A stretch of DNA of 64,000 nt from Myxococcales bacterium 68-20 (GTDB taxonomy: Bacteria; Myxococcota_A; Polyangia; Polyangiales; Polyangiaceae): contig MKVQ01000020.1 in assembly GCA_001899635.1 (NCBI GenBank), positions 100,051 through 164,050 on the forward strand. Reading direction: 5' to 3'. Positions 1 to 64,000 of this stretch are shown here, one piece after another. The position numbers and the translations under genes were made by a program. The first letter of the stretch is position 1. Each line of letters opens with the position of its first letter. A model generated the notes under the pieces. It searched no databases, was not told the DNA's origin, and saw only the letters and a list, made by a program, of their open reading frames with translations.

Positions 1-2
1 CA

Positions 3-728
3 GTCGACTTCGTCGCGCTCGGCGGGCGCACGGGCTGCGCCATCGGCACGTCGGACCGTGCACTCTATTGCTGGGGACGGCGTGACAACGTCATCGGCGG
101 GGCCACCGACGCGGGCGACGACGCGGGCGCCTTTTCTCCGCAGGTCATGCCGCTCTTCACTCCGCCGGTACGAGAGCTGGCGATTGGCGCGTCGCTCGAT
201 GACGACACGATCATGACCCTCCTCGACGGAGGCGTTCTGGCTACGCTCGGCGGTCAGCCGGTCGGAGGATCGTCCGTCAAACCGTCCACACCATTTCCGA
301 TCACGCTCGCGGGCGTCGCTCGCCTCGGCGTGTTCGCGTACGTGGATGACGGCGGCCTCCTCAAGCGCTGGTACCCGAGGAGCGGTGAGCTCTACATTCC
401 GCTTCCCCACTCGGTCATCGAGGTCGCGATTTCATCAGTGGATGGGCAGGGAGGAGCGCTCCTCGCCGATGGGCGCCTCTTCCGTTGGGGACCGAACGCG
501 GCGGGGACGCTTGGTCGTCATCCGGACATGTTGGAATTTGGCGAGTACCCCGTGGAGATGGGGGAAGTCACCGCCGATCGCGTCGTCTCGTTTGCGACGA
601 CCGTTGGCTCGACCTGCGCTTCGCGTGCCGATGGCACCATCAGGTGTTGGGGCGCGAACACGCACGGCGAGCTCGGGCGCGGCACGGTCGACGCCGTAGC
701 TCATCCAGAATCTCAGGTGATCCAATGA
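3..728 (+). CDS. RCC1-repeat protein, C-terminal part (5' end outside window)
   Basis: The reading frame is open from the first complete codon at position 3, so the gene begins before the window; 241 residues are visible. Two RCC1-type blades are recognisable by a Cys-x-x-(R/G)-x-DG-x-(I/L)-x-CWG pattern: one near residues 8-25 (ends YCWG) and one near 205-230 (RADGTIRCWGANTHGELG). RCC1 repeats fold into a seven-bladed propeller; in myxobacteria such Cys-bearing RCC1 proteins are usually secreted or surface lipoproteins of unknown role, not chromatin factors. The middle blades are divergent. The TGA stop overlaps the ATG of the next gene (ATGA), so the two are translationally coupled and presumably co-transcribed. 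The missing N-terminus prevents a call on a signal peptide. Confidence 0.75.
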   Translation, partial: VDFVALGGRTGCAIGTSDRALYCWGRRDNVIGGATDAGDDAGAFSPQVMPLFTPPVRELAIGASLDDDTIMTLLDGGVLATLGGQPVGGSSVKPSTPFPITLAGVARLGVFAYVDDGGLLKRWYPRSGELYIPLPHSVIEVAISSVDGQGGALLADGRLFRWGPNAAGTLGRHPDMLEFGEYPVEMGEVTADRVVSFATTVGSTCASRADGTIRCWGANTHGELGRGTVDAVAHPESQVIQ

Positions 729-2458
729 AACGTGTCGCGACTGCGGCTCTCGTCGCCTTCGCAATCTTCGCGTGCGGCAAAGAGCGTAACGGTTTCTCGC
801 CCAACACCTCGACGCCCTTCGAGCCAGACTCGGGGACGCCAGCCGGCTGCGAGAGTGGGGGGCTGCGTTGCTCACGCGATCTGCGCGCGATCGTCGAGTC
901 GTGCGACGAGTCACGCGTGGTCAAGGCATGTGGAGCGAACGAAGGTTGTTCGGACGCCCGATGCGTTCCTGCTTGCGAAATCACCAGCGCGTCGACCGGC
1001 TGCGAGTTCGTGGCTGTTCCGCCTACTCCTCAGCCAGAGAGCGCCGGCTCATGCTTCGCCGCGATCATCACGAACACGTGGGAGACACCCGCGCGCATCG
1101 AAGCCGACTATGAGGGTGCGCCACTCGATCTTCTCACGTCTGCGCGGATCGTCCGGTCGGAGAACGGCAAAGTCGTGTACGCGCCCTTCCCGGGAGAGCT
1201 CGCGCCCGGTGAGGTCGGTGTGCTCTTCCTCAGCGCGACGCTGAGCGAAAATAGTCACCACGTCGCTTGTCCGCTCGGTGTCATCCCTGCGCTCGCGGAC
1301 ACCGCACGCAACGGCACGCGGAGAGGCTCTGCCATCCAGATCAAAACGACCGCGCCCGTCAGCGCCTACAGCATCTATCCGTTCGGAGGAGCATCGAGCT
1401 TCACTCCCGGCGCTACGCTCTTGCTCCCGGTCGGTGCGTGGAAGACCAGCTATGTCGTGACCAGCCCGGCGGAGGTGATGCGTCGCTCGATGCCGGCTTA
1501 TGCCGCAACGCATATCGTAGCCGCGGAGGACGACACGGACGTCGTGGTAGTTGCAAGCCAACACATCCAACCAGGCCGCAATGTCGAAGGAGCGTCACCG
1601 GGCGTCCCGAAGACATATAAACTCCGCCGCGGCGAACAGCTTCAATTCGAGCAAGACCCCGAGCTGACCGGCACGCTCATCTCGGCGACCAAGAAGATCG
1701 GCGTTTGGTCCTCACATGCGTGCATGGATATCCCGACGCGCTATTGCTGCTGCGATTCATCGCATCTTCAGCTCTTCCCAGTCGGCACGATGGGACGCGA
1801 ATACGCCGTCGTCCCTTACCTCGCGCGCGCCGGCGAGGAGGTCGGGGAAGACTATCTGTTTCGAATCACAGGTGCGGTCGATGGCACCGTGCTGACGTAC
1901 GAGCCGTCCCCGCCAGAGGGCGCACCACTCTCCGTCAATGCCGGCGAGTCGATACCGTTCACGAGTCGGAAGCCGTTCGTCGTGCGAAGTCAGGATTCCG
2001 AGCATCCGATCGGCGTGTACGCCTTCATGACGGGACCGATCGATGGTTTGGGCGAAGGGGATCCCGAGTTCACCAGCGTGGTCCCGACCGAGCAGTATCT
2101 CGGCCGCTACATCTTCTTCATCGACCCGACGTACAGCACCTCGCACCTCGTCGTCATCCGGTCGCGAGAGGAAGGAAAGGACTTCCAACCCGTCGTTCTC
2201 GATTGCGCCGGTACACTCGACGGTTGGCAGGCGCTTGGGACTTCCGGCAAGCACGAATACACGCGGGTACGCTTGACGAAGGACTTCGTGCCGCAAGTCG
2301 TCGGAGCCGGGAAGTGTGAAGCCGGACGTCATGTGCTCGAGAGTCCCGGTCCTGTCGCCGTGACCGTTTGGGGGACGGACAAGTGGGCGAGCTACGCGTA
2401 TCCGGGAGGGTCGGCCATCCGCCCGCTGAACAACGTCGATCCGGTGTTGGTGAAGTAG
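725..2458 (+). CDS. IgGFc-binding-domain lipoprotein
   Basis: 577 residues. The start ATG overlaps the stop of the RCC1 gene and opens a lipoprotein signal peptide with lipobox near residue 17 (AIFAC). A short Cys-rich segment (about residues 40-85, several Cys spaced as in small disulfide modules) is followed by a large domain to the C-terminus with the pattern of the IgGFc-binding N-terminal family (PF17517): repeated beta strands, an AYSIYPFG segment, an SSHLQLFPVGTMGREYAVV segment, and a late VWGTDKWASYAYPGG segment. The family is common on myxobacterial surfaces; the name comes from a mucin-associated human protein and ligand binding is not established in bacteria. A frame open further upstream exists but lies inside the RCC1 gene. 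A hairpin just downstream probably ends the transcript. Confidence 0.85.
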   Translation: MKRVATAALVAFAIFACGKERNGFSPNTSTPFEPDSGTPAGCESGGLRCSRDLRAIVESCDESRVVKACGANEGCSDARCVPACEITSASTGCEFVAVPPTPQPESAGSCFAAIITNTWETPARIEADYEGAPLDLLTSARIVRSENGKVVYAPFPGELAPGEVGVLFLSATLSENSHHVACPLGVIPALADTARNGTRRGSAIQIKTTAPVSAYSIYPFGGASSFTPGATLLLPVGAWKTSYVVTSPAEVMRRSMPAYAATHIVAAEDDTDVVVVASQHIQPGRNVEGASPGVPKTYKLRRGEQLQFEQDPELTGTLISATKKIGVWSSHACMDIPTRYCCCDSSHLQLFPVGTMGREYAVVPYLARAGEEVGEDYLFRITGAVDGTVLTYEPSPPEGAPLSVNAGESIPFTSRKPFVVRSQDSEHPIGVYAFMTGPIDGLGEGDPEFTSVVPTEQYLGRYIFFIDPTYSTSHLVVIRSREEGKDFQPVVLDCAGTLDGWQALGTSGKHEYTRVRLTKDFVPQVVGAGKCEAGRHVLESPGPVAVTVWGTDKWASYAYPGGSAIRPLNNVDPVLVK

Positions 2459-2523
2459 CAGCCGAGTAGTGCCGTCGCGCGTGGCCTCGATGTCCTCCCG
2501 AGCCTGCGCGCGCGAACGCAGGC

Positions 2524-2555
2524 CGGGTGAGTAGCGCTCGAGGTGCACTCACCCG
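2524..2555 (+). terminator. Hairpin after the IgGFc-binding gene
   Basis: Perfect 9-bp arms CGGGTGAGT (2524-2532) and ACTCACCCG (2547-2555) lie 65 bp after the stop codon. There is no T-tract, as is often the case for terminator-like hairpins in high-GC bacteria. Termination is inferred from position. Confidence 0.5.
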
Positions 2556-2595
2556 AAGATGTCGTCGGCGCGAGCGGAGGGCGACGATCGAAGCT

Positions 2596-2640
2596 CGACC
2601 GTGGATGAGCCCATCGGCGGCCGATGGGACGCCACGGTCG
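2596..2640. other. Compound stem-loop
   Basis: Outer arms CGACCGTGG (2596-2604) and CCACGGTCG (2632-2640) enclose inner arms CCCATCGG (2610-2617) and CCGATGGG (2621-2628) with a CGG loop. Both stems are perfect and are separated by short internal loops (5 and 3 nt). It could be a second terminator, an RNA-processing structure or a dyad binding site; the sequence alone does not decide. Confidence 0.55.
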
Positions 2641-2847
2641 TCCGCCGTCGTGCGTTCCGGAGCCGGTCGCTAGCATCTGCCAGGCAGTGTGGGCCCTCGC
2701 TGGGCGCCAGTCATCGGCACGGATCCCTCGACGAACAGGCCGAAGTGAAAATCGACCGGCATGTACGAATTTCGTGATCGCAAATCTCGCGAGCGACGCA
2801 CTTTGACTTGAGCAGGGCAAAGCACGTCCAAGCTCGGAACGGAGAGC

Positions 2848-4158
2848 ATGTTCATGCGTAGGGCTTATGCCTTGACGTTCGTCTTTGCGGTCATCAGCGG
2901 TGCGTTCACGTACGCGTGCAGCGACGAGACCGAGCCGTTGCCATCGAACGAGCCGGGCGACGGCGGAACCGGCCGCGACAGCGGCAACGGCGGAAGAGAC
3001 GGTCAAAGCTCAGACGACGATCCGCCCACCGACGACGGTGGCTCGCCGCACGACGGCGATGCAAGCACCGAGGATGCCGATTCCCCGGACGCGCTCGACG
3101 CTAGCGACGACGCTCCGATCGACGGTGGTGACGAAGAGGTCGACGGAGGACCGCCGCCGCCCCACACGGTCGTCGTTCTCCGAGTCGGCGAGCTCGACGG
3201 CGGCGCCCTCTCTGCGGGAGCAGCGCAGGTGTTCCTCGACGAGTACGAGCTCCGAAAGAACACGCTCGTGCGCACCATCCGTTTGCCGACCGAAGCCAAC
3301 GGTGATCATCGGCCCCTCGTCCAGTCGACCACGTTGATTCGAGAGGGCTCGCTCTCGACCACGGAAGACGGTCGTGCGGTCGTCGTCGCCGGCTACACGG
3401 GATACCCTGATGACGGGACGGGGCCTTGGACCTCGAGACCAGCCGATATCCCGCGCGTCGTGGCTCGGGTCACGGCCGACGGCCGCGTGGATACGACGAC
3501 GCTGATTTCCGATTCGTTCGGGGCCAATTATGTTGGAGGCGCCACGATCTCCGGCACGGATGTCTGGATCGGTGGAAACGCCGGCAGCGGCGGGCCAGTC
3601 CAGTATCTGCGTTTCGGCAACAGTGTCGGCGGCGGAGCGACGACCGGAACGCAGATTATTGCCCCGTTTTATGCGCACACCTGCCTCCGCATCTTCGAAG
3701 GGCAGCTCTACGCGGCGGCGAGCAATTACATCATCTACCAGGTAGGTACGGGACTGCCGACGACAGGTAACCAAGTCGAGACCGCGATCGTCGAAGACGC
3801 GATCGGTGCCTTCGAATTCGAGTTCGTCGACATGGACGGTCAGCCGGGAGCGGAGCGGCTCTACATCGCCGTAGACGGAATCGGGGGCATCCCGGGCGGA
3901 GTGAGGAAATACGTCTACGACGATGCGGAGAAGAAGTGGACCTTCTCCACGACGTTGAGGGACGACCCGACGTCGGGCCTTCGCGGATTGACCGCCTACA
4001 AGGACGGCGATGACGTGATCCTTGCCGCGACCTCGCCGGACGGCAAACGGCTCGTTCGCATCGTCGATCCCGCCGTTGGAGCAGCGACGTCGACGGTCAT
4101 CGCAACCGCCCCGGACGGAGTCATGTACCGCGGCGTGACACGCGCTCCGAAACCGTAA
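2848..4158 (+). CDS. Lipoprotein with acidic linker and beta-rich C-terminal domain
   Basis: 436 residues. The signal peptide ends at a lipobox near residue 24 (FTYAC). It is followed by about 80 residues very rich in Asp, Gly, Ser and Pro, a flexible linker typical of myxobacterial outer-membrane lipoproteins. The rest (about residues 105-436) has a repeating short-strand pattern with Gly/Asp turns that suggests a beta-propeller, but I recognise no named family. A GGAG sequence lies 6-8 nt before the ATG at 2848; a second in-frame ATG at 2854 would shorten the signal peptide by only two residues. The product is probably anchored at the cell surface; function unknown. Confidence 0.75.
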   Translation: MFMRRAYALTFVFAVISGAFTYACSDETEPLPSNEPGDGGTGRDSGNGGRDGQSSDDDPPTDDGGSPHDGDASTEDADSPDALDASDDAPIDGGDEEVDGGPPPPHTVVVLRVGELDGGALSAGAAQVFLDEYELRKNTLVRTIRLPTEANGDHRPLVQSTTLIREGSLSTTEDGRAVVVAGYTGYPDDGTGPWTSRPADIPRVVARVTADGRVDTTTLISDSFGANYVGGATISGTDVWIGGNAGSGGPVQYLRFGNSVGGGATTGTQIIAPFYAHTCLRIFEGQLYAAASNYIIYQVGTGLPTTGNQVETAIVEDAIGAFEFEFVDMDGQPGAERLYIAVDGIGGIPGGVRKYVYDDAEKKWTFSTTLRDDPTSGLRGLTAYKDGDDVILAATSPDGKRLVRIVDPAVGAATSTVIATAPDGVMYRGVTRAPKP

Positions 4159-4165
4159 ACCGCGC

Positions 4166-4891
4166 CTAGCTCCCCGCGACCTCTGGGGCTCTCGCGTCGT
4201 GAAGCCGGCGCCTGAGCCCCAGTGCGTATCGAACCTGCAGGCGCAAGACCCGCTGACCCGGGCGTGGAGCTAGCGCAATCGGTGGATTGTTGCCCGCCGC
4301 GTTGACGCCCCACACGGTCCCGTCCGCGGCCACGGAGACATGCTTGAGGGCGCCCGGCACCTGCGTCCACGAGGTGCCCGTGCGCTGGTAGATCTTCCCG
4401 TCGGAGTTCACGCCCCACACCTGCGCTGCGCTCCCCGCGGAGATCTGGCTGAGCGCACCGGCCACCTGCTCCCAGGCCGAGCCGGTCCACCGGTAGATCT
4501 TGTCCGCCGCGTTGACGCCCCACACGGTTCCGTCGGCGGCCACGGAGACATGCTTGAGCGCACCGGCCACCTGCTCTCAGAGCCGCCAGCCGATTTGGCC
4601 CTTGGACCACGTGCACCGGGACAGCGTATTGGCGTTCATGAGGCAGGGCACCTGTGCGCTCGTGCACGTCTTGCAGTTGAGGTTCGGCACGCGGTGGTAA
4701 CCGCTCACGTCGCACGAGCATCCGGCGTACTCGTCCGCCGCGCCGAAGATATGGCAGGACTCCTGGGCGAAGACCTCGTTGATGTCGGACGGCCCCCAGT
4801 GGCCGTTGTCGTACTCCATCGCGACGCGCTCCTCGAACGCCACATGCCGCGAGGTCCACTCCGTCAGGCAGCCAACCGCCTCGACGGGCAC
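4166..4891 (-). pseudogene. Broken secreted metalloprotease with tectonin-type repeats
   Basis: Minus-strand remnant in two pieces in one frame. The upstream piece (4577-4891) resembles the core of a zinc metalloprotease that normally carries HEtgHxfGxpDEYa followed by Cys-rich residues and a CLMN segment; here it reads QESCHIFGAADEY, so the first metal-binding His is Gln. It ends GQIGWRL-TGA. Directly after the stop, in the same frame, come about three tectonin-like repeats (KHVSVAADGTVWGVNAA, SAWEQVAGAL). The stop falls exactly where the repeat has Trp (TGG) before EQVAGAL, so it looks like a TGG-to-TGA change. No start codon with a signal peptide is present upstream, and the 3' end runs into sequence unlike a repeat. 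Intact relatives would be secreted proteases with a beta-propeller tail. Confidence 0.6.
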
Positions 4892-4915
4892 ATCTCGACG
4901 GACCCCTGAGCGCAG

Positions 4916-5160
4916 AAGATCGCCGAGTGGAGCGTGAGCGCTAGGACATCGACCGGCAGCTCACCGCGCTCGGGATGCGAAGTCGAACGACCTCGCGAAC
5001 GGCGTGAAGCTTCTCGAGCTCGCGCAGCGCAATGGCCTGTACGTCTCGCAGCCGCCGCACGAACAGCGCCAGCTTCTCAACGTCGACGTATCGACTGCCG
5101 TTCGCTCGTGGAACAGCGGCTCGCGTCCCCCTCACGCGAGCGTCGCTACGTCTTCGGTTT
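4916..5160 (+). pseudogene. Remnant of a large serine recombinase (C-terminal region)
   Basis: Plus-strand sequence in shifting frames reads like the end of a large serine recombinase: a charged coiled-coil piece VERER-stop-DIDRQLTALG (from about 4919), a frame change near 4975, then GVKLLELAQRNGLYVSQPPH and EQRQLLNV (5001-5090), which match the family's 'ilELAqrayelyvsqppaEqrrLLn' segment. After that another frame shift gives FARGT, matching the usual 'RGTL' before the RKPFDLL end. It contains a stop codon and at least two frameshifts, and the catalytic N-terminal domain is missing. It lies directly beside a tRNA-Ser gene, a common landing site for integrating elements. Confidence 0.5.
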
Positions 5161-5166
5161 CTTCGG

Positions 5167-5253
5167 CGGAGAGCAAGGGATTCGAACCCTTGGTACCCTT
5201 GCGGGTACACCTGATTTCGAATCAGGCACCTTCGGCCACTCGGTCAGCTCTCC
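5167..5253 (-). tRNA. tRNA-Ser (anticodon CGA)
   Basis: The minus strand folds as a class II tRNA of 87 nt. Acceptor arms GGAGAGC (5253-5247) and GCTCTCC (5174-5168) pair perfectly with G as discriminator. The anticodon stem CCTGA/TCAGG encloses the loop TTCGAAA (anticodon CGA, reading UCG). The long variable arm TACCCGCAAGGGTA has a GCAA loop, and the T-arm is GGGTTCGAATCCC. The 3' CCA is not encoded (CCG follows). The long variable arm confirms serine. Confidence 0.95.
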
Positions 5254-5445
5254 ACCGCCCACGCTCATCGATCAGGCGACCGAAGTCAAGCCCTGCGAAT
5301 GCGAGGGGTTAGAGTTCGCTGGATTTCCCGCGTCCACGCCGCACCCAAGCGGCACCGATGACGCGCGCGGGAGCGCTGCGCCGCACGCACGCCATAGGCG
5401 CGCGCGAGCAACGCACGAACGGCTGGGCTTTCGGCTCGTCGTCCG

Positions 5446-6348
5446 TCACATCGGGGCGGGCCCGCCGGCGGGCGGGGTGAGGACGGTGCCGGGACGGCCG
5501 ACCGGACGGCCTTCCTCGCCGTCGATCAGAACGCGCTCGCCGTGCAGATCCTCGATGTCGATGACGAGCTCGACGGCGACCTTCGCCGGGGCGTACGTGC
5601 GGAGGCCCACGTCGAAGCCGATGACGGCAGCGATGTTCGCCCTCGAGCGCGGCATCCAGTCCTGGAGGACCGGGTCGGGCTCGCTCGATCGGTTCTGGAT
5701 GTTGAACGTGCGGTTGTAGAGCACCGGACCGCCGAACTGACCGGCCGCGTCGGGGGGCCGGCGCTCGAGCGCCATCGCGACTGTGAGGTCGATTGCGAGC
5801 TCGACCATGTCGTCCGGGGTGATGATGCCTTCGACGCGGCCCTTCGGCGGGAGGACGACGAAGCGCTCGATGCCGGAGAAGTTCGGCAGGACCTCGTCGT
5901 TGCGGATCGTCGTCACGCCCGGCACGTAGCGGACGAACTCGTTCCAAGGATCGATGAGGAGCTGGACCGTGTGCTCGCGGTCGTCGAGGTTCGAGAGGGT
6001 GTAGCGGAGCGTCACCCGCGAGTCGGTCGTAATGTGGAACGGAGGCCGCGGATACGGATCCTGCTCGCCCCGTGGACGCTCGCCGTCGTCGGGCTGGCGA
6101 TAGGGCAAGCGGACCTCGCGGCTGACCTGGAAGATCTGCTGCTGCCCGTCGTCGTACGTGGGCCCGGTCGTCTCGAGCATCCCGAGCACGACCGGGGGCA
6201 AGACCTCCTTCTCGTCCTGGCCGGCGCACGCGCTCGCGACCGCTCCGAGCACGGCGACGCCGGCGAGCGCACGGGCGAGCTTGGGGAGGCCCGTGACCAT
6301 CCCTGTTCGACGTCGACCGCCGGTCGACCCAGGTTCGTGGGTGCACAT
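5446..6348 (-). CDS. Lipoprotein of unknown function
   Basis: 300 residues from the ATG at 6348, chosen because a strong GGAGGAG lies 6 nt upstream; an ATG at 6300 would give a 284-residue form with a tidier signal peptide. The hydrophobic stretch LAGVAVLGAVASAC ends at a lipobox Cys. The mature part (about residues 45-300) is beta-rich, with a TLRYTLSNLDDREHTVQLLI segment and conserved-looking YNRTFNIQNRS, and no family I can name. It follows the sigma54 activator gene on the same strand, about 90 bp from its stop, so the two may be co-transcribed. The sequence shows no enzyme motifs. Confidence 0.75.
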   Translation of the reverse strand: MCTHEPGSTGGRRRTGMVTGLPKLARALAGVAVLGAVASACAGQDEKEVLPPVVLGMLETTGPTYDDGQQQIFQVSREVRLPYRQPDDGERPRGEQDPYPRPPFHITTDSRVTLRYTLSNLDDREHTVQLLIDPWNEFVRYVPGVTTIRNDEVLPNFSGIERFVVLPPKGRVEGIITPDDMVELAIDLTVAMALERRPPDAAGQFGGPVLYNRTFNIQNRSSEPDPVLQDWMPRSRANIAAVIGFDVGLRTYAPAKVAVELVIDIEDLHGERVLIDGEEGRPVGRPGTVLTPPAGGPAPM

Positions 6349-6440
6349 CCGCATCTCCTCCAGCTGGAGACTAGCCGAGTGCGACGACCCCCGCGACGCG
6401 TGTTGCTCCCCGCCCGAACGGCCTTCGCACGACGCCCACC

Positions 6441-8765
6441 TCACCCGACGTCGCCCGAATCGAGCACGCGATACAGGCCTTGCCGGCTCACTCCGAGAGC
6501 CCGTGCGGCGCTTCGCTTGTTCCCGTCGGCACTCGCGATCGCTCGACCGACGAGCGCGCGGAGCTCCGCCTTGTGGCGGGCACGCAGCTCGGCGAGCGTC
6601 GTCTCGCGGAGGGCGGGCTCGCGCTCGTCGTGGCGGCGCGCGCGATCGGCCCCGCTGCGTGCGAGTCGGCTCGAGTCGATCGCGCTGACGAGCTCCTCGC
6701 GGCCGATGACGATGCCCTCGACCATCGCCGCCGCAACGCGGAGGACGTTCGCGAGCTCACGCACGTTGCCGGGCCACGGGTGCTCGGTGAGCATCGCGAG
6801 CGCCGGGATGTCGAGCCGGTGCTCCTTCGTTGCTGAATCACGGGCGAGGAGCGCGCGGGCGATCGCCGGGAGATCCTCGGGACGCTCGCGGAGCGCCGGG
6901 ATCCGAACCGTGATCGCCGCGAGGCGGTAGAAGAGGTCCTCGCGGAACGTGCCTGCGGCCACCATCTCGGCGAGGTCGCGATGCGTCGCCGCGATGACAC
7001 GCACGTCGACCTTGCGCGTGCGCGTGCCGCCGACGGCGCGCACCTGGCCGTCCTCGAGCACGCGGAGGAGCTTCGTCTGCATCGCCGGGCTCATCTCGCC
7101 GACCTCGTCGAGGAACAGCGTGCCGCCCTCGGACTCGACGAAGAGGCCCGGCCGCGCGCGATCGGCGCCGGTGAACGCTCCGCGCTCGTGACCGAAGAGC
7201 TCCGCCTCGAGGAGCGGATGCGGGATGGCCCCGCAGTTGACGGCGAGGAGCGGCGCCCCCTGCCTCGCCGACAGGCGATGGGCGAAGCGGGCGAACAGCT
7301 CCTTGCCTGCACCCGTCTCGCCGGTGAGCACGAGGCTCGCGTTCGAGCGCGCTGCGCGGGCGACCGTCGCGAGCGCGCGCATCAGGCCCGGAGACGTCCC
7401 CGCGATACCGATCTCGTCCTTCGCGCGGAGCACCTCGTCGCCGACGTCGAGCTCGGCCTCGGCGCGCTTGCTTTGGCGGTGCGCGGCGGTGCGCTGCTCG
7501 ACCTGGCGGAGCGTCCGGAGGAGCGTCTTCCTGTGCTCCGGAGGCGCGCGATCGACAAGACGGGCGCGCAGCATGACGAGCGCGTTCTGGGCGAGCGATC
7601 CGATCGGCTCGGGCTCCGCCACGAGCGCGGCAAAGGCCTCGTGCTCGATCCGCGCCGCACTGCCGCCCATCGCGCAGGCAGCCGCACCGAGCCAGCGAAG
7701 GAGCCAGGCGTCGGCCGCCCCCGCCCGCCCGGCAATCGCGAGCGCTTGAGCCGCGTGGGCCCGCGTGCCACCGCGCGCCGCGCTCGCCATCATGCCGATG
7801 GCGATACGCTCCGCCTCGCCGATGCGGCCGCGCGAGACGAGGCTGAGGGCGCGGACGCGCTCGAGCGCGAAGCGAAGTGGCGGACCAAGGCCCTCGATGG
7901 CGAGCCCTTCGTCGACGAGAGCCTCGACGACCTCAGCGCGTGCCCCGGTCGCGAGCGCGAGCCCGGCGCGGAAGGCAAGGAGCTGCGCGCGCTGCCAGCC
8001 GGCCTTGAGCTCCGCATCGTCAGTGCGCTCGAGCAGAGCGCGCGCCTCTTCGTAGGCGCCCAGATCGATGAGGGTGAGGAGCCGGGCGGACGTCAGCGAC
8101 CACTCCACCGACGCGGCCGGCGCCGACCTCGGCAGCATCGCGGCCCGATCGAGCAGCTGGAGCGCCGCGTCGAATCGCCCGGCAGCGCGATGCGCCATCG
8201 CGGCATTGTAGAATACACGTAGAGCCCGGGCGCGCGGGAGAGACTCCACGGGCGCCGGGATTCCAGGATGCGCGGGCGAGACGAGCAGATCGAACGTCTC
8301 TCGCGCGCGCTCGTCGTCGCCGACACGCGAGAGCAGGAGCGCATAGTCCGAGAGCACCGTCGCCTGAGTCCTCGGATCGGCTGCGCGTTCGGCGAGGTGA
8401 CGCGCACGCGCCGCGTGGCGGAGCCCCGCGACGTAGTCGCCTCGTGCGCGCTCGACCTCGGCCAGCGCGAGCTCGGCGAGCGCCGTCTCGCGACGTGAGC
8501 CCGCCGCACGCGCGATGCGGATCGCCTCGAGCGCGAGTCGCTCGGCCTCGTCGGTCTTGTCGTCGTAGAGCATCGCGAGGGCGAGGACGCGCCTCGCCGC
8601 AGCACGCGCGGACTCGGCAGCGCGGCCGCTACCCTCTACGTCCTTCTTTGCTCGCGACGTCTCGGCGGTGTCGAGCGCATCTTCTGCGAGCGAGCGCGCT
8701 CGCCCGAAGTCACCGGCATCGAGCGCCTCGATGGCCTGTTCCAGCGTCGATCGGGTATGGGCCAT
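6441..8765 (-). CDS. Sigma54-dependent transcriptional activator with TPR-like N-terminus
   Basis: 774 residues. The C-terminal 290 residues are a bacterial enhancer-binding protein: Walker A GETGAGKE (about 482-489), the sigma54-contact loop GAFTGA (about 529), Walker [13 protein letters not shown] (about 547-558), a RxDLFYRL arginine-finger region, PWPGNVREL, and a Fis-type helix-turn-helix at the end ([20 protein letters not shown]). The first 440 residues are helical repeats rich in Ala, Arg and Leu, like tetratricopeptide repeats, and probably act as the signal-sensing region instead of a receiver or GAF domain. The start ATG directly abuts an 8-bp inverted repeat (8766-8790), a candidate autoregulatory operator. 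It is divergent from the DUF4142 lipoprotein gene at 9023, a possible target. Confidence 0.93.
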
Positions 8766-8790
8766 GGAGTGTCCGAAAATGTGACACTCC
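8766..8790. promoter_or_regulatory. Hyphenated inverted repeat next to the activator start codon
   Basis: GGAGTGTC (8766-8773) and GACACTCC (8783-8790) are perfect 8-bp arms around a 9-nt AT-rich centre. The left arm touches the activator ATG. Its position suggests an operator for self-control or a hairpin covering the translation start. Confidence 0.5.
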
Positions 8791-8806
8791 CCTCGGCCGC
8801 AGGTCA

Positions 8807-8839
8807 ACGAACCTCGAGCGCATCTCGCTCGAGGTTCGT
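8807..8839. promoter_or_regulatory. 14-bp perfect inverted repeat in divergent promoter region
   Basis: ACGAACCTCGAGCG (8807-8820) pairs perfectly with CGCTCGAGGTTCGT (8826-8839) around a 5-nt CATCT centre, between two divergent genes. It sits about 40 bp from the activator start and 180 bp from the lipoprotein start. A terminator makes no sense between divergent genes, so a regulator-binding dyad or an RNA leader element is more likely. Confidence 0.5.
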
Positions 8840-9022
8840 GGATCGCGCTCGACCTTCGGTTTCCGGGGCGCGCTGACCCGCTCGCGCTCTTGCAGGCTCG
8901 CCCCCCCACTGCGTGAACCCGCAGTCACGACCCCACGCTCGGGCGCCCGATCGCCGTCTCTCCAGGCATCCCGGCGAGATGGCACCGTCGATGCGACGCG
9001 CGCCTCGCTCGGAGGTCGGGCC

Positions 9023-9757
9023 ATGGACTGCCGTCGACGTCGCATCTTCGAACGCCGCAGAGGAGCGCTCGCCGCTCTGTCGCTTTCGTCGGCGATCGTG
9101 CTGGTCATGTCGTGCCGCGACGTGGACGACAAGACGCGCGGGGAAAGGCTCGAGCCCGCCTTCGTAGACCCTCCGGGCGCACCGATGGACGATGGCGGTG
9201 TCCACAGTGACTCGCAGGTGCTCGGCGTGCTCGCCGCGCTCGACGCCACGGAGGTCGCGCGAAGCAAGATCGCCCAGTCGAAGGCAACGCGCGACGACGT
9301 GAAGGACCTCGCGACGATGATGGTCACGGAGCACACCGCGAACGACGAACGACTGAAGACGCTCGGCCAGCAGAAGGGGCTCTCGTCCGAGCCGAGCGCG
9401 TCGAGCGAGTCCGTGGAAGAAGACGCGGAGTCGTTCACGACCAGGCTCGAGGATCGGTCCGGAGCGGCGTTCGACAGGGCCTATGTGGAGTCGGAGATCA
9501 TGGCGCACGCGAAGGCGCGCTCCGTCATCGATCACGTGCTGAGCGGCGTCGTGGTCGATCCGGATCTGAAGACCGCGCTCGACGAGATCCGCGAAGCCGC
9601 GGGGACGCATCTCGAGCGCGCGCAGGCCGTCCGCCGTGCCTTGTTGACCGACGCGAGCTCGACCACCGAAGAGACCTCGAGCTCCGAAGAGACCTCGAGC
9701 TCCGACGCGGGCTCGCGCTTCGACGCAGGCTCGCGCTTCGACGCAGGCTCGCACTGA
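9023..9757 (+). CDS. DUF4142-family lipoprotein
   Basis: 244 residues. The ATG has GGAGG 7-8 nt upstream. An Arg-rich n-region and hydrophobic core end at a lipobox Cys near residue 31 (VLVMSC). Residues 65-210 fit the DUF4142 helical-bundle pattern: LAALDATEVARSKIAQSKA, then MMVTEHTANDERLKTLGQQ and YVESEIMAHAKARSVIDHVL. The C-terminal tail is built from two different in-frame 18-bp tandem repeats (9668-9703 and 9704 to the end) coding for EETSSS and DAGSRF units. The function of DUF4142 is unknown; proteins are periplasmic or outer-membrane. A second related lipoprotein follows 125 bp later. Confidence 0.85.
   Translation: MDCRRRRIFERRRGALAALSLSSAIVLVMSCRDVDDKTRGERLEPAFVDPPGAPMDDGGVHSDSQVLGVLAALDATEVARSKIAQSKATRDDVKDLATMMVTEHTANDERLKTLGQQKGLSSEPSASSESVEEDAESFTTRLEDRSGAAFDRAYVESEIMAHAKARSVIDHVLSGVVVDPDLKTALDEIREAAGTHLERAQAVRRALLTDASSTTEETSSSEETSSSDAGSRFDAGSRFDAGSH
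9668..9754 (+). repeat. Two in-frame 18-bp tandem repeats inside the DUF4142 gene
   Basis: GAAGAGACCTCGAGCTCC occurs twice without gap (9668-9685, 9686-9703). It is followed by GACGCRGGCTCGCGCTTC twice (9704-9721, 9722-9739) and a third partial copy. Units are multiples of three, so copy-number change would lengthen or shorten the tail without breaking the frame. Confidence 0.85.
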
Positions 9758-9882
9758 CTCACCGACGACGCCCCATCAGCCCAATGGAGACCCCAGCGGA
9801 TCGAACGTGACGCACTGCAGAGGACCAGCTCGTTGCTCGCAGCGAGCAGCGAGCTCATCTCGCGCGCGTCCGGAGACAGCCC

Positions 9883-10707
9883 ATGAAACGCTTCCGCATC
9901 TTCCTCTTCTCGTGCCTGGTCGCCCTCGCGATGATCGCGATCGCCGCGTCGTGCAGCGACGAGGACGGCGCAGCTCCGCGCAAATCGAGCACGGGGCGCT
10001 ACTACCGCCCGAAAGACGCCGGCAAGCCTGCTGGTGACGTCGATGTGCCCCCGTTCGACGCAGGGGAGTTCGACGTCTTCGCACCGGACATGCAGATCCC
10101 GAAGGAGATCTCGACCGTGGGCCAGGCCGTGCAAGCTCTCATCACGGCCTACGACCTCGAGGTGAAGGAGGCCGAGTACGGCCAGGCGAACGCCCAGACG
10201 CCACCGATCAAGGCGTACGCGGGCGATCTCATCAGGGACGTCAAGACATCGCGAGCTCGACTCAAGGGTCTGATCGCCTCGAAGGAGATCGCCCCGCGAC
10301 GGACGAACTTGACCGACCGTTTGAAGTTCGAGAGTCAGGCAGCGCTGAGCCAGCTGACGGGCATCTTCAGGAACATGTGGCTCAACCTCTGGGTCAACCG
10401 CCGCATCGACTCGGCGAACAACACGAGGCGCATGCTCAACGACCAGCTGGAGCCCATCCTGGCGGAGGACGAGGACTTCGCGCAGGAGCTCGAGACGATC
10501 CGCGCCGAGCTCGACGCGCGCGTCGACCGCGCGGAGAGGGTACGCGACGGGCTCGCTGGCGGGCTCGACAACGGCATGTTCGAGGAGATGGACGACATCC
10601 CTCCTCCGCAGAAACCGCAGCAGCAGCCTCAGAAACCGCTACAGCAGCCTCAGCTCCCACAACAGCAACCGCAGCAGCCAGCCGAGGACGCAGGCGCGGC
10701 ACCCTGA
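9883..10707 (+). CDS. DUF4142-like lipoprotein with Pro/Gln-rich tail
   Basis: 274 residues. GGAGA lies about 9 nt before the ATG; the signal peptide ends at a lipobox near residue 24 (IAASC). After a Lys/Asp-rich linker, residues 75-225 form a helical region that resembles the preceding DUF4142 protein (AVQALITAYDLEVKEAEYGQ, IKAYAGDLIRDVKTSRARL) and is probably a diverged paralogue. The last 45 residues are almost only Pro, Gln and Lys (QQPQKPLQQPQ type), unusual for this neighbourhood. Divergence from the sigma54 activator and the tandem arrangement suggest a common regulon. No catalytic motif is visible. Confidence 0.75.
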   Translation: MKRFRIFLFSCLVALAMIAIAASCSDEDGAAPRKSSTGRYYRPKDAGKPAGDVDVPPFDAGEFDVFAPDMQIPKEISTVGQAVQALITAYDLEVKEAEYGQANAQTPPIKAYAGDLIRDVKTSRARLKGLIASKEIAPRRTNLTDRLKFESQAALSQLTGIFRNMWLNLWVNRRIDSANNTRRMLNDQLEPILAEDEDFAQELETIRAELDARVDRAERVRDGLAGGLDNGMFEEMDDIPPPQKPQQQPQKPLQQPQLPQQQPQQPAEDAGAAP

Positions 10708-10725
10708 GCCCCGCAGAAATGCAGC

Positions 10726-10753
10726 GGGCCCACCAGGAGGTCCTGGCGGGCCC
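10726..10753. terminator. Bidirectional hairpin between convergent lipoprotein and secA genes
   Basis: Arms GGGCCCACCAGGA (10726-10738) and TCCTGGCGGGCCC (10741-10753) pair along 13 positions with one mismatch, separated by GG. They lie between the two facing stop codons (10707 and 10777), the expected place for a shared terminator. Confidence 0.75.
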
Positions 10754-10776
10754 GTGGCGTCTCAGGCCGTCGTGTC

Positions 10777-13845
<3,069 letters not shown>

Positions 13846-14403
13846 GACGGAGGCGTACCTCGAGGGGTTCTTTGTTACGGGCGCCGGACGGGGCCGGGAG
13901 CGGGAAGGTAGTGAGACTTCGGCGTGATGGCAAACCCCGGCCGCGGCGGAATGTTCCGCTCCCTCGGGGGTTGGATTCGGCCTCGGCCCCCCTTGGGGCG
14001 GACGAGGCCTGAAAATTGGGCCTCGCGCCCCGGTCACCCGTAGAGGTCGGCCTTTCGACCCGCGTCGAACATTTGGGTCTCGCGCCCCCTTCCCCCGCGT
14101 GGGTCGGCCTTCGGCCCGCGTCGTATTTCGAGGGAGGAACGGAGGGGCCGACCGGCGGAGCGAGAGGCCGTCGAGGACGCTCCGGCTCTCCGCCGCCGCC
14201 GTGACACGGCGCTACCTCGATGTCACCGCGGCGGACGCGATCGACACCACGGCCGGTCATCAAGCAGCCCGCAGGGGACGGCCGGGTCGCGCGGAGACGG
14301 CGCCGTGCTCGCGCTTGCCACGTCCGGGCCGGCCGGAGGCACCTGCACTGTGCCCTCGCTCGAGGTGTCCGCGCGCGTTCCATGCGCAGCGGGCGGCAGC
14401 GGA
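13846..14403. other. 558-bp intergenic region upstream of secA
   Basis: No gene supported. It must contain the secA promoter, which I could not locate. It holds two imperfect copies of a C-rich unit (about 14019-14128): a GGGYCTCGCGCCCC core followed by a GGTCGGCCTTYSG...CCCGCGTCG stretch. The rest is GC-rich sequence without a recognisable signal. Confidence 0.55.
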
Positions 14404-14958
14404 TCAGCGGTTCGTGAGGCTGGTCTTCACGGCGAGGGTCGCGCCGTAGGCGGCTCCGACGTGGTCTGCTGCTGTCGTCATGACCTGCTGGACGGCGGGG
14501 CCCTGACCGGCAGGGCTCCTCATCAGCGCCATTCCGCCGAAGAGGAAGCCGATGAACCCGCACAGGACCACCGGCCATCGCAGCCGATGACCAACAGACG
14601 ACGTGGGCTGCCGCGCATCGACGGCCTCGACCTCAGAGCGCGCCGGTGAAGAGCTCGCCGCGGGCTGATCGCCCAACTCTGCGAGTGGTTTGGACGCGAC
14701 TTCGGGTCGTCGGGGCTCGAGGCCCAACCTCGACACGGCCAGCTCCGCGTTCTCTACGGCGTACGGGCCCCGTCGCGCCGACAGCTCGTTCTGCGGAGGG
14801 GACGTTCGATCGAACCTGCCGATGAGGACGTCGAGTGGAGGTAGCACCGACTCGTCGTCGAGCCCCGCGTCCTTTCGAACGCGCTCGAGGCACGCGTCGA
14901 TCAGAATCCGTGAGTCGCTCTGATCGGTCTCATGGGGAATCGCTCCGGACCACGACAT
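14404..14958 (-). CDS. Single-pass membrane protein of unknown function
   Basis: 184 residues from an ATG with GGAGGAG 6 nt upstream (14958). Residues 1-120 are soluble and charged with no known domain; one membrane segment follows (WPVVLCGFIGFLFGGMALM, about residues 128-146), then about 38 residues containing AADHVGAAYGATLAVKTSL. The order suggests a cytoplasmic N-terminus with a short external tail. I do not recognise a family. It stands alone between secA and the epimerase gene on the same strand. Confidence 0.65.
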   Translation of the reverse strand: MSWSGAIPHETDQSDSRILIDACLERVRKDAGLDDESVLPPLDVLIGRFDRTSPPQNELSARRGPYAVENAELAVSRLGLEPRRPEVASKPLAELGDQPAASSSPARSEVEAVDARQPTSSVGHRLRWPVVLCGFIGFLFGGMALMRSPAGQGPAVQQVMTTAADHVGAAYGATLAVKTSLTNR

Positions 14959-15252
14959 GACTGCTCCTCCGGCGCACGCCGTCGAAGCACGCAGCATGCC
15001 TCCCCGGTTCGAGCTCGAAACACCGGCAGCCAGGCGTGGACGTGGCGATCGAACGTCACCGCCTTGCGGTCACCCGACCTCACGGTGGTCCGTGCGTTCG
15101 CCCTCATCGCGCGGCGTGGGGCCCTCACGGACCGTGGGCGAAGGACCACCACCGAGAAGAGCTGCCGCCGAGGAGCTCAGCCGTGGTCGAACGCGGCCTC
15201 TACTAGTAGAGGAGCGGGCCGCCCGCCGAGAAGAGCGAGCGGCCGGTGGGGC
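14959..15252. other. Intergenic region downstream of the epimerase gene
   Basis: Just under 300 bp. Its main content is a perfect 16-bp palindrome (15197-15212) flanked by GCGGCC and GGGCCGC, plus a weaker GGCCGC...GCGGCC pair (15217-15245). These probably end the epimerase transcript. The remainder shows nothing. Confidence 0.5.
15197..15212 (-). terminator. Palindromic terminator-like element after epimerase gene
   Basis: CCTCTACTAGTAGAGG is a perfect palindrome; flanking GCGGCC/GGGCCGC extend the stem after a small bulge. It begins 40 bp after the epimerase stop on the minus strand. Confidence 0.5.
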
Positions 15253-16236
15253 TCAGAGCCAGCCGTTCTCTTGGTACCAACGCGCGGTGCGCCGGAGGCC
15301 TTCGGGGAACGTCACCTCGGGCGTCCAGTTCAGGTCGGTGCGCGTCTTCGTGCTCTCGCACACCCAGTGATGGCTGAGCATCTGCGCCTTCTCACGCGTG
15401 AGCATCACCGCCTTGCCGCGGACCTTTCCGTAGGTCTCGACACCGAGCGCCGCGAGGCGGAGGACGGGAAGCGGAACGCCGAAGCGGAGGAGCGGCGAGG
15501 TGTCGAGCGCATCGTGAAGGAGCTCGCCCATCGCACGCGCCATCGGGAGCGGCTCGCCGTCGTCGACGAAGTAGATGCTGCCGCTCGGGATGTCGGCGTC
15601 GATCGCCTGGATGCAGGCGCGCGCGCAATCCGGCCCGTACGTGTAGCAGCCGAGCATCTTGCCGTCGCCGATGACGGGGTACTGGCGGCGCCTCGCTGCG
15701 CGGAACGCCTCGAGGATCTCGACGTCGCGCGGACCGTAGATCGCGGCCGGACGGAGGACGACCGTGGGGAGCTTGTCGCCCCGCTCGATGACCGCCTTCT
15801 CCGCTGCGAGCTTCGAACGGCCGTAGGCGGTGACCGGGCGCTCCTGATCGAACGGGACCGGCCGACCGTCGAAGGACGGACCGCACGCCTCGAGGCTCGA
15901 CACGTGGACGAACCGCTTGAGGTCGGGAGCGTGGGCGATCGCCGCTTCGAGCAGGTTCACCGTCCCCTGCGTGTTGCACTCGAAGAAGTCGGCCTCGGTC
16001 CGCGCCTTCACGAGGCCGGCGGAATGCACGACCGCGTCGACGCCCTTCATCGCCCGATCGACGGAAGCGCGGTCTTCCACGCTCCCCTCGGCGAGCTCGA
16101 CGTTCTTCAGGGTCGAGAGGAACTTGCGGTTCGAGCTCTTGCGAACGAGCGCGACCACGGTGTGGCCGGCTGCCGAGAGCTGCTCCGCGACGTGACTACC
16201 GAGGAACCCGGAGCCGCCCGTAACGAGAACCTTCAT
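15253..16236 (-). CDS. NAD-dependent epimerase/dehydratase (extended SDR)
   Basis: 327 residues. The N-terminus MKVLVTGGSGFLGSHVAEQL has the Rossmann TGGxGFLG dinucleotide motif. Residues about 70-76 give the HSAG equivalent of the NNAG turn; S near 118 and YGRSK near 145-149 supply the Ser-Tyr-Lys catalytic set, and RPAAIYGPRD follows. This is the extended short-chain dehydrogenase family that acts on nucleotide sugars, 3-beta-hydroxysterols or other secondary alcohols; the sequence alone does not give the substrate. The ATG has GGAAGG 7 nt upstream; the frame is open further upstream but that part is not conserved. It stands alone, so context does not help. Confidence 0.88.
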   Translation of the reverse strand: MKVLVTGGSGFLGSHVAEQLSAAGHTVVALVRKSSNRKFLSTLKNVELAEGSVEDRASVDRAMKGVDAVVHSAGLVKARTEADFFECNTQGTVNLLEAAIAHAPDLKRFVHVSSLEACGPSFDGRPVPFDQERPVTAYGRSKLAAEKAVIERGDKLPTVVLRPAAIYGPRDVEILEAFRAARRRQYPVIGDGKMLGCYTYGPDCARACIQAIDADIPSGSIYFVDDGEPLPMARAMGELLHDALDTSPLLRFGVPLPVLRLAALGVETYGKVRGKAVMLTREKAQMLSHHWVCESTKTRTDLNWTPEVTFPEGLRRTARWYQENGWL

Positions 16237-16679
16237 CGCCGCCTTCCATGCCAGATGGGCGGAAGAGATCAAGCGCCTCGCGCCGATCGTGACCCCTGGC
16301 AGCTCCCAGGCACGAAGCGCGAGCACATGACTGAGGGCGGACGGCCCTCGCCACCCGCGCGTATGGCCGAGCGACCGGCGTCCGGCGGGTCCCCTCGCGC
16401 GATCCTTCCCTAGCCGCGGGCCGCGCGCCTCGATGCCTTCCGCTTCCCCGACGACCACTCGGCGCATCGAGGCGGCTTCGGCTCCGTTCCGCGACGGCTC
16501 GGCGCTGCGAGGTTCGCGCTCGACCACCAAACAGAACGAACGCAACGCATATCAGTGCACTATGCAAGCAAGTATCTAGCACTGCACTCTGCATACAGTT
16601 CCGCGCGCGCAGGCGCACGGCGTGACGGAGCTCGCCGAGCTCGAGCGCGCGACACGAGCGGCACGAGCGCGGACCCGCC

Positions 16680-16830
16680 CTCGAATGCCTGCACGACGAC
16701 GCATGGATCTGGAGCGTGGACGCGGCCTCACATACCTGCACGGCGATGCAGGCTTCGAGCGATGCGTGCCGCCGCCTCACATACCTGCACAACGGCGCAT
16801 GTATCGGGAGCGCGTGGCTCCCGATGCACG
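16680..16830. repeat. Three degenerate ~48-bp direct repeats
   Basis: Each copy carries a CCTGCAC core (16688, 16735, 16784; spacing 47 and 49), preceded by CCTCACATA in the last two copies (CCTCGAATG in the first) and followed by an RRCGRYGCA-type block. Copies one and three also share a GGAGCGYGTGG tail. Non-coding position, directly downstream of the GNAT-like gene. Confidence 0.6.
16803..16825 (-). terminator. Terminator hairpin of the GNAT-like gene
   Basis: Perfect 9-bp stem ATCGGGAGC/GCTCCCGAT around a GCGTG loop, 10 bp after the stop codon on the minus strand; no T-tract. Confidence 0.65.
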
Positions 16831-16834
16831 GGCA

Positions 16835-17965
16835 TCAGGCGATGCTCTTCTCGTAGAGGCGGTAGACCTTGTACTTCTTGGCGCCCATCATCCGGATGCC
16901 CGCGTTCACGGCGGCGTTGTCCTCGAGGGTCCAGCCGAGCTCGCCCCAGGTCATGCCGGCGCGCCGGCCGCCTTCGTTCATCTCCGCGTACAAGAAGAGA
17001 GAGAGGGCGGCGTACTTCCGCTGGAGCCGGAACTTCTTCTTGATGCCGAGGATGATGAGGCGGCCGCTCCTCGCGCCCTCCACCTTGAGACGATAGAGAA
17101 GCTTGGGCAGCCCGAGCGGGAACAGCTTGCCACCCAGATCCGAGATGAGCTCGTTCACGTTGGGCAGCGCGAGAGCCACCGCCGCGGGCTCGTTGTCGAT
17201 GAGAACGAGCGTGGTGATCTCCGGGACGAGGAACAGCTTCAGGTCGGCGGCCATCTTGTCCGCCTCCCGCTTCGACATCGGGACGTAGCTCCAGTTCTCG
17301 CTCCAGGCATCGTTGTAGATGTCGAGCGTCATCGCCACGTCGCGGTCGACGGTCTTCCTCGAGATAGGGCGAACCGTCACCTCGGGCATCGCGCGGATGT
17401 CCTCCCGCGCCTTCTTCACGCGCGCGTTCGGCTCGCCGATCTCGTAACGCCAACCGAAGACGTCCTTCGCCTTCGTGTACCCCGCCTCCTCGATGAGGCC
17501 GCCCTGGTACGGACGGTGATGTGGGGTCATGAGGACCGGCGGGGCGTCGAAGCCCTCGACGAGGCAACCGATCTCCTCGTTGATGCTGAGTGAGAACGGA
17601 CCGCGCACCGTCTTGATGCCCCTGTCCTTGAGCCAGCGCTCGGCGCGGGCCAAGAGCTCCCGCGCGACCTCGGCGTCGTCGATGGTGTCGATGAAGCCGA
17701 AGAAGCCGACGTCGTCCTTGTAACGAGCAAGGTGGTCGCGATCGATCTGGGCGGTCACACGACCGACGCACTTCCCGCCACGATGCGCGGTGAAGACGAC
17801 ACCGTCGGCGTGCTCGAAGAAGGGGTTCTTCTTCGGGTTCAGCCGGTCCTTCAAATCCATGTCGAGAGGACGGATGTAACGCGGGTCGTCTCTGTAGATG
17901 ACGTCGACGACATCGAGGAAGTCCCGGAGCTCTCCCCCCATCGGGGTCTGGCGGATGTCGAGCAT
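16835..17965 (-). CDS. GNAT-like N-acyltransferase family protein
   Basis: 376 residues from the ATG at 17965 (MLDIRQTPMGGELRDFLDVV). The overall pattern is that of a two-lobed GNAT-fold protein found widely in Proteobacteria and Myxococcota and annotated only as N-acetyltransferase: N-terminal YRDDPRYIRPL, ...FEHADGVVFTAHRGGKCVGRV..., a DTIDDAEVARELLARAERWL segment, GFDAPPVLMTPHHRPYQ, and a second lobe ending GMTWGELGWTLEDNAAVNA. No substrate can be given. It is a single gene followed by a clean terminator hairpin. No strong Shine-Dalgarno is visible; an in-frame start ten codons upstream is possible. Confidence 0.75.
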   Translation of the reverse strand: MLDIRQTPMGGELRDFLDVVDVIYRDDPRYIRPLDMDLKDRLNPKKNPFFEHADGVVFTAHRGGKCVGRVTAQIDRDHLARYKDDVGFFGFIDTIDDAEVARELLARAERWLKDRGIKTVRGPFSLSINEEIGCLVEGFDAPPVLMTPHHRPYQGGLIEEAGYTKAKDVFGWRYEIGEPNARVKKAREDIRAMPEVTVRPISRKTVDRDVAMTLDIYNDAWSENWSYVPMSKREADKMAADLKLFLVPEITTLVLIDNEPAAVALALPNVNELISDLGGKLFPLGLPKLLYRLKVEGARSGRLIILGIKKKFRLQRKYAALSLFLYAEMNEGGRRAGMTWGELGWTLEDNAAVNAGIRMMGAKKYKVYRLYEKSIA

Positions 17966-18181
17966 GGTGCGCTTCTCGCATCCGGCACCCAGCACGTCAA
18001 CTCGACGGCATGGTGTCTCCGAGCCAGGTCCCCTTCCGGCGACGCCGTGGGCTCGAGGGCTCGGTGGTGGGAGCCGCAGGAAGTTGGCGGCTGCCGATGC
18101 CGTTCGTTACGATTCCCTTCGACGGTGCCAGCGCTCATCGACGAGCGCCCGCCTCGTCCGCATCATCGCGGAGGAAGGTTC

Positions 18182-18931
18182 ATGAATCGGCTCATCGGTC
18201 AGGCAATTGCGGTCGTCGCACTGGGCGTGCTCTCCACGGCGGTCATGCCGGCGTGCGCCGAGAACGATCAATCGATCTTCATCCGCAACATGCTCGGGCC
18301 CGCGCAGAACCGACAGAACAACGCGTGCGTCTATTCGAGCGATCCGACGCAGCTGGCGATCTCGGAGGGCATCCTCGATATCGGCGTCGCGGACAGCTAT
18401 CGCGCCGCGCTCCTCGTCGGCAACCAGCTGATCGGACGCGGCGACGGGAACAACACGCGCAGTGAGTCGAACCGAGCGCGTCTGGACGGCGCGGTCGTGC
18501 GCGTCACGGACCCGAACGGCGGCACCCTCGGCGAGTTCACCGCGCTCGGGAGCGGCTTCGTGGAGCCGCAACTCAACAATCAGCCGTCGTTTGCCCCGTT
18601 CTTCGTGACGATCCTCGACTCCTCGACCATCCAGAAGGTCGCCGCCCAGGTCGGGGACCAGAGCAAGCTGGTCGTCGCCAACGTCAAGGTGTTCGGGCGC
18701 ACGCTCGGTGGCGTCGACCTCGAGACCGGCGAGTTCCAGTATCCGATCCGCCTGTGCAACGGCTGCCTCGTCTCCTTCGCTTCGGGCGACGATCCCGCAA
18801 CCGAGGAACGCGACTGCAGCCTCAAGCTCGATAGCGGCGGCGCGAACGCCCTGCCGTGCAACCCCGGGCAGGACGAGGTCACGCCCTGTCAGGCCTGCCA
18901 AGGCAGGCCTGCCTGCGGCGGCGGCGGCTGA
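18182..18931 (+). CDS. Small lipoprotein of unknown function
   Basis: 249 residues; GGAGG lies 8 nt before the ATG. The signal peptide ends at a lipobox near residue 25 (VMPAC). The mature part contains many short beta strands, a LGSGFVEPQLNNQPSFAPFF segment, and a Cys-rich C-terminal end (LCNGCLVSF, CNPGQ, CQACQGRPAC) that could form disulfides or bind a ligand, finishing GGGG. I do not recognise a family. The last codons overlap the first copy of a tandem repeat array that fills the following intergenic region, so the C-terminus may have been shaped by that repeat. Confidence 0.75.
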   Translation: MNRLIGQAIAVVALGVLSTAVMPACAENDQSIFIRNMLGPAQNRQNNACVYSSDPTQLAISEGILDIGVADSYRAALLVGNQLIGRGDGNNTRSESNRARLDGAVVRVTDPNGGTLGEFTALGSGFVEPQLNNQPSFAPFFVTILDSSTIQKVAAQVGDQSKLVVANVKVFGRTLGGVDLETGEFQYPIRLCNGCLVSFASGDDPATEERDCSLKLDSGGANALPCNPGQDEVTPCQACQGRPACGGGG

Positions 18932-19538
18932 GCGACCGTCCTCGACACCTTCGAACGGCGCCCTCCTCCTGAGCGGCGCCGTTCGCCATTTCGGGCGCCG
19001 ACATCGCGCGGCTGTCCGGCCCGTCACGACGCTGCTCCATGCGAGAGGAGAGCGGCGGCCGAGCCACGGTCCCTGACACCTCGAACGGCACCCCTCCTCA
19101 CCACTCGGGACGACGGCACCGCTCTCCGTTCGGGCGCCGACATCACGTGGCTGTCCGGGCAGTGACGATGCTCCTCCATACGAGAGGAGAGCGGCGGCCG
19201 AGCCACGGTCGCTGACACCTCGAACGGCACCCTCTTCACGAGCGGCCCTGCTCTCCATTCAGGTGCCGACATACGTGGCTGTCCGGGCAGTGACGATGCC
19301 GCGTGGTCGTCATGAGAAGAGGACCGTCCCTGACACCTCGAACCGCGAGACCGCTCACAGCTGTCCGGCCCCGTGACGACGCCTGGTGCCTACGAGAGGA
19401 GAACGGCGGCTGAGCAACCGTCCCTGAACCTCGCACGGCGTCCTCCTCACGAGTGGCGCCGTTCTACCTTTCGGGCGTCGACATCACGCGGCTGTCCGGC
19501 CCGTGACGACGCCGCGCGATCCGTGCGAGAAGAGATCG
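18923..19538 (+). repeat. Five-copy ~130-bp tandem repeat filling the intergenic region
   Basis: Units start near 18923, 19052, 19191, 19321 (short copy) and 19405. Consensus elements in order: GGCGGCNGAGCNACCGTC, CCTGACACCTCGAACGGC, CTCCTCACGAGCGGCGCCG, TTCGGGCGCCGACATCACG, GGCTGTCCGGCCCGTGACGA and CGAGAGGAGAGC. Copy one starts inside the stop region of the upstream lipoprotein gene and copy five ends in the Shine-Dalgarno of the next gene, so the unit may have arisen by amplifying this spacer. Copy one forms a perfect GAACGGCGCC/GGCGCCGTTC stem (18953-18984), degraded in later copies. No coding potential. Confidence 0.85.
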
Positions 19539-20096
19539 ATGTCTCGTGGGACGCGGATCGCGGTCGTGGTCGCTGGGCTCCTCTCGCTCGTCGCTGCGCG
19601 CGCCGAGGCGGCTCCTCAAGTGAGCGCCGGCCTCACGACTGGGGCGGGGCTGACGGACCTCCGCGCAAGCAACGGCCCGCGGCTCGCCTATCACCTCGGC
19701 GGTCGGCTCGACGTGCTCCTCCTACGTGACCGCGCCGGCACGATGGCGCTCGGTCCGTACGTCGACGTCGCCACCGCGGCCTTCGACACGTTCGAGAGTG
19801 GCGGCGGCATCGAGTGGCTCGTTCCGGCGGGGGACACGGCCTTCATCTTCTCCGCGGGTGCGTTTGCGCGCTCGAGCCGGTTCGGCTGGGAGCCAGGCGC
19901 CGCGGGGACGATCTTCTGGGGCTCGAGGAGCTTCAACTACCACTCGACCTATTCGCTCGGCCTCGGGCTCTTCCTCCAGGGGCGCTATGGCCTCGCGGGA
20001 GAAGGACGGCAGAGCGACGCCATCCTCGGCGTGCAGATCGATCTGCAGTACCTCGCCCTGCCTTTCCTCTTTGCCTACGAAGCAATCACCCGCTGA
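19539..20096 (+). CDS. Outer-membrane beta-barrel-like protein
   Basis: 185 residues. A cleavable signal peptide (to about residue 25, ARAEA) is followed by alternating hydrophobic strands with Gly/Asp turns: QVSAGLTTGAGLTDL, RLAYHLGGRLDVLLL, GTMALGPYVDVATAAF, HSTYSLGLGLFLQGRYGL, and a final strand DLQYLALPFLFAYEAI. The pattern fits a small 8-stranded barrel of the OMP type. Ribosome binding is by AGAAGAG within the last copy of the upstream repeat array. Function unknown. Confidence 0.65.
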   Translation: MSRGTRIAVVVAGLLSLVAARAEAAPQVSAGLTTGAGLTDLRASNGPRLAYHLGGRLDVLLLRDRAGTMALGPYVDVATAAFDTFESGGGIEWLVPAGDTAFIFSAGAFARSSRFGWEPGAAGTIFWGSRSFNYHSTYSLGLGLFLQGRYGLAGEGRQSDAILGVQIDLQYLALPFLFAYEAITR

Positions 20097-20154
20097 GTCT
20101 CGCCGAACGCTCGCGATCGACGGGCACGCTCGGGCTCAGCGCCTAGAGCTGTGT

Positions 20155-20167
20155 TAGCTTCGCGCGC
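20155..20167 (+). promoter_or_regulatory. Putative leaderless promoter of zapA
   Basis: TAGCTT (20155-20160) fits a TANNNT -10 box exactly 7 nt before the ATG and there is no Shine-Dalgarno, which would place transcription start at or next to the A of ATG. The same spacing occurs at moxR, the PucR-type gene and the TPR gene. Confidence 0.4.
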
Positions 20168-20464
20168 ATGGATGGCCGTCCCGTCAGCCTCCGCATCGCC
20201 GGACAGAGCTACAAGGTCGTCAGCTCCGCCAATGAGGAGGAGCTCCAGCGCCTTGCCGACGCCGTGACGGCCAAGGTCGAGGAGCTGACGCCGCACGGAC
20301 GCTCCGCGGCACCTCAAGCGGTCGTCCTCGCAGCCATCGCCCTGGCGCACGAGCTCGAAGAGGAACGCGCGCGTCGACTCACGGTCGAGCGCCGCGCTAA
20401 GGAGATGCTCCGGCGCGTCCTCGGCCGAATCGACGACGCACTGGACTGCGCGTCGGAGCAGTGA
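20168..20464 (+). CDS. zapA: Cell-division protein ZapA
   Basis: 98 residues. It starts with the ZapA pattern RPVSLRIAGQSYKVVSSANEEELQRLADAVTAKVEEL (quoted in parts across residues 4-40) and continues with a long amphipathic helix (about 45-90) that forms the dimer/tetramer coiled coil. ZapA crosslinks FtsZ filaments at the division site. Length matches the family (about 100 residues). It is a single gene just upstream of bioF on the same strand; the 34-bp gap ends in the parS-like site. Confidence 0.88.
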   Translation: MDGRPVSLRIAGQSYKVVSSANEEELQRLADAVTAKVEELTPHGRSAAPQAVVLAAIALAHELEEERARRLTVERRAKEMLRRVLGRIDDALDCASEQ

Positions 20465-20498
20465 ACGAACGCTCCGGCTGCGTCCCCCGCACCCCGGA

Positions 20499-21626
20499 GT
20501 GTTTCACGTGACACATAGCCCTCGAGGTCCGCTGTCCCATCTCCACGATGCGCTCTCCGCGCTCGCGGCCAAGGGTCTCAGGCGGACGCCCCCGGCGCCC
20601 CTCGCCGACGACGACGTCTCCTTCTGTTCGAACGACTACCTCGGTCTCGCACGACGCCGCGCGCCCGGCGCTGCGACGTCCGGCGCCGGAGCCTCGCGCC
20701 TCATCGCGGGCGAGCGACAGGCCCACGCCGCCCTCGAGCATGCGTTCGCGCGATGGCTGGGGACCGAGGCCTGCCTCGCCTTCACCTCCGGCTACGCCGC
20801 GAACGTCGGGACGGTCGCGGCCCTCGCCGGCCCCGACGACCTCATCGTGAGCGACGCCCTCAACCACGCCTCGCTCATCGACGGTGCGCGTCTCTCACGC
20901 GCCCGAGTCGCGGTCACCCGCCACAACGACCTCGACGCGATCGCGACCGCCCTCGCCGGCCGGAAGGAGAAGCGCGCCTGGGTCGTGGTCGAGAGCTACT
21001 ACAGCATGGACGCCGACGGCCCCGACCTCCGCGCCCTCCGCGCCCTGTGCGACGCCCACGGTGCGGCGCTCTACGTCGACGAAGCCCACGCGCTCGGCGT
21101 GCTCGGTCCCGAGGGCCGAGGGCGAGCCGCAGAGGTCGGCGTGACGCCGGACATCTTCGTGGGGACGTTCGGGAAGTCGTTCGGGAGCCAGGGCGCGTTC
21201 GTCGCCGGCAGCCTCGTGCTCCGTGATTGGCTCTGGAACCGGGCCCGCACCTTCGTGTTCTCGACCGGCCTCTCCCCGATGGCCGCCGACGCTGCTCGGC
21301 TCGCACTCGAGGAGGCGTTGGCGACCCCGCTCCTTCGCGAACGGGTTCGCGCCCTCGCCCTCCGCCTCCGGGAAGGCCTCGCCGCGCTCGACCTGCACCC
21401 GCTCGGCTTCGGTCACGTCGTGCCCGTCGTCCTCGGCTCGAACGAGCGTGCGATCGCGGTCGCCGCGGCGCTCGCGACGCACGGCCTGATCGTCCCGCCC
21501 ATTCGACCGCCGACGGTCCCCGAGGGGACCGCCCGCCTTCGCTTCACGGTGACGGCGGCCCACGACGAGCAGCACATCGACAAGGCCATCGAGGCCGTCC
21601 GGCGTGCGCTCGAGGCCCTCCGATGA
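20499..21626 (+). CDS. bioF: 8-amino-7-oxononanoate synthase (biotin synthesis)
   Basis: 375 residues. BioF condenses pimeloyl thioester with L-alanine to 8-amino-7-oxononanoate, the first step of biotin ring assembly. Seen: CSNDYLGLA, the substrate loop GAGASRLIAGE, TSGYAANVGTVAAL, the PLP-ring residue region VVVESYYSMDADG, DEAHALGVLGP, the Schiff-base lysine in GTFGKSFGSQGAFV, and FSTGLSP. The GTG start gives MFHVTHSPRG; a second GTG three codons later is possible. The start codon lies within the parS-like site, which explains the FHVTH sequence. The stop overlaps the start of bioD (ATGA), so the two form an operon; bioA and bioB are not in the window. Confidence 0.95.
   Translation: MFHVTHSPRGPLSHLHDALSALAAKGLRRTPPAPLADDDVSFCSNDYLGLARRRAPGAATSGAGASRLIAGERQAHAALEHAFARWLGTEACLAFTSGYAANVGTVAALAGPDDLIVSDALNHASLIDGARLSRARVAVTRHNDLDAIATALAGRKEKRAWVVVESYYSMDADGPDLRALRALCDAHGAALYVDEAHALGVLGPEGRGRAAEVGVTPDIFVGTFGKSFGSQGAFVAGSLVLRDWLWNRARTFVFSTGLSPMAADAARLALEEALATPLLRERVRALALRLREGLAALDLHPLGFGHVVPVVLGSNERAIAVAAALATHGLIVPPIRPPTVPEGTARLRFTVTAAHDEQHIDKAIEAVRRALEALR
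20500..20515 (+). promoter_or_regulatory. parS-like ParB-binding site at the bioF start
   Basis: TGTTTCACGTGACACA matches the widely conserved chromosomal parS sequence TGTTTCACGTGAAACA at 15 of 16 positions. A second copy sharing the inner 14 bases lies in bioD, 1.3 kb away. parS sites recruit ParB/Spo0J for chromosome segregation and cluster near the origin; dnaN, recF and gyrB are within 20 kb. Confidence 0.7.
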
Positions 21627-22327
21627 CGGCGCCGCTCCTGATCGTTACCGGGACCGGGACCGGCATCGGCAAGACGGTCGTGTCGACCGGGCTCGTCGCC
21701 GCCTGGGGGCGCCGCGGCCTCTCCGTCGCCGGCCTCAAGCCGATCGAGTCCGGCATCGACCCCGCCGCAGCCGCGGCCGGGGACGTCGGCGAGCTTGGAC
21801 GGGTGTCCACGTTTCACGTGACACGTTTCACACCCCCGTACCTGCTCGTCGACCCAGTGTCCCCTCACCTCGCCGCGCGGCGCGAAGGTCGCGAGATCGA
21901 CCTGCGCGTGATCGTCGACTGGGTGGCGCCGATCCGGGCAGCCGCCGATGCCACGGTGCTCGAGCTCCCCGGGGGGCTCTTCAGTCCCCTGACGGACACG
22001 CTGACCAACGCCAACCTCCTCACCGCGCTGAGCCCGTCGAAGGTCGTGCTCGTCGCGCCCGACCGCCTCGGGGTCATCCACGACGTTCTCGCCACTACCC
22101 GCGCCGCCCGAGCCGAGGGGATTGCGATCGACGGGCTCCTTCTCTCGTCCGTGACGGAGCTGGACGGGTCGGTCGGGACGAATGCCGCCGAGCTGGCGCG
22201 AGTCCTCCCCACGGTACCGGTGCTCGGCGTCCTCCCCCGAGCACCAGCCGCCGCCCTTCTCCCGCACCTCGACGCCGTGCTCGTGGCGCTCTCCCTCGCG
22301 CAGGGCACCGCCGCACCCCGGACCTGA
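21623..22327 (+). CDS. bioD: Dethiobiotin synthetase
   Basis: 234 residues. BioD closes the ureido ring of dethiobiotin from 7,8-diaminopelargonic acid, CO2 and ATP. Seen: P-loop GTGTGIGKT (about residues 9-17), the substrate-binding LKPIESG (about 38-44), DPVSPHLAAR, and ELPGGLFSPL (the EGAGG equivalent, with a Pro replacing Ala as in some relatives). Length is typical. Residues STFHVTRFT (about 61-69) replace the usual 'npyrf' segment and are coded by a parS-like site, so a ParB site appears to have been accommodated within the gene. The ATG overlaps the bioF stop. Confidence 0.92.
   Translation: MTAPLLIVTGTGTGIGKTVVSTGLVAAWGRRGLSVAGLKPIESGIDPAAAAAGDVGELGRVSTFHVTRFTPPYLLVDPVSPHLAARREGREIDLRVIVDWVAPIRAAADATVLELPGGLFSPLTDTLTNANLLTALSPSKVVLVAPDRLGVIHDVLATTRAARAEGIAIDGLLLSSVTELDGSVGTNAAELARVLPTVPVLGVLPRAPAAALLPHLDAVLVALSLAQGTAAPRT
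21810..21825 (+). promoter_or_regulatory. parS-like site inside bioD
   Basis: CGTTTCACGTGACACG contains the same 14-mer GTTTCACGTGACAC as the site at bioF and matches the parS consensus at 13 of 16 positions. It lies in frame in bioD, coding FHVTR. Confidence 0.6.
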
Positions 22328-22487
22328 CCGCCGCCGCTTCGCTCGGAGCGGGCGACGCGGTCGGGCGTCGGAGCGACCACGCCGTGATCAACGACGTCAC
22401 GAGCGGGACTGCAGACGAACAGTGGGGGGCCACAGGGGACGGGGGACCTGAGGGCGAGCGTGACCGGCGAGAGCTATCGTCGGACCG

Positions 22488-23050
22488 GTGGGGAGGACGG
22501 TCCGACGACCCGCGGGACCGCGCCATTGGCATCTCAGCAACCCCCGAGAGAGAGCGACCCACGTTGAAGGAACGCTCCGTCGGGACCGCCGGACCGCAGG
22601 CGAGACCTCCGTGGCCCCCCCGTTGCGAGATGGGAGAACGGTCCTGCGCATCGCGGGACCACGAGCGAGAGCTGGCGACGACCCAACCGGAGCAACGCTC
22701 CCTCGGGACACGGGGCCAACGAGCCGCGACCGCGAGCGAGCCCGCCGAGCCTCCCAGCAGCCCTACTGGAGAACGGTCCCGGGCACAGGACCGCGACCGC
22801 GACCTCAGAGACCTAGCGACGACCCACCTGGAGGAACGCGGTCGCGGACGACAGGTCAACCGCCCCGGACCGCGAGCGCGACCTCCGAGCACTCCAAGAA
22901 GCGCTGCGATCGGAGAACGGTCGTGGCCACCACGGGACCTCGAGCCCGGCCTCCGAGACCTCGGGACGACACAGCGCAAGCAACGGTCCGAGCGCCGACG
23001 GGGAGCAGCCATCGGCATCAAGAGGCGGGCCTCCGAGAGCTCGCGACGAT
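22488..23050 (+). repeat. Four degenerate ~140-bp tandem repeats
   Basis: Anchored by a GRGRACGGTC word at about 22493, 22634, 22769 and 22913 (spacing about 140, 135, 144). Each copy continues with a CGGGACC...CGAGCGAG segment, CGACGACCCAMC, then GGAGCAACGCTCC or a variant, and ends in clustered CCTCCGRG words. Copies are clearly related but heavily mutated. Confidence 0.7.
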
Positions 23051-23475
23051 CCTCACGCTGGCATCTCGCGGCGAGAGCTTCGACCGGTGGGGCGAGCTGC
23101 CGGCGCCACCTCATCGGCAGGCCCAGCACGTCCCCTCCTCTACTCGTACTCACGACGACGAACAGCCTCGGTCGACGAACACGACCTTGGAGGGTCCGCA
23201 CACCATGCGGGTCACCTCTCCGCGAGAGCACGACGCCCGGCTCCTCGACTCCATCCACGGACCTGAGTGGACCGCCGCTGGCGAGGACCCCATCGCGACC
23301 CGAACGCAGGCGGACTGGCGCTCGCACGCGCGGTCAGCCACACCGCGCAGGCATCGACATGCGCACGCCGTCGACGGCAGCGACGGCGGGGCACGTTTTG
23401 CGTGACACGGTCGGCGACTCCAAACATCCGGCGCATCGCTGCCCGCCCCCAACGAGCCCGGGGACATCGGCGCTC

Positions 23476-23740
23476 GTCGAGCGTCGCGAGCACGGACACC
23501 TCGAATCGATCCGGCGGCCGGCGTCGTCCCGCAGACCGAGGTCGCGATGGAGGGCAGTCGCGCGATCATGAGGAGCGCGCAGTCCTCGAGGGACATCTCG
23601 GAGCACGTCGAGCGTCGCGAGCACGGACGCCTCTAATCGATACGGCCGGCGTCGTCCCGCAGACCGAGGTCGCAATGGGAGACCGTGGCCGGATCATGAG
23701 GAGCGCGCCGTGCTCGAGGTGCTTCGACGACCAGTCGCAA
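23476..23740 (+). repeat. Two-copy 131-bp direct repeat
   Basis: GTCGAGCGTCGCGAGCACGG starts at 23476 and 23607. The copies stay similar for about 115 bp (shared: GGCCGGCGTCGTCCCGCAGA, CCGAGGTCGCRATGG, GATCATGAGGAGCGCGC). A partial earlier copy (GGGGACATCGGCGCTC) precedes the first. Confidence 0.8.
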
Positions 23741-24790
23741 CCTCCGTGCAGCCCGAGCCACGCGCCGGGGCCCACGTCGGACGAACATGGGAGCACGCGC
23801 TCGCTCGCGAAGTGGCGGACCCGAGAACCCGAGTCGTCGCGCCCGACGTCCGCGAGATGCCGCTCGATGGCGGCATCTCGTTCGTCGTCGCCAGCTCACG
23901 CGCCCTCCCCGAGCGCGCTCGCGCGAGGCCCGTCGGTCGACGCGCCGAATACCGACCTCACCGAAGGCGACGCCCTCGCGATCGGAGGGCTCCTCATCGA
24001 ACGTCGGGCCATGACCGCAATGACGTTCACGACACGACCGCTGGATCATCGACGTCCTCGTCGCGATGGAGGCGGCGCCGGACGAGATCGCCGTCGCCGA
24101 GAGAACGGACGCGACGCGGACGAGATCGCGAAACGCCGCCACGCTCGGAGGCTCTCTCCAAGATCATCACCTCCTCGTCGAGCGACGTCTCGCTCGCTCA
24201 TCGACGTCCTCGTCACGCAATGTCCTCCGCGCGCTCCCTCACACAATGGTCCTTCGCTAGCACTCGGCGGACGACGATCTCCGAGCCGGAAGTGAGCGGC
24301 ACGCCTCGACCTCGACACGATGACGAACGCCGGTCGCTCGAAGCGCGATCATCCACGACCAGAGGTCGGCTCGCGCCCCAACGACGGCGGACTCGATCTC
24401 GGCGACGCTCCACCACCAACTCGATCACCTCGCGGAGATCTCCCGCCGCCGACGACGAGCCACGGAGGGCGACGGGGCGGTTCATCCACGAACGGCTCGA
24501 CCCGTCGCCGTCAGCCTCGACCACCCGATTCGAGGAGGCTCCTACCTGCCGGCGCATCCTCGCGCTCGACACCGAGAGCGAAGAACGCGCCCAACGCGTG
24601 CAGCTAGGAAAGAGGAACACCACGACGCGGTCGCAGCATCGAATGCCAGGGCGGACACGAAGCCATGACCCCGTCGCTGGTCGACTGGTCACCTTCGTCC
24701 ACGGTCAGGCAGCCCCCGGCCCCACGCGGACCTCGAGTCCCACACGAGCGTCGCGACGGACGGCACCCCCCGCCCAAGCTGCCGTTCTAG

Positions 24791-24910
24791 TGCATTCTAC
24801 ACTCTTCGTAGTAGCCCAACCCTAATTGCATCCTACACTCTTCGGCGCACGTCGCTCACTACTTGCACCCTACCCGCACCCGCGTCCCATCATGCACCAT
24901 GCACACTTCG
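24791..24910 (+). repeat. Four ~36-bp degenerate repeats, AT-richer
   Basis: TGCATTCTACACTCTTCG (24791-24808) and TGCATCCTACACTCTTCG (24827-24844) differ at one base; weaker copies start at 24864 (TGCACCCTACCCGC) and 24893 (TGCACCATGCACACTTCG). Spacing is 36, 37 and 29. Confidence 0.7.
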
Positions 24911-25103
24911 CGGGTCGCGCAGCTTGGCTGCATCACCTCGCATCTACGCGGAACGCTGGGCGCACCTCGACCGTGCTCCTCCAGCCCTGGACGGGCGTCG
25001 TCATCGCCCCCACCCCGTCGCCCGTGCTCGACCTCTGGGAGCCGTCTGCTCCGTGACCGACCCTCCGACGGCCGGACCGCTCTGCAGCGCGCTTTCCGGG
25101 CGC

Positions 25104-25778
25104 TCAGCTCCGGAGCACGCCCTTCGATGCTTCCTTGACCTCGCCGCGCTCGAGGAGAAGTCGCTCATCGGCAACCGCCTTGGCGAAGGCGTCGTCGTGG
25201 GTCACGACGATGACGACGGCTCCGCGGTCGGCCTCGGCGCGGACGACCTTCCCGAGGACGGCGACGCCGTCCTTGTCGAGCCCGGTGGTCGGCTCGTCCA
25301 AGAGGAGGAGCATCGGCTCGTGGACAAGAGCGCGCGCGAGCGCCACGCGCTGCCGCTGGCCACGTGAATAGGTCCGGAACGGCCGCTCGGCGAATGCGGC
25401 GAGGAGGAACCGCTCGCGGGCCGCCTCGAACGCCGCGTCGACGGGGATCCCATGGAGACGGGCGGAGAGCTCGATGTTCTCTCGCCCGGTGAGGTCGGCG
25501 TAGCAGAGCGCGTCGTGGCCGACCCAGCCGAGCGCACGGCGGACAGCCTCGCGCGTCTTGCCGAGGCTGCCGTGCGAAACCTTCCCGGAGGTCGCCGCGG
25601 CGAGAGTCCCCACGATGGCGAGCAGCGTCGACTTCCCCGAGCCGTTGGCGCCGGTGACGACCGACACCTTGCCGGCGCTGAATCGAGCGCTGACCCCACG
25701 GAGCGCACGCACGGCGGGCGGATAGGTCTTCGTCACGCCGGCGAGATCGACTCGAAGGACTGCACTGCTCTCGGCCAC
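25104..25778 (-). CDS. ABC transporter ATP-binding protein, CcmA-like
   Basis: 224 residues. Complete ABC ATPase: Walker A GANGSGKST (about 43-51), signature YSRGQRQRVALARAL (about 138-152), Walker B MLLLLDEPTTG (about 157-167) and switch His in VTHDD. Size and the short single-domain form resemble CcmA, the ATPase of the cytochrome-c heme/holo-CcmE release complex, and the window also has a ccmF-type gene at 44.4 kb. The membrane partners (CcmB, CcmC) are not adjacent, since downstream lies the repeat desert. It could equally be the ATPase of another small exporter. Confidence 0.8.
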   Translation of the reverse strand: MAESSAVLRVDLAGVTKTYPPAVRALRGVSARFSAGKVSVVTGANGSGKSTLLAIVGTLAAATSGKVSHGSLGKTREAVRRALGWVGHDALCYADLTGRENIELSARLHGIPVDAAFEAARERFLLAAFAERPFRTYSRGQRQRVALARALVHEPMLLLLDEPTTGLDKDGVAVLGKVVRAEADRGAVVIVVTHDDAFAKAVADERLLLERGEVKEASKGVLRS

Positions 25779-26054
25779 GGCGGGAGGTTGCCGCGGTTTT
25801 CCACGAGGTGGAAGCCCTTGCTAACCAGTTGGACGGTCAGGGACGCGGCGCGACCGGCCCACCTTCCCCCACGGCCGAGATTTTCCGCGCATACGGTCGG
25901 GGGCGCGACCGCGACCGACGAGGCAGCGAACGCTACCCGATCATCACTATCGCCCCTTTTGTCGTCGAGGTCGATCTCGCGGCCCCCCCGAAGAGCCGTG
26001 CAGTTCTTCAGAGAATAGGCCGGCTCGAAACGCTTGGTCTCCGAAAGACCGTGC

Positions 26055-26067
26055 TATTCTGGCCCCT
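26055..26067 (+). promoter_or_regulatory. Putative leaderless promoter of moxR
   Basis: TATTCT (26055-26060) is followed by 7 nt and the ATG at 26068; no Shine-Dalgarno is present. A TTGGTC hexamer at 26034 gives a short 15-nt spacer. A small GGTCT/AGACC hairpin (26036-26050) sits between. Confidence 0.45.
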
Positions 26068-27030
26068 ATGACTGCTGCTGCGGCTCTGCTCGGCGAAGAG
26101 CTCCCGCTGATCCAGAAGCTGCGGCAGGCCGTGGAGGGGGCCCTCGAAGGGAAACAAGATGCCGTCGAGCTCGCGCTCGTCGCTCTCCTCGCACGTGGTC
26201 ACCTCCTCATCGAGGATGTCCCCGGCGTCGGCAAGACGACGCTTGCACGCGCCCTCGCCCGCTCGGTCGGCGGCGAGCTGCGACGCATCCAGTTCACGAG
26301 CGATCTCCTCCCGAGCGACGTCATCGGCGTCTCCGTCTACGACCAGCGCACGAGCAACTTCACCCTTCGTCAGGGACCGATCTTCGCGAACGTGCTCCTG
26401 GCCGACGAGATCAACCGAGCGAGCCCGCGAACACAGTCCGCGCTCCTCGAGGCGATGAACGAGCAACAGGTCTCGATCGACGGCGTCTCCAATCCTCTGC
26501 CGGACCCGTTCTTCGTCATCGCGACTCAGAACCCGCAGGACTTCGCCGGCACCTACCCGCTGCCCGAGTCGCAGCTCGATCGCTTCATCCTCCGCCTCCG
26601 CATCGGCTACCCGCCGCCGCAGGTCGAGATGCGCCTCCTTCTCGAGGGCAACTCGGACACCGCGCGAGACGTTCCGGTCGTCCTCGATCCCGCGCGTCTC
26701 GTCGCGCTCCAGCGTCAGGTGGACCGCGTGACGATCGAGCACTCGCTCCTCAGCTATCTCCAGGCGCTCGTCCTCGCGACGCGCACGGCGCCCGTCCTCT
26801 CGCTCGGCACGTCGACCCGCGGAGCCATGGCGCTCGGCAAGGCGGCCCGCGCGCGCGCTCTCGTGCGCGGACGGAGCTACTGCATCGCCGACGACATCCA
26901 CGATCTCGCCGTTCCGGTGCTTGCTCACCGGGTGCGTCTCTCGACTCACTCCGACGGGTTCGTCCCCTCGCGGGACGAGGCCGAGAGCGCCGTCCGCGAC
27001 ATCGTCGCCCGCGTCCCCGTCCCTGTCTGA
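26068..27030 (+). CDS. MoxR-family AAA+ ATPase
   Basis: 320 residues. Walker A EDVPGVGKTT (about 48-57), Walker B LLADEINRASPRTQSALLEAM (quoted from about 109-128), sensor-1 FFVIATQNP and sensor-2 region fit the MoxR AAA_3/AAA_lid family. MoxR ATPases work as chaperones for assembly or activation of von Willebrand-type or membrane proteins and are typically encoded with a DUF58 protein and a transglutaminase, exactly as here. It is the first gene of a three-gene operon. Translation appears leaderless. Confidence 0.93.
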   Translation: MTAAAALLGEELPLIQKLRQAVEGALEGKQDAVELALVALLARGHLLIEDVPGVGKTTLARALARSVGGELRRIQFTSDLLPSDVIGVSVYDQRTSNFTLRQGPIFANVLLADEINRASPRTQSALLEAMNEQQVSIDGVSNPLPDPFFVIATQNPQDFAGTYPLPESQLDRFILRLRIGYPPPQVEMRLLLEGNSDTARDVPVVLDPARLVALQRQVDRVTIEHSLLSYLQALVLATRTAPVLSLGTSTRGAMALGKAARARALVRGRSYCIADDIHDLAVPVLAHRVRLSTHSDGFVPSRDEAESAVRDIVARVPVPV

Positions 27031-27063
27031 CCCCTCCCATCGATGGTGGGAGGTGGGCTCATC

Positions 27064-28245
27064 ATGAAGACCGCCGAGCCGAGCAACCCTGCGCTCACGG
27101 GAGAGCCCGCGTCGATGCGAGCGCCGGAGAGCCGTGTCCTGCGGCAGCCTTCGGGCAGCTCACGCGGCTCGGACGCGAACGGCCCGGCCAAACGCTTCCG
27201 ATGGCCGTGGCAGAGGCTGCGTGCCGCGCGAAAGCTCAAGGTCACGCGCGAGGGGAAGTTCTTCGTCGGCATCACGCTCGGCGTGGGATTCGCCGCCATC
27301 AACACCGGCAACAACCTCCTCTACCTGCTGCTCGGCATGCTCCTCGCGCTCATCATCGTGAGCGGGCTCATGAGCGAGCTCAGTCTGCGCGATCTCACCG
27401 TGGTTCGCCGACTCCCCCTTCGCGCGCAGGTGGGCCGGCCGCATCTGGTCGAGATCGAGGTCTTCAATCACAAGAAGCGCGTGCCGTCGTACGCGATCGA
27501 GGTAGAGGACCTCCGCGCGGGACAGCCGGCGGACAAACGCTGCTTCTTCCTCAAGATCAGCCCGAAGAGCGCGCAGGTCGCCGCGTACCGGCGAACACCT
27601 GCCAAGCGCGGGCGCGACAAGCACGTCGGATTCCGGATCGCGACGCGCTTCCCGTTCGGTCTCTTCGAGAAGTCCCGTGAGGTCCCCGCCGAAGGCGAGC
27701 TCATCATCTATCCCGCGGTCGATCCGCTCGAGCTCCCTGCGCTCGCGGCGGGGAGGCATCCCGGCGGACAATCCACATTCGGCCGCGGACACGGCGACGA
27801 CTACCTCGGCCTCAAGCTGCTTCGCGACGGCGAAGACCGGCGCGACATCCACTGGAGAAAGAGCGCAGCGGTCGGCCAGCTCGTCATGCGTGAGCGTGCG
27901 CGGGAGGCGCGTCCCGACGTCGTCCTCCCGCTCGACGTCGTCCGAAGCGATGACGCCAAGGACGATTGGTTCAATACCTTCGAGCGCCGCATCCGCGACG
28001 TCGCGTCCCGCGCGGTCGCGCACATCAAGCGCGGCGACGCAGTGACGATCAAGACCACCGCGACCGAGACGGTCCGCGGTGATCGCACCACCGGCGCCGA
28101 TCGACTGCTCCGCTTCCTCGCCCTCGTCGAGTCGGTGACCTCGTCCGAGCTCGCGGCGCGCACCACGAAGGCCGACCAGACGCCGCCGCGACCGAAGCTC
28201 GAGGTTCCGAGCCCGATCCCGGCACCGGAAGGGGCTGCCGAATGA
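27064..28245 (+). CDS. DUF58 domain protein, MoxR partner
   Basis: 393 residues from the ATG at 27064; GGAGG lies 11 nt upstream, and an ATG at 27043 lacks any ribosome-binding site. After about 55 variable residues come two adjacent membrane segments (about 65-105: ITLGVGFAAINTGNNLLYLLLGMLLALIIV in parts), then a beta-rich region and the DUF58 core with the hallmark HGDDYLGLKLLRDGEDRRDIHWRKSA (in parts, about 245-275). DUF58 proteins are membrane-anchored with a vWA-like fold and are clients of MoxR. The gene overlaps the next by 4 nt (ATGA). Confidence 0.9.
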   Translation: MKTAEPSNPALTGEPASMRAPESRVLRQPSGSSRGSDANGPAKRFRWPWQRLRAARKLKVTREGKFFVGITLGVGFAAINTGNNLLYLLLGMLLALIIVSGLMSELSLRDLTVVRRLPLRAQVGRPHLVEIEVFNHKKRVPSYAIEVEDLRAGQPADKRCFFLKISPKSAQVAAYRRTPAKRGRDKHVGFRIATRFPFGLFEKSREVPAEGELIIYPAVDPLELPALAAGRHPGGQSTFGRGHGDDYLGLKLLRDGEDRRDIHWRKSAAVGQLVMRERAREARPDVVLPLDVVRSDDAKDDWFNTFERRIRDVASRAVAHIKRGDAVTIKTTATETVRGDRTTGADRLLRFLALVESVTSSELAARTTKADQTPPRPKLEVPSPIPAPEGAAE

Positions 28246-30425
28246 GGTTCGGTCTCGTCCACCGGATCATGACCGACGCGCTGGCGGCGCTCGGTGTCCT
28301 CGCGGTCGTGAACACCGCGGGAATGTCGACCTGGACGACGGGCTTCATCCTCGCCGGGCTCGCGCTGGCGCTGGCAGTCCCGGAGGGGTGGCAATCGCGA
28401 CCCGCGCTCCGGCACTTCGCGACGATCGGGCCGCTCACGTTGTTCGCCGTCCAGGGAGTCCGGCTCCTTGCAGGGCGGCCAGCGCTCGACGTGGCGGTCG
28501 AGTTCGCGGCGATCCTGCAGATCATCCGCATGGCGACACGACGCGGAGCGGCTCACGATCAGCAGATCATCGTCCTCGCGCTTCTCCACTTCGTCGCAGG
28601 TACGGTGCTCGGCGGAGGGATCTCGTACGGCCTCTGCTTCGTCGGCTTCCTGATCGTCGCGCCCGGCGCGCTCGTCCTCAGTCACCTCCGTCGCGAGGTC
28701 GAAGGGAACTATCGCCAGGGCGCACGGGACCGCACCGGTCTCCCCGTCGACGTGCCGCGCATCCTCCGGAGCCGCCGCGTCGTCGGACGCGGGTTCCTCG
28801 CGACCACCTGCCTCCTCTCCGTTCCGATCTTCCTCTTCACTGCAGCACTCTTCGTTCTCTTCCCGCGCGTCGGACTCTCGCTGCTCCTCCTGAACCATCG
28901 CAACGGCGACCGCATGATCGGGTTCTCCGACAAGGTCGACCTCGGCGAGGTCGGAGCGATCCGCGACGTGCCGGCGCTCGCACTGCGCTTCGACGTCCAG
29001 GATCTCCCCGAGCCTCGACCGCAGAAGCTCACGCTTCGCCTCCGCGGCACCGCGTTCGACAAGTACGACGGCCGCCGCTGGGAGCGCACGCTCTCGAAGA
29101 CGCATGTGAGCAACTTCAGGAGCAACGAGCTCCTCGCGATCGCGCGACTGCCGGATCCCTCGCGCGACCGCGTCGTCACGATCGACCTCGAGCCGATCGA
29201 GCCGCCGGTGGTCTTCCTCCCTCCGCGCACCGTCGCGCTCCAGCTCCGCACCCAGCAGCAGGCGATCGTCGGAGAACCGCTCGAGCTGTCGAAGGGGCCC
29301 GAAGGTGAGGTCCGCTACTCCGGAGAGGGCGCGCACGGCCTTCGCTACGACGCGTACATCGCGACGGACCGTGAGCCCATCGTCGAGCCCCTACCGCCCC
29401 AGGATCGACCGCGCTACCTCGAGCTCCCTCCCGACACGCCCGAGCGCATCGCGCAGCTCGCGCACGAGTGGGCCGACGGACAGCCGACGAGCTACCTGAA
29501 GGCCAAGGCGATCGAGGAGCGCCTCAAACACGACTTCAAGTACCAGCTCGGATCTCCGTCGGGCGGTAAGCCGCAACCCGTCGACCACTTCCTCTTCGAG
29601 TCGAAGAAGGGCCACTGCGAGTTCTTCTCCACCGCGATGGCGATCATGTTGCGCGAGCTCGGCATCCCGTCGCGCAACGTCACTGGCTTCGTCGGAGGTA
29701 CGTACAACCGCTTCGGTCGCTACTACGCCGTCCGCCAGGGCGACGCGCACTCATGGGTCGAGGCGTACATCGAAGATCCGGTCAACGGATGGGTCACGTT
29801 CGACCCGACGCCCACGTCCGGCGCGCAGCCGCTGCAGGACACGAGCGGTGCGTGGGTCTACGTCCGCGATCTGCTCGAGGCGCTCTCGCAGCGGTGGAAT
29901 CGCTACGTCATCGGCTACGACCTCAAGACCCAGGTGCGGCTCTTCGACGACCTCAGCCGCCGGTACGAGCGGCTGCGCGCGCAGACAGGCACGAACCGCG
30001 GCGTGATGGAGAAGGCGACCCGTCCAACCGTGCTCGCCGGCGCCCTCCTCGTAGTGGCCGTCGGCGGCTACGTGCTCTGGCGGCGCCGCCGGGGGACGAA
30101 GTCTGCATCGCCCGACGCGCCGCCGGGGCCGCGAGTCGACCCACAGCTCGAGCTCGCAGCTGCGCTCTACCGAACGCTGGAGGTCGCGCTCGCCACGCAG
30201 GGCGTGCCGCGTCCGCCGTCGCTTCCGCCGCTCCGCCATGCAGAGGAGCTCAAAGGCCGCGGCCATCCGCTCGCCGAGCCGATCCTCGACCTCACGAACC
30301 GCTACCTCGAAGCGCGCTTCGGCAACGTGCCCATGGACGAGAGCGCGCAGCGAGACTTCGAGCGCCGCGTGAAGGAGATCCGCTCGTTCAAGCAGGTACC
30401 TGCCGCCGTCGACAGCGTGCCGTAG
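28242..30425 (+). CDS. TgpA-type membrane transglutaminase
   Basis: 727 residues. N-terminal multi-pass membrane domain of the DUF3488/TgpA type (five to six hydrophobic segments in residues 10-220), a periplasmic beta-rich linker, then a transglutaminase-like core with catalytic Cys in KKGHCEFFSTAMAIMLRELG (about 460-480), His in GDAHSWVEAY (about 503-512) and Asp in WVTFDPTP (about 520-527). A further membrane segment (TVLAGALLVVAVGGYVLW) and a DUF4129-like cytosolic tail follow. TgpA of Pseudomonas is an essential periplasmic transglutaminase; the target here is unknown. Last gene of the moxR-DUF58 operon. Confidence 0.93.
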   Translation: MRFGLVHRIMTDALAALGVLAVVNTAGMSTWTTGFILAGLALALAVPEGWQSRPALRHFATIGPLTLFAVQGVRLLAGRPALDVAVEFAAILQIIRMATRRGAAHDQQIIVLALLHFVAGTVLGGGISYGLCFVGFLIVAPGALVLSHLRREVEGNYRQGARDRTGLPVDVPRILRSRRVVGRGFLATTCLLSVPIFLFTAALFVLFPRVGLSLLLLNHRNGDRMIGFSDKVDLGEVGAIRDVPALALRFDVQDLPEPRPQKLTLRLRGTAFDKYDGRRWERTLSKTHVSNFRSNELLAIARLPDPSRDRVVTIDLEPIEPPVVFLPPRTVALQLRTQQQAIVGEPLELSKGPEGEVRYSGEGAHGLRYDAYIATDREPIVEPLPPQDRPRYLELPPDTPERIAQLAHEWADGQPTSYLKAKAIEERLKHDFKYQLGSPSGGKPQPVDHFLFESKKGHCEFFSTAMAIMLRELGIPSRNVTGFVGGTYNRFGRYYAVRQGDAHSWVEAYIEDPVNGWVTFDPTPTSGAQPLQDTSGAWVYVRDLLEALSQRWNRYVIGYDLKTQVRLFDDLSRRYERLRAQTGTNRGVMEKATRPTVLAGALLVVAVGGYVLWRRRRGTKSASPDAPPGPRVDPQLELAAALYRTLEVALATQGVPRPPSLPPLRHAEELKGRGHPLAEPILDLTNRYLEARFGNVPMDESAQRDFERRVKEIRSFKQVPAAVDSVP

Positions 30426-30618
30426 AGACAGCTCGCCCTCCGTGGCGCGAACGTGAGCAGATCGTCAGCGCGATTGCGCTTGCATGCTACACGCATCAAG
30501 ATTCGGCCTCGTGCCGTTCTCCGGTGCGCGCACTCATGAGCTCTGGGCAGACGGGCATGCCACCACCCGTGCTCATTGAATGACTGGAGACGTCGACGAG
30601 GCCGCGACGAAGAGGGAG

Positions 30619-31058
30619 TTTACAGGGAGACAGGGAGCGAGAGATACATTCTTCACTTTCGACCTCGTGCCTCGTTGGCCTCAGGAAATGAAGATCTCAC
30701 TTCCAAGCTTCATGGGCCTTCCCCAAACGGTGCGCCTTCCAAGCTCCGGCCCGAGACCTTCGGGAGAGGGTGCAGTGTGTCGACTGCTCGCTCTAGGGCT
30801 CCTCTTCGCTCTAACGCTCCTCGTCGTTCGAGGAGCGAGAAGCGACCTCGTGCCGGGACGACTCGCGACCGCGTACTCTCCGTAGGAGCCGGCAGCCGGC
30901 AATGACGCCAGTGCCTGTGCTGAAACACCTCGCAGGTCGAAAGCGAGGCTCGAATTCTGCGAGCAGAATCGCGCAAGCGATTCTGGGAGCCCCACGAGGG
31001 TACAGGTCGAGAAGGAAGCAGGGCCGTCTTCCTCCCTGTCTCCCTGTCTCCCTGTGAA
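30619..31058. repeat. ~440-bp segment bounded by 18-bp inverted repeats
   Basis: TTACAGGGAGACAGGGAG (30620-30637) is matched in inverse orientation by the block at 31035-31058, which reads TTCACAGGGAGACAGGGAG on the minus strand and has an extra GACAGGGAG unit. No transposase is inside. The bounded segment contains ATTCTG-CGAG-CAGAAT and CAGAATCGC-GCAA-GCGATTCTG hairpins (30954-30985) that share their middle arm and so cannot form together. It could be a small non-autonomous mobile element or a structured RNA gene. Confidence 0.45.
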
Positions 31059-31259
31059 TCTCTCTCTTTCTCACTTTCCTCGCGTGTGTGCGCAAGCCAA
31101 TCACGCGAGAGTGCAGCGCGCCTTGCCAACTACCGCTCTGCGAACACGCGGGTTGCACAGCGTCATGACGCCCAAGCCTCCATCATCCCCCCTCTCGTAA
31201 GTGCGGACGGGAGCGAGGCCCGACGTAACCCCATCGCGCGGACGGAAGCCATGAGCGAG

Positions 31260-31300
31260 CTCCCGTGGCGCTGGCGCGAGATGCGCGAGCGCCACGGGAG
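31260..31300 (-). terminator. Terminator hairpin of clpB
   Basis: Perfect 13-bp arms CTCCCGTGGCGCT (31260-31272) and AGCGCCACGGGAG (31288-31300), with an inner GCGC stem, 12 bp after the clpB stop on the minus strand. One of the strongest hairpins in the window. Confidence 0.8.
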
Positions 31301-31312
31301 AGAACGACGAGC

Positions 31313-33925
<2,613 letters not shown>

Positions 33926-34096
33926 CGGCAAACTCTCCCTTCGTCGCCCGATCCACGCACGTGAACCGGGACACCACCCTATGAGATCCTCTCTACAGGA
34001 CCTCGACCGCGACGCCTCTCTCGCATCGCCAAGGGCACCTTAATCACGGGCATGTGCCCTGCAATGGGTCTCGAGCGCAGCCAGCGTCCGCCGGGT

Positions 34097-34711
34097 TCAC
34101 GGAACACAACACGACGGGAACGGCCCGCCGTCTCTCGGGCAGACGGACGCGCACTTGTTCGTTCCGCAGATGGAGCCTCGTACTGTGCCCCCGTCCAGGC
34201 ACTGCACCGCGACGTCGTAAGTCTCCGGCGCCGAGCCACGGAGATCGCGACCACAGTAGAAGCCGTCAGGTCGACCCGCGCAGTCGTCACATTGATCGGG
34301 GAACCCCGTCGGCATCGGCGCGCAGCCGGACGGGCAGTGCCGAACGCACGTTGCCTTCGAACCTGCGCTGCAAACGACGAGATCGTTCGCGCGATCCCCT
34401 GCAGGCGGATAGGAGGTGAAGACCGGGTTCTTCGCGCACGTCGCGAGCTTCTGGCCGTTGCAGTCGACCGCGCCGACCGGAAAGGTCGGGTCGCAGGGCG
34501 GCGGAAACGGGGTCTGCCCCGTATCAGTATTGGCCTCTTCGCCAGCGTCCGCTACCGCCGCCTCGAAGCCGTCTCCGCTCGCGTCGTCGAGGACGCCGGC
34601 CTCCACGGGAACGTCATCGAAGGCGATGAGGAAGGTGCATCCCGTCGCCGCCGCGGCGAGCACCGCCGGAGCGAGCACCAACGCGATGACGAGCTCCGCG
34701 GACCGGTGCAT
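34097..34711 (-). CDS. Cys-rich lipoprotein of unknown function
   Basis: 204 residues from ATG 34711 (a longer start at 34750 would add 13 charged residues before the signal peptide). Signal peptide with lipobox near residue 25 (AAATGC), an Asp/Ala-rich linker (about 35-65), then a domain with about 14 cysteines in short pairs (CDPTFP, VDCNGQKLATCAKN, CVRHCPSGCAP, CDDCAGRPDGFYCG, CGTNKCASVC, CC at the end), which suggests a disulfide-rich fold. A similar CNGQ-KLATC pattern is common in myxobacterial lipoproteins of unknown role. It stands alone between clpB and gyrB. Confidence 0.75.
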   Translation of the reverse strand: MHRSAELVIALVLAPAVLAAAATGCTFLIAFDDVPVEAGVLDDASGDGFEAAVADAGEEANTDTGQTPFPPPCDPTFPVGAVDCNGQKLATCAKNPVFTSYPPAGDRANDLVVCSAGSKATCVRHCPSGCAPMPTGFPDQCDDCAGRPDGFYCGRDLRGSAPETYDVAVQCLDGGTVRGSICGTNKCASVCPRDGGPFPSCCVP

Positions 34712-34851
34712 CCAAGCCGATCGTACCCTGCACCTGGCGCCCTTGAACATGGGGTCGCCAGGGCAGACGAGCTCCCGTCGTCCGCGTAGCTACGCCGAAG
34801 CCGCGCGACCGCCGCTGGGCGTGGTTGGCGTACGCGCCAGCCGCGGCCGAA

Positions 34852-34906
34852 CCCCAGCCGTCGCAAGAGGCTGGGGCTCCGCCGCGGGAAGTCGGGCGTG
34901 CCCGAC
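34852..34906 (-). terminator. Tandem hairpins after gyrB
   Basis: Two perfect stems follow the gyrB stop: GTCGGGC-GT-GCCCGAC (34891-34906) and CCCCAGCC/GGCTGGGG (34852-34876). Together they probably form the terminator. Confidence 0.65.
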
Positions 34907-34914
34907 CTCGTCGC

Positions 34915-37823
<2,909 letters not shown>

Positions 37824-38927
37824 TCAAACAACGCGAGAAACTCGCTCGAGGTAGCCGCCTCGGATCGAGAAGTCGGACCGCGGCGCGTCCCTGCCCGTAT
37901 CGATGAGCTCCGGCCGCGTGGTGGTGAGGATCACCTGTCCCTCCTGGTCGCGGAGGAACGAGAACAGCGCCGCGGTACGCTCACGATCGAGCTCGCTCGA
38001 CACGTCGTCGAGCAAGAGAACGGGCCGCACGCCGCGCGCCGATCCGATCACGTCGATCTCGGCCGACTTGAGCGCGAGGGTCACGGCCCGATGTTGTCCC
38101 TGCGAGGCGATACCGCGGACCGCGTGCCCCGAGATCGCGAGCGTCAGATCGTCGCGATGAGGACCGACGCCCGCGCTGCCGCGCCGGAGATCGATCGGCC
38201 GGCGACGCTCGAGCTCTTCTTGGTACGCAGCTTCGTCGCGAGGTGCCCCGGGCGCGTAGGCCACGTCGAGGACGAGATCCGGCGCGGCGATGCGCGCAAA
38301 CGCGGCCTTCGTGCCCTCCGCCAGCAGCTCACCGGCCCGCGCGCGATGGTCCATGAGCGCGAGCCCATGGCGAACGCAGAGCGTCTCCCACTCGACGAGA
38401 TCGCGTGCCGATGCGCCTCGCGTCTCGAGCGCACGCTGCCGCGCACGAAGCGCCTTCGTGTAGCGCTCCAGCTCGTCCATCGCAGCCGGTGCAAGGTAGA
38501 GCGCCGTACGATCGAGCAACCGGCGTCGCTCCGAGCTCGCTCCCATCGAGAGTGCGATCTCGCCCGGATGAAACACGACCATCGGCGTTCGCACCGCGTA
38601 GGCGGCGAGGGTCGACGGGCGCTTGTCGTCGATCTTCACCATGCGCGCGCCCGCACGAATCCCGACCGACTGCACGCGCGCATCGCCGTCCTCGACGACA
38701 CGCCCTCGCACACTCGCGAGCTCGTGCTCGAACGCGACGACATCGGTCATCTTCGACGAGCGGAAGCTCTTCGATGTCGCAAGGACGTAGACCGCCTCGA
38801 GCAGGTTCGTCTTGCCCTGCCCGTTGTCGCCGGCGACGACGTTGAACCGTTCGCCGAGCTCGACATCGACGCTCACGAGGTTCCGGAACGACCGGACCTG
38901 CACCTGCTCGACGCGAAGCGGCCTCAC
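37824..38927 (-). CDS. recF: DNA replication and repair protein RecF
   Basis: 367 residues with a GTG start (GTG AGG CCG). RecF is an SMC-like ATPase that loads RecA at gaps through RecFOR. Seen: SFRNLVSVDVELG, Walker A GDNGQGKTNLLEAVY (about 33-47), FHPGEIALSMGASSERRRLLD, signature-type ASQGQHRAVTLALKSAE and Walker B RPVLLLDDVSSELD. Length is typical. It is located between dnaN (139 bp upstream) and gyrB on the same strand, the conserved order around many origins. A TAGGAT hexamer 9 nt before the GTG may be a leaderless promoter. Confidence 0.94.
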   Translation of the reverse strand: MRPLRVEQVQVRSFRNLVSVDVELGERFNVVAGDNGQGKTNLLEAVYVLATSKSFRSSKMTDVVAFEHELASVRGRVVEDGDARVQSVGIRAGARMVKIDDKRPSTLAAYAVRTPMVVFHPGEIALSMGASSERRRLLDRTALYLAPAAMDELERYTKALRARQRALETRGASARDLVEWETLCVRHGLALMDHRARAGELLAEGTKAAFARIAAPDLVLDVAYAPGAPRDEAAYQEELERRRPIDLRRGSAGVGPHRDDLTLAISGHAVRGIASQGQHRAVTLALKSAEIDVIGSARGVRPVLLLDDVSSELDRERTAALFSFLRDQEGQVILTTTRPELIDTGRDAPRSDFSIRGGYLERVSRVV

Positions 38928-39066
38928 GCGAACGCGATCCTAGCTCCCGCTCTCGATCGCCGGAGGGCAGGCTGCCACCGGAGCTCGGAGAGCGACGCCG
39001 GAGAGCACGACCGGCGCCACCGTAGTGCTCGCGGCGACTGCTCGAACGACGCGAGCACGAGCGACG

Positions 39067-40233
39067 TCAGATGCGCATCGGCATCACGACCGACAAGAAC
39101 TGCCGATCGGACGACGTCGTCGCGCCTGCAGGACGAAGCACCGCGGGATCGAGCTCGCCGGAGAGACCAATCGCGACCTCTTCGTCGTTGATCGCCGCAA
39201 GCACGTCGAGGAAGTACTTCGCGTTGAAGCCGATGCTCATGTTCGGCCCCGAGTACTCGACGGGGATCTCGTCGAAGCCGTCGCCGCTCTCGGGCGACTC
39301 GCTGGTGATGCGCATCGAGCCCTTCGTGAGCGAGAGCTTCACACCGCCCGTACGCTCGCTCGCCGCGACCGACACTGCCTTGAGCGCATCCGCGAGGCCC
39401 GAGCGCGGAGCACGGACGACCTTCTCGCTCGCTTGCGGGATCACCTGGGAGTAGGGCGGGAACTGCGCGTCGACGAGCTTCACGCTGAACGTCGTGCCCG
39501 CGCCCTGGAAGAACGCGCTCGCGCCGCTCTGGGTGATGAGCAGCTCAGGCTTCTTCCGCTCGCCATCCGCGTTCGTCGTGCCGCCATCCGCGAGCATCTC
39601 GTCGCACAGCCGGCGGAGCTCCTGGATTGCCTTGAGCGGGATGAGCATCGTCGCCGACGCCTGGCGGCCGGAGACCTTCACGTCGACCTTCGAGAGCCGG
39701 TGCCCGTCGGTGGTGACCATGCGCACGATGTCGCCGTCCCACTCGAAGAGCGCGCTGTTGAGATGCGCGCGCGTCTCGTCGGTGGAGATCGAGAAGTGCG
39801 TCTTCGCGATCAGCTCCGCGAGCACATCGACGTCGAGCGCGAGCGTCGGTGAGCCCTCAGCCGGCTGCGGGAGCGGGGGAAAGTCCTCGCCCGGCATGCC
39901 GCGAAGCGTGTACCGACGCGCGGTCCCGCTGGCCTTGATCGTCGTGGTCGCGTTGTCCTGCGAAGCGATGACGACCGGTCCTTCCGGCATCATCTTCACG
40001 CGCTCGAAGAGGTCCTTCGCCGACACGGCGACGCTGCCGCCCTTCGCGATCTCCGCCGGGATTCGGCCGATGAGCGAGAGGTACAGGTCGGTGGCGGCGA
40101 GCCTCAGCGCGTTGTTCCCGTCGGCGGCGAGCAGGACGTTCGCGAGCACGGGCATCGTGCTCTTGCGCTCAGCGACACCCTGCATCCGAGCGACGATCTT
40201 CAGCAGGTCCTTCTTCGCGACGGTGAGCTCCAT
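39067..40233 (-). CDS. dnaN: DNA polymerase III sliding clamp (beta subunit)
   Basis: 388 residues, starting MELTVAKKDLLKIVARMQGV with AAGGA 6 nt upstream; the frame is open for 32 more codons but those are not conserved. DnaN is the ring-shaped clamp that tethers polymerase. Three repeated clamp domains are seen: the first through MPVLANVLLAADGNNALRLAATDLYLSL (in parts), the second with TDGHRLSKVDV, the third ending DRQFLSVVMPMRI, a typical beta-clamp C-terminus. An extra loop TTNADGERKKPE (about residues 217-228) is longer than usual. dnaA, normally just upstream, is not here: the next gene upstream is an unrelated peptidase. Confidence 0.96.
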   Translation of the reverse strand: MELTVAKKDLLKIVARMQGVAERKSTMPVLANVLLAADGNNALRLAATDLYLSLIGRIPAEIAKGGSVAVSAKDLFERVKMMPEGPVVIASQDNATTTIKASGTARRYTLRGMPGEDFPPLPQPAEGSPTLALDVDVLAELIAKTHFSISTDETRAHLNSALFEWDGDIVRMVTTDGHRLSKVDVKVSGRQASATMLIPLKAIQELRRLCDEMLADGGTTNADGERKKPELLITQSGASAFFQGAGTTFSVKLVDAQFPPYSQVIPQASEKVVRAPRSGLADALKAVSVAASERTGGVKLSLTKGSMRITSESPESGDGFDEIPVEYSGPNMSIGFNAKYFLDVLAAINDEEVAIGLSGELDPAVLRPAGATTSSDRQFLSVVMPMRI

Positions 40234-40715
40234 CTCGTTCCTTCGGCGCTGAAATACATCAGCGGCGCATGCCAATTCGGGGCCCACGCCCCGACGCCCC
40301 GCAGACCGCGGTTCTTTGGCCCGATTCAATTGCCCGGGGTAACCTTCGACGTCAAGGGGCCACGGTCCCTCTCGAACCGAGCCTTTCCAGGTCAGTCAAT
40401 CTGCCTGCAGCTCGGCTCTCCTCTCCGCGGGTCTCTCATGGAAGGAGAGGTATTAAATTAACTGACCGTAGAACTAGGCCCTGTGGGGTCCGGGGATAAC
40501 CCGTATAGCCGAGGGATCTCGGCGACTTGCCGTTTTCTTGACTGGGGACTCGCTTGGGATGAAGATCCGGGCTCCCAGGGGAAGGAATTGTCCCACGTGG
40601 ACTCCTCAGGTCCGTCCGCCGGATCTCCCCACCCTGGCCAGCCGATCTATCCACAGGGTCGAACGGGATAGAAAAGAGCTCGGCCGTTCGGTCCTGAGAC
40701 GACGGGCGCGACGCG
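40234..40715. other. 482-bp region upstream of dnaN, origin-like candidates
   Basis: No gene. It contains an AT-rich patch TATTAAATTAA (40451-40461) in otherwise GC-rich sequence, a CTATCCACA (40648-40656) matching the DnaA box TTATCCACA at 8 of 9 positions, and a palindromic CCACGTGG core within TGTCCCACGTGGAC (40590-40603). It must contain the dnaN promoter. Only one good DnaA box is visible, so calling this the origin is not justified. Confidence 0.4.
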
Positions 40716-41777
40716 CTACCTCCCGAGCGCGATGACGGCGGCGTAGACGGCCCGGACGACGGCGCCCATTCGCCGGTAGTCGAGCGTCTCGGGGCGATCG
40801 CGGTCCGTGTGGTAGGCGCTGTTTCGCAAGAAGGCGGTGTCCGTGACCATCAGCGCCGTGTAGCCGGCGCCCCAGTAGTTGCGATGGTCCGACCAATCGA
40901 GGCCGGGGACGGTGAAGGGCCCGGTCATCGAGTAGGTCGGGATCGCACCGGTCCCGAGCATCGCGCTCTTCACTGTGCGCGCGAGCGGCGCGTCATCGTC
41001 TCGCCCCACCAGCGCGATGAAGTCACCGCGACTCGGATAGAAGGGACGAACGGCGAAGTGGGGATAGCGCTGGCTGTCCGGCGCGTCGGAGAAGTAGCCG
41101 ATCATCTCGAGCGCGAGCATTCCTCGAACGCGGATGCCCTTCTTCGCGAGTGCCCGTGCATGGCGCGCGCTTCCCATCTCCGTGGTGGCGAAGAAGGGCG
41201 GTTCCTCCAGCGTGTAGGCGACGAGGTCTATGCGGGTCCGGAGATCGCGCGTGGCACCGAGCTGCCGAGCCAGCTCGAGCAGGCCTGCGACGCCGCTCGC
41301 ATTGTCGTCGGCTCCCGGGTGAGGCCCGCACGCGTCGTAGTGGGCGCCGACGACGATACGCTCCGCGTCGTCGTTCGAAGGGCCGAACGAGGCGACCACG
41401 TTTCGGAAGGTCACGCCCTGGACGTCGCGATGTCCGCCGCCGTCGACCTCGAAGGTCTGCTCTTCGACCCGCGCACCGGTGTCCACGAACGTGCTCGCGA
41501 TGAACGAGGCCGCGCCGTCGAGGCCCTCGCGCGAGCTCACGTCGCGCGGGAAGAAGCGCTCGGTGAGCGTTCGCACGTCGGCTTCGAGACGCGCCGGGTC
41601 GATGGGGACCGGGACGGTTGCTGCGTCCGGATCCGCCCGTACGAACGGCTGCGTCGTCGTCAGCCAGAGCCAGGCGAGGAAGAGCGCGCACGGCACCGCA
41701 ACCACGCCATGGGGGGCTCGCCGGAGCATCCTCGAGAGGCGCTCGTGGGTCTGCGCGAGGCGTTCACGCAAGCTCAT
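40716..41777 (-). CDS. M28-family zinc aminopeptidase, membrane-anchored
   Basis: 353 residues. One N-terminal membrane segment (VVAVPCALFLAWLWL, about 25-39), then an M28 peptidase domain. Two-zinc ligands are visible: His/Asp in GAHYDACGPHPGADDNASG (about 143-161), the catalytic Glu pair in YTLEEPPFF (about 186-194), a Glu/Met motif LALEMIGYFSD (about 220), and the late His in DWSDHRNYW (about 297-305). M28 enzymes remove N-terminal residues or cyclise glutamine; this one is probably periplasmic and held in the inner membrane. It is transcribed towards dnaN but 480 bp away. Confidence 0.88.
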   Translation of the reverse strand: MSLRERLAQTHERLSRMLRRAPHGVVAVPCALFLAWLWLTTTQPFVRADPDAATVPVPIDPARLEADVRTLTERFFPRDVSSREGLDGAASFIASTFVDTGARVEEQTFEVDGGGHRDVQGVTFRNVVASFGPSNDDAERIVVGAHYDACGPHPGADDNASGVAGLLELARQLGATRDLRTRIDLVAYTLEEPPFFATTEMGSARHARALAKKGIRVRGMLALEMIGYFSDAPDSQRYPHFAVRPFYPSRGDFIALVGRDDDAPLARTVKSAMLGTGAIPTYSMTGPFTVPGLDWSDHRNYWGAGYTALMVTDTAFLRNSAYHTDRDRPETLDYRRMGAVVRAVYAAVIALGR

Positions 41778-42224
41778 GCATCGAACGTGACACGTGGCGC
41801 TCGGGATCCGTTCCCGTCGCGATGCAAATGCGGGCCTCGCGCTCAGACCTCCTGCGGAGGTGCCTGCTGCCTCCCGCTGAAGCCCATTGGCTTGCCGGGA
41901 CGCTACGGTGCCGCGTGCGCGCCCCGCCGTTCGCGAGCGCCCCGGCTGCGACGGGAGGTCAGGCTGCGCCGTCCAGCGCCCGCTGAGGGCCGCGGTGCGT
42001 CCGGTCTTCGCTCGCCGTGCGGAGGTCAGCCAGCGCCGTCCAGCGCCCGCTGAGGGCCGTGGCGGGCCCGGTCTCGGGTTCGGAGCGACGGGAGGTCAGG
42101 CTGCGCCGTCCAGCGCCGGCTGAGGGCCATGGCGCGCCCGGTCTTGGCTCGCCGTGCGGGGAGGTCAGCCAGCGCCGTCCAGCGCCCGCTGAGGGCCGTG
42201 GCGGGCCGGTCTAGGGCTCGGAGC
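41778..42224. other. 447-bp intergenic region dominated by tandem repeats
   Basis: The first 160 bp (41778-41940) show no signal apart from an ACGTGACACGTGG word near 41786. The rest is the 68-bp repeat array listed separately. No gene. Confidence 0.7.
41945..42222 (+). repeat. Four ~68-bp tandem repeats with alternating subtypes
   Basis: GTCCAGCGCC starts at 41971, 42038, 42108 and 42177 (spacing 67, 70, 69), each followed by (C/G)GCTGAGGGCC and a GGCGNGCCCGGTCT tail. Odd copies are preceded by GCGACGGGAGGTCAGGCTGC and even copies by CTCGCCGTGCGG..GAGGTCAGCCA, so a two-unit block has itself been duplicated. A fifth partial copy runs into the next gene's stop. Confidence 0.85.
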
Positions 42225-43637
42225 TCAGGCTGCGCGTGAGCGAGGGGAGCGGCGCGTGGACGGCTTCGCCGCGGGCGCCTCGTCGGCGAACGTGCGGGTC
42301 AGCGCGTCGATGAGCTCGCGCCGCGCCTTCTCGTAGGTCTTCGGGCCGACGTCGCCTGCGAGGCGGGCCCTCTCGAGCTCCTCGATCTCGGCGAGGAGGC
42401 GGTCGCGCTCCGTCTTGCGGTCGCGGTCCGACCGCTTCTGGGACCCCAGCACGAGCCCCACGAGGAGGCCTCCTGCGGCCAGGAGCGTCGCGATGATCTT
42501 CCCGGGGCCCTCGCTCGGAAGGCCTCGGATGACGACGGAGACGGAGGACAGCGTCGGGTCTTCCTTCCGGAACTGCATCTCGGTGATGAGCGCGCGTTGG
42601 CCCATGCCGTCGCTCGTCGACTGCGGCGGGGGGAAGCCCGGCACGTCGAGCGTCATGTCCTTGGAGGCGGGGGCGATCACCCGGGACGCGGCCATGCGCG
42701 GCGTCATCCCGACGTCGAAGCGGACCTCGGCCTCTCTCGAGTAGGGCAGCTGCCAACGGAACTCGAGCATGTGCTGCCCGGGGCCGAACGTTCCGTGGAT
42801 GCGAACGCCCTGGCCGGGCACGGCGTCCACGCCGACGTCGCTCATTCCTTGCTGCGTGGTGAACGCCGTGAAGTTCTCCGGCAGCCGGACGACCAGGTCC
42901 TTCGGGACCCAGGCGTTCTTCCCGAAGTTGTAGACCTTGAAGGCCTGTTGCACCTGGATGCGGTCGTCCTTCACCTCGGTGTAGATGACCGACTGCGTGA
43001 CGATGAGCGCCGACTCGATCGACTCGACCACGGGATAGACGTGGAGGATGGCGCGCATGCCGGTCCGCTCGGGCATGCGGAACGGCATCACCGAGAAGGT
43101 GGCTCCTTCGGTGATCACCATCGGGCGGTATGCCACGGTGCTTCCGGTCTCGAGCTGATCGAGGCGGGCGACGCCTTTATCGTTCGTCGTCACCGACAGG
43201 CGCTTGCGGCTCTCTCCCTTGGCGACGGAGTTGTGGAGTACACCGAGCGTGACGTTCGTGTTCGGGAGCGCGTTCCCCGTGGGGTCGACGATGTGGATCT
43301 CGAGCGTGCCGACGGGCAGCGTCGGATCGTCCATCGCGCCGTCCTGGGGCGCCTGGAACATGTCGTCACCGCCCCCGTGACCGCCATGGCCATGCGGGTT
43401 CGCGGCATGCGGGTTCGCGGCGCTGCCGTCGTCGTCGTGGCCGTGGCCGTCACCCATCACGGGGTGGGGGGCTTGTGCCGCGTTGGCCGGGGCGGCGTTG
43501 GCGGACGAGGTGGTGCCGGTCGACGGTGCCGCGGTCGTCGTTCCCGCGGGAGGGGGCCCGTCGCCCCCGTTGGCGGAGGCGATGGGCGAGAGCGCCAGCA
43601 GCAGCGCGAGGGGCGCTACGAACAGCCCTCGCTTCAT
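42225..43637 (-). CDS. Secreted/membrane protein with His-rich segment, third gene of ccmF operon
   Basis: 470 residues from ATG 43637. Cleavable signal peptide (to about residue 22), an Ala/Pro/Thr-rich linker, a His/Gly/Asp-rich stretch (about 60-95; HGHGGHGG type) that could bind metal, then a beta-sandwich-like part starting LEIHIVDPTGNALPNTNVTL and a larger beta-rich region. One membrane segment follows near the end (IIATLLAAGGLLVGLVLG, about 398-415), then a cytosolic charged helix RLLAEIEELERARLAGDVG resembling the short coiled coil of CcmI/CycH-type proteins. It follows the zinc-ribbon gene by 31 bp. Role in cytochrome c maturation is inferred only from the operon. Confidence 0.7.
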   Translation of the reverse strand: MKRGLFVAPLALLLALSPIASANGGDGPPPAGTTTAAPSTGTTSSANAAPANAAQAPHPVMGDGHGHDDDGSAANPHAANPHGHGGHGGGDDMFQAPQDGAMDDPTLPVGTLEIHIVDPTGNALPNTNVTLGVLHNSVAKGESRKRLSVTTNDKGVARLDQLETGSTVAYRPMVITEGATFSVMPFRMPERTGMRAILHVYPVVESIESALIVTQSVIYTEVKDDRIQVQQAFKVYNFGKNAWVPKDLVVRLPENFTAFTTQQGMSDVGVDAVPGQGVRIHGTFGPGQHMLEFRWQLPYSREAEVRFDVGMTPRMAASRVIAPASKDMTLDVPGFPPPQSTSDGMGQRALITEMQFRKEDPTLSSVSVVIRGLPSEGPGKIIATLLAAGGLLVGLVLGSQKRSDRDRKTERDRLLAEIEELERARLAGDVGPKTYEKARRELIDALTRTFADEAPAAKPSTRRSPRSRAA

Positions 43638-43668
43638 CGGGACGCCTCGAAGAGCGCGTCGCGTTCCA

Positions 43669-44409
43669 TCACTCGTCATCGGATTCCTCGGTCTTGGCGT
43701 CGCCCGCCGTAGCTTCGGACTTCGCCGTCGGCGACTCCGCGGAGAGCTTCGTAGCGCACTCCTTGCAGAACTTCGCGTCGCGCTCGTTCGACTCGCCGCA
43801 CTTGGGGCACGTCACTCGCTCGGCCTTGCTCTCCGAGCCGCTCTTCGCGGTGGGCGCAGGCTTCTTGTCGCGGACATCGCTCGCGCTCGGAACGTCCTCG
43901 CTCGTGCCGGTCTCGAGGAGCCCGACCTTCGCGAGATGGCGCCGCGCGGCCTCCTCGGCCTTCGCGCGGTGCGGTGCGAGCGTCTCGTCGATCCGCCGGA
44001 GCACAGCCTTGAGCTCCTCGCGGTAGGTCGCCGAGATCTGCTCGAAATCCTCGTCCTCGAGCTTCCCGAGCGAGCGCTCGGTCTCGAGGTCCTTGAGCGC
44101 GCGGAGGAGCATCTTCTTCCGGCTCGCGAGCGCGTCGACGCCCTGCGCGGCCATGTCGAGTGCCTCGAGCTCCGGAGACAGAGCTGCATCGCCCGAGAGG
44201 ATGCGGAGGCTGCCCCAGAGGAGCGCGATGACGCCGAGCAGGAGCCCGGCCGCGAGCACGAGGATGCTCGTTGCCGGCCCGACCACCACGCCGACGATCC
44301 CCGCGGCCGCCACCGTGACGAGCGGGAGCCCGATCGCCACGCCTCGAGCGATGCGTTGTTCGTCGGACGCGCTTGCGTCTTCGCGAAGGGAGAGCGCGCT
44401 GTCACTCAT
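43669..44409 (-). CDS. Membrane protein with CcmI-like coiled coil and zinc ribbon
   Basis: 246 residues. Two membrane segments (about 23-70), then a charged helical stretch KDLETERSLGKLEDEDFEQI (about 110-130) of the kind found after the membrane helices in CcmI/CycH, and a C-terminal zinc ribbon CPKCGESNERDAKFCKEC (about 204-221). The start overlaps the stop region of ccmF by 8 nt, which shows tight operon coupling. CcmI holds apocytochrome c for heme ligation; that role here is inference. No TPR domain is present. Confidence 0.7.
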   Translation of the reverse strand: MSDSALSLREDASASDEQRIARGVAIGLPLVTVAAAGIVGVVVGPATSILVLAAGLLLGVIALLWGSLRILSGDAALSPELEALDMAAQGVDALASRKKMLLRALKDLETERSLGKLEDEDFEQISATYREELKAVLRRIDETLAPHRAKAEEAARRHLAKVGLLETGTSEDVPSASDVRDKKPAPTAKSGSESKAERVTCPKCGESNERDAKFCKECATKLSAESPTAKSEATAGDAKTEESDDE

Positions 44410-47400
44410 CGTCGAGGTCCTTCAGATCGTTGTCGATGCGGTCGTCGTAGTCGTCGCGCTTCGGCTCGTCCCCGCTGGCCTTGGCGTCGTCGTCCTTCTT
44501 CTTCGCCGACGATTCGTTGGCTCGCCAGCGACGGAGGACGAACGCGAGCGCGATTCCGCCGCCCGCGATCGCGAAGAGCGGAGCGACGTAGATCGCCTTC
44601 ATCGCGCCCTTGTCCGGCGGGATCGCGAGGGCCGCTGTGCCGTACTCGGCGGTGTAGTCATCGATGATGGTCTGGGCGGTGTCGCCCTTCGCGAGGCGCG
44701 CGCGGAGGCGTTCGCGGGTCTGGTCCGCGGTCGAGCAGGCGCACGTGGAGAGCAGCTCGCGCGGGCACGTCCCGCACATGCAGCGGAGCGCGCCGAACAC
44801 GGCCTTCTCCTTGGGATCGTCCATCTGGACGCTGCCGGAGTGTTGCGTCGCGGTGGGCTGGGCGAAGGCAGGCACGGGCAGGAGCGCGAGGACGATGCCG
44901 ATGGTCGTGCTCGCGGCGACGGCGCCCGTTCCCCGGGCGATGCGCCACGCACGCGACTCCTTCGGATCGAGCTCCGGCCACATGCAGACGAAGCTGCCCA
45001 TGATGAGGATGATCGCTCCGAACCAGATCCACCCGACGAGCGGATTGAGATGGATCTGGAGCGACGCGACCTTCGTCTCCGGGTTGATGCTCCCGACGAC
45101 GAGATAGAGGTCGTCGCGGACCGAGTGGAGCATCGACACCTCGGTCGTCGGCGACTCGGGCATCTTCTTGTAGATGAACTTCGCCGGATTGAGCTGGCCG
45201 ATCTCCCTGCCGTTCTCGTGGACGCGCACGTCGGCGAAGACCATCCGCTTGTTGTTGTCGACCTCCATGCGCGGGCCGACGTACTCCACCGTGAGCCGCT
45301 CGATCTGGTAGGTCTGACCCGGGCTCATCGACGTCTCGCGATCGACCGTCCACGACTTGCCGGTGAAGCCGAGGAACATGAAGACGATCCCGAGGTGGAC
45401 GACGTAGCCGCCGTAGCGACGGCGTCCCGTCGGGGGCAGACTGAGCGCCCAGACGAAGAACGTGATCGCCCCGCCCAAGGCGCAGAGCCAACCGACGATC
45501 TGGACGGGGAGGTGCAGAGCGCTCCCGGTGGTGTAGCGCGTGCCCAGCCAGGCCAGGAACGCGAGCCCGACGAGCCCGATCGAGGACTTCGCGAGCAATC
45601 CCTTCACGGTGTCGCCCGCTCGCGCCTGCGACCGATAGAGGAAGAAGAACTCCTGCCCGATGACGGCGAGGTTGAAGATCCCCAGCGAGAAGCCGAGGAC
45701 CGGCGTGTATGCGTTGAATGCGCGGAGGATGCTGCCGAGCGCGCCGCCGTAGATCGGTTCGCTCCACACGACGGCGGGGAAGCCGATCACCCTGCCGAGG
45801 ACGAAGTGCACCGCGACCGCGAAAAACGCGGCCGTCGTCGGGAACACGAAGGCGCGCTTCAGCGCCTCCGGCGACGTCTTCTTCCAGCCGAAGAGCGTGC
45901 CCACGCCCATCAGGAAGAACACGGTCAGCCCGAGGGGCTGCATCCACGCGTTGTAGTAGGGCGGACCGACGGTGACCTTCTCGTCCCAGAGCGCCTCGCT
46001 GACCATTGGGAAGGTGGTCGCCACGAGGACGAACAACATGATCCCGAGCAGGCCGTAGTTGTTCAGGAGGAAGGTGAACTCGCGCGAGAGGATCGACTCC
46101 ATCTGCGGGCGGTTCGGGGCGAGCTTGAGGCCGCGCGTCATGCGGCGGAACACGAGCTCGAGCGCAACGAAGACGGCGGCGCCGACGACGACCGAGAAGA
46201 CCGCGACGCGCACGGACGAGCTCATCGTGCCCATCTTGCCCGAGAGCACCCACGCGCCCGGAGCGAGGCCCGCCATCACGACCCAGCCGGCGGTGATCGC
46301 CGCGCCGCGGAGCACGTTCACCGGGGTCTCCGCCCAGGCGAGGATCGGTCGCCTGACTACGGCGAAGGCGCCCGCGGCCGCCGCCAGCGCGAGGCCACCG
46401 GCGACGAGGCCCATCGAACCGGCGAGCTCCTTCTTGAACCCGACGTTCGCGATCAGGATGAGGAGCCCACCGGTGCCGGCGCCGACGAGCACGGCGAGGC
46501 CGAGCGCGACGGCGCTCTTCGATCCGGCGAGTCGCTCCTTGTTCGAGACGCCCGGCTCGACCGAGCGGAGCTCCGGCCAGCGGTACAGGATCAAGGTCGC
46601 GCAGAACGCGGCGACGAGGGCGAGGAACCAGAGGAAGTACTCGCCGATCGACGACTGCGCGAAGGAGTGCACGCTCGCGATCGCGCCGGAGCGCGTGAGG
46701 AACGTGCCGAAGATCGTCATGAAGAACGTCAGGCAAATGAGGAAGACGTTCCAGACCTTCAGCATCCCGCGCCGCTCCTGGATCATCACGGAGTGCACGA
46801 ATGCCGCGAGGGAGAGCAGCGGCATGAAGGCCGCGTTCTCGACCGGGTCCCACGCCCAGTAGCCGCCCCAGCCGAGCTCCTCGTACGCCCAGAGCATGCC
46901 GAGCGTGTTCCCGATCGCGAGGAAGAGCAGCGAGAAGAGGCTGAACTTACGGGACGCCTGGATCCACTCCGCGTCGAGCCGGCCGGTGCAGAGGGCGGCG
47001 ACCGCGAACGCGAAGGGGATCGCGCACCCGACGAAGCCCACGTAGAGGCTCGGCGGGTGGATGATCATGTAGAAGTTCTGGAGGAGCGGATTCAGCCCCT
47101 CGCCGTCGGTGCGTGCACCCGAGACGCTCGTCGAGAACGGGTTCGCGGCGAACGCCATCAATACGCCGAAGAAGATGACGATCGCCATCAACGTCGCGAT
47201 GACGTACGGCTGCAGATCGAGGTGCTTCTTACCTAGCGCCCAGACGCATGCGCCGATGTATCCGCTCAGGAGGAAGAGCCACCACAGCAGCGAGCCGTCC
47301 TGTCCGCCCCAGAGCGCGGTCAGGAGGAATATCGTCGGCATGCTGCGATCGGAGTAGTGCGCGACGTAGCGAAGCCGGAAGTCGTGGCTGACGAAGGCAT

Positions 47401-47584
47401 ACGCGAGGCAGAGGACTGCGACCGCGATGAGCGCTACCGTGCCGTACGCGCCGAGGCGCGCCGCCTGGAGTGTCTTGATCCTGCCACTCGCTCCTGCCGA
47501 GAGCGAGACCGCGAAGGTGTAGCTGGCTACCACCATCACGGCGAGGAGCAGGGTGCTTCCGAAGAGCGGGAACGTGGACCACAT
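44402..47584 (-). CDS. ccmF: Cytochrome c maturation protein: CcmF fused to CcmH
   Basis: 1060 residues, far longer than the usual CcmF of about 650. The first about 850 residues are CcmF: many membrane helices, the heme-handling WWD motif WGGYWAWDPVENA (about 240-252), ALWGGQDGSLLWW, a conserved His set (IIHPPSLYVGF), an insertion in the middle, and the periplasmic domain before the last helix (LVGWIWFGAIILIMGSFVCMWP). After a second signal-like helix (GTGAVAASTTIGIVLALLPV, about 880-900) comes a CcmH domain: LRCMCGTCPRELLSTCACS (about 935-953) then a helical hairpin with IIDDYTAEYGTAAL, and a last membrane helix. CcmF and CcmH form the heme-lyase complex, so fusion joins two partners. First gene of a three-gene operon. 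Confidence 0.9.
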   Translation of the reverse strand: MWSTFPLFGSTLLLAVMVVASYTFAVSLSAGASGRIKTLQAARLGAYGTVALIAVAVLCLAYAFVSHDFRLRYVAHYSDRSMPTIFLLTALWGGQDGSLLWWLFLLSGYIGACVWALGKKHLDLQPYVIATLMAIVIFFGVLMAFAANPFSTSVSGARTDGEGLNPLLQNFYMIIHPPSLYVGFVGCAIPFAFAVAALCTGRLDAEWIQASRKFSLFSLLFLAIGNTLGMLWAYEELGWGGYWAWDPVENAAFMPLLSLAAFVHSVMIQERRGMLKVWNVFLICLTFFMTIFGTFLTRSGAIASVHSFAQSSIGEYFLWFLALVAAFCATLILYRWPELRSVEPGVSNKERLAGSKSAVALGLAVLVGAGTGGLLILIANVGFKKELAGSMGLVAGGLALAAAAGAFAVVRRPILAWAETPVNVLRGAAITAGWVVMAGLAPGAWVLSGKMGTMSSSVRVAVFSVVVGAAVFVALELVFRRMTRGLKLAPNRPQMESILSREFTFLLNNYGLLGIMLFVLVATTFPMVSEALWDEKVTVGPPYYNAWMQPLGLTVFFLMGVGTLFGWKKTSPEALKRAFVFPTTAAFFAVAVHFVLGRVIGFPAVVWSEPIYGGALGSILRAFNAYTPVLGFSLGIFNLAVIGQEFFFLYRSQARAGDTVKGLLAKSSIGLVGLAFLAWLGTRYTTGSALHLPVQIVGWLCALGGAITFFVWALSLPPTGRRRYGGYVVHLGIVFMFLGFTGKSWTVDRETSMSPGQTYQIERLTVEYVGPRMEVDNNKRMVFADVRVHENGREIGQLNPAKFIYKKMPESPTTEVSMLHSVRDDLYLVVGSINPETKVASLQIHLNPLVGWIWFGAIILIMGSFVCMWPELDPKESRAWRIARGTGAVAASTTIGIVLALLPVPAFAQPTATQHSGSVQMDDPKEKAVFGALRCMCGTCPRELLSTCACSTADQTRERLRARLAKGDTAQTIIDDYTAEYGTAALAIPPDKGAMKAIYVAPLFAIAGGGIALAFVLRRWRANESSAKKKDDDAKASGDEPKRDDYDDRIDNDLKDLDDE

Positions 47585-48192
47585 CGAGGCAGCTCGCTTT
47601 CAGTGACCCCGGTCACGTCGAGATGCGTGATTCCGGAATGAGTCCGTCATGAACCTGGGCCCTGACGGGAGCGCGGAGTCTAGCCGAGGTGCCACCATGT
47701 GGGCCACCCACGCGGCACCTCGGCGGGAAGTTGGCACGCGCCCCCGCGGCCGTTCGCGTCTCGAGCAGAAGCAGAGCGCGCGATGCTTCGGCCCGCTGGA
47801 GGCGGCGATGCGATCGTCGCCGAAGCTCGCGCAATGGTGCGAAGGATCGGCGGGGCGATTTTCTTCCTGGCGGCTGTGCTTTCCCACGAGGGCCTCGTCG
47901 GAGTCGGGCGCGGTGCGGCTCAGCGGGAAGCGCCGCGCAAAGACTGCGTGGCGTGGCAGCGCGCGGGTCGCTGCGAACGACGGGTTCTCCCTTGCTGGGC
48001 TGAAGAGGGTCGACCGGCCTTCTTAGTGTCGCTTCCAGGGTCGACCATCCCCCTTCGGACGGCAGCGCTCGCGATCCTCAGCGGCGATGCGTTTCGTGGC
48101 GGATGGGGCGCGGGTCCCGGTACCGGTCGAGGTGTCGTCCGGCGCGGGTCGCGTCGCTTCTCACGTTCGGAGGCGCGATGGAGCGATGCGCC
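47585..48192. other. 608-bp intergenic region upstream of ccmF
   Basis: No credible gene. It has an 11-bp inverted repeat (47683-47724). It should contain the ccmF promoter and the terminator of the preceding minus-strand operon. Frames open in this region on both strands lack protein-like composition. Confidence 0.6.
47683..47724. terminator. 11-bp inverted repeat upstream of ccmF
   Basis: GCCGAGGTGCC (47683-47693) and GGCACCTCGGC (47714-47724) pair perfectly around a 20-nt loop that itself has GTGGG/CCCAC. It may end the upstream eight-gene run or regulate ccmF, whose start is 100 bp away. Confidence 0.4.
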
Positions 48193-49275
48193 TCACGCGC
48201 GACGCGAGACGAGCGGCTCGAGCAGGCGGAGGCCCTCCTCGAAGCGAGCGGCATCACACGTCGCCCACGCGAGACGGAACGACTCGGGCGCGCCGAAGAA
48301 CGTGCCGGCACCGACGAGGACGCCCGTCTCGCGCGCATGTGCCTCGATGCGCGGCAAGAGCTCGCCGCGGCCCGGCAACGTGACGAGGCCGAAGAGCCCG
48401 CTCTCCGGAGCGCTCCAGTGCGCGTTCGGGAGCGAGGTGGCCCAGCGCGACGCGATCTCGCGCTTGCCGGCGAGGAGCACCTTCGCGCGCTTCGCGAGAC
48501 GGCCGATCTCGCCGAACAGCGCAGCGCCGTAGCTCGCATGAGCGAGCGGCATGTGACCGAGCGTGGCGACCGCCGCGGCGTCTGCGCGCAGAGCGATCTC
48601 TTCCGGTCCGAGGAGCCAGCCCAGGCGGTACATGCCGAGGCCGTAACACTTCGTCAGGCTCGCGACCGCGATGACGTTCTTGTCGAGCTTTCGCGCGCTC
48701 CGGCGGAACACGCCGTCCTCCGGGAGATCATCGAAGCCGGCATAGACCTCGTTCACGATCACGTAGGCGCCGCGCGCCTCCGCGATCGCCGCGAGCTCGC
48801 GGATGGTCTCGTCGGCGACGCGGACTCCGGTAGGGTTGTGCAGGCTGGTGACGACGATCGCGCGCGTGCGCGGTCCGATCGCCGCGGCCACGCGCTCGGG
48901 GAGGACGCGGAAGCCTTCCTCCGCGCGGCGCTCGAACGTACGCACCGTCGCGCCGAGGCCTTCGGCTGCGCGGGTGAGCGGCTCGTAGCCGGGATGTTCG
49001 ACGAGGACCTCGTCTCCCGGGGAGAGCGTCGCGGCGTAGGCGAGGAAGAACGCCTGCGTCGTCCCGAACGCAGGCGTCACCTCGGCTGGGGAGACGTCGT
49101 TGTACCGAGCGCAGGCGTCCTTCAGCGCCTGGTACGCGCGGGGATCGTCGATGTCCGGCGTCGGGAGCCCGAGCTCCGCCCATGTGACGAGGGGCGTTCC
49201 GCTCGACGCGAGGTCGTACGGGACCTTGCCGTAGAACTGCATCGCCCAGGCGATGTAGCGGGTCGTCCCGAACAT
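48193..49275 (-). CDS. Class I/II PLP-dependent aminotransferase
   Basis: 360 residues. Fold type I aminotransferase: cofactor-binding FGTTQAFFLAYAATLSPGDEVL, EHPGYEPL, the Asn contact in SLHNPTGVRV (about 145-154), the Asp/Tyr region VIVNEVYAGFDDL (Asn-Glu-Val-Tyr in place of the usual DEVY), the Schiff-base Lys in VASLTKCYGLGMYRLGWLLG (about 205-224), and a C-terminal arginine in FRLAWATC. Substrate is unknown; relatives act on amino acids. It is the last gene of the minus-strand run, 16 bp after the lipoprotein gene, so probably co-transcribed. Confidence 0.88.
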   Translation of the reverse strand: MFGTTRYIAWAMQFYGKVPYDLASSGTPLVTWAELGLPTPDIDDPRAYQALKDACARYNDVSPAEVTPAFGTTQAFFLAYAATLSPGDEVLVEHPGYEPLTRAAEGLGATVRTFERRAEEGFRVLPERVAAAIGPRTRAIVVTSLHNPTGVRVADETIRELAAIAEARGAYVIVNEVYAGFDDLPEDGVFRRSARKLDKNVIAVASLTKCYGLGMYRLGWLLGPEEIALRADAAAVATLGHMPLAHASYGAALFGEIGRLAKRAKVLLAGKREIASRWATSLPNAHWSAPESGLFGLVTLPGRGELLPRIEAHARETGVLVGAGTFFGAPESFRLAWATCDAARFEEGLRLLEPLVSRRA

Positions 49276-49291
49276 TTGCGCACCCCCCTCG

Positions 49292-49897
49292 TTACTTCTT
49301 CTTCAGCGAGAGCTTTCCCTCACGCACGACCGCGGCGCTCGACTCGGCGAGCGAGAGCTTTCCCTCGACCGCGCCGGCGGCCTGGGTGGCGACGAGCGTC
49401 CCCGTCAGCCCGCTGTCCGCTGGGTCCTTTCGGCGGACATTTCCGCGGATCTCGCCGTCGATCACGCGCCCGTCCACGACGGCCGGTGCGGCCGGCCCCG
49501 AGTCGATCGTGCCGGAGACCACGCCCTCGGCATCGACCGAGAGCGTGAGCGTGCCTTCGCCGACGTGCTTCGCCGGATCGTCCGGCGCCTGCTTCACGCG
49601 GGCGTAGTCCTTCGTCTCGGGGATGTACATCTTGGCCGGCGCGAGCGAGTAGCTGCCCTCGTACGAGGCCGCCTGGCCGGTCGTCTTCGCCGGCGCGGGG
49701 GCTTCGGCGGCCCCGGCTTCCGTGCTCGCGGTCGTGCCCGTGCTCGCGTCTGCGCTCGGAGCAGCCGATGCGGGCGGCGCGGTCTTCTCCGCGTCGCCTC
49801 CGGACTTCGGGCAGCCCCCCAGCCCGAACGCAAAGACGATCACCGACATGCTCGCGATCCAGTGTCGAGACGATCGGTGAACACACGAGCCCATCAT
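49292..49897 (-). CDS. Lipoprotein following the SctQ-like gene
   Basis: 201 residues. GGAGG lies 6 nt before ATG 49897. Signal peptide with lipobox near residue 29 (FGLGGC), Ala/Ser/Pro/Thr-rich linker to about residue 75, then a compact beta-rich domain (SYEGSYSLAPAKMYIP, GTLTLSVDAEGVVSGTIDSG, GEIRGNVRRKD, GTLVATQAAGAVEGKLSL) with regular short strands. It overlaps the SpoA-domain gene by 4 nt. I do not recognise the family. The coupling suggests a shared envelope function, but nothing in the sequence shows it. Confidence 0.7.
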   Translation of the reverse strand: MMGSCVHRSSRHWIASMSVIVFAFGLGGCPKSGGDAEKTAPPASAAPSADASTGTTASTEAGAAEAPAPAKTTGQAASYEGSYSLAPAKMYIPETKDYARVKQAPDDPAKHVGEGTLTLSVDAEGVVSGTIDSGPAAPAVVDGRVIDGEIRGNVRRKDPADSGLTGTLVATQAAGAVEGKLSLAESSAAVVREGKLSLKKK

Positions 49898-51054
49898 CGA
49901 TTTCCTCCAGGGCGTCCGAGAATGCGGACGCCGTATTCGCCGTCGACCTGAACGAGCTCGCCTCGTGCGACCTCGACACCGCCGACGCGCAAGATCGCCG
50001 GATCCCCGAGCTTGCGCCCGAGCGTGACCACGTCACCGGGCGCGAGCGAAGCCCATTCGCGCGCCTTCATCTCGAGCGCACCGAGCTCCACTCGTACGAC
50101 GACGGGCGCGTCCTCGATCACTTCGAGAGTCGGGTTCGGCTCATCGGACATCGCTTCTCCGTTCGGCGCGCTCGGCTCGTGATCCCACGGATGACGTTCG
50201 AGGCGGTCGGACCGTAGCACGAGGCGCGCACCAACGCCGAGATCGCCGGTGATTCCACGCTCTGCCTTGGCGGCGACGAACGCTACCGGACCGACGAGCA
50301 TGCCGCCCTCGTCACGAAGCGAAAAGCTCGGGAGAACGAAGGCGTCACCGGCACGTAACGAGGCGAGCGTGGAGCGTCCCGCGAGGCACGTCGCTGCGAC
50401 GAGCGGTAGGGCGATCGGAGCGTCGCCCATCGCAACGAGCGCATCCTGCATCGAGGATGCATCATGCTCGAGGTTCGGCGGTGGCAGCTCGGCGAGCGGA
50501 ACGCTGACGCGCGCGTCGAACGCCTCGGCGCCGACCACGACCGTGAGCCATGTGGTGGCGACCCGACCTTGGACGCCGGCGAGATCGCGCGCAAGCGCGG
50601 CCGCGGGCCCGGCGGCGACGACGCGGAGCGGGATGCCTGCGTGCGCGCGCCGGAGCGCGGCGTGCAAGACGGCCGCGAGGGCGCCGGCGACCTCCGCGCT
50701 CGGAGCGCGCGACGCGTCGGTCACCTTCGGCGCGCGCTGGCGAAGGGCGCGGGCGACGAGGTTCGCTGCGAGGGCGGGCTCGACGTCGACGAGAGCGGAG
50801 CGATGAAGACCGATCTGCTCCGCCGGCGAGAACGCGACGCCGACGCCGTCGGTCGGGATGCGCGCGGAGTCGAACGGCCGCGTGCGGCGGATCGCGATCG
50901 ACACGGCCTCGCCCGTGAGCTCGGCGAGCGCGCCCGCGATCGCGTCGGTCCGCACGAACCTCGTCGAAGCTCCACGGAGGCGCGCGGCGGTGCGGATCTC
51001 TTCGAGCGAGATCGCCGGGAGTGCAGCGTAAGGAAACGGCTGCGGCGTGCTCAC
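49894..51054 (-). CDS. SpoA/FliN-domain protein, SctQ (type III secretion C-ring) type
   Basis: 386 residues from GTG 51054, which overlaps the methyltransferase stop (GTGA) and follows GGAAG; a longer start at 51108 would overlap the upstream gene by 58 bp. The C-terminal about 75 residues are a SpoA (FliN/FliM_C) domain: VVVRVELGALEMKAREWASL, APGDVVTLGRKLGDPAILRV, GGVEVARGELVQVDGEYGVR. The N-terminal 300 residues are Ala/Arg-rich with weak similarity to the SctQ/YscQ N-terminal region. SctQ builds the cytosolic sorting platform of type III secretion or, as FliM/N, the flagellar C-ring. No other secretion or flagellar gene is in the window, so this may be an orphan. Confidence 0.7.
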   Translation of the reverse strand: MSTPQPFPYAALPAISLEEIRTAARLRGASTRFVRTDAIAGALAELTGEAVSIAIRRTRPFDSARIPTDGVGVAFSPAEQIGLHRSALVDVEPALAANLVARALRQRAPKVTDASRAPSAEVAGALAAVLHAALRRAHAGIPLRVVAAGPAAALARDLAGVQGRVATTWLTVVVGAEAFDARVSVPLAELPPPNLEHDASSMQDALVAMGDAPIALPLVAATCLAGRSTLASLRAGDAFVLPSFSLRDEGGMLVGPVAFVAAKAERGITGDLGVGARLVLRSDRLERHPWDHEPSAPNGEAMSDEPNPTLEVIEDAPVVVRVELGALEMKAREWASLAPGDVVTLGRKLGDPAILRVGGVEVARGELVQVDGEYGVRILGRPGGNR

Positions 51055-51743
51055 GGCTTCCGGAAGGTGAGCGTCCAGTGACGATCGCTCGTCAGCTGGA
51101 CCGAACATCCGGCGAGGCCCGACGCGTTCGCCATCGCGGCGACCTCGTCCACCGTCAGCGCCGCATGGAGGGACGCCCGCAGCAGGTCGCGCTGGTTCTC
51201 GAACGATGCCTTCGCCGTGGGATTCGCCGGCGGCTCACCTGCGTAGAGCGCGACCAGGCGATCGACGTCGGCTTCGGTCGCCGGTCGCGCGAGATCGCGG
51301 ATGAAGACGAGCCCTCCGCTCGCGGTCACGCGGGCCATCTCCGCCAGCACGGCGCGGGGGTCGGGGATGTGATGGATGATCGAGTTCGAGACGGTCGTCG
51401 TGAAGGAGCCGTCTCCGTAAGGCATGCGCTTCGCGTCGATCTTCTCGAGGACCACGCGGTCCTGGAAGCCGGCGCGAGCGACGTTCTTCTCCCCGAGGGC
51501 GAGCATGTGCGTCGCCAGATCGATCGCGACGACCCGCAGGTCCGGCGCGCGCTTGCAGAGCTCGGTCGGAATGAGCGCGGTGCCGGTCCCGACGTCGAGC
51601 ACCGACGGACCGAGCTCGCCCTGCGCGAGGAGATCGGCGCAGAAGCGCTCGTTGACGAGCGCGTGGTCCATCGCGTCGTAGTCGCGCGCCTCCTCCGGAG
51701 TGTCCATCACCTCGGGCTCGAGGACCCTCTGCAGCGTCGACAT
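51051..51743 (-). CDS. Class I SAM-dependent methyltransferase
   Basis: 230 residues. SAM-binding motif I VLDVGTGTALIPTEL (about 48-62), acidic residue at the end of strand 2 (VVAIDLATHM), motif SFTTTVSNSIIHHIPDP (about 112-128) and LAEMARVTASGGLVFIRDL, as in UbiE/COQ5-like enzymes. The substrate is not evident. It sits 66 bp after the hydrolase gene and overlaps the SctQ-like gene by 4 nt, bridging the metabolic and secretion-type parts of the run. UbiE-like methylation together with a Coq4-type protein upstream might point to quinone or lipid chemistry, which is inference. Confidence 0.85.
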   Translation of the reverse strand: MSTLQRVLEPEVMDTPEEARDYDAMDHALVNERFCADLLAQGELGPSVLDVGTGTALIPTELCKRAPDLRVVAIDLATHMLALGEKNVARAGFQDRVVLEKIDAKRMPYGDGSFTTTVSNSIIHHIPDPRAVLAEMARVTASGGLVFIRDLARPATEADVDRLVALYAGEPPANPTAKASFENQRDLLRASLHAALTVDEVAAMANASGLAGCSVQLTSDRHWTLTFRKP

Positions 51744-51809
51744 GGCCGGCTCACGCTGCCAACTTGCTCGGTTCTTCGCAAGAGAAACCCCTGGCCGCCT
51801 CCGGCGGTC

Positions 51810-52739
51810 CTATCTCCGCAGGCCGACTTTCCGGGCGTGTGTAGCGATCGCACCGGCCAGGAGCGGGGTGACCGGCGCAGGGAAGCCGTGCCCCATCCCT
51901 CGAATGACGAGCAACTCGGCTCCAGGAATGAGCCGTTCCATGGCGACCGCTCCTCGAAGCGGCAAGAGTGGATCTTGCGAGCCGTGGATGACGAGCGTCG
52001 GCGTCTTCACGTAGCGGAGCTGCGCACGCCGCCGACCAGAGCTCTCGAAGATCGCGCCGAGGTGTCGTGCGCTCGCCACCGGAGAGGTGCCACCGTCCAC
52101 CTGTCCCACCGCGAGCGTACGCGCCGCAGCTTCGTCGAACGGGAACGCGTCGCCGTTCAAGAGACGGAAGGTCTCGACCAGCCGCTCGATCTGCGCGTCT
52201 CGTTCGCTCGGCAAGGGCGTCAGGAGAGCTCGAAGCGCAGAGACCTTTCCCACGGAGTAGCGGCGTCCTCCGGGACTCGACATGACGGACGTCATCGTGC
52301 GGAGGCGCTCGGGACGGAGGAGCGCCATCGTCTGAGCGATCATCCCTCCCATCGACGCGCCCGCGACGTGAAAGCTCTCGTGTCCCAGTGCGCTCATGAG
52401 ACCGAATGCGTCTTCGGCCATGTCCTCCAGGCGATAAGGCACGTCGACCGAGAGCCCGAAGAGCACACGACGCAAGGTCGACGGAATGTCCGGAGGCGGC
52501 GCGTCGATGCGTGAGGAATCGCCGGCGTCCCGGTTGTCCATGCGTACGACGCACAAGCCCGTGCCAGCGAGCGCGTTGCACAGCCCGTCCGGCCAGAAGG
52601 TCCGCCGCATCGAGAGCCCGGGGATGAGCAGAAGGGGCTCGCCGGAGCCGCGAACGTCGTACGCGATTTCGACGGCGCCGACGCGGACGCGTCCTTCCCG
52701 CTTCGAGCTCGTGCTCGATGACGGCAGCTCAGAGAGCAT
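51810..52739 (-). CDS. Alpha/beta-hydrolase
   Basis: 309 residues. Typical alpha/beta-hydrolase fold: oxyanion region LLLIPGLSMRRTFWPDGL, nucleophile elbow GASMGGMIAQ (Ser near residue 129), catalytic Asp in VIHGSQDPLLPLRG (near 257) and His in RGMGHGFPAPV (near 284). Probably an esterase or lipase; the sequence does not give the substrate. Its start overlaps the end of the SDR gene by 11 bp. A hydrolase of this class next to a Baeyer-Villiger monooxygenase fits ester cleavage after ketone oxidation. Confidence 0.9.
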   Translation of the reverse strand: MLSELPSSSTSSKREGRVRVGAVEIAYDVRGSGEPLLLIPGLSMRRTFWPDGLCNALAGTGLCVVRMDNRDAGDSSRIDAPPPDIPSTLRRVLFGLSVDVPYRLEDMAEDAFGLMSALGHESFHVAGASMGGMIAQTMALLRPERLRTMTSVMSSPGGRRYSVGKVSALRALLTPLPSERDAQIERLVETFRLLNGDAFPFDEAAARTLAVGQVDGGTSPVASARHLGAIFESSGRRRAQLRYVKTPTLVIHGSQDPLLPLRGAVAMERLIPGAELLVIRGMGHGFPAPVTPLLAGAIATHARKVGLRR

Positions 52740-53554
52740 CCGATGTCCTTTGCATGCGACCGAGCACCTTCCAGTACGAGACGGGGGCGACTCGCTCGAG
52801 GACCGAGAGCGCGACCGCGTCGTTGCCGACGATCACGCGAGGCTTGCGTGCTTCCATGCCGCGCACGATCGTCTCGCCCGCCACGGCGGGGGAGAGGCGA
52901 AGGAACTTGTCGAAGGCCGCGCGTCGACGCGCGATCTCCTCCTGGTCGACCCCTCGAGGGACACGCGCGTTCTTCGCGATGGAGGTCGCGACCCCGCCCG
53001 GATGTACGACCGTGACGCCCACCGTGGACCCCTCGAGCTCGTGCCGGAGCGACTCGGAGAATCCGCGCACTGCGAACTTGCTCGCGACGTAGGCGGTCTG
53101 TCCAGGCGGTGCGACCAGACCAAAGACACTCGATAGGTTCACGATGCGCGCGTCGTCGCTCCGCCGTAGCAGCGGCAGGAAGGCACGCGTCATCTGCACG
53201 ACGCCGAAGAAGTTGATCGAAAAGAGCCAATCGAAGTCGTCTTCACCGACCTGTTCGAAGGTGCCACCTACGGCGACGCCCGCGTTGTTCACGAGCAGAT
53301 CGACGCGTGGATGCTCCGCCTGAACTTCGGCGGGGAACTTCGTGACGGCGGCTCGATCGCTGACGTCGAGGCGGTGTCGGCTGACCAGGAGCGCTTTGTT
53401 CGGCACGAGGTCGGCGGTCTCCATGAGGCCAGCCTCGTTCACGTCGGCAAGCGCGAGGTGACATCCGCGCCGCGCGAGGGACAAGGCGATGGCTCGACCG
53501 ATGCCGCTCGCAGCACCCGTGACGACCGCGGTGCGGTCACGAAGGTCCATTCGC

Positions 53555-53562
<8 letters not shown>
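52729..53562 (-). CDS. Short-chain dehydrogenase/reductase (SadH-like)
   Basis: 277 residues with GGAGG 8-11 nt before ATG 53562. Classical SDR: TGAASGIGRAIA (about 15-26), DVSDR, NNAGVAVGG (about 91-99), catalytic Ser in NLSSVFGLV, YVASK (Tyr/Lys about 157-161), and PGGVATSI. It overlaps both neighbours (8 bp with the monooxygenase, 11 bp with the hydrolase). Such SDRs oxidise secondary alcohols to ketones, which would feed the adjacent Baeyer-Villiger enzyme. The C-terminal extension (about 225-277) is similar to that of SadH-type dehydrogenases. Confidence 0.9.
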
Positions 53563-55087
<1,525 letters not shown>

Positions 55088-55101
55088 GGTTTCCTCGCGT
55101 C

Positions 55102-55833
55102 CTACGTGACGATGCCTTGCTCACGGAGATCCGCAGTTCGCATCACCGTGTAGACGGGTGGTGCTCCGAGCCCGAGGAGCATACGGACGTCATCGATGGG
55201 CTTCTCGAGCAGCGACTCCCAGTCTCGAGAGGGGAGCCAAGCTGCTCGCCTGCCTCGGCGGTAGCCGTCGCGCACGATCGAGACGACATCCGTGCGTCCC
55301 GCGCCCTTGAGGACGGCAGCGAGGACGATCAGCCCGATCCCCAAGTTGCCCATCTGGGCGAAGGTGAATGCGAGCAGGCCCACTTCACCGAGAACGTCGC
55401 CCTGGTAGCCCGTTGCCGCATGCCACAAGTCATGCGTATCGCGCAGGCGATCGGAGATGAACTCCAGCTCCGCATCCTCGGCTTCGAGCCGTCTGTCGAC
55501 TTCGCTCGCATCGCGGATGCCTTGAGCCGAGATGTTCTCCCTCTCGACGAATGCGAGGTACGCGCGGCCGAGCGAGCCATCGGGCATCGCGCGGAGCCGA
55601 TCTCGATCGGCGAGGATCCCGACGATGTCGGGTCTGTCTCGCAGGATGCGCTGGCCCGTCTCGGTCTTCTGGAATTCCGCTCGGAGGCGCTCAGTGTGTC
55701 GCGTGCTCGACAGCGCTTCGATCAAGTTGAAGACCTGGGGGAGGTCGTCGGGATTCTCGATGAGTGCGCGAAGTGCCCGCGCCGCCCGAGTGAGATCGAC
55801 GAAGCGGCTGGCGACGGAGCGACTCGGATTCAT
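55102..55833 (-). CDS. Coq4-family protein
   Basis: 243 residues from ATG 55833. The hallmark Coq4 metal-binding motif HDxxH-x11-E is present as HDLWHAATGYQGDVLGE (about 135-151), followed by a helical segment LLAFTFAQMGNLGIGLIVLAAVL. In eukaryotes Coq4 acts in the ubiquinone-synthesis complex; bacterial homologues are often found next to oxidoreductases in steroid or lipid degradation clusters. It is the first gene of the minus-strand run and is divergent from the PucR-type regulator. The upstream extension of the frame to 56004 would overlap the divergent promoter and is not used. Confidence 0.85.
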   Translation of the reverse strand: MNPSRSVASRFVDLTRAARALRALIENPDDLPQVFNLIEALSSTRHTERLRAEFQKTETGQRILRDRPDIVGILADRDRLRAMPDGSLGRAYLAFVERENISAQGIRDASEVDRRLEAEDAELEFISDRLRDTHDLWHAATGYQGDVLGEVGLLAFTFAQMGNLGIGLIVLAAVLKGAGRTDVVSIVRDGYRRGRRAAWLPSRDWESLLEKPIDDVRMLLGLGAPPVYTVMRTADLREQGIVT

Positions 55834-56023
55834 GACGATCGTGTCCTCTCTTCGGCGAGCGCGCTGCAGAGCTGCTCGGCGAAGGCGTCCGGCGGTGCAG
55901 CCTTCGACGGGAGGCCATCCGAGGTGGAGCTCACGTCTCTCCAGCGCGGTGCGGGGCTCATCTGCTCCTCCGTACCGTCGGCTGTCCTCCTGGACAAGGT
56001 GCAAGAAGCACCATCAATCGCTA

Positions 56024-56036
56024 TAGATTGTGCAGC
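56024..56036 (+). promoter_or_regulatory. Putative leaderless promoter of the PucR-type gene
   Basis: TAGATT (56024-56029; overlapping TATAGA at 56022) is 7 nt before ATG 56037 with no Shine-Dalgarno. A short dyad TGTCC/GGACA (55983-55995) lies 40 bp upstream in the space shared with the Coq4-like operon. Confidence 0.45.
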
Positions 56037-57290
56037 ATGCACCACGACTCCACGTCTCCTTCGCGTTCGAAGGCACTCCCGTCGAAGCGCGTTCGCGAGC
56101 TGATCCGGCAGGGAGCCGAGCTCGCGTTGGGGGCGCCGCCAGAGTGGTTGGAACAGGCCTATGCCGAGACGCTCGCGACCAACCCGATCTTCGCGGTGGA
56201 CCCTGCGCTCGCGGAGTCCTCGCGGCACAACACGCGCGCGATGGTGTTCCACTGGGCCGCCGCCAACATGCGCAATCCTGGGGCACCGGTCGCTCCGAAC
56301 CTGGGCCCCGACGCACTCGACCTCGCGCGCGACCTCGTCCGCCGAGGCGTCTCGGACTTCGCGCTCCGCACGTTCCGGGTGGGCCAGGATCTGGCGTTCC
56401 GGCGCTGGATGCAGATCGCCTTCGGGCTCACGGCCGACCACGATGAGCTGCGCGAGATGCTCGATGTGACGGCGCGGTCCATCGCCGAGTACGTCGATGC
56501 GACGATCGAGGGACTCTCGGCCCGCATGAAGGCCGAGCGCGACGAGCTGACGCGCGGGACGCACGCAGAACGTCGTGAGGTCATCGCTCTCTTGATCGAT
56601 GGTGCGCCCATCCCTACGCGCGACGCGTCCTGGCGCCTCGGCTATGAGCTCGAGGGCACGCATCGGGCAGCGGTCGTGTGGAGTGCCGCGGCCGAGACCG
56701 ATCTCGCAGACATCGAAGCTGTCGCCGTGGCGATTGCGCGTGACGCAGGCGCATCGCGCCGGCTGGTCGTCGCCGCGAGCGCCGCGAGCGCGTGGGTATG
56801 GGTGCCCGCTCGAGGAGACTTCGAGCCGCTCGCATTGCGCGCCGCTCTACGCGCCAAGCCCGGGATGCGTGTCGCGCTCGGCTCGCTCGGGCGCGGCGTC
56901 GATGGATTCCGACGCAGCCATCTCGACGCGCTCACGGCGCAGCGAACCGTCGCGCGACTCGGGATGCGCGAGCCGTTGGTCACGTACGACATGATCCGGC
57001 TCGTCGACCTCGTCACACAGGATGTCGACGCAGCCGACACCTTCATCGCGCACACGCTCGGCAAGCTCGCGACCGCGAGCGCCGATCTTCGCGTGTCGCT
57101 CCGCGCCTATCTCGAGGAGGGATGCAACGCCTCGCTCGCCGCAGCCCGTCTCGGCACGCATCGAAACACCCTGCTTCGCAGGCTCGCCCGCGCCGAGGAC
57201 CTACTCCCACGGCCGCTCGATGGGCATCGAACGCATGTCGCGGTCGCGCTCGAGATCCTCGCGTGGCGAGTTGCACGGACCATTCCGTGA
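56037..57290 (+). CDS. PucR/CdaR-type transcriptional regulator
   Basis: 417 residues from ATG 56037 (a TTG three codons upstream is possible). The C-terminal helix-turn-helix of the PucR family is clear: LRAYLEEGCNASLAAARLGT then HRNTLLRRLARAEDLL (about 360-396). The middle contains a GGDEF-like degenerate region typical of CdaR proteins (VALGSLGRGVDGFRRSHLDALTA in parts), and the N-terminus is helical (RVRELIRQGAELALG). It is divergent from the Coq4/monooxygenase operon across a 203-bp gap and is its most likely regulator, presumably responding to a substrate or product. Confidence 0.88.
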   Translation: MHHDSTSPSRSKALPSKRVRELIRQGAELALGAPPEWLEQAYAETLATNPIFAVDPALAESSRHNTRAMVFHWAAANMRNPGAPVAPNLGPDALDLARDLVRRGVSDFALRTFRVGQDLAFRRWMQIAFGLTADHDELREMLDVTARSIAEYVDATIEGLSARMKAERDELTRGTHAERREVIALLIDGAPIPTRDASWRLGYELEGTHRAAVVWSAAAETDLADIEAVAVAIARDAGASRRLVVAASAASAWVWVPARGDFEPLALRAALRAKPGMRVALGSLGRGVDGFRRSHLDALTAQRTVARLGMREPLVTYDMIRLVDLVTQDVDAADTFIAHTLGKLATASADLRVSLRAYLEEGCNASLAAARLGTHRNTLLRRLARAEDLLPRPLDGHRTHVAVALEILAWRVARTIP

Positions 57291-58464
57291 GACTACCGCC
57301 AAGCGCGTAGTGCGGGCGGCGCCACGTTCAACCGCAAGCTCGCGATCAAGGCGAGGGGCGACTTCGTCGAGGTCGAGGCCGGCCCCACAGGAATCACGTT
57401 GACCGTCAACGGGGTGCAGGAAACTCCCCCGAACGTCACACCCGGCGGGCTGCAAATCACGGGGAGCGGGGCGAGCACCCTTGGTCGTGCTCCCCAACGG
57501 CACGAGTGTCGGCGCGACGCGTGTGACGGCAGACCCGGCCTACCTGGACTTCACGATCGTCGCATCGACCGCACAGGTGCAGCTAGCGTCCGGGTTGTGT
57601 GCGGCGACGCAGGGCTCGAGCTCTCCGGTAGCTGTATGGGAGTACACCGACCTGCGATCGGACGTGCGGGGCCAAGCGACGGCGCTCGATCGAGCCCCTG
57701 CGGGAGCTCCGATTCGCTACCGTGTCGACGTCGCGAACGCAGGCACGTATGCCCTCAACTCGATCGCGTTCGCTGCGCCGCCGAGCTGGGGACCGGCCAC
57801 GTCGTGGACCTGCGTCGGCCTCAACGGCGCGACGTGTCCCGCGGCGACGGGAACGGGCAACCCCGCGGGCCCGCTCGCGCTCCCTGCCTCGAGCACCTTG
57901 CGATACGAAATCACGGCGCTCGCGCCGAACCCCATCGTCGAAGGGACGGTGCTCGCGCGCGCGACCGCTCCAGCCTGGACGGTGCGCGCCGCCACGAGTG
58001 TCAACGACGCCAACCTCACGTGGGCTGGGCGCTACGTGGACGCTGACGGCGACGGCTATGGCGCCGAGCCCATGGTGTTCACCGCCCCCGGCGATGACCT
58101 GGTTTCGATCGGCGGAGACTGCGACGACAGCGATCCGACCGTGGTGCCGGGGACGGCCGCCTGCTGCGCTCAGCCGACCGATTGTGACGACGGAGACCCC
58201 TGCACCGAGGACGTGTGCACGGCGGGCGCGTGCAGCCATTCCCCGACGTGCAGCGCGGACGCCGAGCCGGATGCGGGCGCGGCCGACTCCGACCCAGGTA
58301 CACCACCGGCCGAGCCGACCGAGGCCGTCGCGTCCTCCGACGGGTGCGGCTGCCGCGTGGCCGGTGTTCCATCGCCGGCGAGCTCGAGCCTTCTCGCGCT
58401 CGGGCTCGCGGGGCTCGTGGGGCTCGCGCGCATTGGGGCGCGCCGTCGCGATGGGCGTCCTTGA
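57291..58464 (+). pseudogene. Truncated, frameshifted secreted protein with MYXO-CTERM tail
   Basis: Coding sequence begins immediately after the regulator stop without any start codon: FNRKLAIKARGDFVEVEAGP, then PTGITLTVNGVQETPPNVTP and STL (57327-57482). A one-base frame change near 57480 is needed to continue into VVLPNGTSVGATRVTADP and a 325-residue remainder. That part has DADGDGYG and GGDCDDSDPTVVPG (MopE-like calcium-binding type motifs), a CDDGDPCTEDVC Cys-rich segment, and a C-terminal DGCGCRVAG, hydrophobic helix and RRR, the MYXO-CTERM sorting-tag pattern. The N-terminal part and signal peptide are missing, so this is most likely a remnant; translation from the TTG at 57481 would give a protein without export signal. 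Confidence 0.6.
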
Positions 58465-58630
58465 CTCCGACGCCCACGGACGCCACGCCCCTCACGAGTC
58501 GACAGCCGGCACCTTCCACGACGGCGGGTGACGCGGACGGCAGCGCGACGACGCGCGACGCCTCGACGAAGGACACCGCGCCACCGTCGAGCTCCGATGG
58601 GCTTCCGCCGCCTCCGGTCGTGCTTTCTGG

Positions 58631-58643
58631 TACGCTCCGCGCG
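58631..58643 (+). promoter_or_regulatory. Putative leaderless promoter of the TPR gene
   Basis: TACGCT (58631-58636) is 7 nt before ATG 58644 with no Shine-Dalgarno, the same layout as at moxR, zapA and the PucR-type gene. Confidence 0.4.
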
Positions 58644-59291
58644 ATGGCGGTCGCTCGCGGTGCTCGCTCGAAGGTGTTCTCTCTGATCCTCGCCGTCGCC
58701 ATTCCAGCGATCGCGCTCGTGCCGCTCGTCGCCTCGGGCGAGCCGAAGTCGGCGAAGCCCGCGGCCAAAGAGGCCGACCGCGCCGAGAAGTACGACCCCG
58801 ACAACATCACCGCGATCAGCCAGTACATGGAGACGATCGCGAAGGGGAACGAGCGCTTTGTCGCCAAGGATCACACGACGGCGATCGACACGTACAAGAA
58901 GGCGATCCAGCTCAGCCCGCGAAACCCGCTTGCTCACCTCCTCCTCACGGAGGCCTATCTCGTGACCGGGAACCTGGGCGAGGCGGAGGCCGCGATCCAG
59001 CAGGCGTACGAGGCGGACTCGAAGAACGCGACGCTGCGCGGGCACGTCCTGCTCGTTCGTGCCGATGTCTTCGAGCGCCACAAGAAGTGGGATCAGGCGA
59101 AGCTCGCCTGGCAGGCGTACACGGAGCACGCGTCGAAGCTCGGCGCCGATGCCGGTGTCTACCCGCAGACGGGCGCCGAGCGCCTGAAGGCGATCCAGAA
59201 GATGCTCGATCTCGACAAGGCCTACGCCGTCGTGCGCGAGCGCATCGCGGCCGAGAAGGCCGACGCCGGCAAGGCCGCGCCGAAGAAGTAG
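58644..59291 (+). CDS. Exported TPR-repeat protein
   Basis: 215 residues. Signal peptide (hydrophobic core about 12-30, SLILAVAIPAIALVPLVASG), a short charged linker, then about three tetratricopeptide repeats (GNERFVAKDHTTAIDTYKKA, NPLAHLLLTEAYLVTGNLGE, VRADVFERHKKWDQAKLAWQ) spanning about 65-170, and a Lys/Ala-rich C-terminal helix. TPRs mediate protein contacts; the partner is unknown. It lies between the MYXO-CTERM remnant and a long repeat region and has its own apparent leaderless promoter. Confidence 0.8.
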   Translation: MAVARGARSKVFSLILAVAIPAIALVPLVASGEPKSAKPAAKEADRAEKYDPDNITAISQYMETIAKGNERFVAKDHTTAIDTYKKAIQLSPRNPLAHLLLTEAYLVTGNLGEAEAAIQQAYEADSKNATLRGHVLLVRADVFERHKKWDQAKLAWQAYTEHASKLGADAGVYPQTGAERLKAIQKMLDLDKAYAVVRERIAAEKADAGKAAPKK

Positions 59292-59983
59292 GGCGGCGGC
59301 TCGCCGGCGATCCCCGGCGTCAGAGCCGCGAAGAGCGATCCCTCGGCCGCGACGGCCGATGCCGAAGACCGGCGGGGACTGCTGCGCGGGAAGAAGAAGC
59401 CGAGCGAGCCGGCCGAGCCGTCACCGATGTCGCCCGAGCCGCTCCGCCCGTCGAGTGATCGTCCGAGAGCGACAATGCGTCGCGGGCGATGCGTGCCCGG
59501 TGTGGCGATCGTCGTGACCGGCGTGCCCAGAGGTATCCAGACCGGTCGCGACCGACGCTCCGAATGCCGATAGGTATCGACGACCCGGTCGCGACCGACG
59601 CTCCGAACACCGATAGGTATCGACGACCCGGTCGCGATCGACGCTCCGAACACCGATAGGTCTCGAAGACCCGGTTGCGACCGACCCTCGGCATACCCAT
59701 AGGCGTCGAAGGCCCGGTCGCGACCGGCTTCTCGGGTGGTCAGGGGGCTCCGCTTCGCAGCGGGCGCGGTCGCGCGGGCCGCCGTCTTCGGCGCGGGCTT
59801 CGCGTGCCGCCTCGGCGCCGCGGGCGCGCCTTCACCATGCGCGAGGCTCCTGACCTCGGGTGAAGAGACTCGGCGACGCGACGAGCACCATCCGCGCACG
59901 CCGGCGACGGGGAGCCGGAGCTTCCGTGATCCGACGCGGTGAGGGTGGCGTGCGCCACCCCTTCGCCGACCCGAGGCGCGCCC
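59292..59983. other. 692-bp intergenic region with 43-bp repeat array
   Basis: Between two convergent genes. Besides the repeat array (59499-59757) it has no recognised signal; no terminator hairpin stronger than the repeat palindromes is visible. Frames crossing it are artefacts, because the 43-bp period is not a multiple of three. Confidence 0.7.
59499..59757 (+). repeat. 43-bp palindrome-bearing tandem repeat, about 5.5 copies
   Basis: CCGGTYGCGACC or a close variant starts at 59542, 59585, 59628, 59671 and 59714, an exact 43-bp period, with a partial earlier copy near 59499. Each unit holds a perfect 10-bp palindrome GGTCGCGACC and a second dyad CGATA-GG-TATCG, joined by GACGCTCCGAACAC. 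The last copies are more diverged. No spacers are present. Confidence 0.88.
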
Positions 59984-62900
59984 TCAGTTGCCGATGGCGA
60001 TCTCGCGCGCGAGGAGCTCGTCGGCCGACTGCGTGAACTGCACGAAGCGGGCGTACTCCGCGCCCGGCTGAACGCGCCCGGCGGGGATGTCGACGACGCG
60101 CACGAGCTTGAGCGCGTTGCCCTCGACCGCGTCCTTGACGATGACCGAGCGATCGCCGTCGCGGAGCTCTCCGCCAGGGAGCGATGCCGGGAGGCGCATC
60201 GTGGTCGGGGCGATGATCTGGAAGTCGACCTCGACGTGTGACGAGCTGCCGAGGAGCAGCGGCGTCTGTCGCTGCGGGAGCGACGCGATCTGCGCGATGT
60301 CGACGGAGAAGAGCTGCTTCAGGAGGAGCTTGCCACCGCCGATGTTGCGTGCGAGCTGGGGCACGTCGGCCTTCATCTTGAGGACCAGCGGCGCGGCGAG
60401 GTCGTCCTTGTTCTCCATCCGGAAGTCCTTGAGCCGCGCGCCCGGGAGGTTGTTCGCGAGCAGGCGCGTCTCGACGAACTCGCTCCGCTTGCTCTCCGCG
60501 ACCCGATCGAACACGGCACGGAGGCCGATGCCCATGCGGCCGACGTAGGACTGCGAGAGCTCGACCGACGCCGAGCCGTCCTCCTTCAGGAAGGCGCGGC
60601 CCTCGATGCGGACGCCGTCGGCGTCGCCGAGCTGCGGAGTGGTCGTGCGCGGAGTGCCGGGGACGAGCCGGATCGCCGGCTGACCGCGCAGCTCCGCGGG
60701 GACGTAACCGAAGGGCGCGAACTTGTCGCGCAGCGTGAGCCAGCGGCCGTCGCCGCCGATGTCGAGGCGCGTGACGACGTTGTCGTAGGTCTCGACCTCG
60801 CTCATCTTGCCCGCAGGCGGCATCGCGATGCGGCTCTTCACGAGCGCGAGCTCGGCCTTCATGTCGAGGAGACGCATCAAGTAGGAGAACGCGGCCTGAC
60901 GCGAGCCGGCCCGGCCGGTGATCACGCGGCGGCCGTCGTTCTCCTGCGCGTCCTGCACGGTCTCGCCGACGAACTTGTAGAGTGCACGGGCTCGCTCGTC
61001 CTGCTTGGAGGCGGGGATGCCCTTCACGATCTCGCGGGCGACCCGGACGAGCCGCGGATCGACCGGCGTCTCCTCGCTCGCCGCGTCGACGTAACGGAGG
61101 AGCGTGTCCTCGAGGTCGATGCCCCACCCGATGCGCACGCTCGGGAGGAACTCGCGCGGGTTCGGAGCATCCGCCTCTTCGGGCGCGGGCGGGCTCTCGT
61201 CGACGCGCCAGCGACGCTCGAGGAACGGGCCGCGCTCGGCGGTCGTGGGCTTCGGGACCTGGCCGATCGTCTCGATCTCGACCGGGCGATCCTTCGGCGC
61301 CATCACGACGAACTCGCTCCGCCAGTAGCCCTTGTCGGCCTCGCGGAAGAACCAGTGCGGCCCGCGGTAGCGCTTGCCCTTCGCGCCTTCGCTCGGCATC
61401 GCGATGATGTGTTCGAGCTCGAAGTAGTCGCCCACCTCGAGGTGCGGCAGGGTCAGGGTCGGCTTGCCGGCGACGGGCTCGGGCTCGAGGATCGTGCCGT
61501 CCGGCTTGATCACCCGGAAGCGGAGCACGAGGCCCTCCGGCGGCTTCTGCTCTGACTCCCGGTCGACCGCCTCCTGCGATTGCATCCGGACGATCTCGTG
61601 CTCGAGCATCTCGCTCGAGCCGTCGGAGTGCACCCACACGGCGGCGTAGTCGAGGATGCGGGCGGCGTTGCCGTCCATGTGCTTGCCTGACTTCTCCCAG
61701 GCCTCGAACTCGCGGATGATCTTGCGGCCATCCATCCGGTACGGCTCGAGCAGGCTCGCGCCCTCGAGGATCTCGACGGCCTCGCGGATCTCGATCCCCT
61801 TCGCGCCCGCCTGGAGCGCGGCGGCGAGCGCCCGGCGGAGCGCGCTGGTGTCGCCTTGCGCATAGGCGTGATCGGCGAGCCGGAAGCGCGCCTGCACGTC
61901 GGCCGGGTTCTTCGCGAGCGCCTTCTCGAGCTGCGCGGCGGCTGCGCTCGGATCGCCCGACCGCATGAGGACGTCGGCGATGCGTCCCGCGATCTCCTTC
62001 CGATCGGGGCGGCGCTTCTCGAGGCGCCGGAGCTCCGCGATCGCCGCCTTCCAGTCGCGACGTGCGAGCGCGCGGTCGAGGTCGATCTCCGCATCGGGAT
62101 CGAGTTGCTTGATGCGTGCCGCGACCTTGTCGGCCTCGGCGAGCGCGCCGTCGTCCTCGAGCGCCGTGAGATGGAGGCCGAGCGCGTCGCGATCGTCGGG
62201 GAAGCGCTCGGAGAGACCCTTCACCGCGCGCATGCGCTCGGCGCGCCACCCGAGGCGGCCGTACACGCGCGCGAGCTGCTCGGTGACCTGCGGGACACCC
62301 GGCAGATCGGCCGCGAGCTTGCGGAGCGGCTCGACCGCCTCCACGAGGCCGCGTTGATCGGCGTCGTCGAGGACGAGCCACGCGCGGGCGTACCAGAGCC
62401 GGTCGTCCGCCGCGTAGGCGCGCGCATAGAGCTCTTTCTCCGTGATGCGGCGGACCTGCTCGGCGAACGCGAGGTCGCCGCGCGCGTACTGAGCGGCGAA
62501 CAGGAGCGCGATGGGCGCGGCGTCCTTCGGCTCGACGAGGGGCTGCATCAGCGTGGCGGCGACGTCGGAGAGGCCGTCGATCCACGCGGCATGCGCCGCG
62601 AGGGCGACGACGAGCGGCGACAGGCGCGCGTCGCGGCCTGCGGCGGTCTCCGCGACGATGCGGGAGATCGGGTTCGGATCGGGGAGTCCGACGGGACGGC
62701 CGATCCCGTAGGGCTTCGTCGCGTCGCTGTCCGTCGCGAGGTTGGCGGCGCTGCCGTCGAGGTTCATCAGGCGCACCGACGCGGCGTCGTTCATGACGCG
62801 CGCGAGGACGCGGTGCCGGCCTTTCGGCACGCGCACGGCTCCGCCGAACCGCTGCCACACGCCCCATTGGCGGAGATCGCGATCGACGACCAGTACGTCG

Positions 62901-63823
62901 TCGATCCAGACGGCGACCGCGCCCTGCACGGCGACGAGCACGTCGCGATCGGCGGGCGCCTCGAAGAACGTCTCGACGTAGAAGATGCCGTCGTCGGTCT
63001 TCTCCTTGCTCGCGGTCAGGCAGCGATGGCGCTCCGTCTCGAGGACGTGCGGAACGCTCCCGCGCGACGGCTCCTCCGGCCACGACGGCGGCCAGGGCGC
63101 CCGCTCGGCCGCGAACGAGCGCCGGCGATCGGGCGCCGACCCGCGGCCGAAGGGGCCGGCGATACGGACGTTGCGAGCGCAGCCCATCCGGCTGGTGACG
63201 AGCGTGTCGAACGCGTCGCCGGTGACCTCGGCCCGATCACGCGTCTCGGCCGACGACCACTCGTGGAGCTCGGCGAGCGCGCGCCAGCCGACATGGCCTG
63301 GCGCGGCGAGGATCGACTCGAGCACCGCGGCGTTGTTCTTCCACAGATTCGAGACGCTGCCGCGAAGACTGACGAGATGGTGCGTCGCCATCCACGCCGC
63401 GAGCGGAGCGCTGGCGTCCTCGCTCTTCTTCGCATGCCCGAGCGCGGCCACGTAGCCCTGCGCCGCGCGCTTCGGATCGCCGTGTGCCTCGTCCCAGATT
63501 GCTCCGCCGAGCGCGGCGTAGAGCGCGTCTCCCGAGGTCTTCTTCGAGAGCAGTCGGTTCCGTGCCTCCTCGGCGCCCTTCGCGGTGCCGCCCGGCGCGA
63601 ACATCTCGTCGAGGAGCCAGCGACCGACGACCTCGCCGTCGGTCGACGACTTCCCCTGGCTCCGAAGCTTCGACAGCGCGATCGGCGTCTTGGCGTCCGG
63701 CGGCCCTCCGCACGCACCGACGGCCGTCGAGAGCACGCCAGCGACGAGAAGCGCTCCGATGGCGCGCGTCACGGTCCGTCGCGCGCTGAGGCAACGTGCA
63801 TCGTTCTTCGTGATGGGTTCCAT
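59984..63823 (-). CDS. Large DUF3857/transglutaminase-like lipoprotein with TPR region
   Basis: 1279 residues from ATG 63823 (AAGGA 5 nt upstream); a GTG at 63895 that overlaps the preceding stop would add 24 residues. Signal peptide with lipobox near residue 38 (LSTAVGAC). Residues 50-650 are helical repeats with TPR spacing (ADVLMRSGDPSAAAAQLEKA, LAKNPADVQARFRLADHAYA). About 680-900 is DUF3857 (SEMLEHEIVRMQSQEAVDRE, FRVIKPDGTILEPEPVAGKP). Next comes a transglutaminase-like domain without the usual catalytic Cys: the GDCKD motif region reads GRAGSRQAAFSYLMRLLDMKAE. A beta-rich C-terminal domain follows. Proteins of this type are periplasmic and of unknown role. Convergent with the TPR gene. 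Confidence 0.82.
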   Translation of the reverse strand: MEPITKNDARCLSARRTVTRAIGALLVAGVLSTAVGACGGPPDAKTPIALSKLRSQGKSSTDGEVVGRWLLDEMFAPGGTAKGAEEARNRLLSKKTSGDALYAALGGAIWDEAHGDPKRAAQGYVAALGHAKKSEDASAPLAAWMATHHLVSLRGSVSNLWKNNAAVLESILAAPGHVGWRALAELHEWSSAETRDRAEVTGDAFDTLVTSRMGCARNVRIAGPFGRGSAPDRRRSFAAERAPWPPSWPEEPSRGSVPHVLETERHRCLTASKEKTDDGIFYVETFFEAPADRDVLVAVQGAVAVWIDDVLVVDRDLRQWGVWQRFGGAVRVPKGRHRVLARVMNDAASVRLMNLDGSAANLATDSDATKPYGIGRPVGLPDPNPISRIVAETAAGRDARLSPLVVALAAHAAWIDGLSDVAATLMQPLVEPKDAAPIALLFAAQYARGDLAFAEQVRRITEKELYARAYAADDRLWYARAWLVLDDADQRGLVEAVEPLRKLAADLPGVPQVTEQLARVYGRLGWRAERMRAVKGLSERFPDDRDALGLHLTALEDDGALAEADKVAARIKQLDPDAEIDLDRALARRDWKAAIAELRRLEKRRPDRKEIAGRIADVLMRSGDPSAAAAQLEKALAKNPADVQARFRLADHAYAQGDTSALRRALAAALQAGAKGIEIREAVEILEGASLLEPYRMDGRKIIREFEAWEKSGKHMDGNAARILDYAAVWVHSDGSSEMLEHEIVRMQSQEAVDRESEQKPPEGLVLRFRVIKPDGTILEPEPVAGKPTLTLPHLEVGDYFELEHIIAMPSEGAKGKRYRGPHWFFREADKGYWRSEFVVMAPKDRPVEIETIGQVPKPTTAERGPFLERRWRVDESPPAPEEADAPNPREFLPSVRIGWGIDLEDTLLRYVDAASEETPVDPRLVRVAREIVKGIPASKQDERARALYKFVGETVQDAQENDGRRVITGRAGSRQAAFSYLMRLLDMKAELALVKSRIAMPPAGKMSEVETYDNVVTRLDIGGDGRWLTLRDKFAPFGYVPAELRGQPAIRLVPGTPRTTTPQLGDADGVRIEGRAFLKEDGSASVELSQSYVGRMGIGLRAVFDRVAESKRSEFVETRLLANNLPGARLKDFRMENKDDLAAPLVLKMKADVPQLARNIGGGKLLLKQLFSVDIAQIASLPQRQTPLLLGSSSHVEVDFQIIAPTTMRLPASLPGGELRDGDRSVIVKDAVEGNALKLVRVVDIPAGRVQPGAEYARFVQFTQSADELLAREIAIGN

Positions 63824-63891
63824 CTGTCCTTCGTCCGCGTCCATGCTCGTCGCGCTCTTCGTGCCCTCGCGGCTAGCGAGCCGGCGCTGGT

Positions 63892-64000
63892 TCACTTCGA
63901 CACCGTGTACGTCACGGTCTGGCCGAGCTCGCGATCGACCTGCTCGCAGAACGCGCGGAACGCTGCGTACTCGCTCGCCGGGATGCGCGACTTCGTGATC
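63892..64000 (-). CDS. C-terminal end of a DUF3857-type protein (partial)
   Basis: 35 codons are visible before the TGA at 63894-63892: SRIPASEYAAFRAFCEQVD then RELGQTVTYTVSK. This 'ip..eY..fr.f..qvd' ending is the usual C-terminus of DUF3857/transglutaminase-core proteins. The rest lies beyond the window. Its stop overlaps a possible GTG start of the downstream DUF3857 gene (GTGA), so the two are very likely an operon of paralogues. Confidence 0.65.
   Translation of the reverse strand, partial: ITKSRIPASEYAAFRAFCEQVDRELGQTVTYTVSK

What the first reader, a model, noticed from the sequence alone, without database searches (positions are those of the whole stretch)
48193..57290. Eight-gene Coq4/Baeyer-Villiger operon with divergent PucR-type regulator
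Coq4-like protein, Baeyer-Villiger monooxygenase, SDR, hydrolase and methyltransferase are tightly packed (overlaps of 4-11 bp, gaps of 14-66 bp). Alcohol to ketone to ester to acid is a coherent route. The monooxygenase, SDR and hydrolase set resembles the mycobacterial mymA operon, but Coq4, the SpoA protein and the PucR-type regulator are additions. Possible substrates are lipids or sterol-like compounds.
Basis: partly seen in the sequence, partly recalled or inferred. Interest (0 to 1): 0.55.

Follow-up and report, generated by a model that had tools for sequence, protein, structure and literature searches.

The report
Inserted Coq4–Baeyer-Villiger gene module
A bacterium carries an inserted block of one switch gene and four enzyme genes that probably breaks down greasy ketone-like molecules, and one of the enzymes, from a family known for making coenzyme Q, appears to have been paired with this kind of pathway more than once.

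Summary
The genes are real, but this is not one eight-gene operon. In five congeners the same flanks lie 12-266 bp apart where the window has about 6.8 kb. That 6.8 kb (51793-58607) holds the hydrolase (ABH), SDR, Baeyer-Villiger monooxygenase (BVMO), Coq4, the divergent PucR regulator and one unknown gene; MT-SpoA-LP-AT is an older cassette of the genus. The enzyme block is a genuine module: Minicystis rosea has BVMO-SDR-ABH-Coq4, a Polyangiaceae MAG has BVMO then a fused ABH-Coq4, and Cupriavidus campinensis has BVMO, an unrelated hydrolase and Coq4. One joint clade of the linked copies is rejected strongly for Coq4 (p-AU 4e-34) and modestly for BVMO (0.024), so the pairing probably arose twice. 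Between PucR and its target lie two GTGCWNNNTGCAC palindromes 31 bp apart; a pattern search of 183 genomes hit five genomes not used to define it, and three of these sites lie at a PucR-homologue promoter. Likely work: alcohol to ketone to ester to acid on hydrophobic substrates, with Coq4 acting on the released acid (inferred). It works like mymA/AlmA-type BVMO routes but is not a mymA operon.

The parts
51793..58607 (.). about 6.8 kb inserted segment, absent from the same site in congeners
   Evidence: blastn: window 48208-51792 and 58608-59273 are 12 bp apart in L244 (G693) and, with edges 51791/58608, 68 bp apart in L245 (G690); 157-266 bp apart with looser edges in L246, L247, L250
56037..57290 (+). 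PucR-type regulator (GGDEF_2 + HTH_30), Rv1453-like
   Evidence: PF13556, PF17853; NF050824 477 bits, below its cut-off of 600
55999..56042 (.). putative operator: two GTGCWNNNTGCAC palindromes, 31 bp start to start, the second overlapping the PucR start
   Evidence: same 44-bp layout at five other PucR promoters
55102..55833 (-). Coq4-family protein, 243 aa, HDxxHx11E at residue 134
   Evidence: PF05019 100.5 bits, cut-off 22.9; motif; PDB relatives 6e12, 3msq
53555..55087 (-). type I Baeyer-Villiger monooxygenase, 510 aa, fingerprint FGGSIVHPQHWP at residue 163
   Evidence: PF00743; fingerprint and two Rossmann motifs; BVMO structures hit
52729..53562 (-). short-chain dehydrogenase/reductase, YVASK active site
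   Evidence: PF00106; motif
51810..52739 (-). alpha/beta hydrolase (ABH), GASMG nucleophile elbow
   Evidence: PF00561; motif; macrolide-esterase models are the best NCBIfam hits but far below cut-off
57481..58464 (+). unknown, Cys-rich, hydrophobic C-terminus; inside the inserted segment, role in module unclear
   Evidence: ORF; only a sub-threshold Pfam match
51051..51743 (-). UbiE-like methyltransferase (MT); first gene of the older cassette, not part of the module
   Evidence: conserved beside SpoA in congeners
49894..51054 (-). SpoA (FliN/SctQ-type C-terminus) protein; older cassette
   Evidence: PF01052; TIGR02551 73 bits, below cut-off 100.8
49292..49897 (-). LP, lipoprotein-like by eye, no family; older cassette
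48193..49275 (-). PLP-dependent aminotransferase (AT); older cassette
   Evidence: PF00155

Best explanation
The segment 51793-58607 is an inserted, self-regulated catabolic module. SHOWN from sequence: a PucR-type regulator is divergent from four co-directional, nearly touching enzyme genes (Coq4, BVMO, SDR, hydrolase); the block lies in the MT/TPR intergenic region that congeners keep empty; the same enzymes are linked elsewhere. INFERRED: the SDR oxidises a secondary alcohol to a ketone, the BVMO inserts oxygen to give an ester, the hydrolase splits the ester to an acid and an alcohol, and Coq4, by analogy with human COQ4 (carboxyl replaced by hydroxyl), acts on the released acid. The new alcohol or phenol could re-enter at the SDR step. 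PucR binds the two palindromes and, because one overlaps its own start, controls itself and the enzyme operon. MT-SpoA-LP-AT is a separate, older unit that may receive read-through.
For: Empty site in five congeners; no hit to ABH, SDR, BVMO, Coq4 or PucR in the 12 congener or relative loci fetched around the MT/SpoA cassette. M. rosea BVMO-SDR-ABH-Coq4 at 82, 82, 79 and 72% identity. ABH-Coq4 fusion in the MAG ACE_MYX1. BVMO-hydrolase-Coq4 in Cupriavidus campinensis and a BVMO-Coq4 pair with a gap of about 1 kb in G538. Joint clade rejected for Coq4 (p-AU 3.7e-34) and BVMO (p-AU 0.024). PucR divergent from BVMO in G717, G735, G808 and on a Rhodococcus fascians plasmid. Palindromes: 2 sites in the window against 0.14 matches expected by chance; 3 new 44-bp sites at PucR promoters. 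BVMO, SDR, hydrolase and Coq4 motifs intact; H, D, H, E in 73 of 73 Coq4 rows. AlmA acts on aliphatic ketones (PMC12449030, passages); EthA and MymA oxidise 2-octanone and ethyl 3-oxohexanoate (PMC9044951, passages); human COQ4 is an oxidative decarboxylase (PMC11495197, passages).
Against: No expression or enzyme data. In the Coq4 and BVMO neighbourhoods fetched from the Myxococcota sample, only one (G051) besides the window links the two, so the pairing is rare. PucR-BVMO-ABH-SDR sets without Coq4 exist (G735; R. fascians lacks SDR and Coq4), so Coq4 is not required. The M. rosea, MAG and Cupriavidus copies have a TetR-type regulator, not PucR. In three of five empty-site congeners the aligned edges are loose. 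The control pattern (reversed) hits 32 of 183 genomes, more than the 8 of the real pattern, so counts alone prove nothing; the evidence is location. No promoter-like site was found. Decarboxylation of an aliphatic acid by Coq4 has no precedent that I know of.
Confidence: 0.6

Rival explanations
1. One eight-gene operon under PucR, with the methyltransferase and aminotransferase as further steps of the same pathway and SpoA as an accessory protein.
For: All eight genes are co-directional with gaps of at most 66 bp; no terminator-like site was found between ABH and MT, so read-through is possible; the MT is UbiE/COQ5-like, which would fit a Coq4 context.
Against: MT-SpoA-LP-AT stands without the four enzymes in congeners; the 49 bp upstream of MT that match the congeners' MT promoter region are kept in the window. 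In M. rosea, G051 and C. campinensis no MT, SpoA or AT match lies within the fetched loci.
Confidence: 0.15
2. Detoxification of a foreign polyketide, macrolide or redox-active aromatic compound rather than carbon catabolism.
For: The best NCBIfam hits of the hydrolase are macrolide esterases, though far below cut-off (129.6 of 420 bits); Rv1453, a relative of the regulator, is tied to clofazimine susceptibility and to the neighbouring qor gene (PMC10580819, abstract and passages).
Against: No transporter or resistance gene in the segment; related BVMOs act on simple ketones.
Confidence: 0.25
3. Coq4 has no catalytic role here: it binds and presents a hydrophobic intermediate, as a scaffold, to the hydrolase and BVMO.
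For: A structural role of Coq4 in the CoQ complex has been proposed (PMC11495197, passages); fusion to the hydrolase fits substrate presentation.
Against: The putative metal-site residues are kept in 73 of 73 rows.
Confidence: 0.35
4. The segment is ancestral and was lost in the congeners.
For: The related BVMO family is common in the phylum (168 of 282 genomes).
Against: Five congeners lack it at the same site, and none of the 11 other congener genomes searched has a Coq4 above 51% identity.
Confidence: 0.08

Closest known systems
mymA operon of mycobacteria (gene content recalled)
   Same: BVMO, SDR and alpha/beta hydrolase genes together; BVMO of the EthA/MymA/AlmA kind
   Different: No AdhD, FadD13 or wax-ester synthase gene seen here; regulator is PucR-type, not AraC-type VirS; Coq4 present
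AlmA (Acinetobacter), a BVMO acting on long-chain aliphatic ketones
   Same: Same kind of enzyme; an Acinetobacter relative is 49% identical to the window BVMO
   Different: That Acinetobacter gene (L217) sits beside rplQ without SDR, hydrolase or Coq4 matches; it was not shown here to be AlmA itself
Rv1453 and qor of Mycobacterium tuberculosis
   Same: Regulator of the same PucR sub-family next to an oxidoreductase gene that it binds (passages)
   Different: Target there is qor, not a BVMO operon; the window protein scores below the NCBIfam cut-off (477 of 600 bits)
Coq4 of coenzyme Q biosynthesis
   Same: PF05019 over cut-off; HDxxHx11E motif
   Different: No CoQ genes in the module; context is catabolic
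Coq4-bearing catabolic clusters on sphingomonad plasmids (L144, L145)
   Same: Coq4 in one cluster with a BVMO-like protein and an alpha/beta hydrolase
   Different: The BVMO-like protein is distant (78 bits) and P450, ferredoxin and acyl-CoA dehydrogenases are present

Membership tests
Type I Baeyer-Villiger monooxygenase | FxGxxxHxxxW(P/D) fingerprint between two GxGxxG/A motifs | tested here: met
   FGGSIVHPQHWP at 163; GAGLSG at 15; GSGATA at 188
Type I Baeyer-Villiger monooxygenase | converts ketones to esters | not testable with these tools
   needs an assay
Coq4 family | PF05019 over the curated cut-off | tested here: met
   100.5 bits, cut-off 22.9
Coq4 family | HDxxHx11E metal motif (motif name recalled) | tested here: met
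   residue 134; four residues kept in 73 of 73 rows
Coenzyme Q biosynthesis Coq4 | works in ubiquinone synthesis | not tested
   ubiquinone genes in the genome were not searched for; myxobacteria use menaquinone (recalled)
mymA operon | BVMO, SDR and hydrolase together | tested here: met
mymA operon | AraC-type VirS regulator (recalled) | tested here: not met
   PucR-type
mymA operon | AdhD and FadD13 genes (recalled) | tested here: not met
   none among the nine proteins of the locus
Rv1453-type regulator (NF050824) | score over the curated cut-off of 600 | tested here: not met
   477.2 bits over almost the full length: a relative, not a called member
PucR-type regulator | HTH_30 C-terminal domain | tested here: met
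   PF13556 55 bits, cut-off 27
Eight-gene operon | gene set kept together in relatives | tested here: not met
   the set splits four plus four
Eight-gene operon | one transcript | not testable with these tools
   needs RNA

The most novel reading that the evidence does not exclude
Bacterial Coq4-family enzymes are general oxidative decarboxylases (carboxyl to hydroxyl) that catabolic routes recruit: here Coq4 takes the acid freed by the hydrolase and returns an alcohol or phenol to the SDR, closing an SDR-BVMO-esterase-Coq4 loop that shortens or opens a hydrophobic substrate, in some lineages with the hydrolase and Coq4 as one two-step protein, all under a PucR regulator with a twin GTGCA-N3-TGCAC operator.
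Probability: 0.22. Interest if true: 0.75.

Novelty: new variant of a known kind. Interest (0 to 1): 0.5.

Why it matters
Coq4 is known from coenzyme Q synthesis, and its chemistry was assigned only recently. A Coq4 that is repeatedly placed beside, and once fused to, the hydrolase of a Baeyer-Villiger route, in a compact inserted module, gives a direct genetic and biochemical handle on what Coq4 proteins do outside coenzyme Q synthesis. The locus also yields a concrete, testable operator for a PucR-type regulator beside BVMO genes in two phyla. It corrects the operon boundary: four of the eight genes belong to something else.

Tried and rejected
Rejected: the eight-gene operon. Rejected: Coq4 as a feature private to this genome. 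Rejected as membership: mymA operon. Tried without use: AlphaFold2 model of the ABH-Coq4 fusion from 12 sequences, mean pLDDT 71.0, pTM 0.47, hydrolase half poorly modelled, so nothing is said about how the two active sites face each other. Tried: sigma-70 scan, no promoter-like site; one terminator-like site, fewer than shuffles give. Tried: gene caller of my own for neighbourhood counts; it is crude and missed some genes, so its counts are lower bounds. The printed 'changes' statistics of the trees did not test the question and were replaced by AU tests, whose groups were named after the trees had been seen.

Literature: searches for Coq4 with Baeyer-Villiger, PucR with Baeyer-Villiger and 'Coq4 family protein' with bacteria found 0 papers; Coq4 with myxobacteria found 1, seen as a listing only. 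These cover one open-access library only. PMC10807437 (AlmA as a BVMO) is not held; its result is taken from passages of PMC12449030.
Full report
WHAT IS THERE. The window is G000:C20:100051-164050 of an 11.9 Mb genome assembly; its searched relatives are grouped as Myxococcota. Pfam gives aminotransferase, no family for the 201-aa protein, FliMN_C/SpoA, methyltransferase, alpha/beta hydrolase, short-chain dehydrogenase, flavin monooxygenase, Coq4 and PucR HTH_30 with GGDEF_2. Active-site motifs are intact in the four enzymes: BVMO fingerprint FGGSIVHPQHWP, SDR YVASK, hydrolase GASMG, Coq4 HDxxHx11E. Coq4 most likely starts at 55833.

TWO UNITS, NOT ONE. Among 78 relatives, homologues of SpoA, the aminotransferase and the methyltransferase lie next to each other in many congeners. 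I fetched 12 loci around this cassette (L244-L253, L256, L257) and scanned them with the window's genes: none has a match to the module's ABH, SDR, BVMO, Coq4 or PucR. L257 shows the methyltransferase only, L249 ends just beyond it, and L251 has about 2.3 kb between MT and the TPR gene. DNA alignment of five congeners gives the empty site: in L244 window base 51792 and base 58608 are separated by 12 bp, in L245 68 bp, and in L250, L247 and L246 157, 205 and 266 bp with less tight edges. The insertion ends 17 bp past the stop of the hydrolase gene. No recombinase, insertion sequence or target duplication was seen at the ends, but no dedicated search for one was made. GC content of the segment (0.679) is close to its flanks (0.689, 0.706); third-position GC of the module genes (0.775-0.843) is lower than that of MT and AT (0.896, 0.889). 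Of the 11 other congener genomes, 7 have some Coq4 homologue, the best at 51% identity.

THE MODULE ELSEWHERE. A scan of about 85,000 species genomes with two Coq4 sequences gave 18 loci; 2 of the 18 also carry a BVMO of this kind. Minicystis rosea DSM 24000 has a divergent TetR-type gene, then BVMO, SDR, hydrolase, Coq4 and a PF10118 protein, with identities of 82, 82, 79 and 72%. The Polyangiaceae MAG ACE_MYX1 (G051, L034/L148) has a divergent TetR-type gene, BVMO and one 561-aa protein with hydrolase and Coq4 domains. Cupriavidus campinensis has a divergent TetR-type gene, BVMO, a hydrolase with no BLASTP match to the window's at 1e-8, and Coq4. One of 20 fetched Pseudomonadota Coq4 regions, from 19 genomes with a match among 299, shows the same BVMO-gap-Coq4 layout (G538, L197). 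In the Myxococcota sample Coq4 is found in 93 of 282 genomes and the BVMO in 168 of 282; of 40 Coq4 regions fetched one (G051) has the BVMO and of 40 BVMO regions fetched none has Coq4. In the lists a distant monooxygenase (32% identity) lies about 2 kb from a Coq4 in G084, not followed up. So the pairing is rare but recurrent. The hydrolase searched in 107 genomes of M. rosea's family matches above 50% identity in only two, M. rosea itself and a second genome at the same contig place as G051.

INDEPENDENT PAIRING. In a tree of 73 Coq4 rows the linked myxobacterial copies (window row L074, L147, L034) form a clade (100/96) and the linked betaproteobacterial-type copies (L146, L173 = G538) another (100/99). 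Holding all five together lowers the likelihood by 198 units, p-AU 3.7e-34. For the BVMO (55 rows) the same test gives 49.6 units and p-AU 0.024, a modest rejection. The groups were named after the trees were seen. Together with the unrelated hydrolase in Cupriavidus this favours at least two assemblies of BVMO, hydrolase and Coq4; an old module with replaced genes is not excluded. Fusions fit functional linkage: hydrolase-Coq4 (L034), BVMO-SDR (L136), and a BVMO within a protein annotated as alpha/beta hydrolase in Deinococcus radiodurans (L211).

THE SWITCH. Among 78 relatives the regulator matches strongly in three genomes (own, G717 twice, G735) and weakly in a fourth. In G717 it is divergent from a BVMO, in G735 from BVMO-ABH-SDR with touching junctions, and on a Rhodococcus fascians plasmid from BVMO-ABH. 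In the window, G717 and G735 the intergenic region holds two GTGC-N5-GCAC palindromes 31 bp apart; one overlaps the regulator's start. The pattern, with the gap allowed to be 17-19, was then searched in 183 genomes of the order: 8 genomes match. Three are the defining ones. Of the other five, three (G805, G806, G808) have the 44-bp form and a PucR homologue directly beside it, G808 with a BVMO and an SDR fragment as well; two (G691 with a 43-bp form, G813 with a short tandem repeat) have no PucR match in the stretch examined (16.5 kb and 3 kb). The reversed control pattern hits 32 of 183 genomes, so the number of hits carries no weight; position does. The R. fascians region has one palindrome, GGTGCACTGTGCACC. 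A second PucR copy in G717 has no such site.

HOW IT WORKS. Related BVMOs oxidise aliphatic ketones (PMC12449030 and PMC9044951, passages). With an SDR and an esterase this gives alcohol to ketone to ester to acid plus alcohol. Human COQ4 replaces a carboxyl by a hydroxyl group (PMC11495197, passages). The fusion of hydrolase and Coq4 suggests that Coq4 receives the hydrolase product, the acid; this step is inference. For the regulator, the passages on Rv1453 say that the protein can bind the neighbouring qor gene and inhibit it (PMC10580819), which is a precedent for control of an adjacent oxidoreductase; the ligand is unknown.

VERDICT. New variant of a known kind: a BVMO-SDR-esterase route that has taken in Coq4 and a PucR switch, inserted as a unit. 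Ordinary in its parts, unusual in the repeated Coq4 pairing and in the clean insertion.

Noticed in passing
48193-51743: MT-SpoA-LP-AT cassette next to a CcmF-like gene is conserved in the genus; a SctQ/FliN-type SpoA protein between a methyltransferase and an aminotransferase has no obvious role.
   Followed up: partly
44402-47584: CcmF-like protein of 1060 aa with a C-terminal CxxC region that looks by eye like CcmH: a possible CcmF-CcmH fusion.
   Followed up: no
57481-58464: Secreted-looking, Cys-rich protein with a hydrophobic C-terminus inside the inserted segment, on the opposite strand to the enzymes.
   Followed up: no
L039:4846-11033: A second Coq4 of the same genome lies beside a long SDR-containing multifunctional protein, a thiolase-like protein (by eye) and a divergent regulator-like gene: another lipid-type context.
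   Followed up: partly
78 Coq4 loci: In 24 of 78 loci a TetR-like gene (by eye) lies on the opposite strand near Coq4, suggesting that many bacterial Coq4 genes are inducible single units.
   Followed up: partly
L144, L145: Sphingomonad plasmids carry Coq4 in a cluster with P450, ferredoxin, acyl-CoA dehydrogenases, a BVMO-like protein and hydrolases.
   Followed up: partly
L136:7589-10003: BVMO and SDR fused in one 804-aa protein.
   Followed up: partly
L211:4933-7434: Deinococcus radiodurans plasmid MP1 gene annotated as alpha/beta hydrolase contains a BVMO of this kind.
   Followed up: no
L254:4673-6727: Second PucR paralogue about 10 kb from the first, without the palindromes and without a BVMO beside it.
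   Followed up: no
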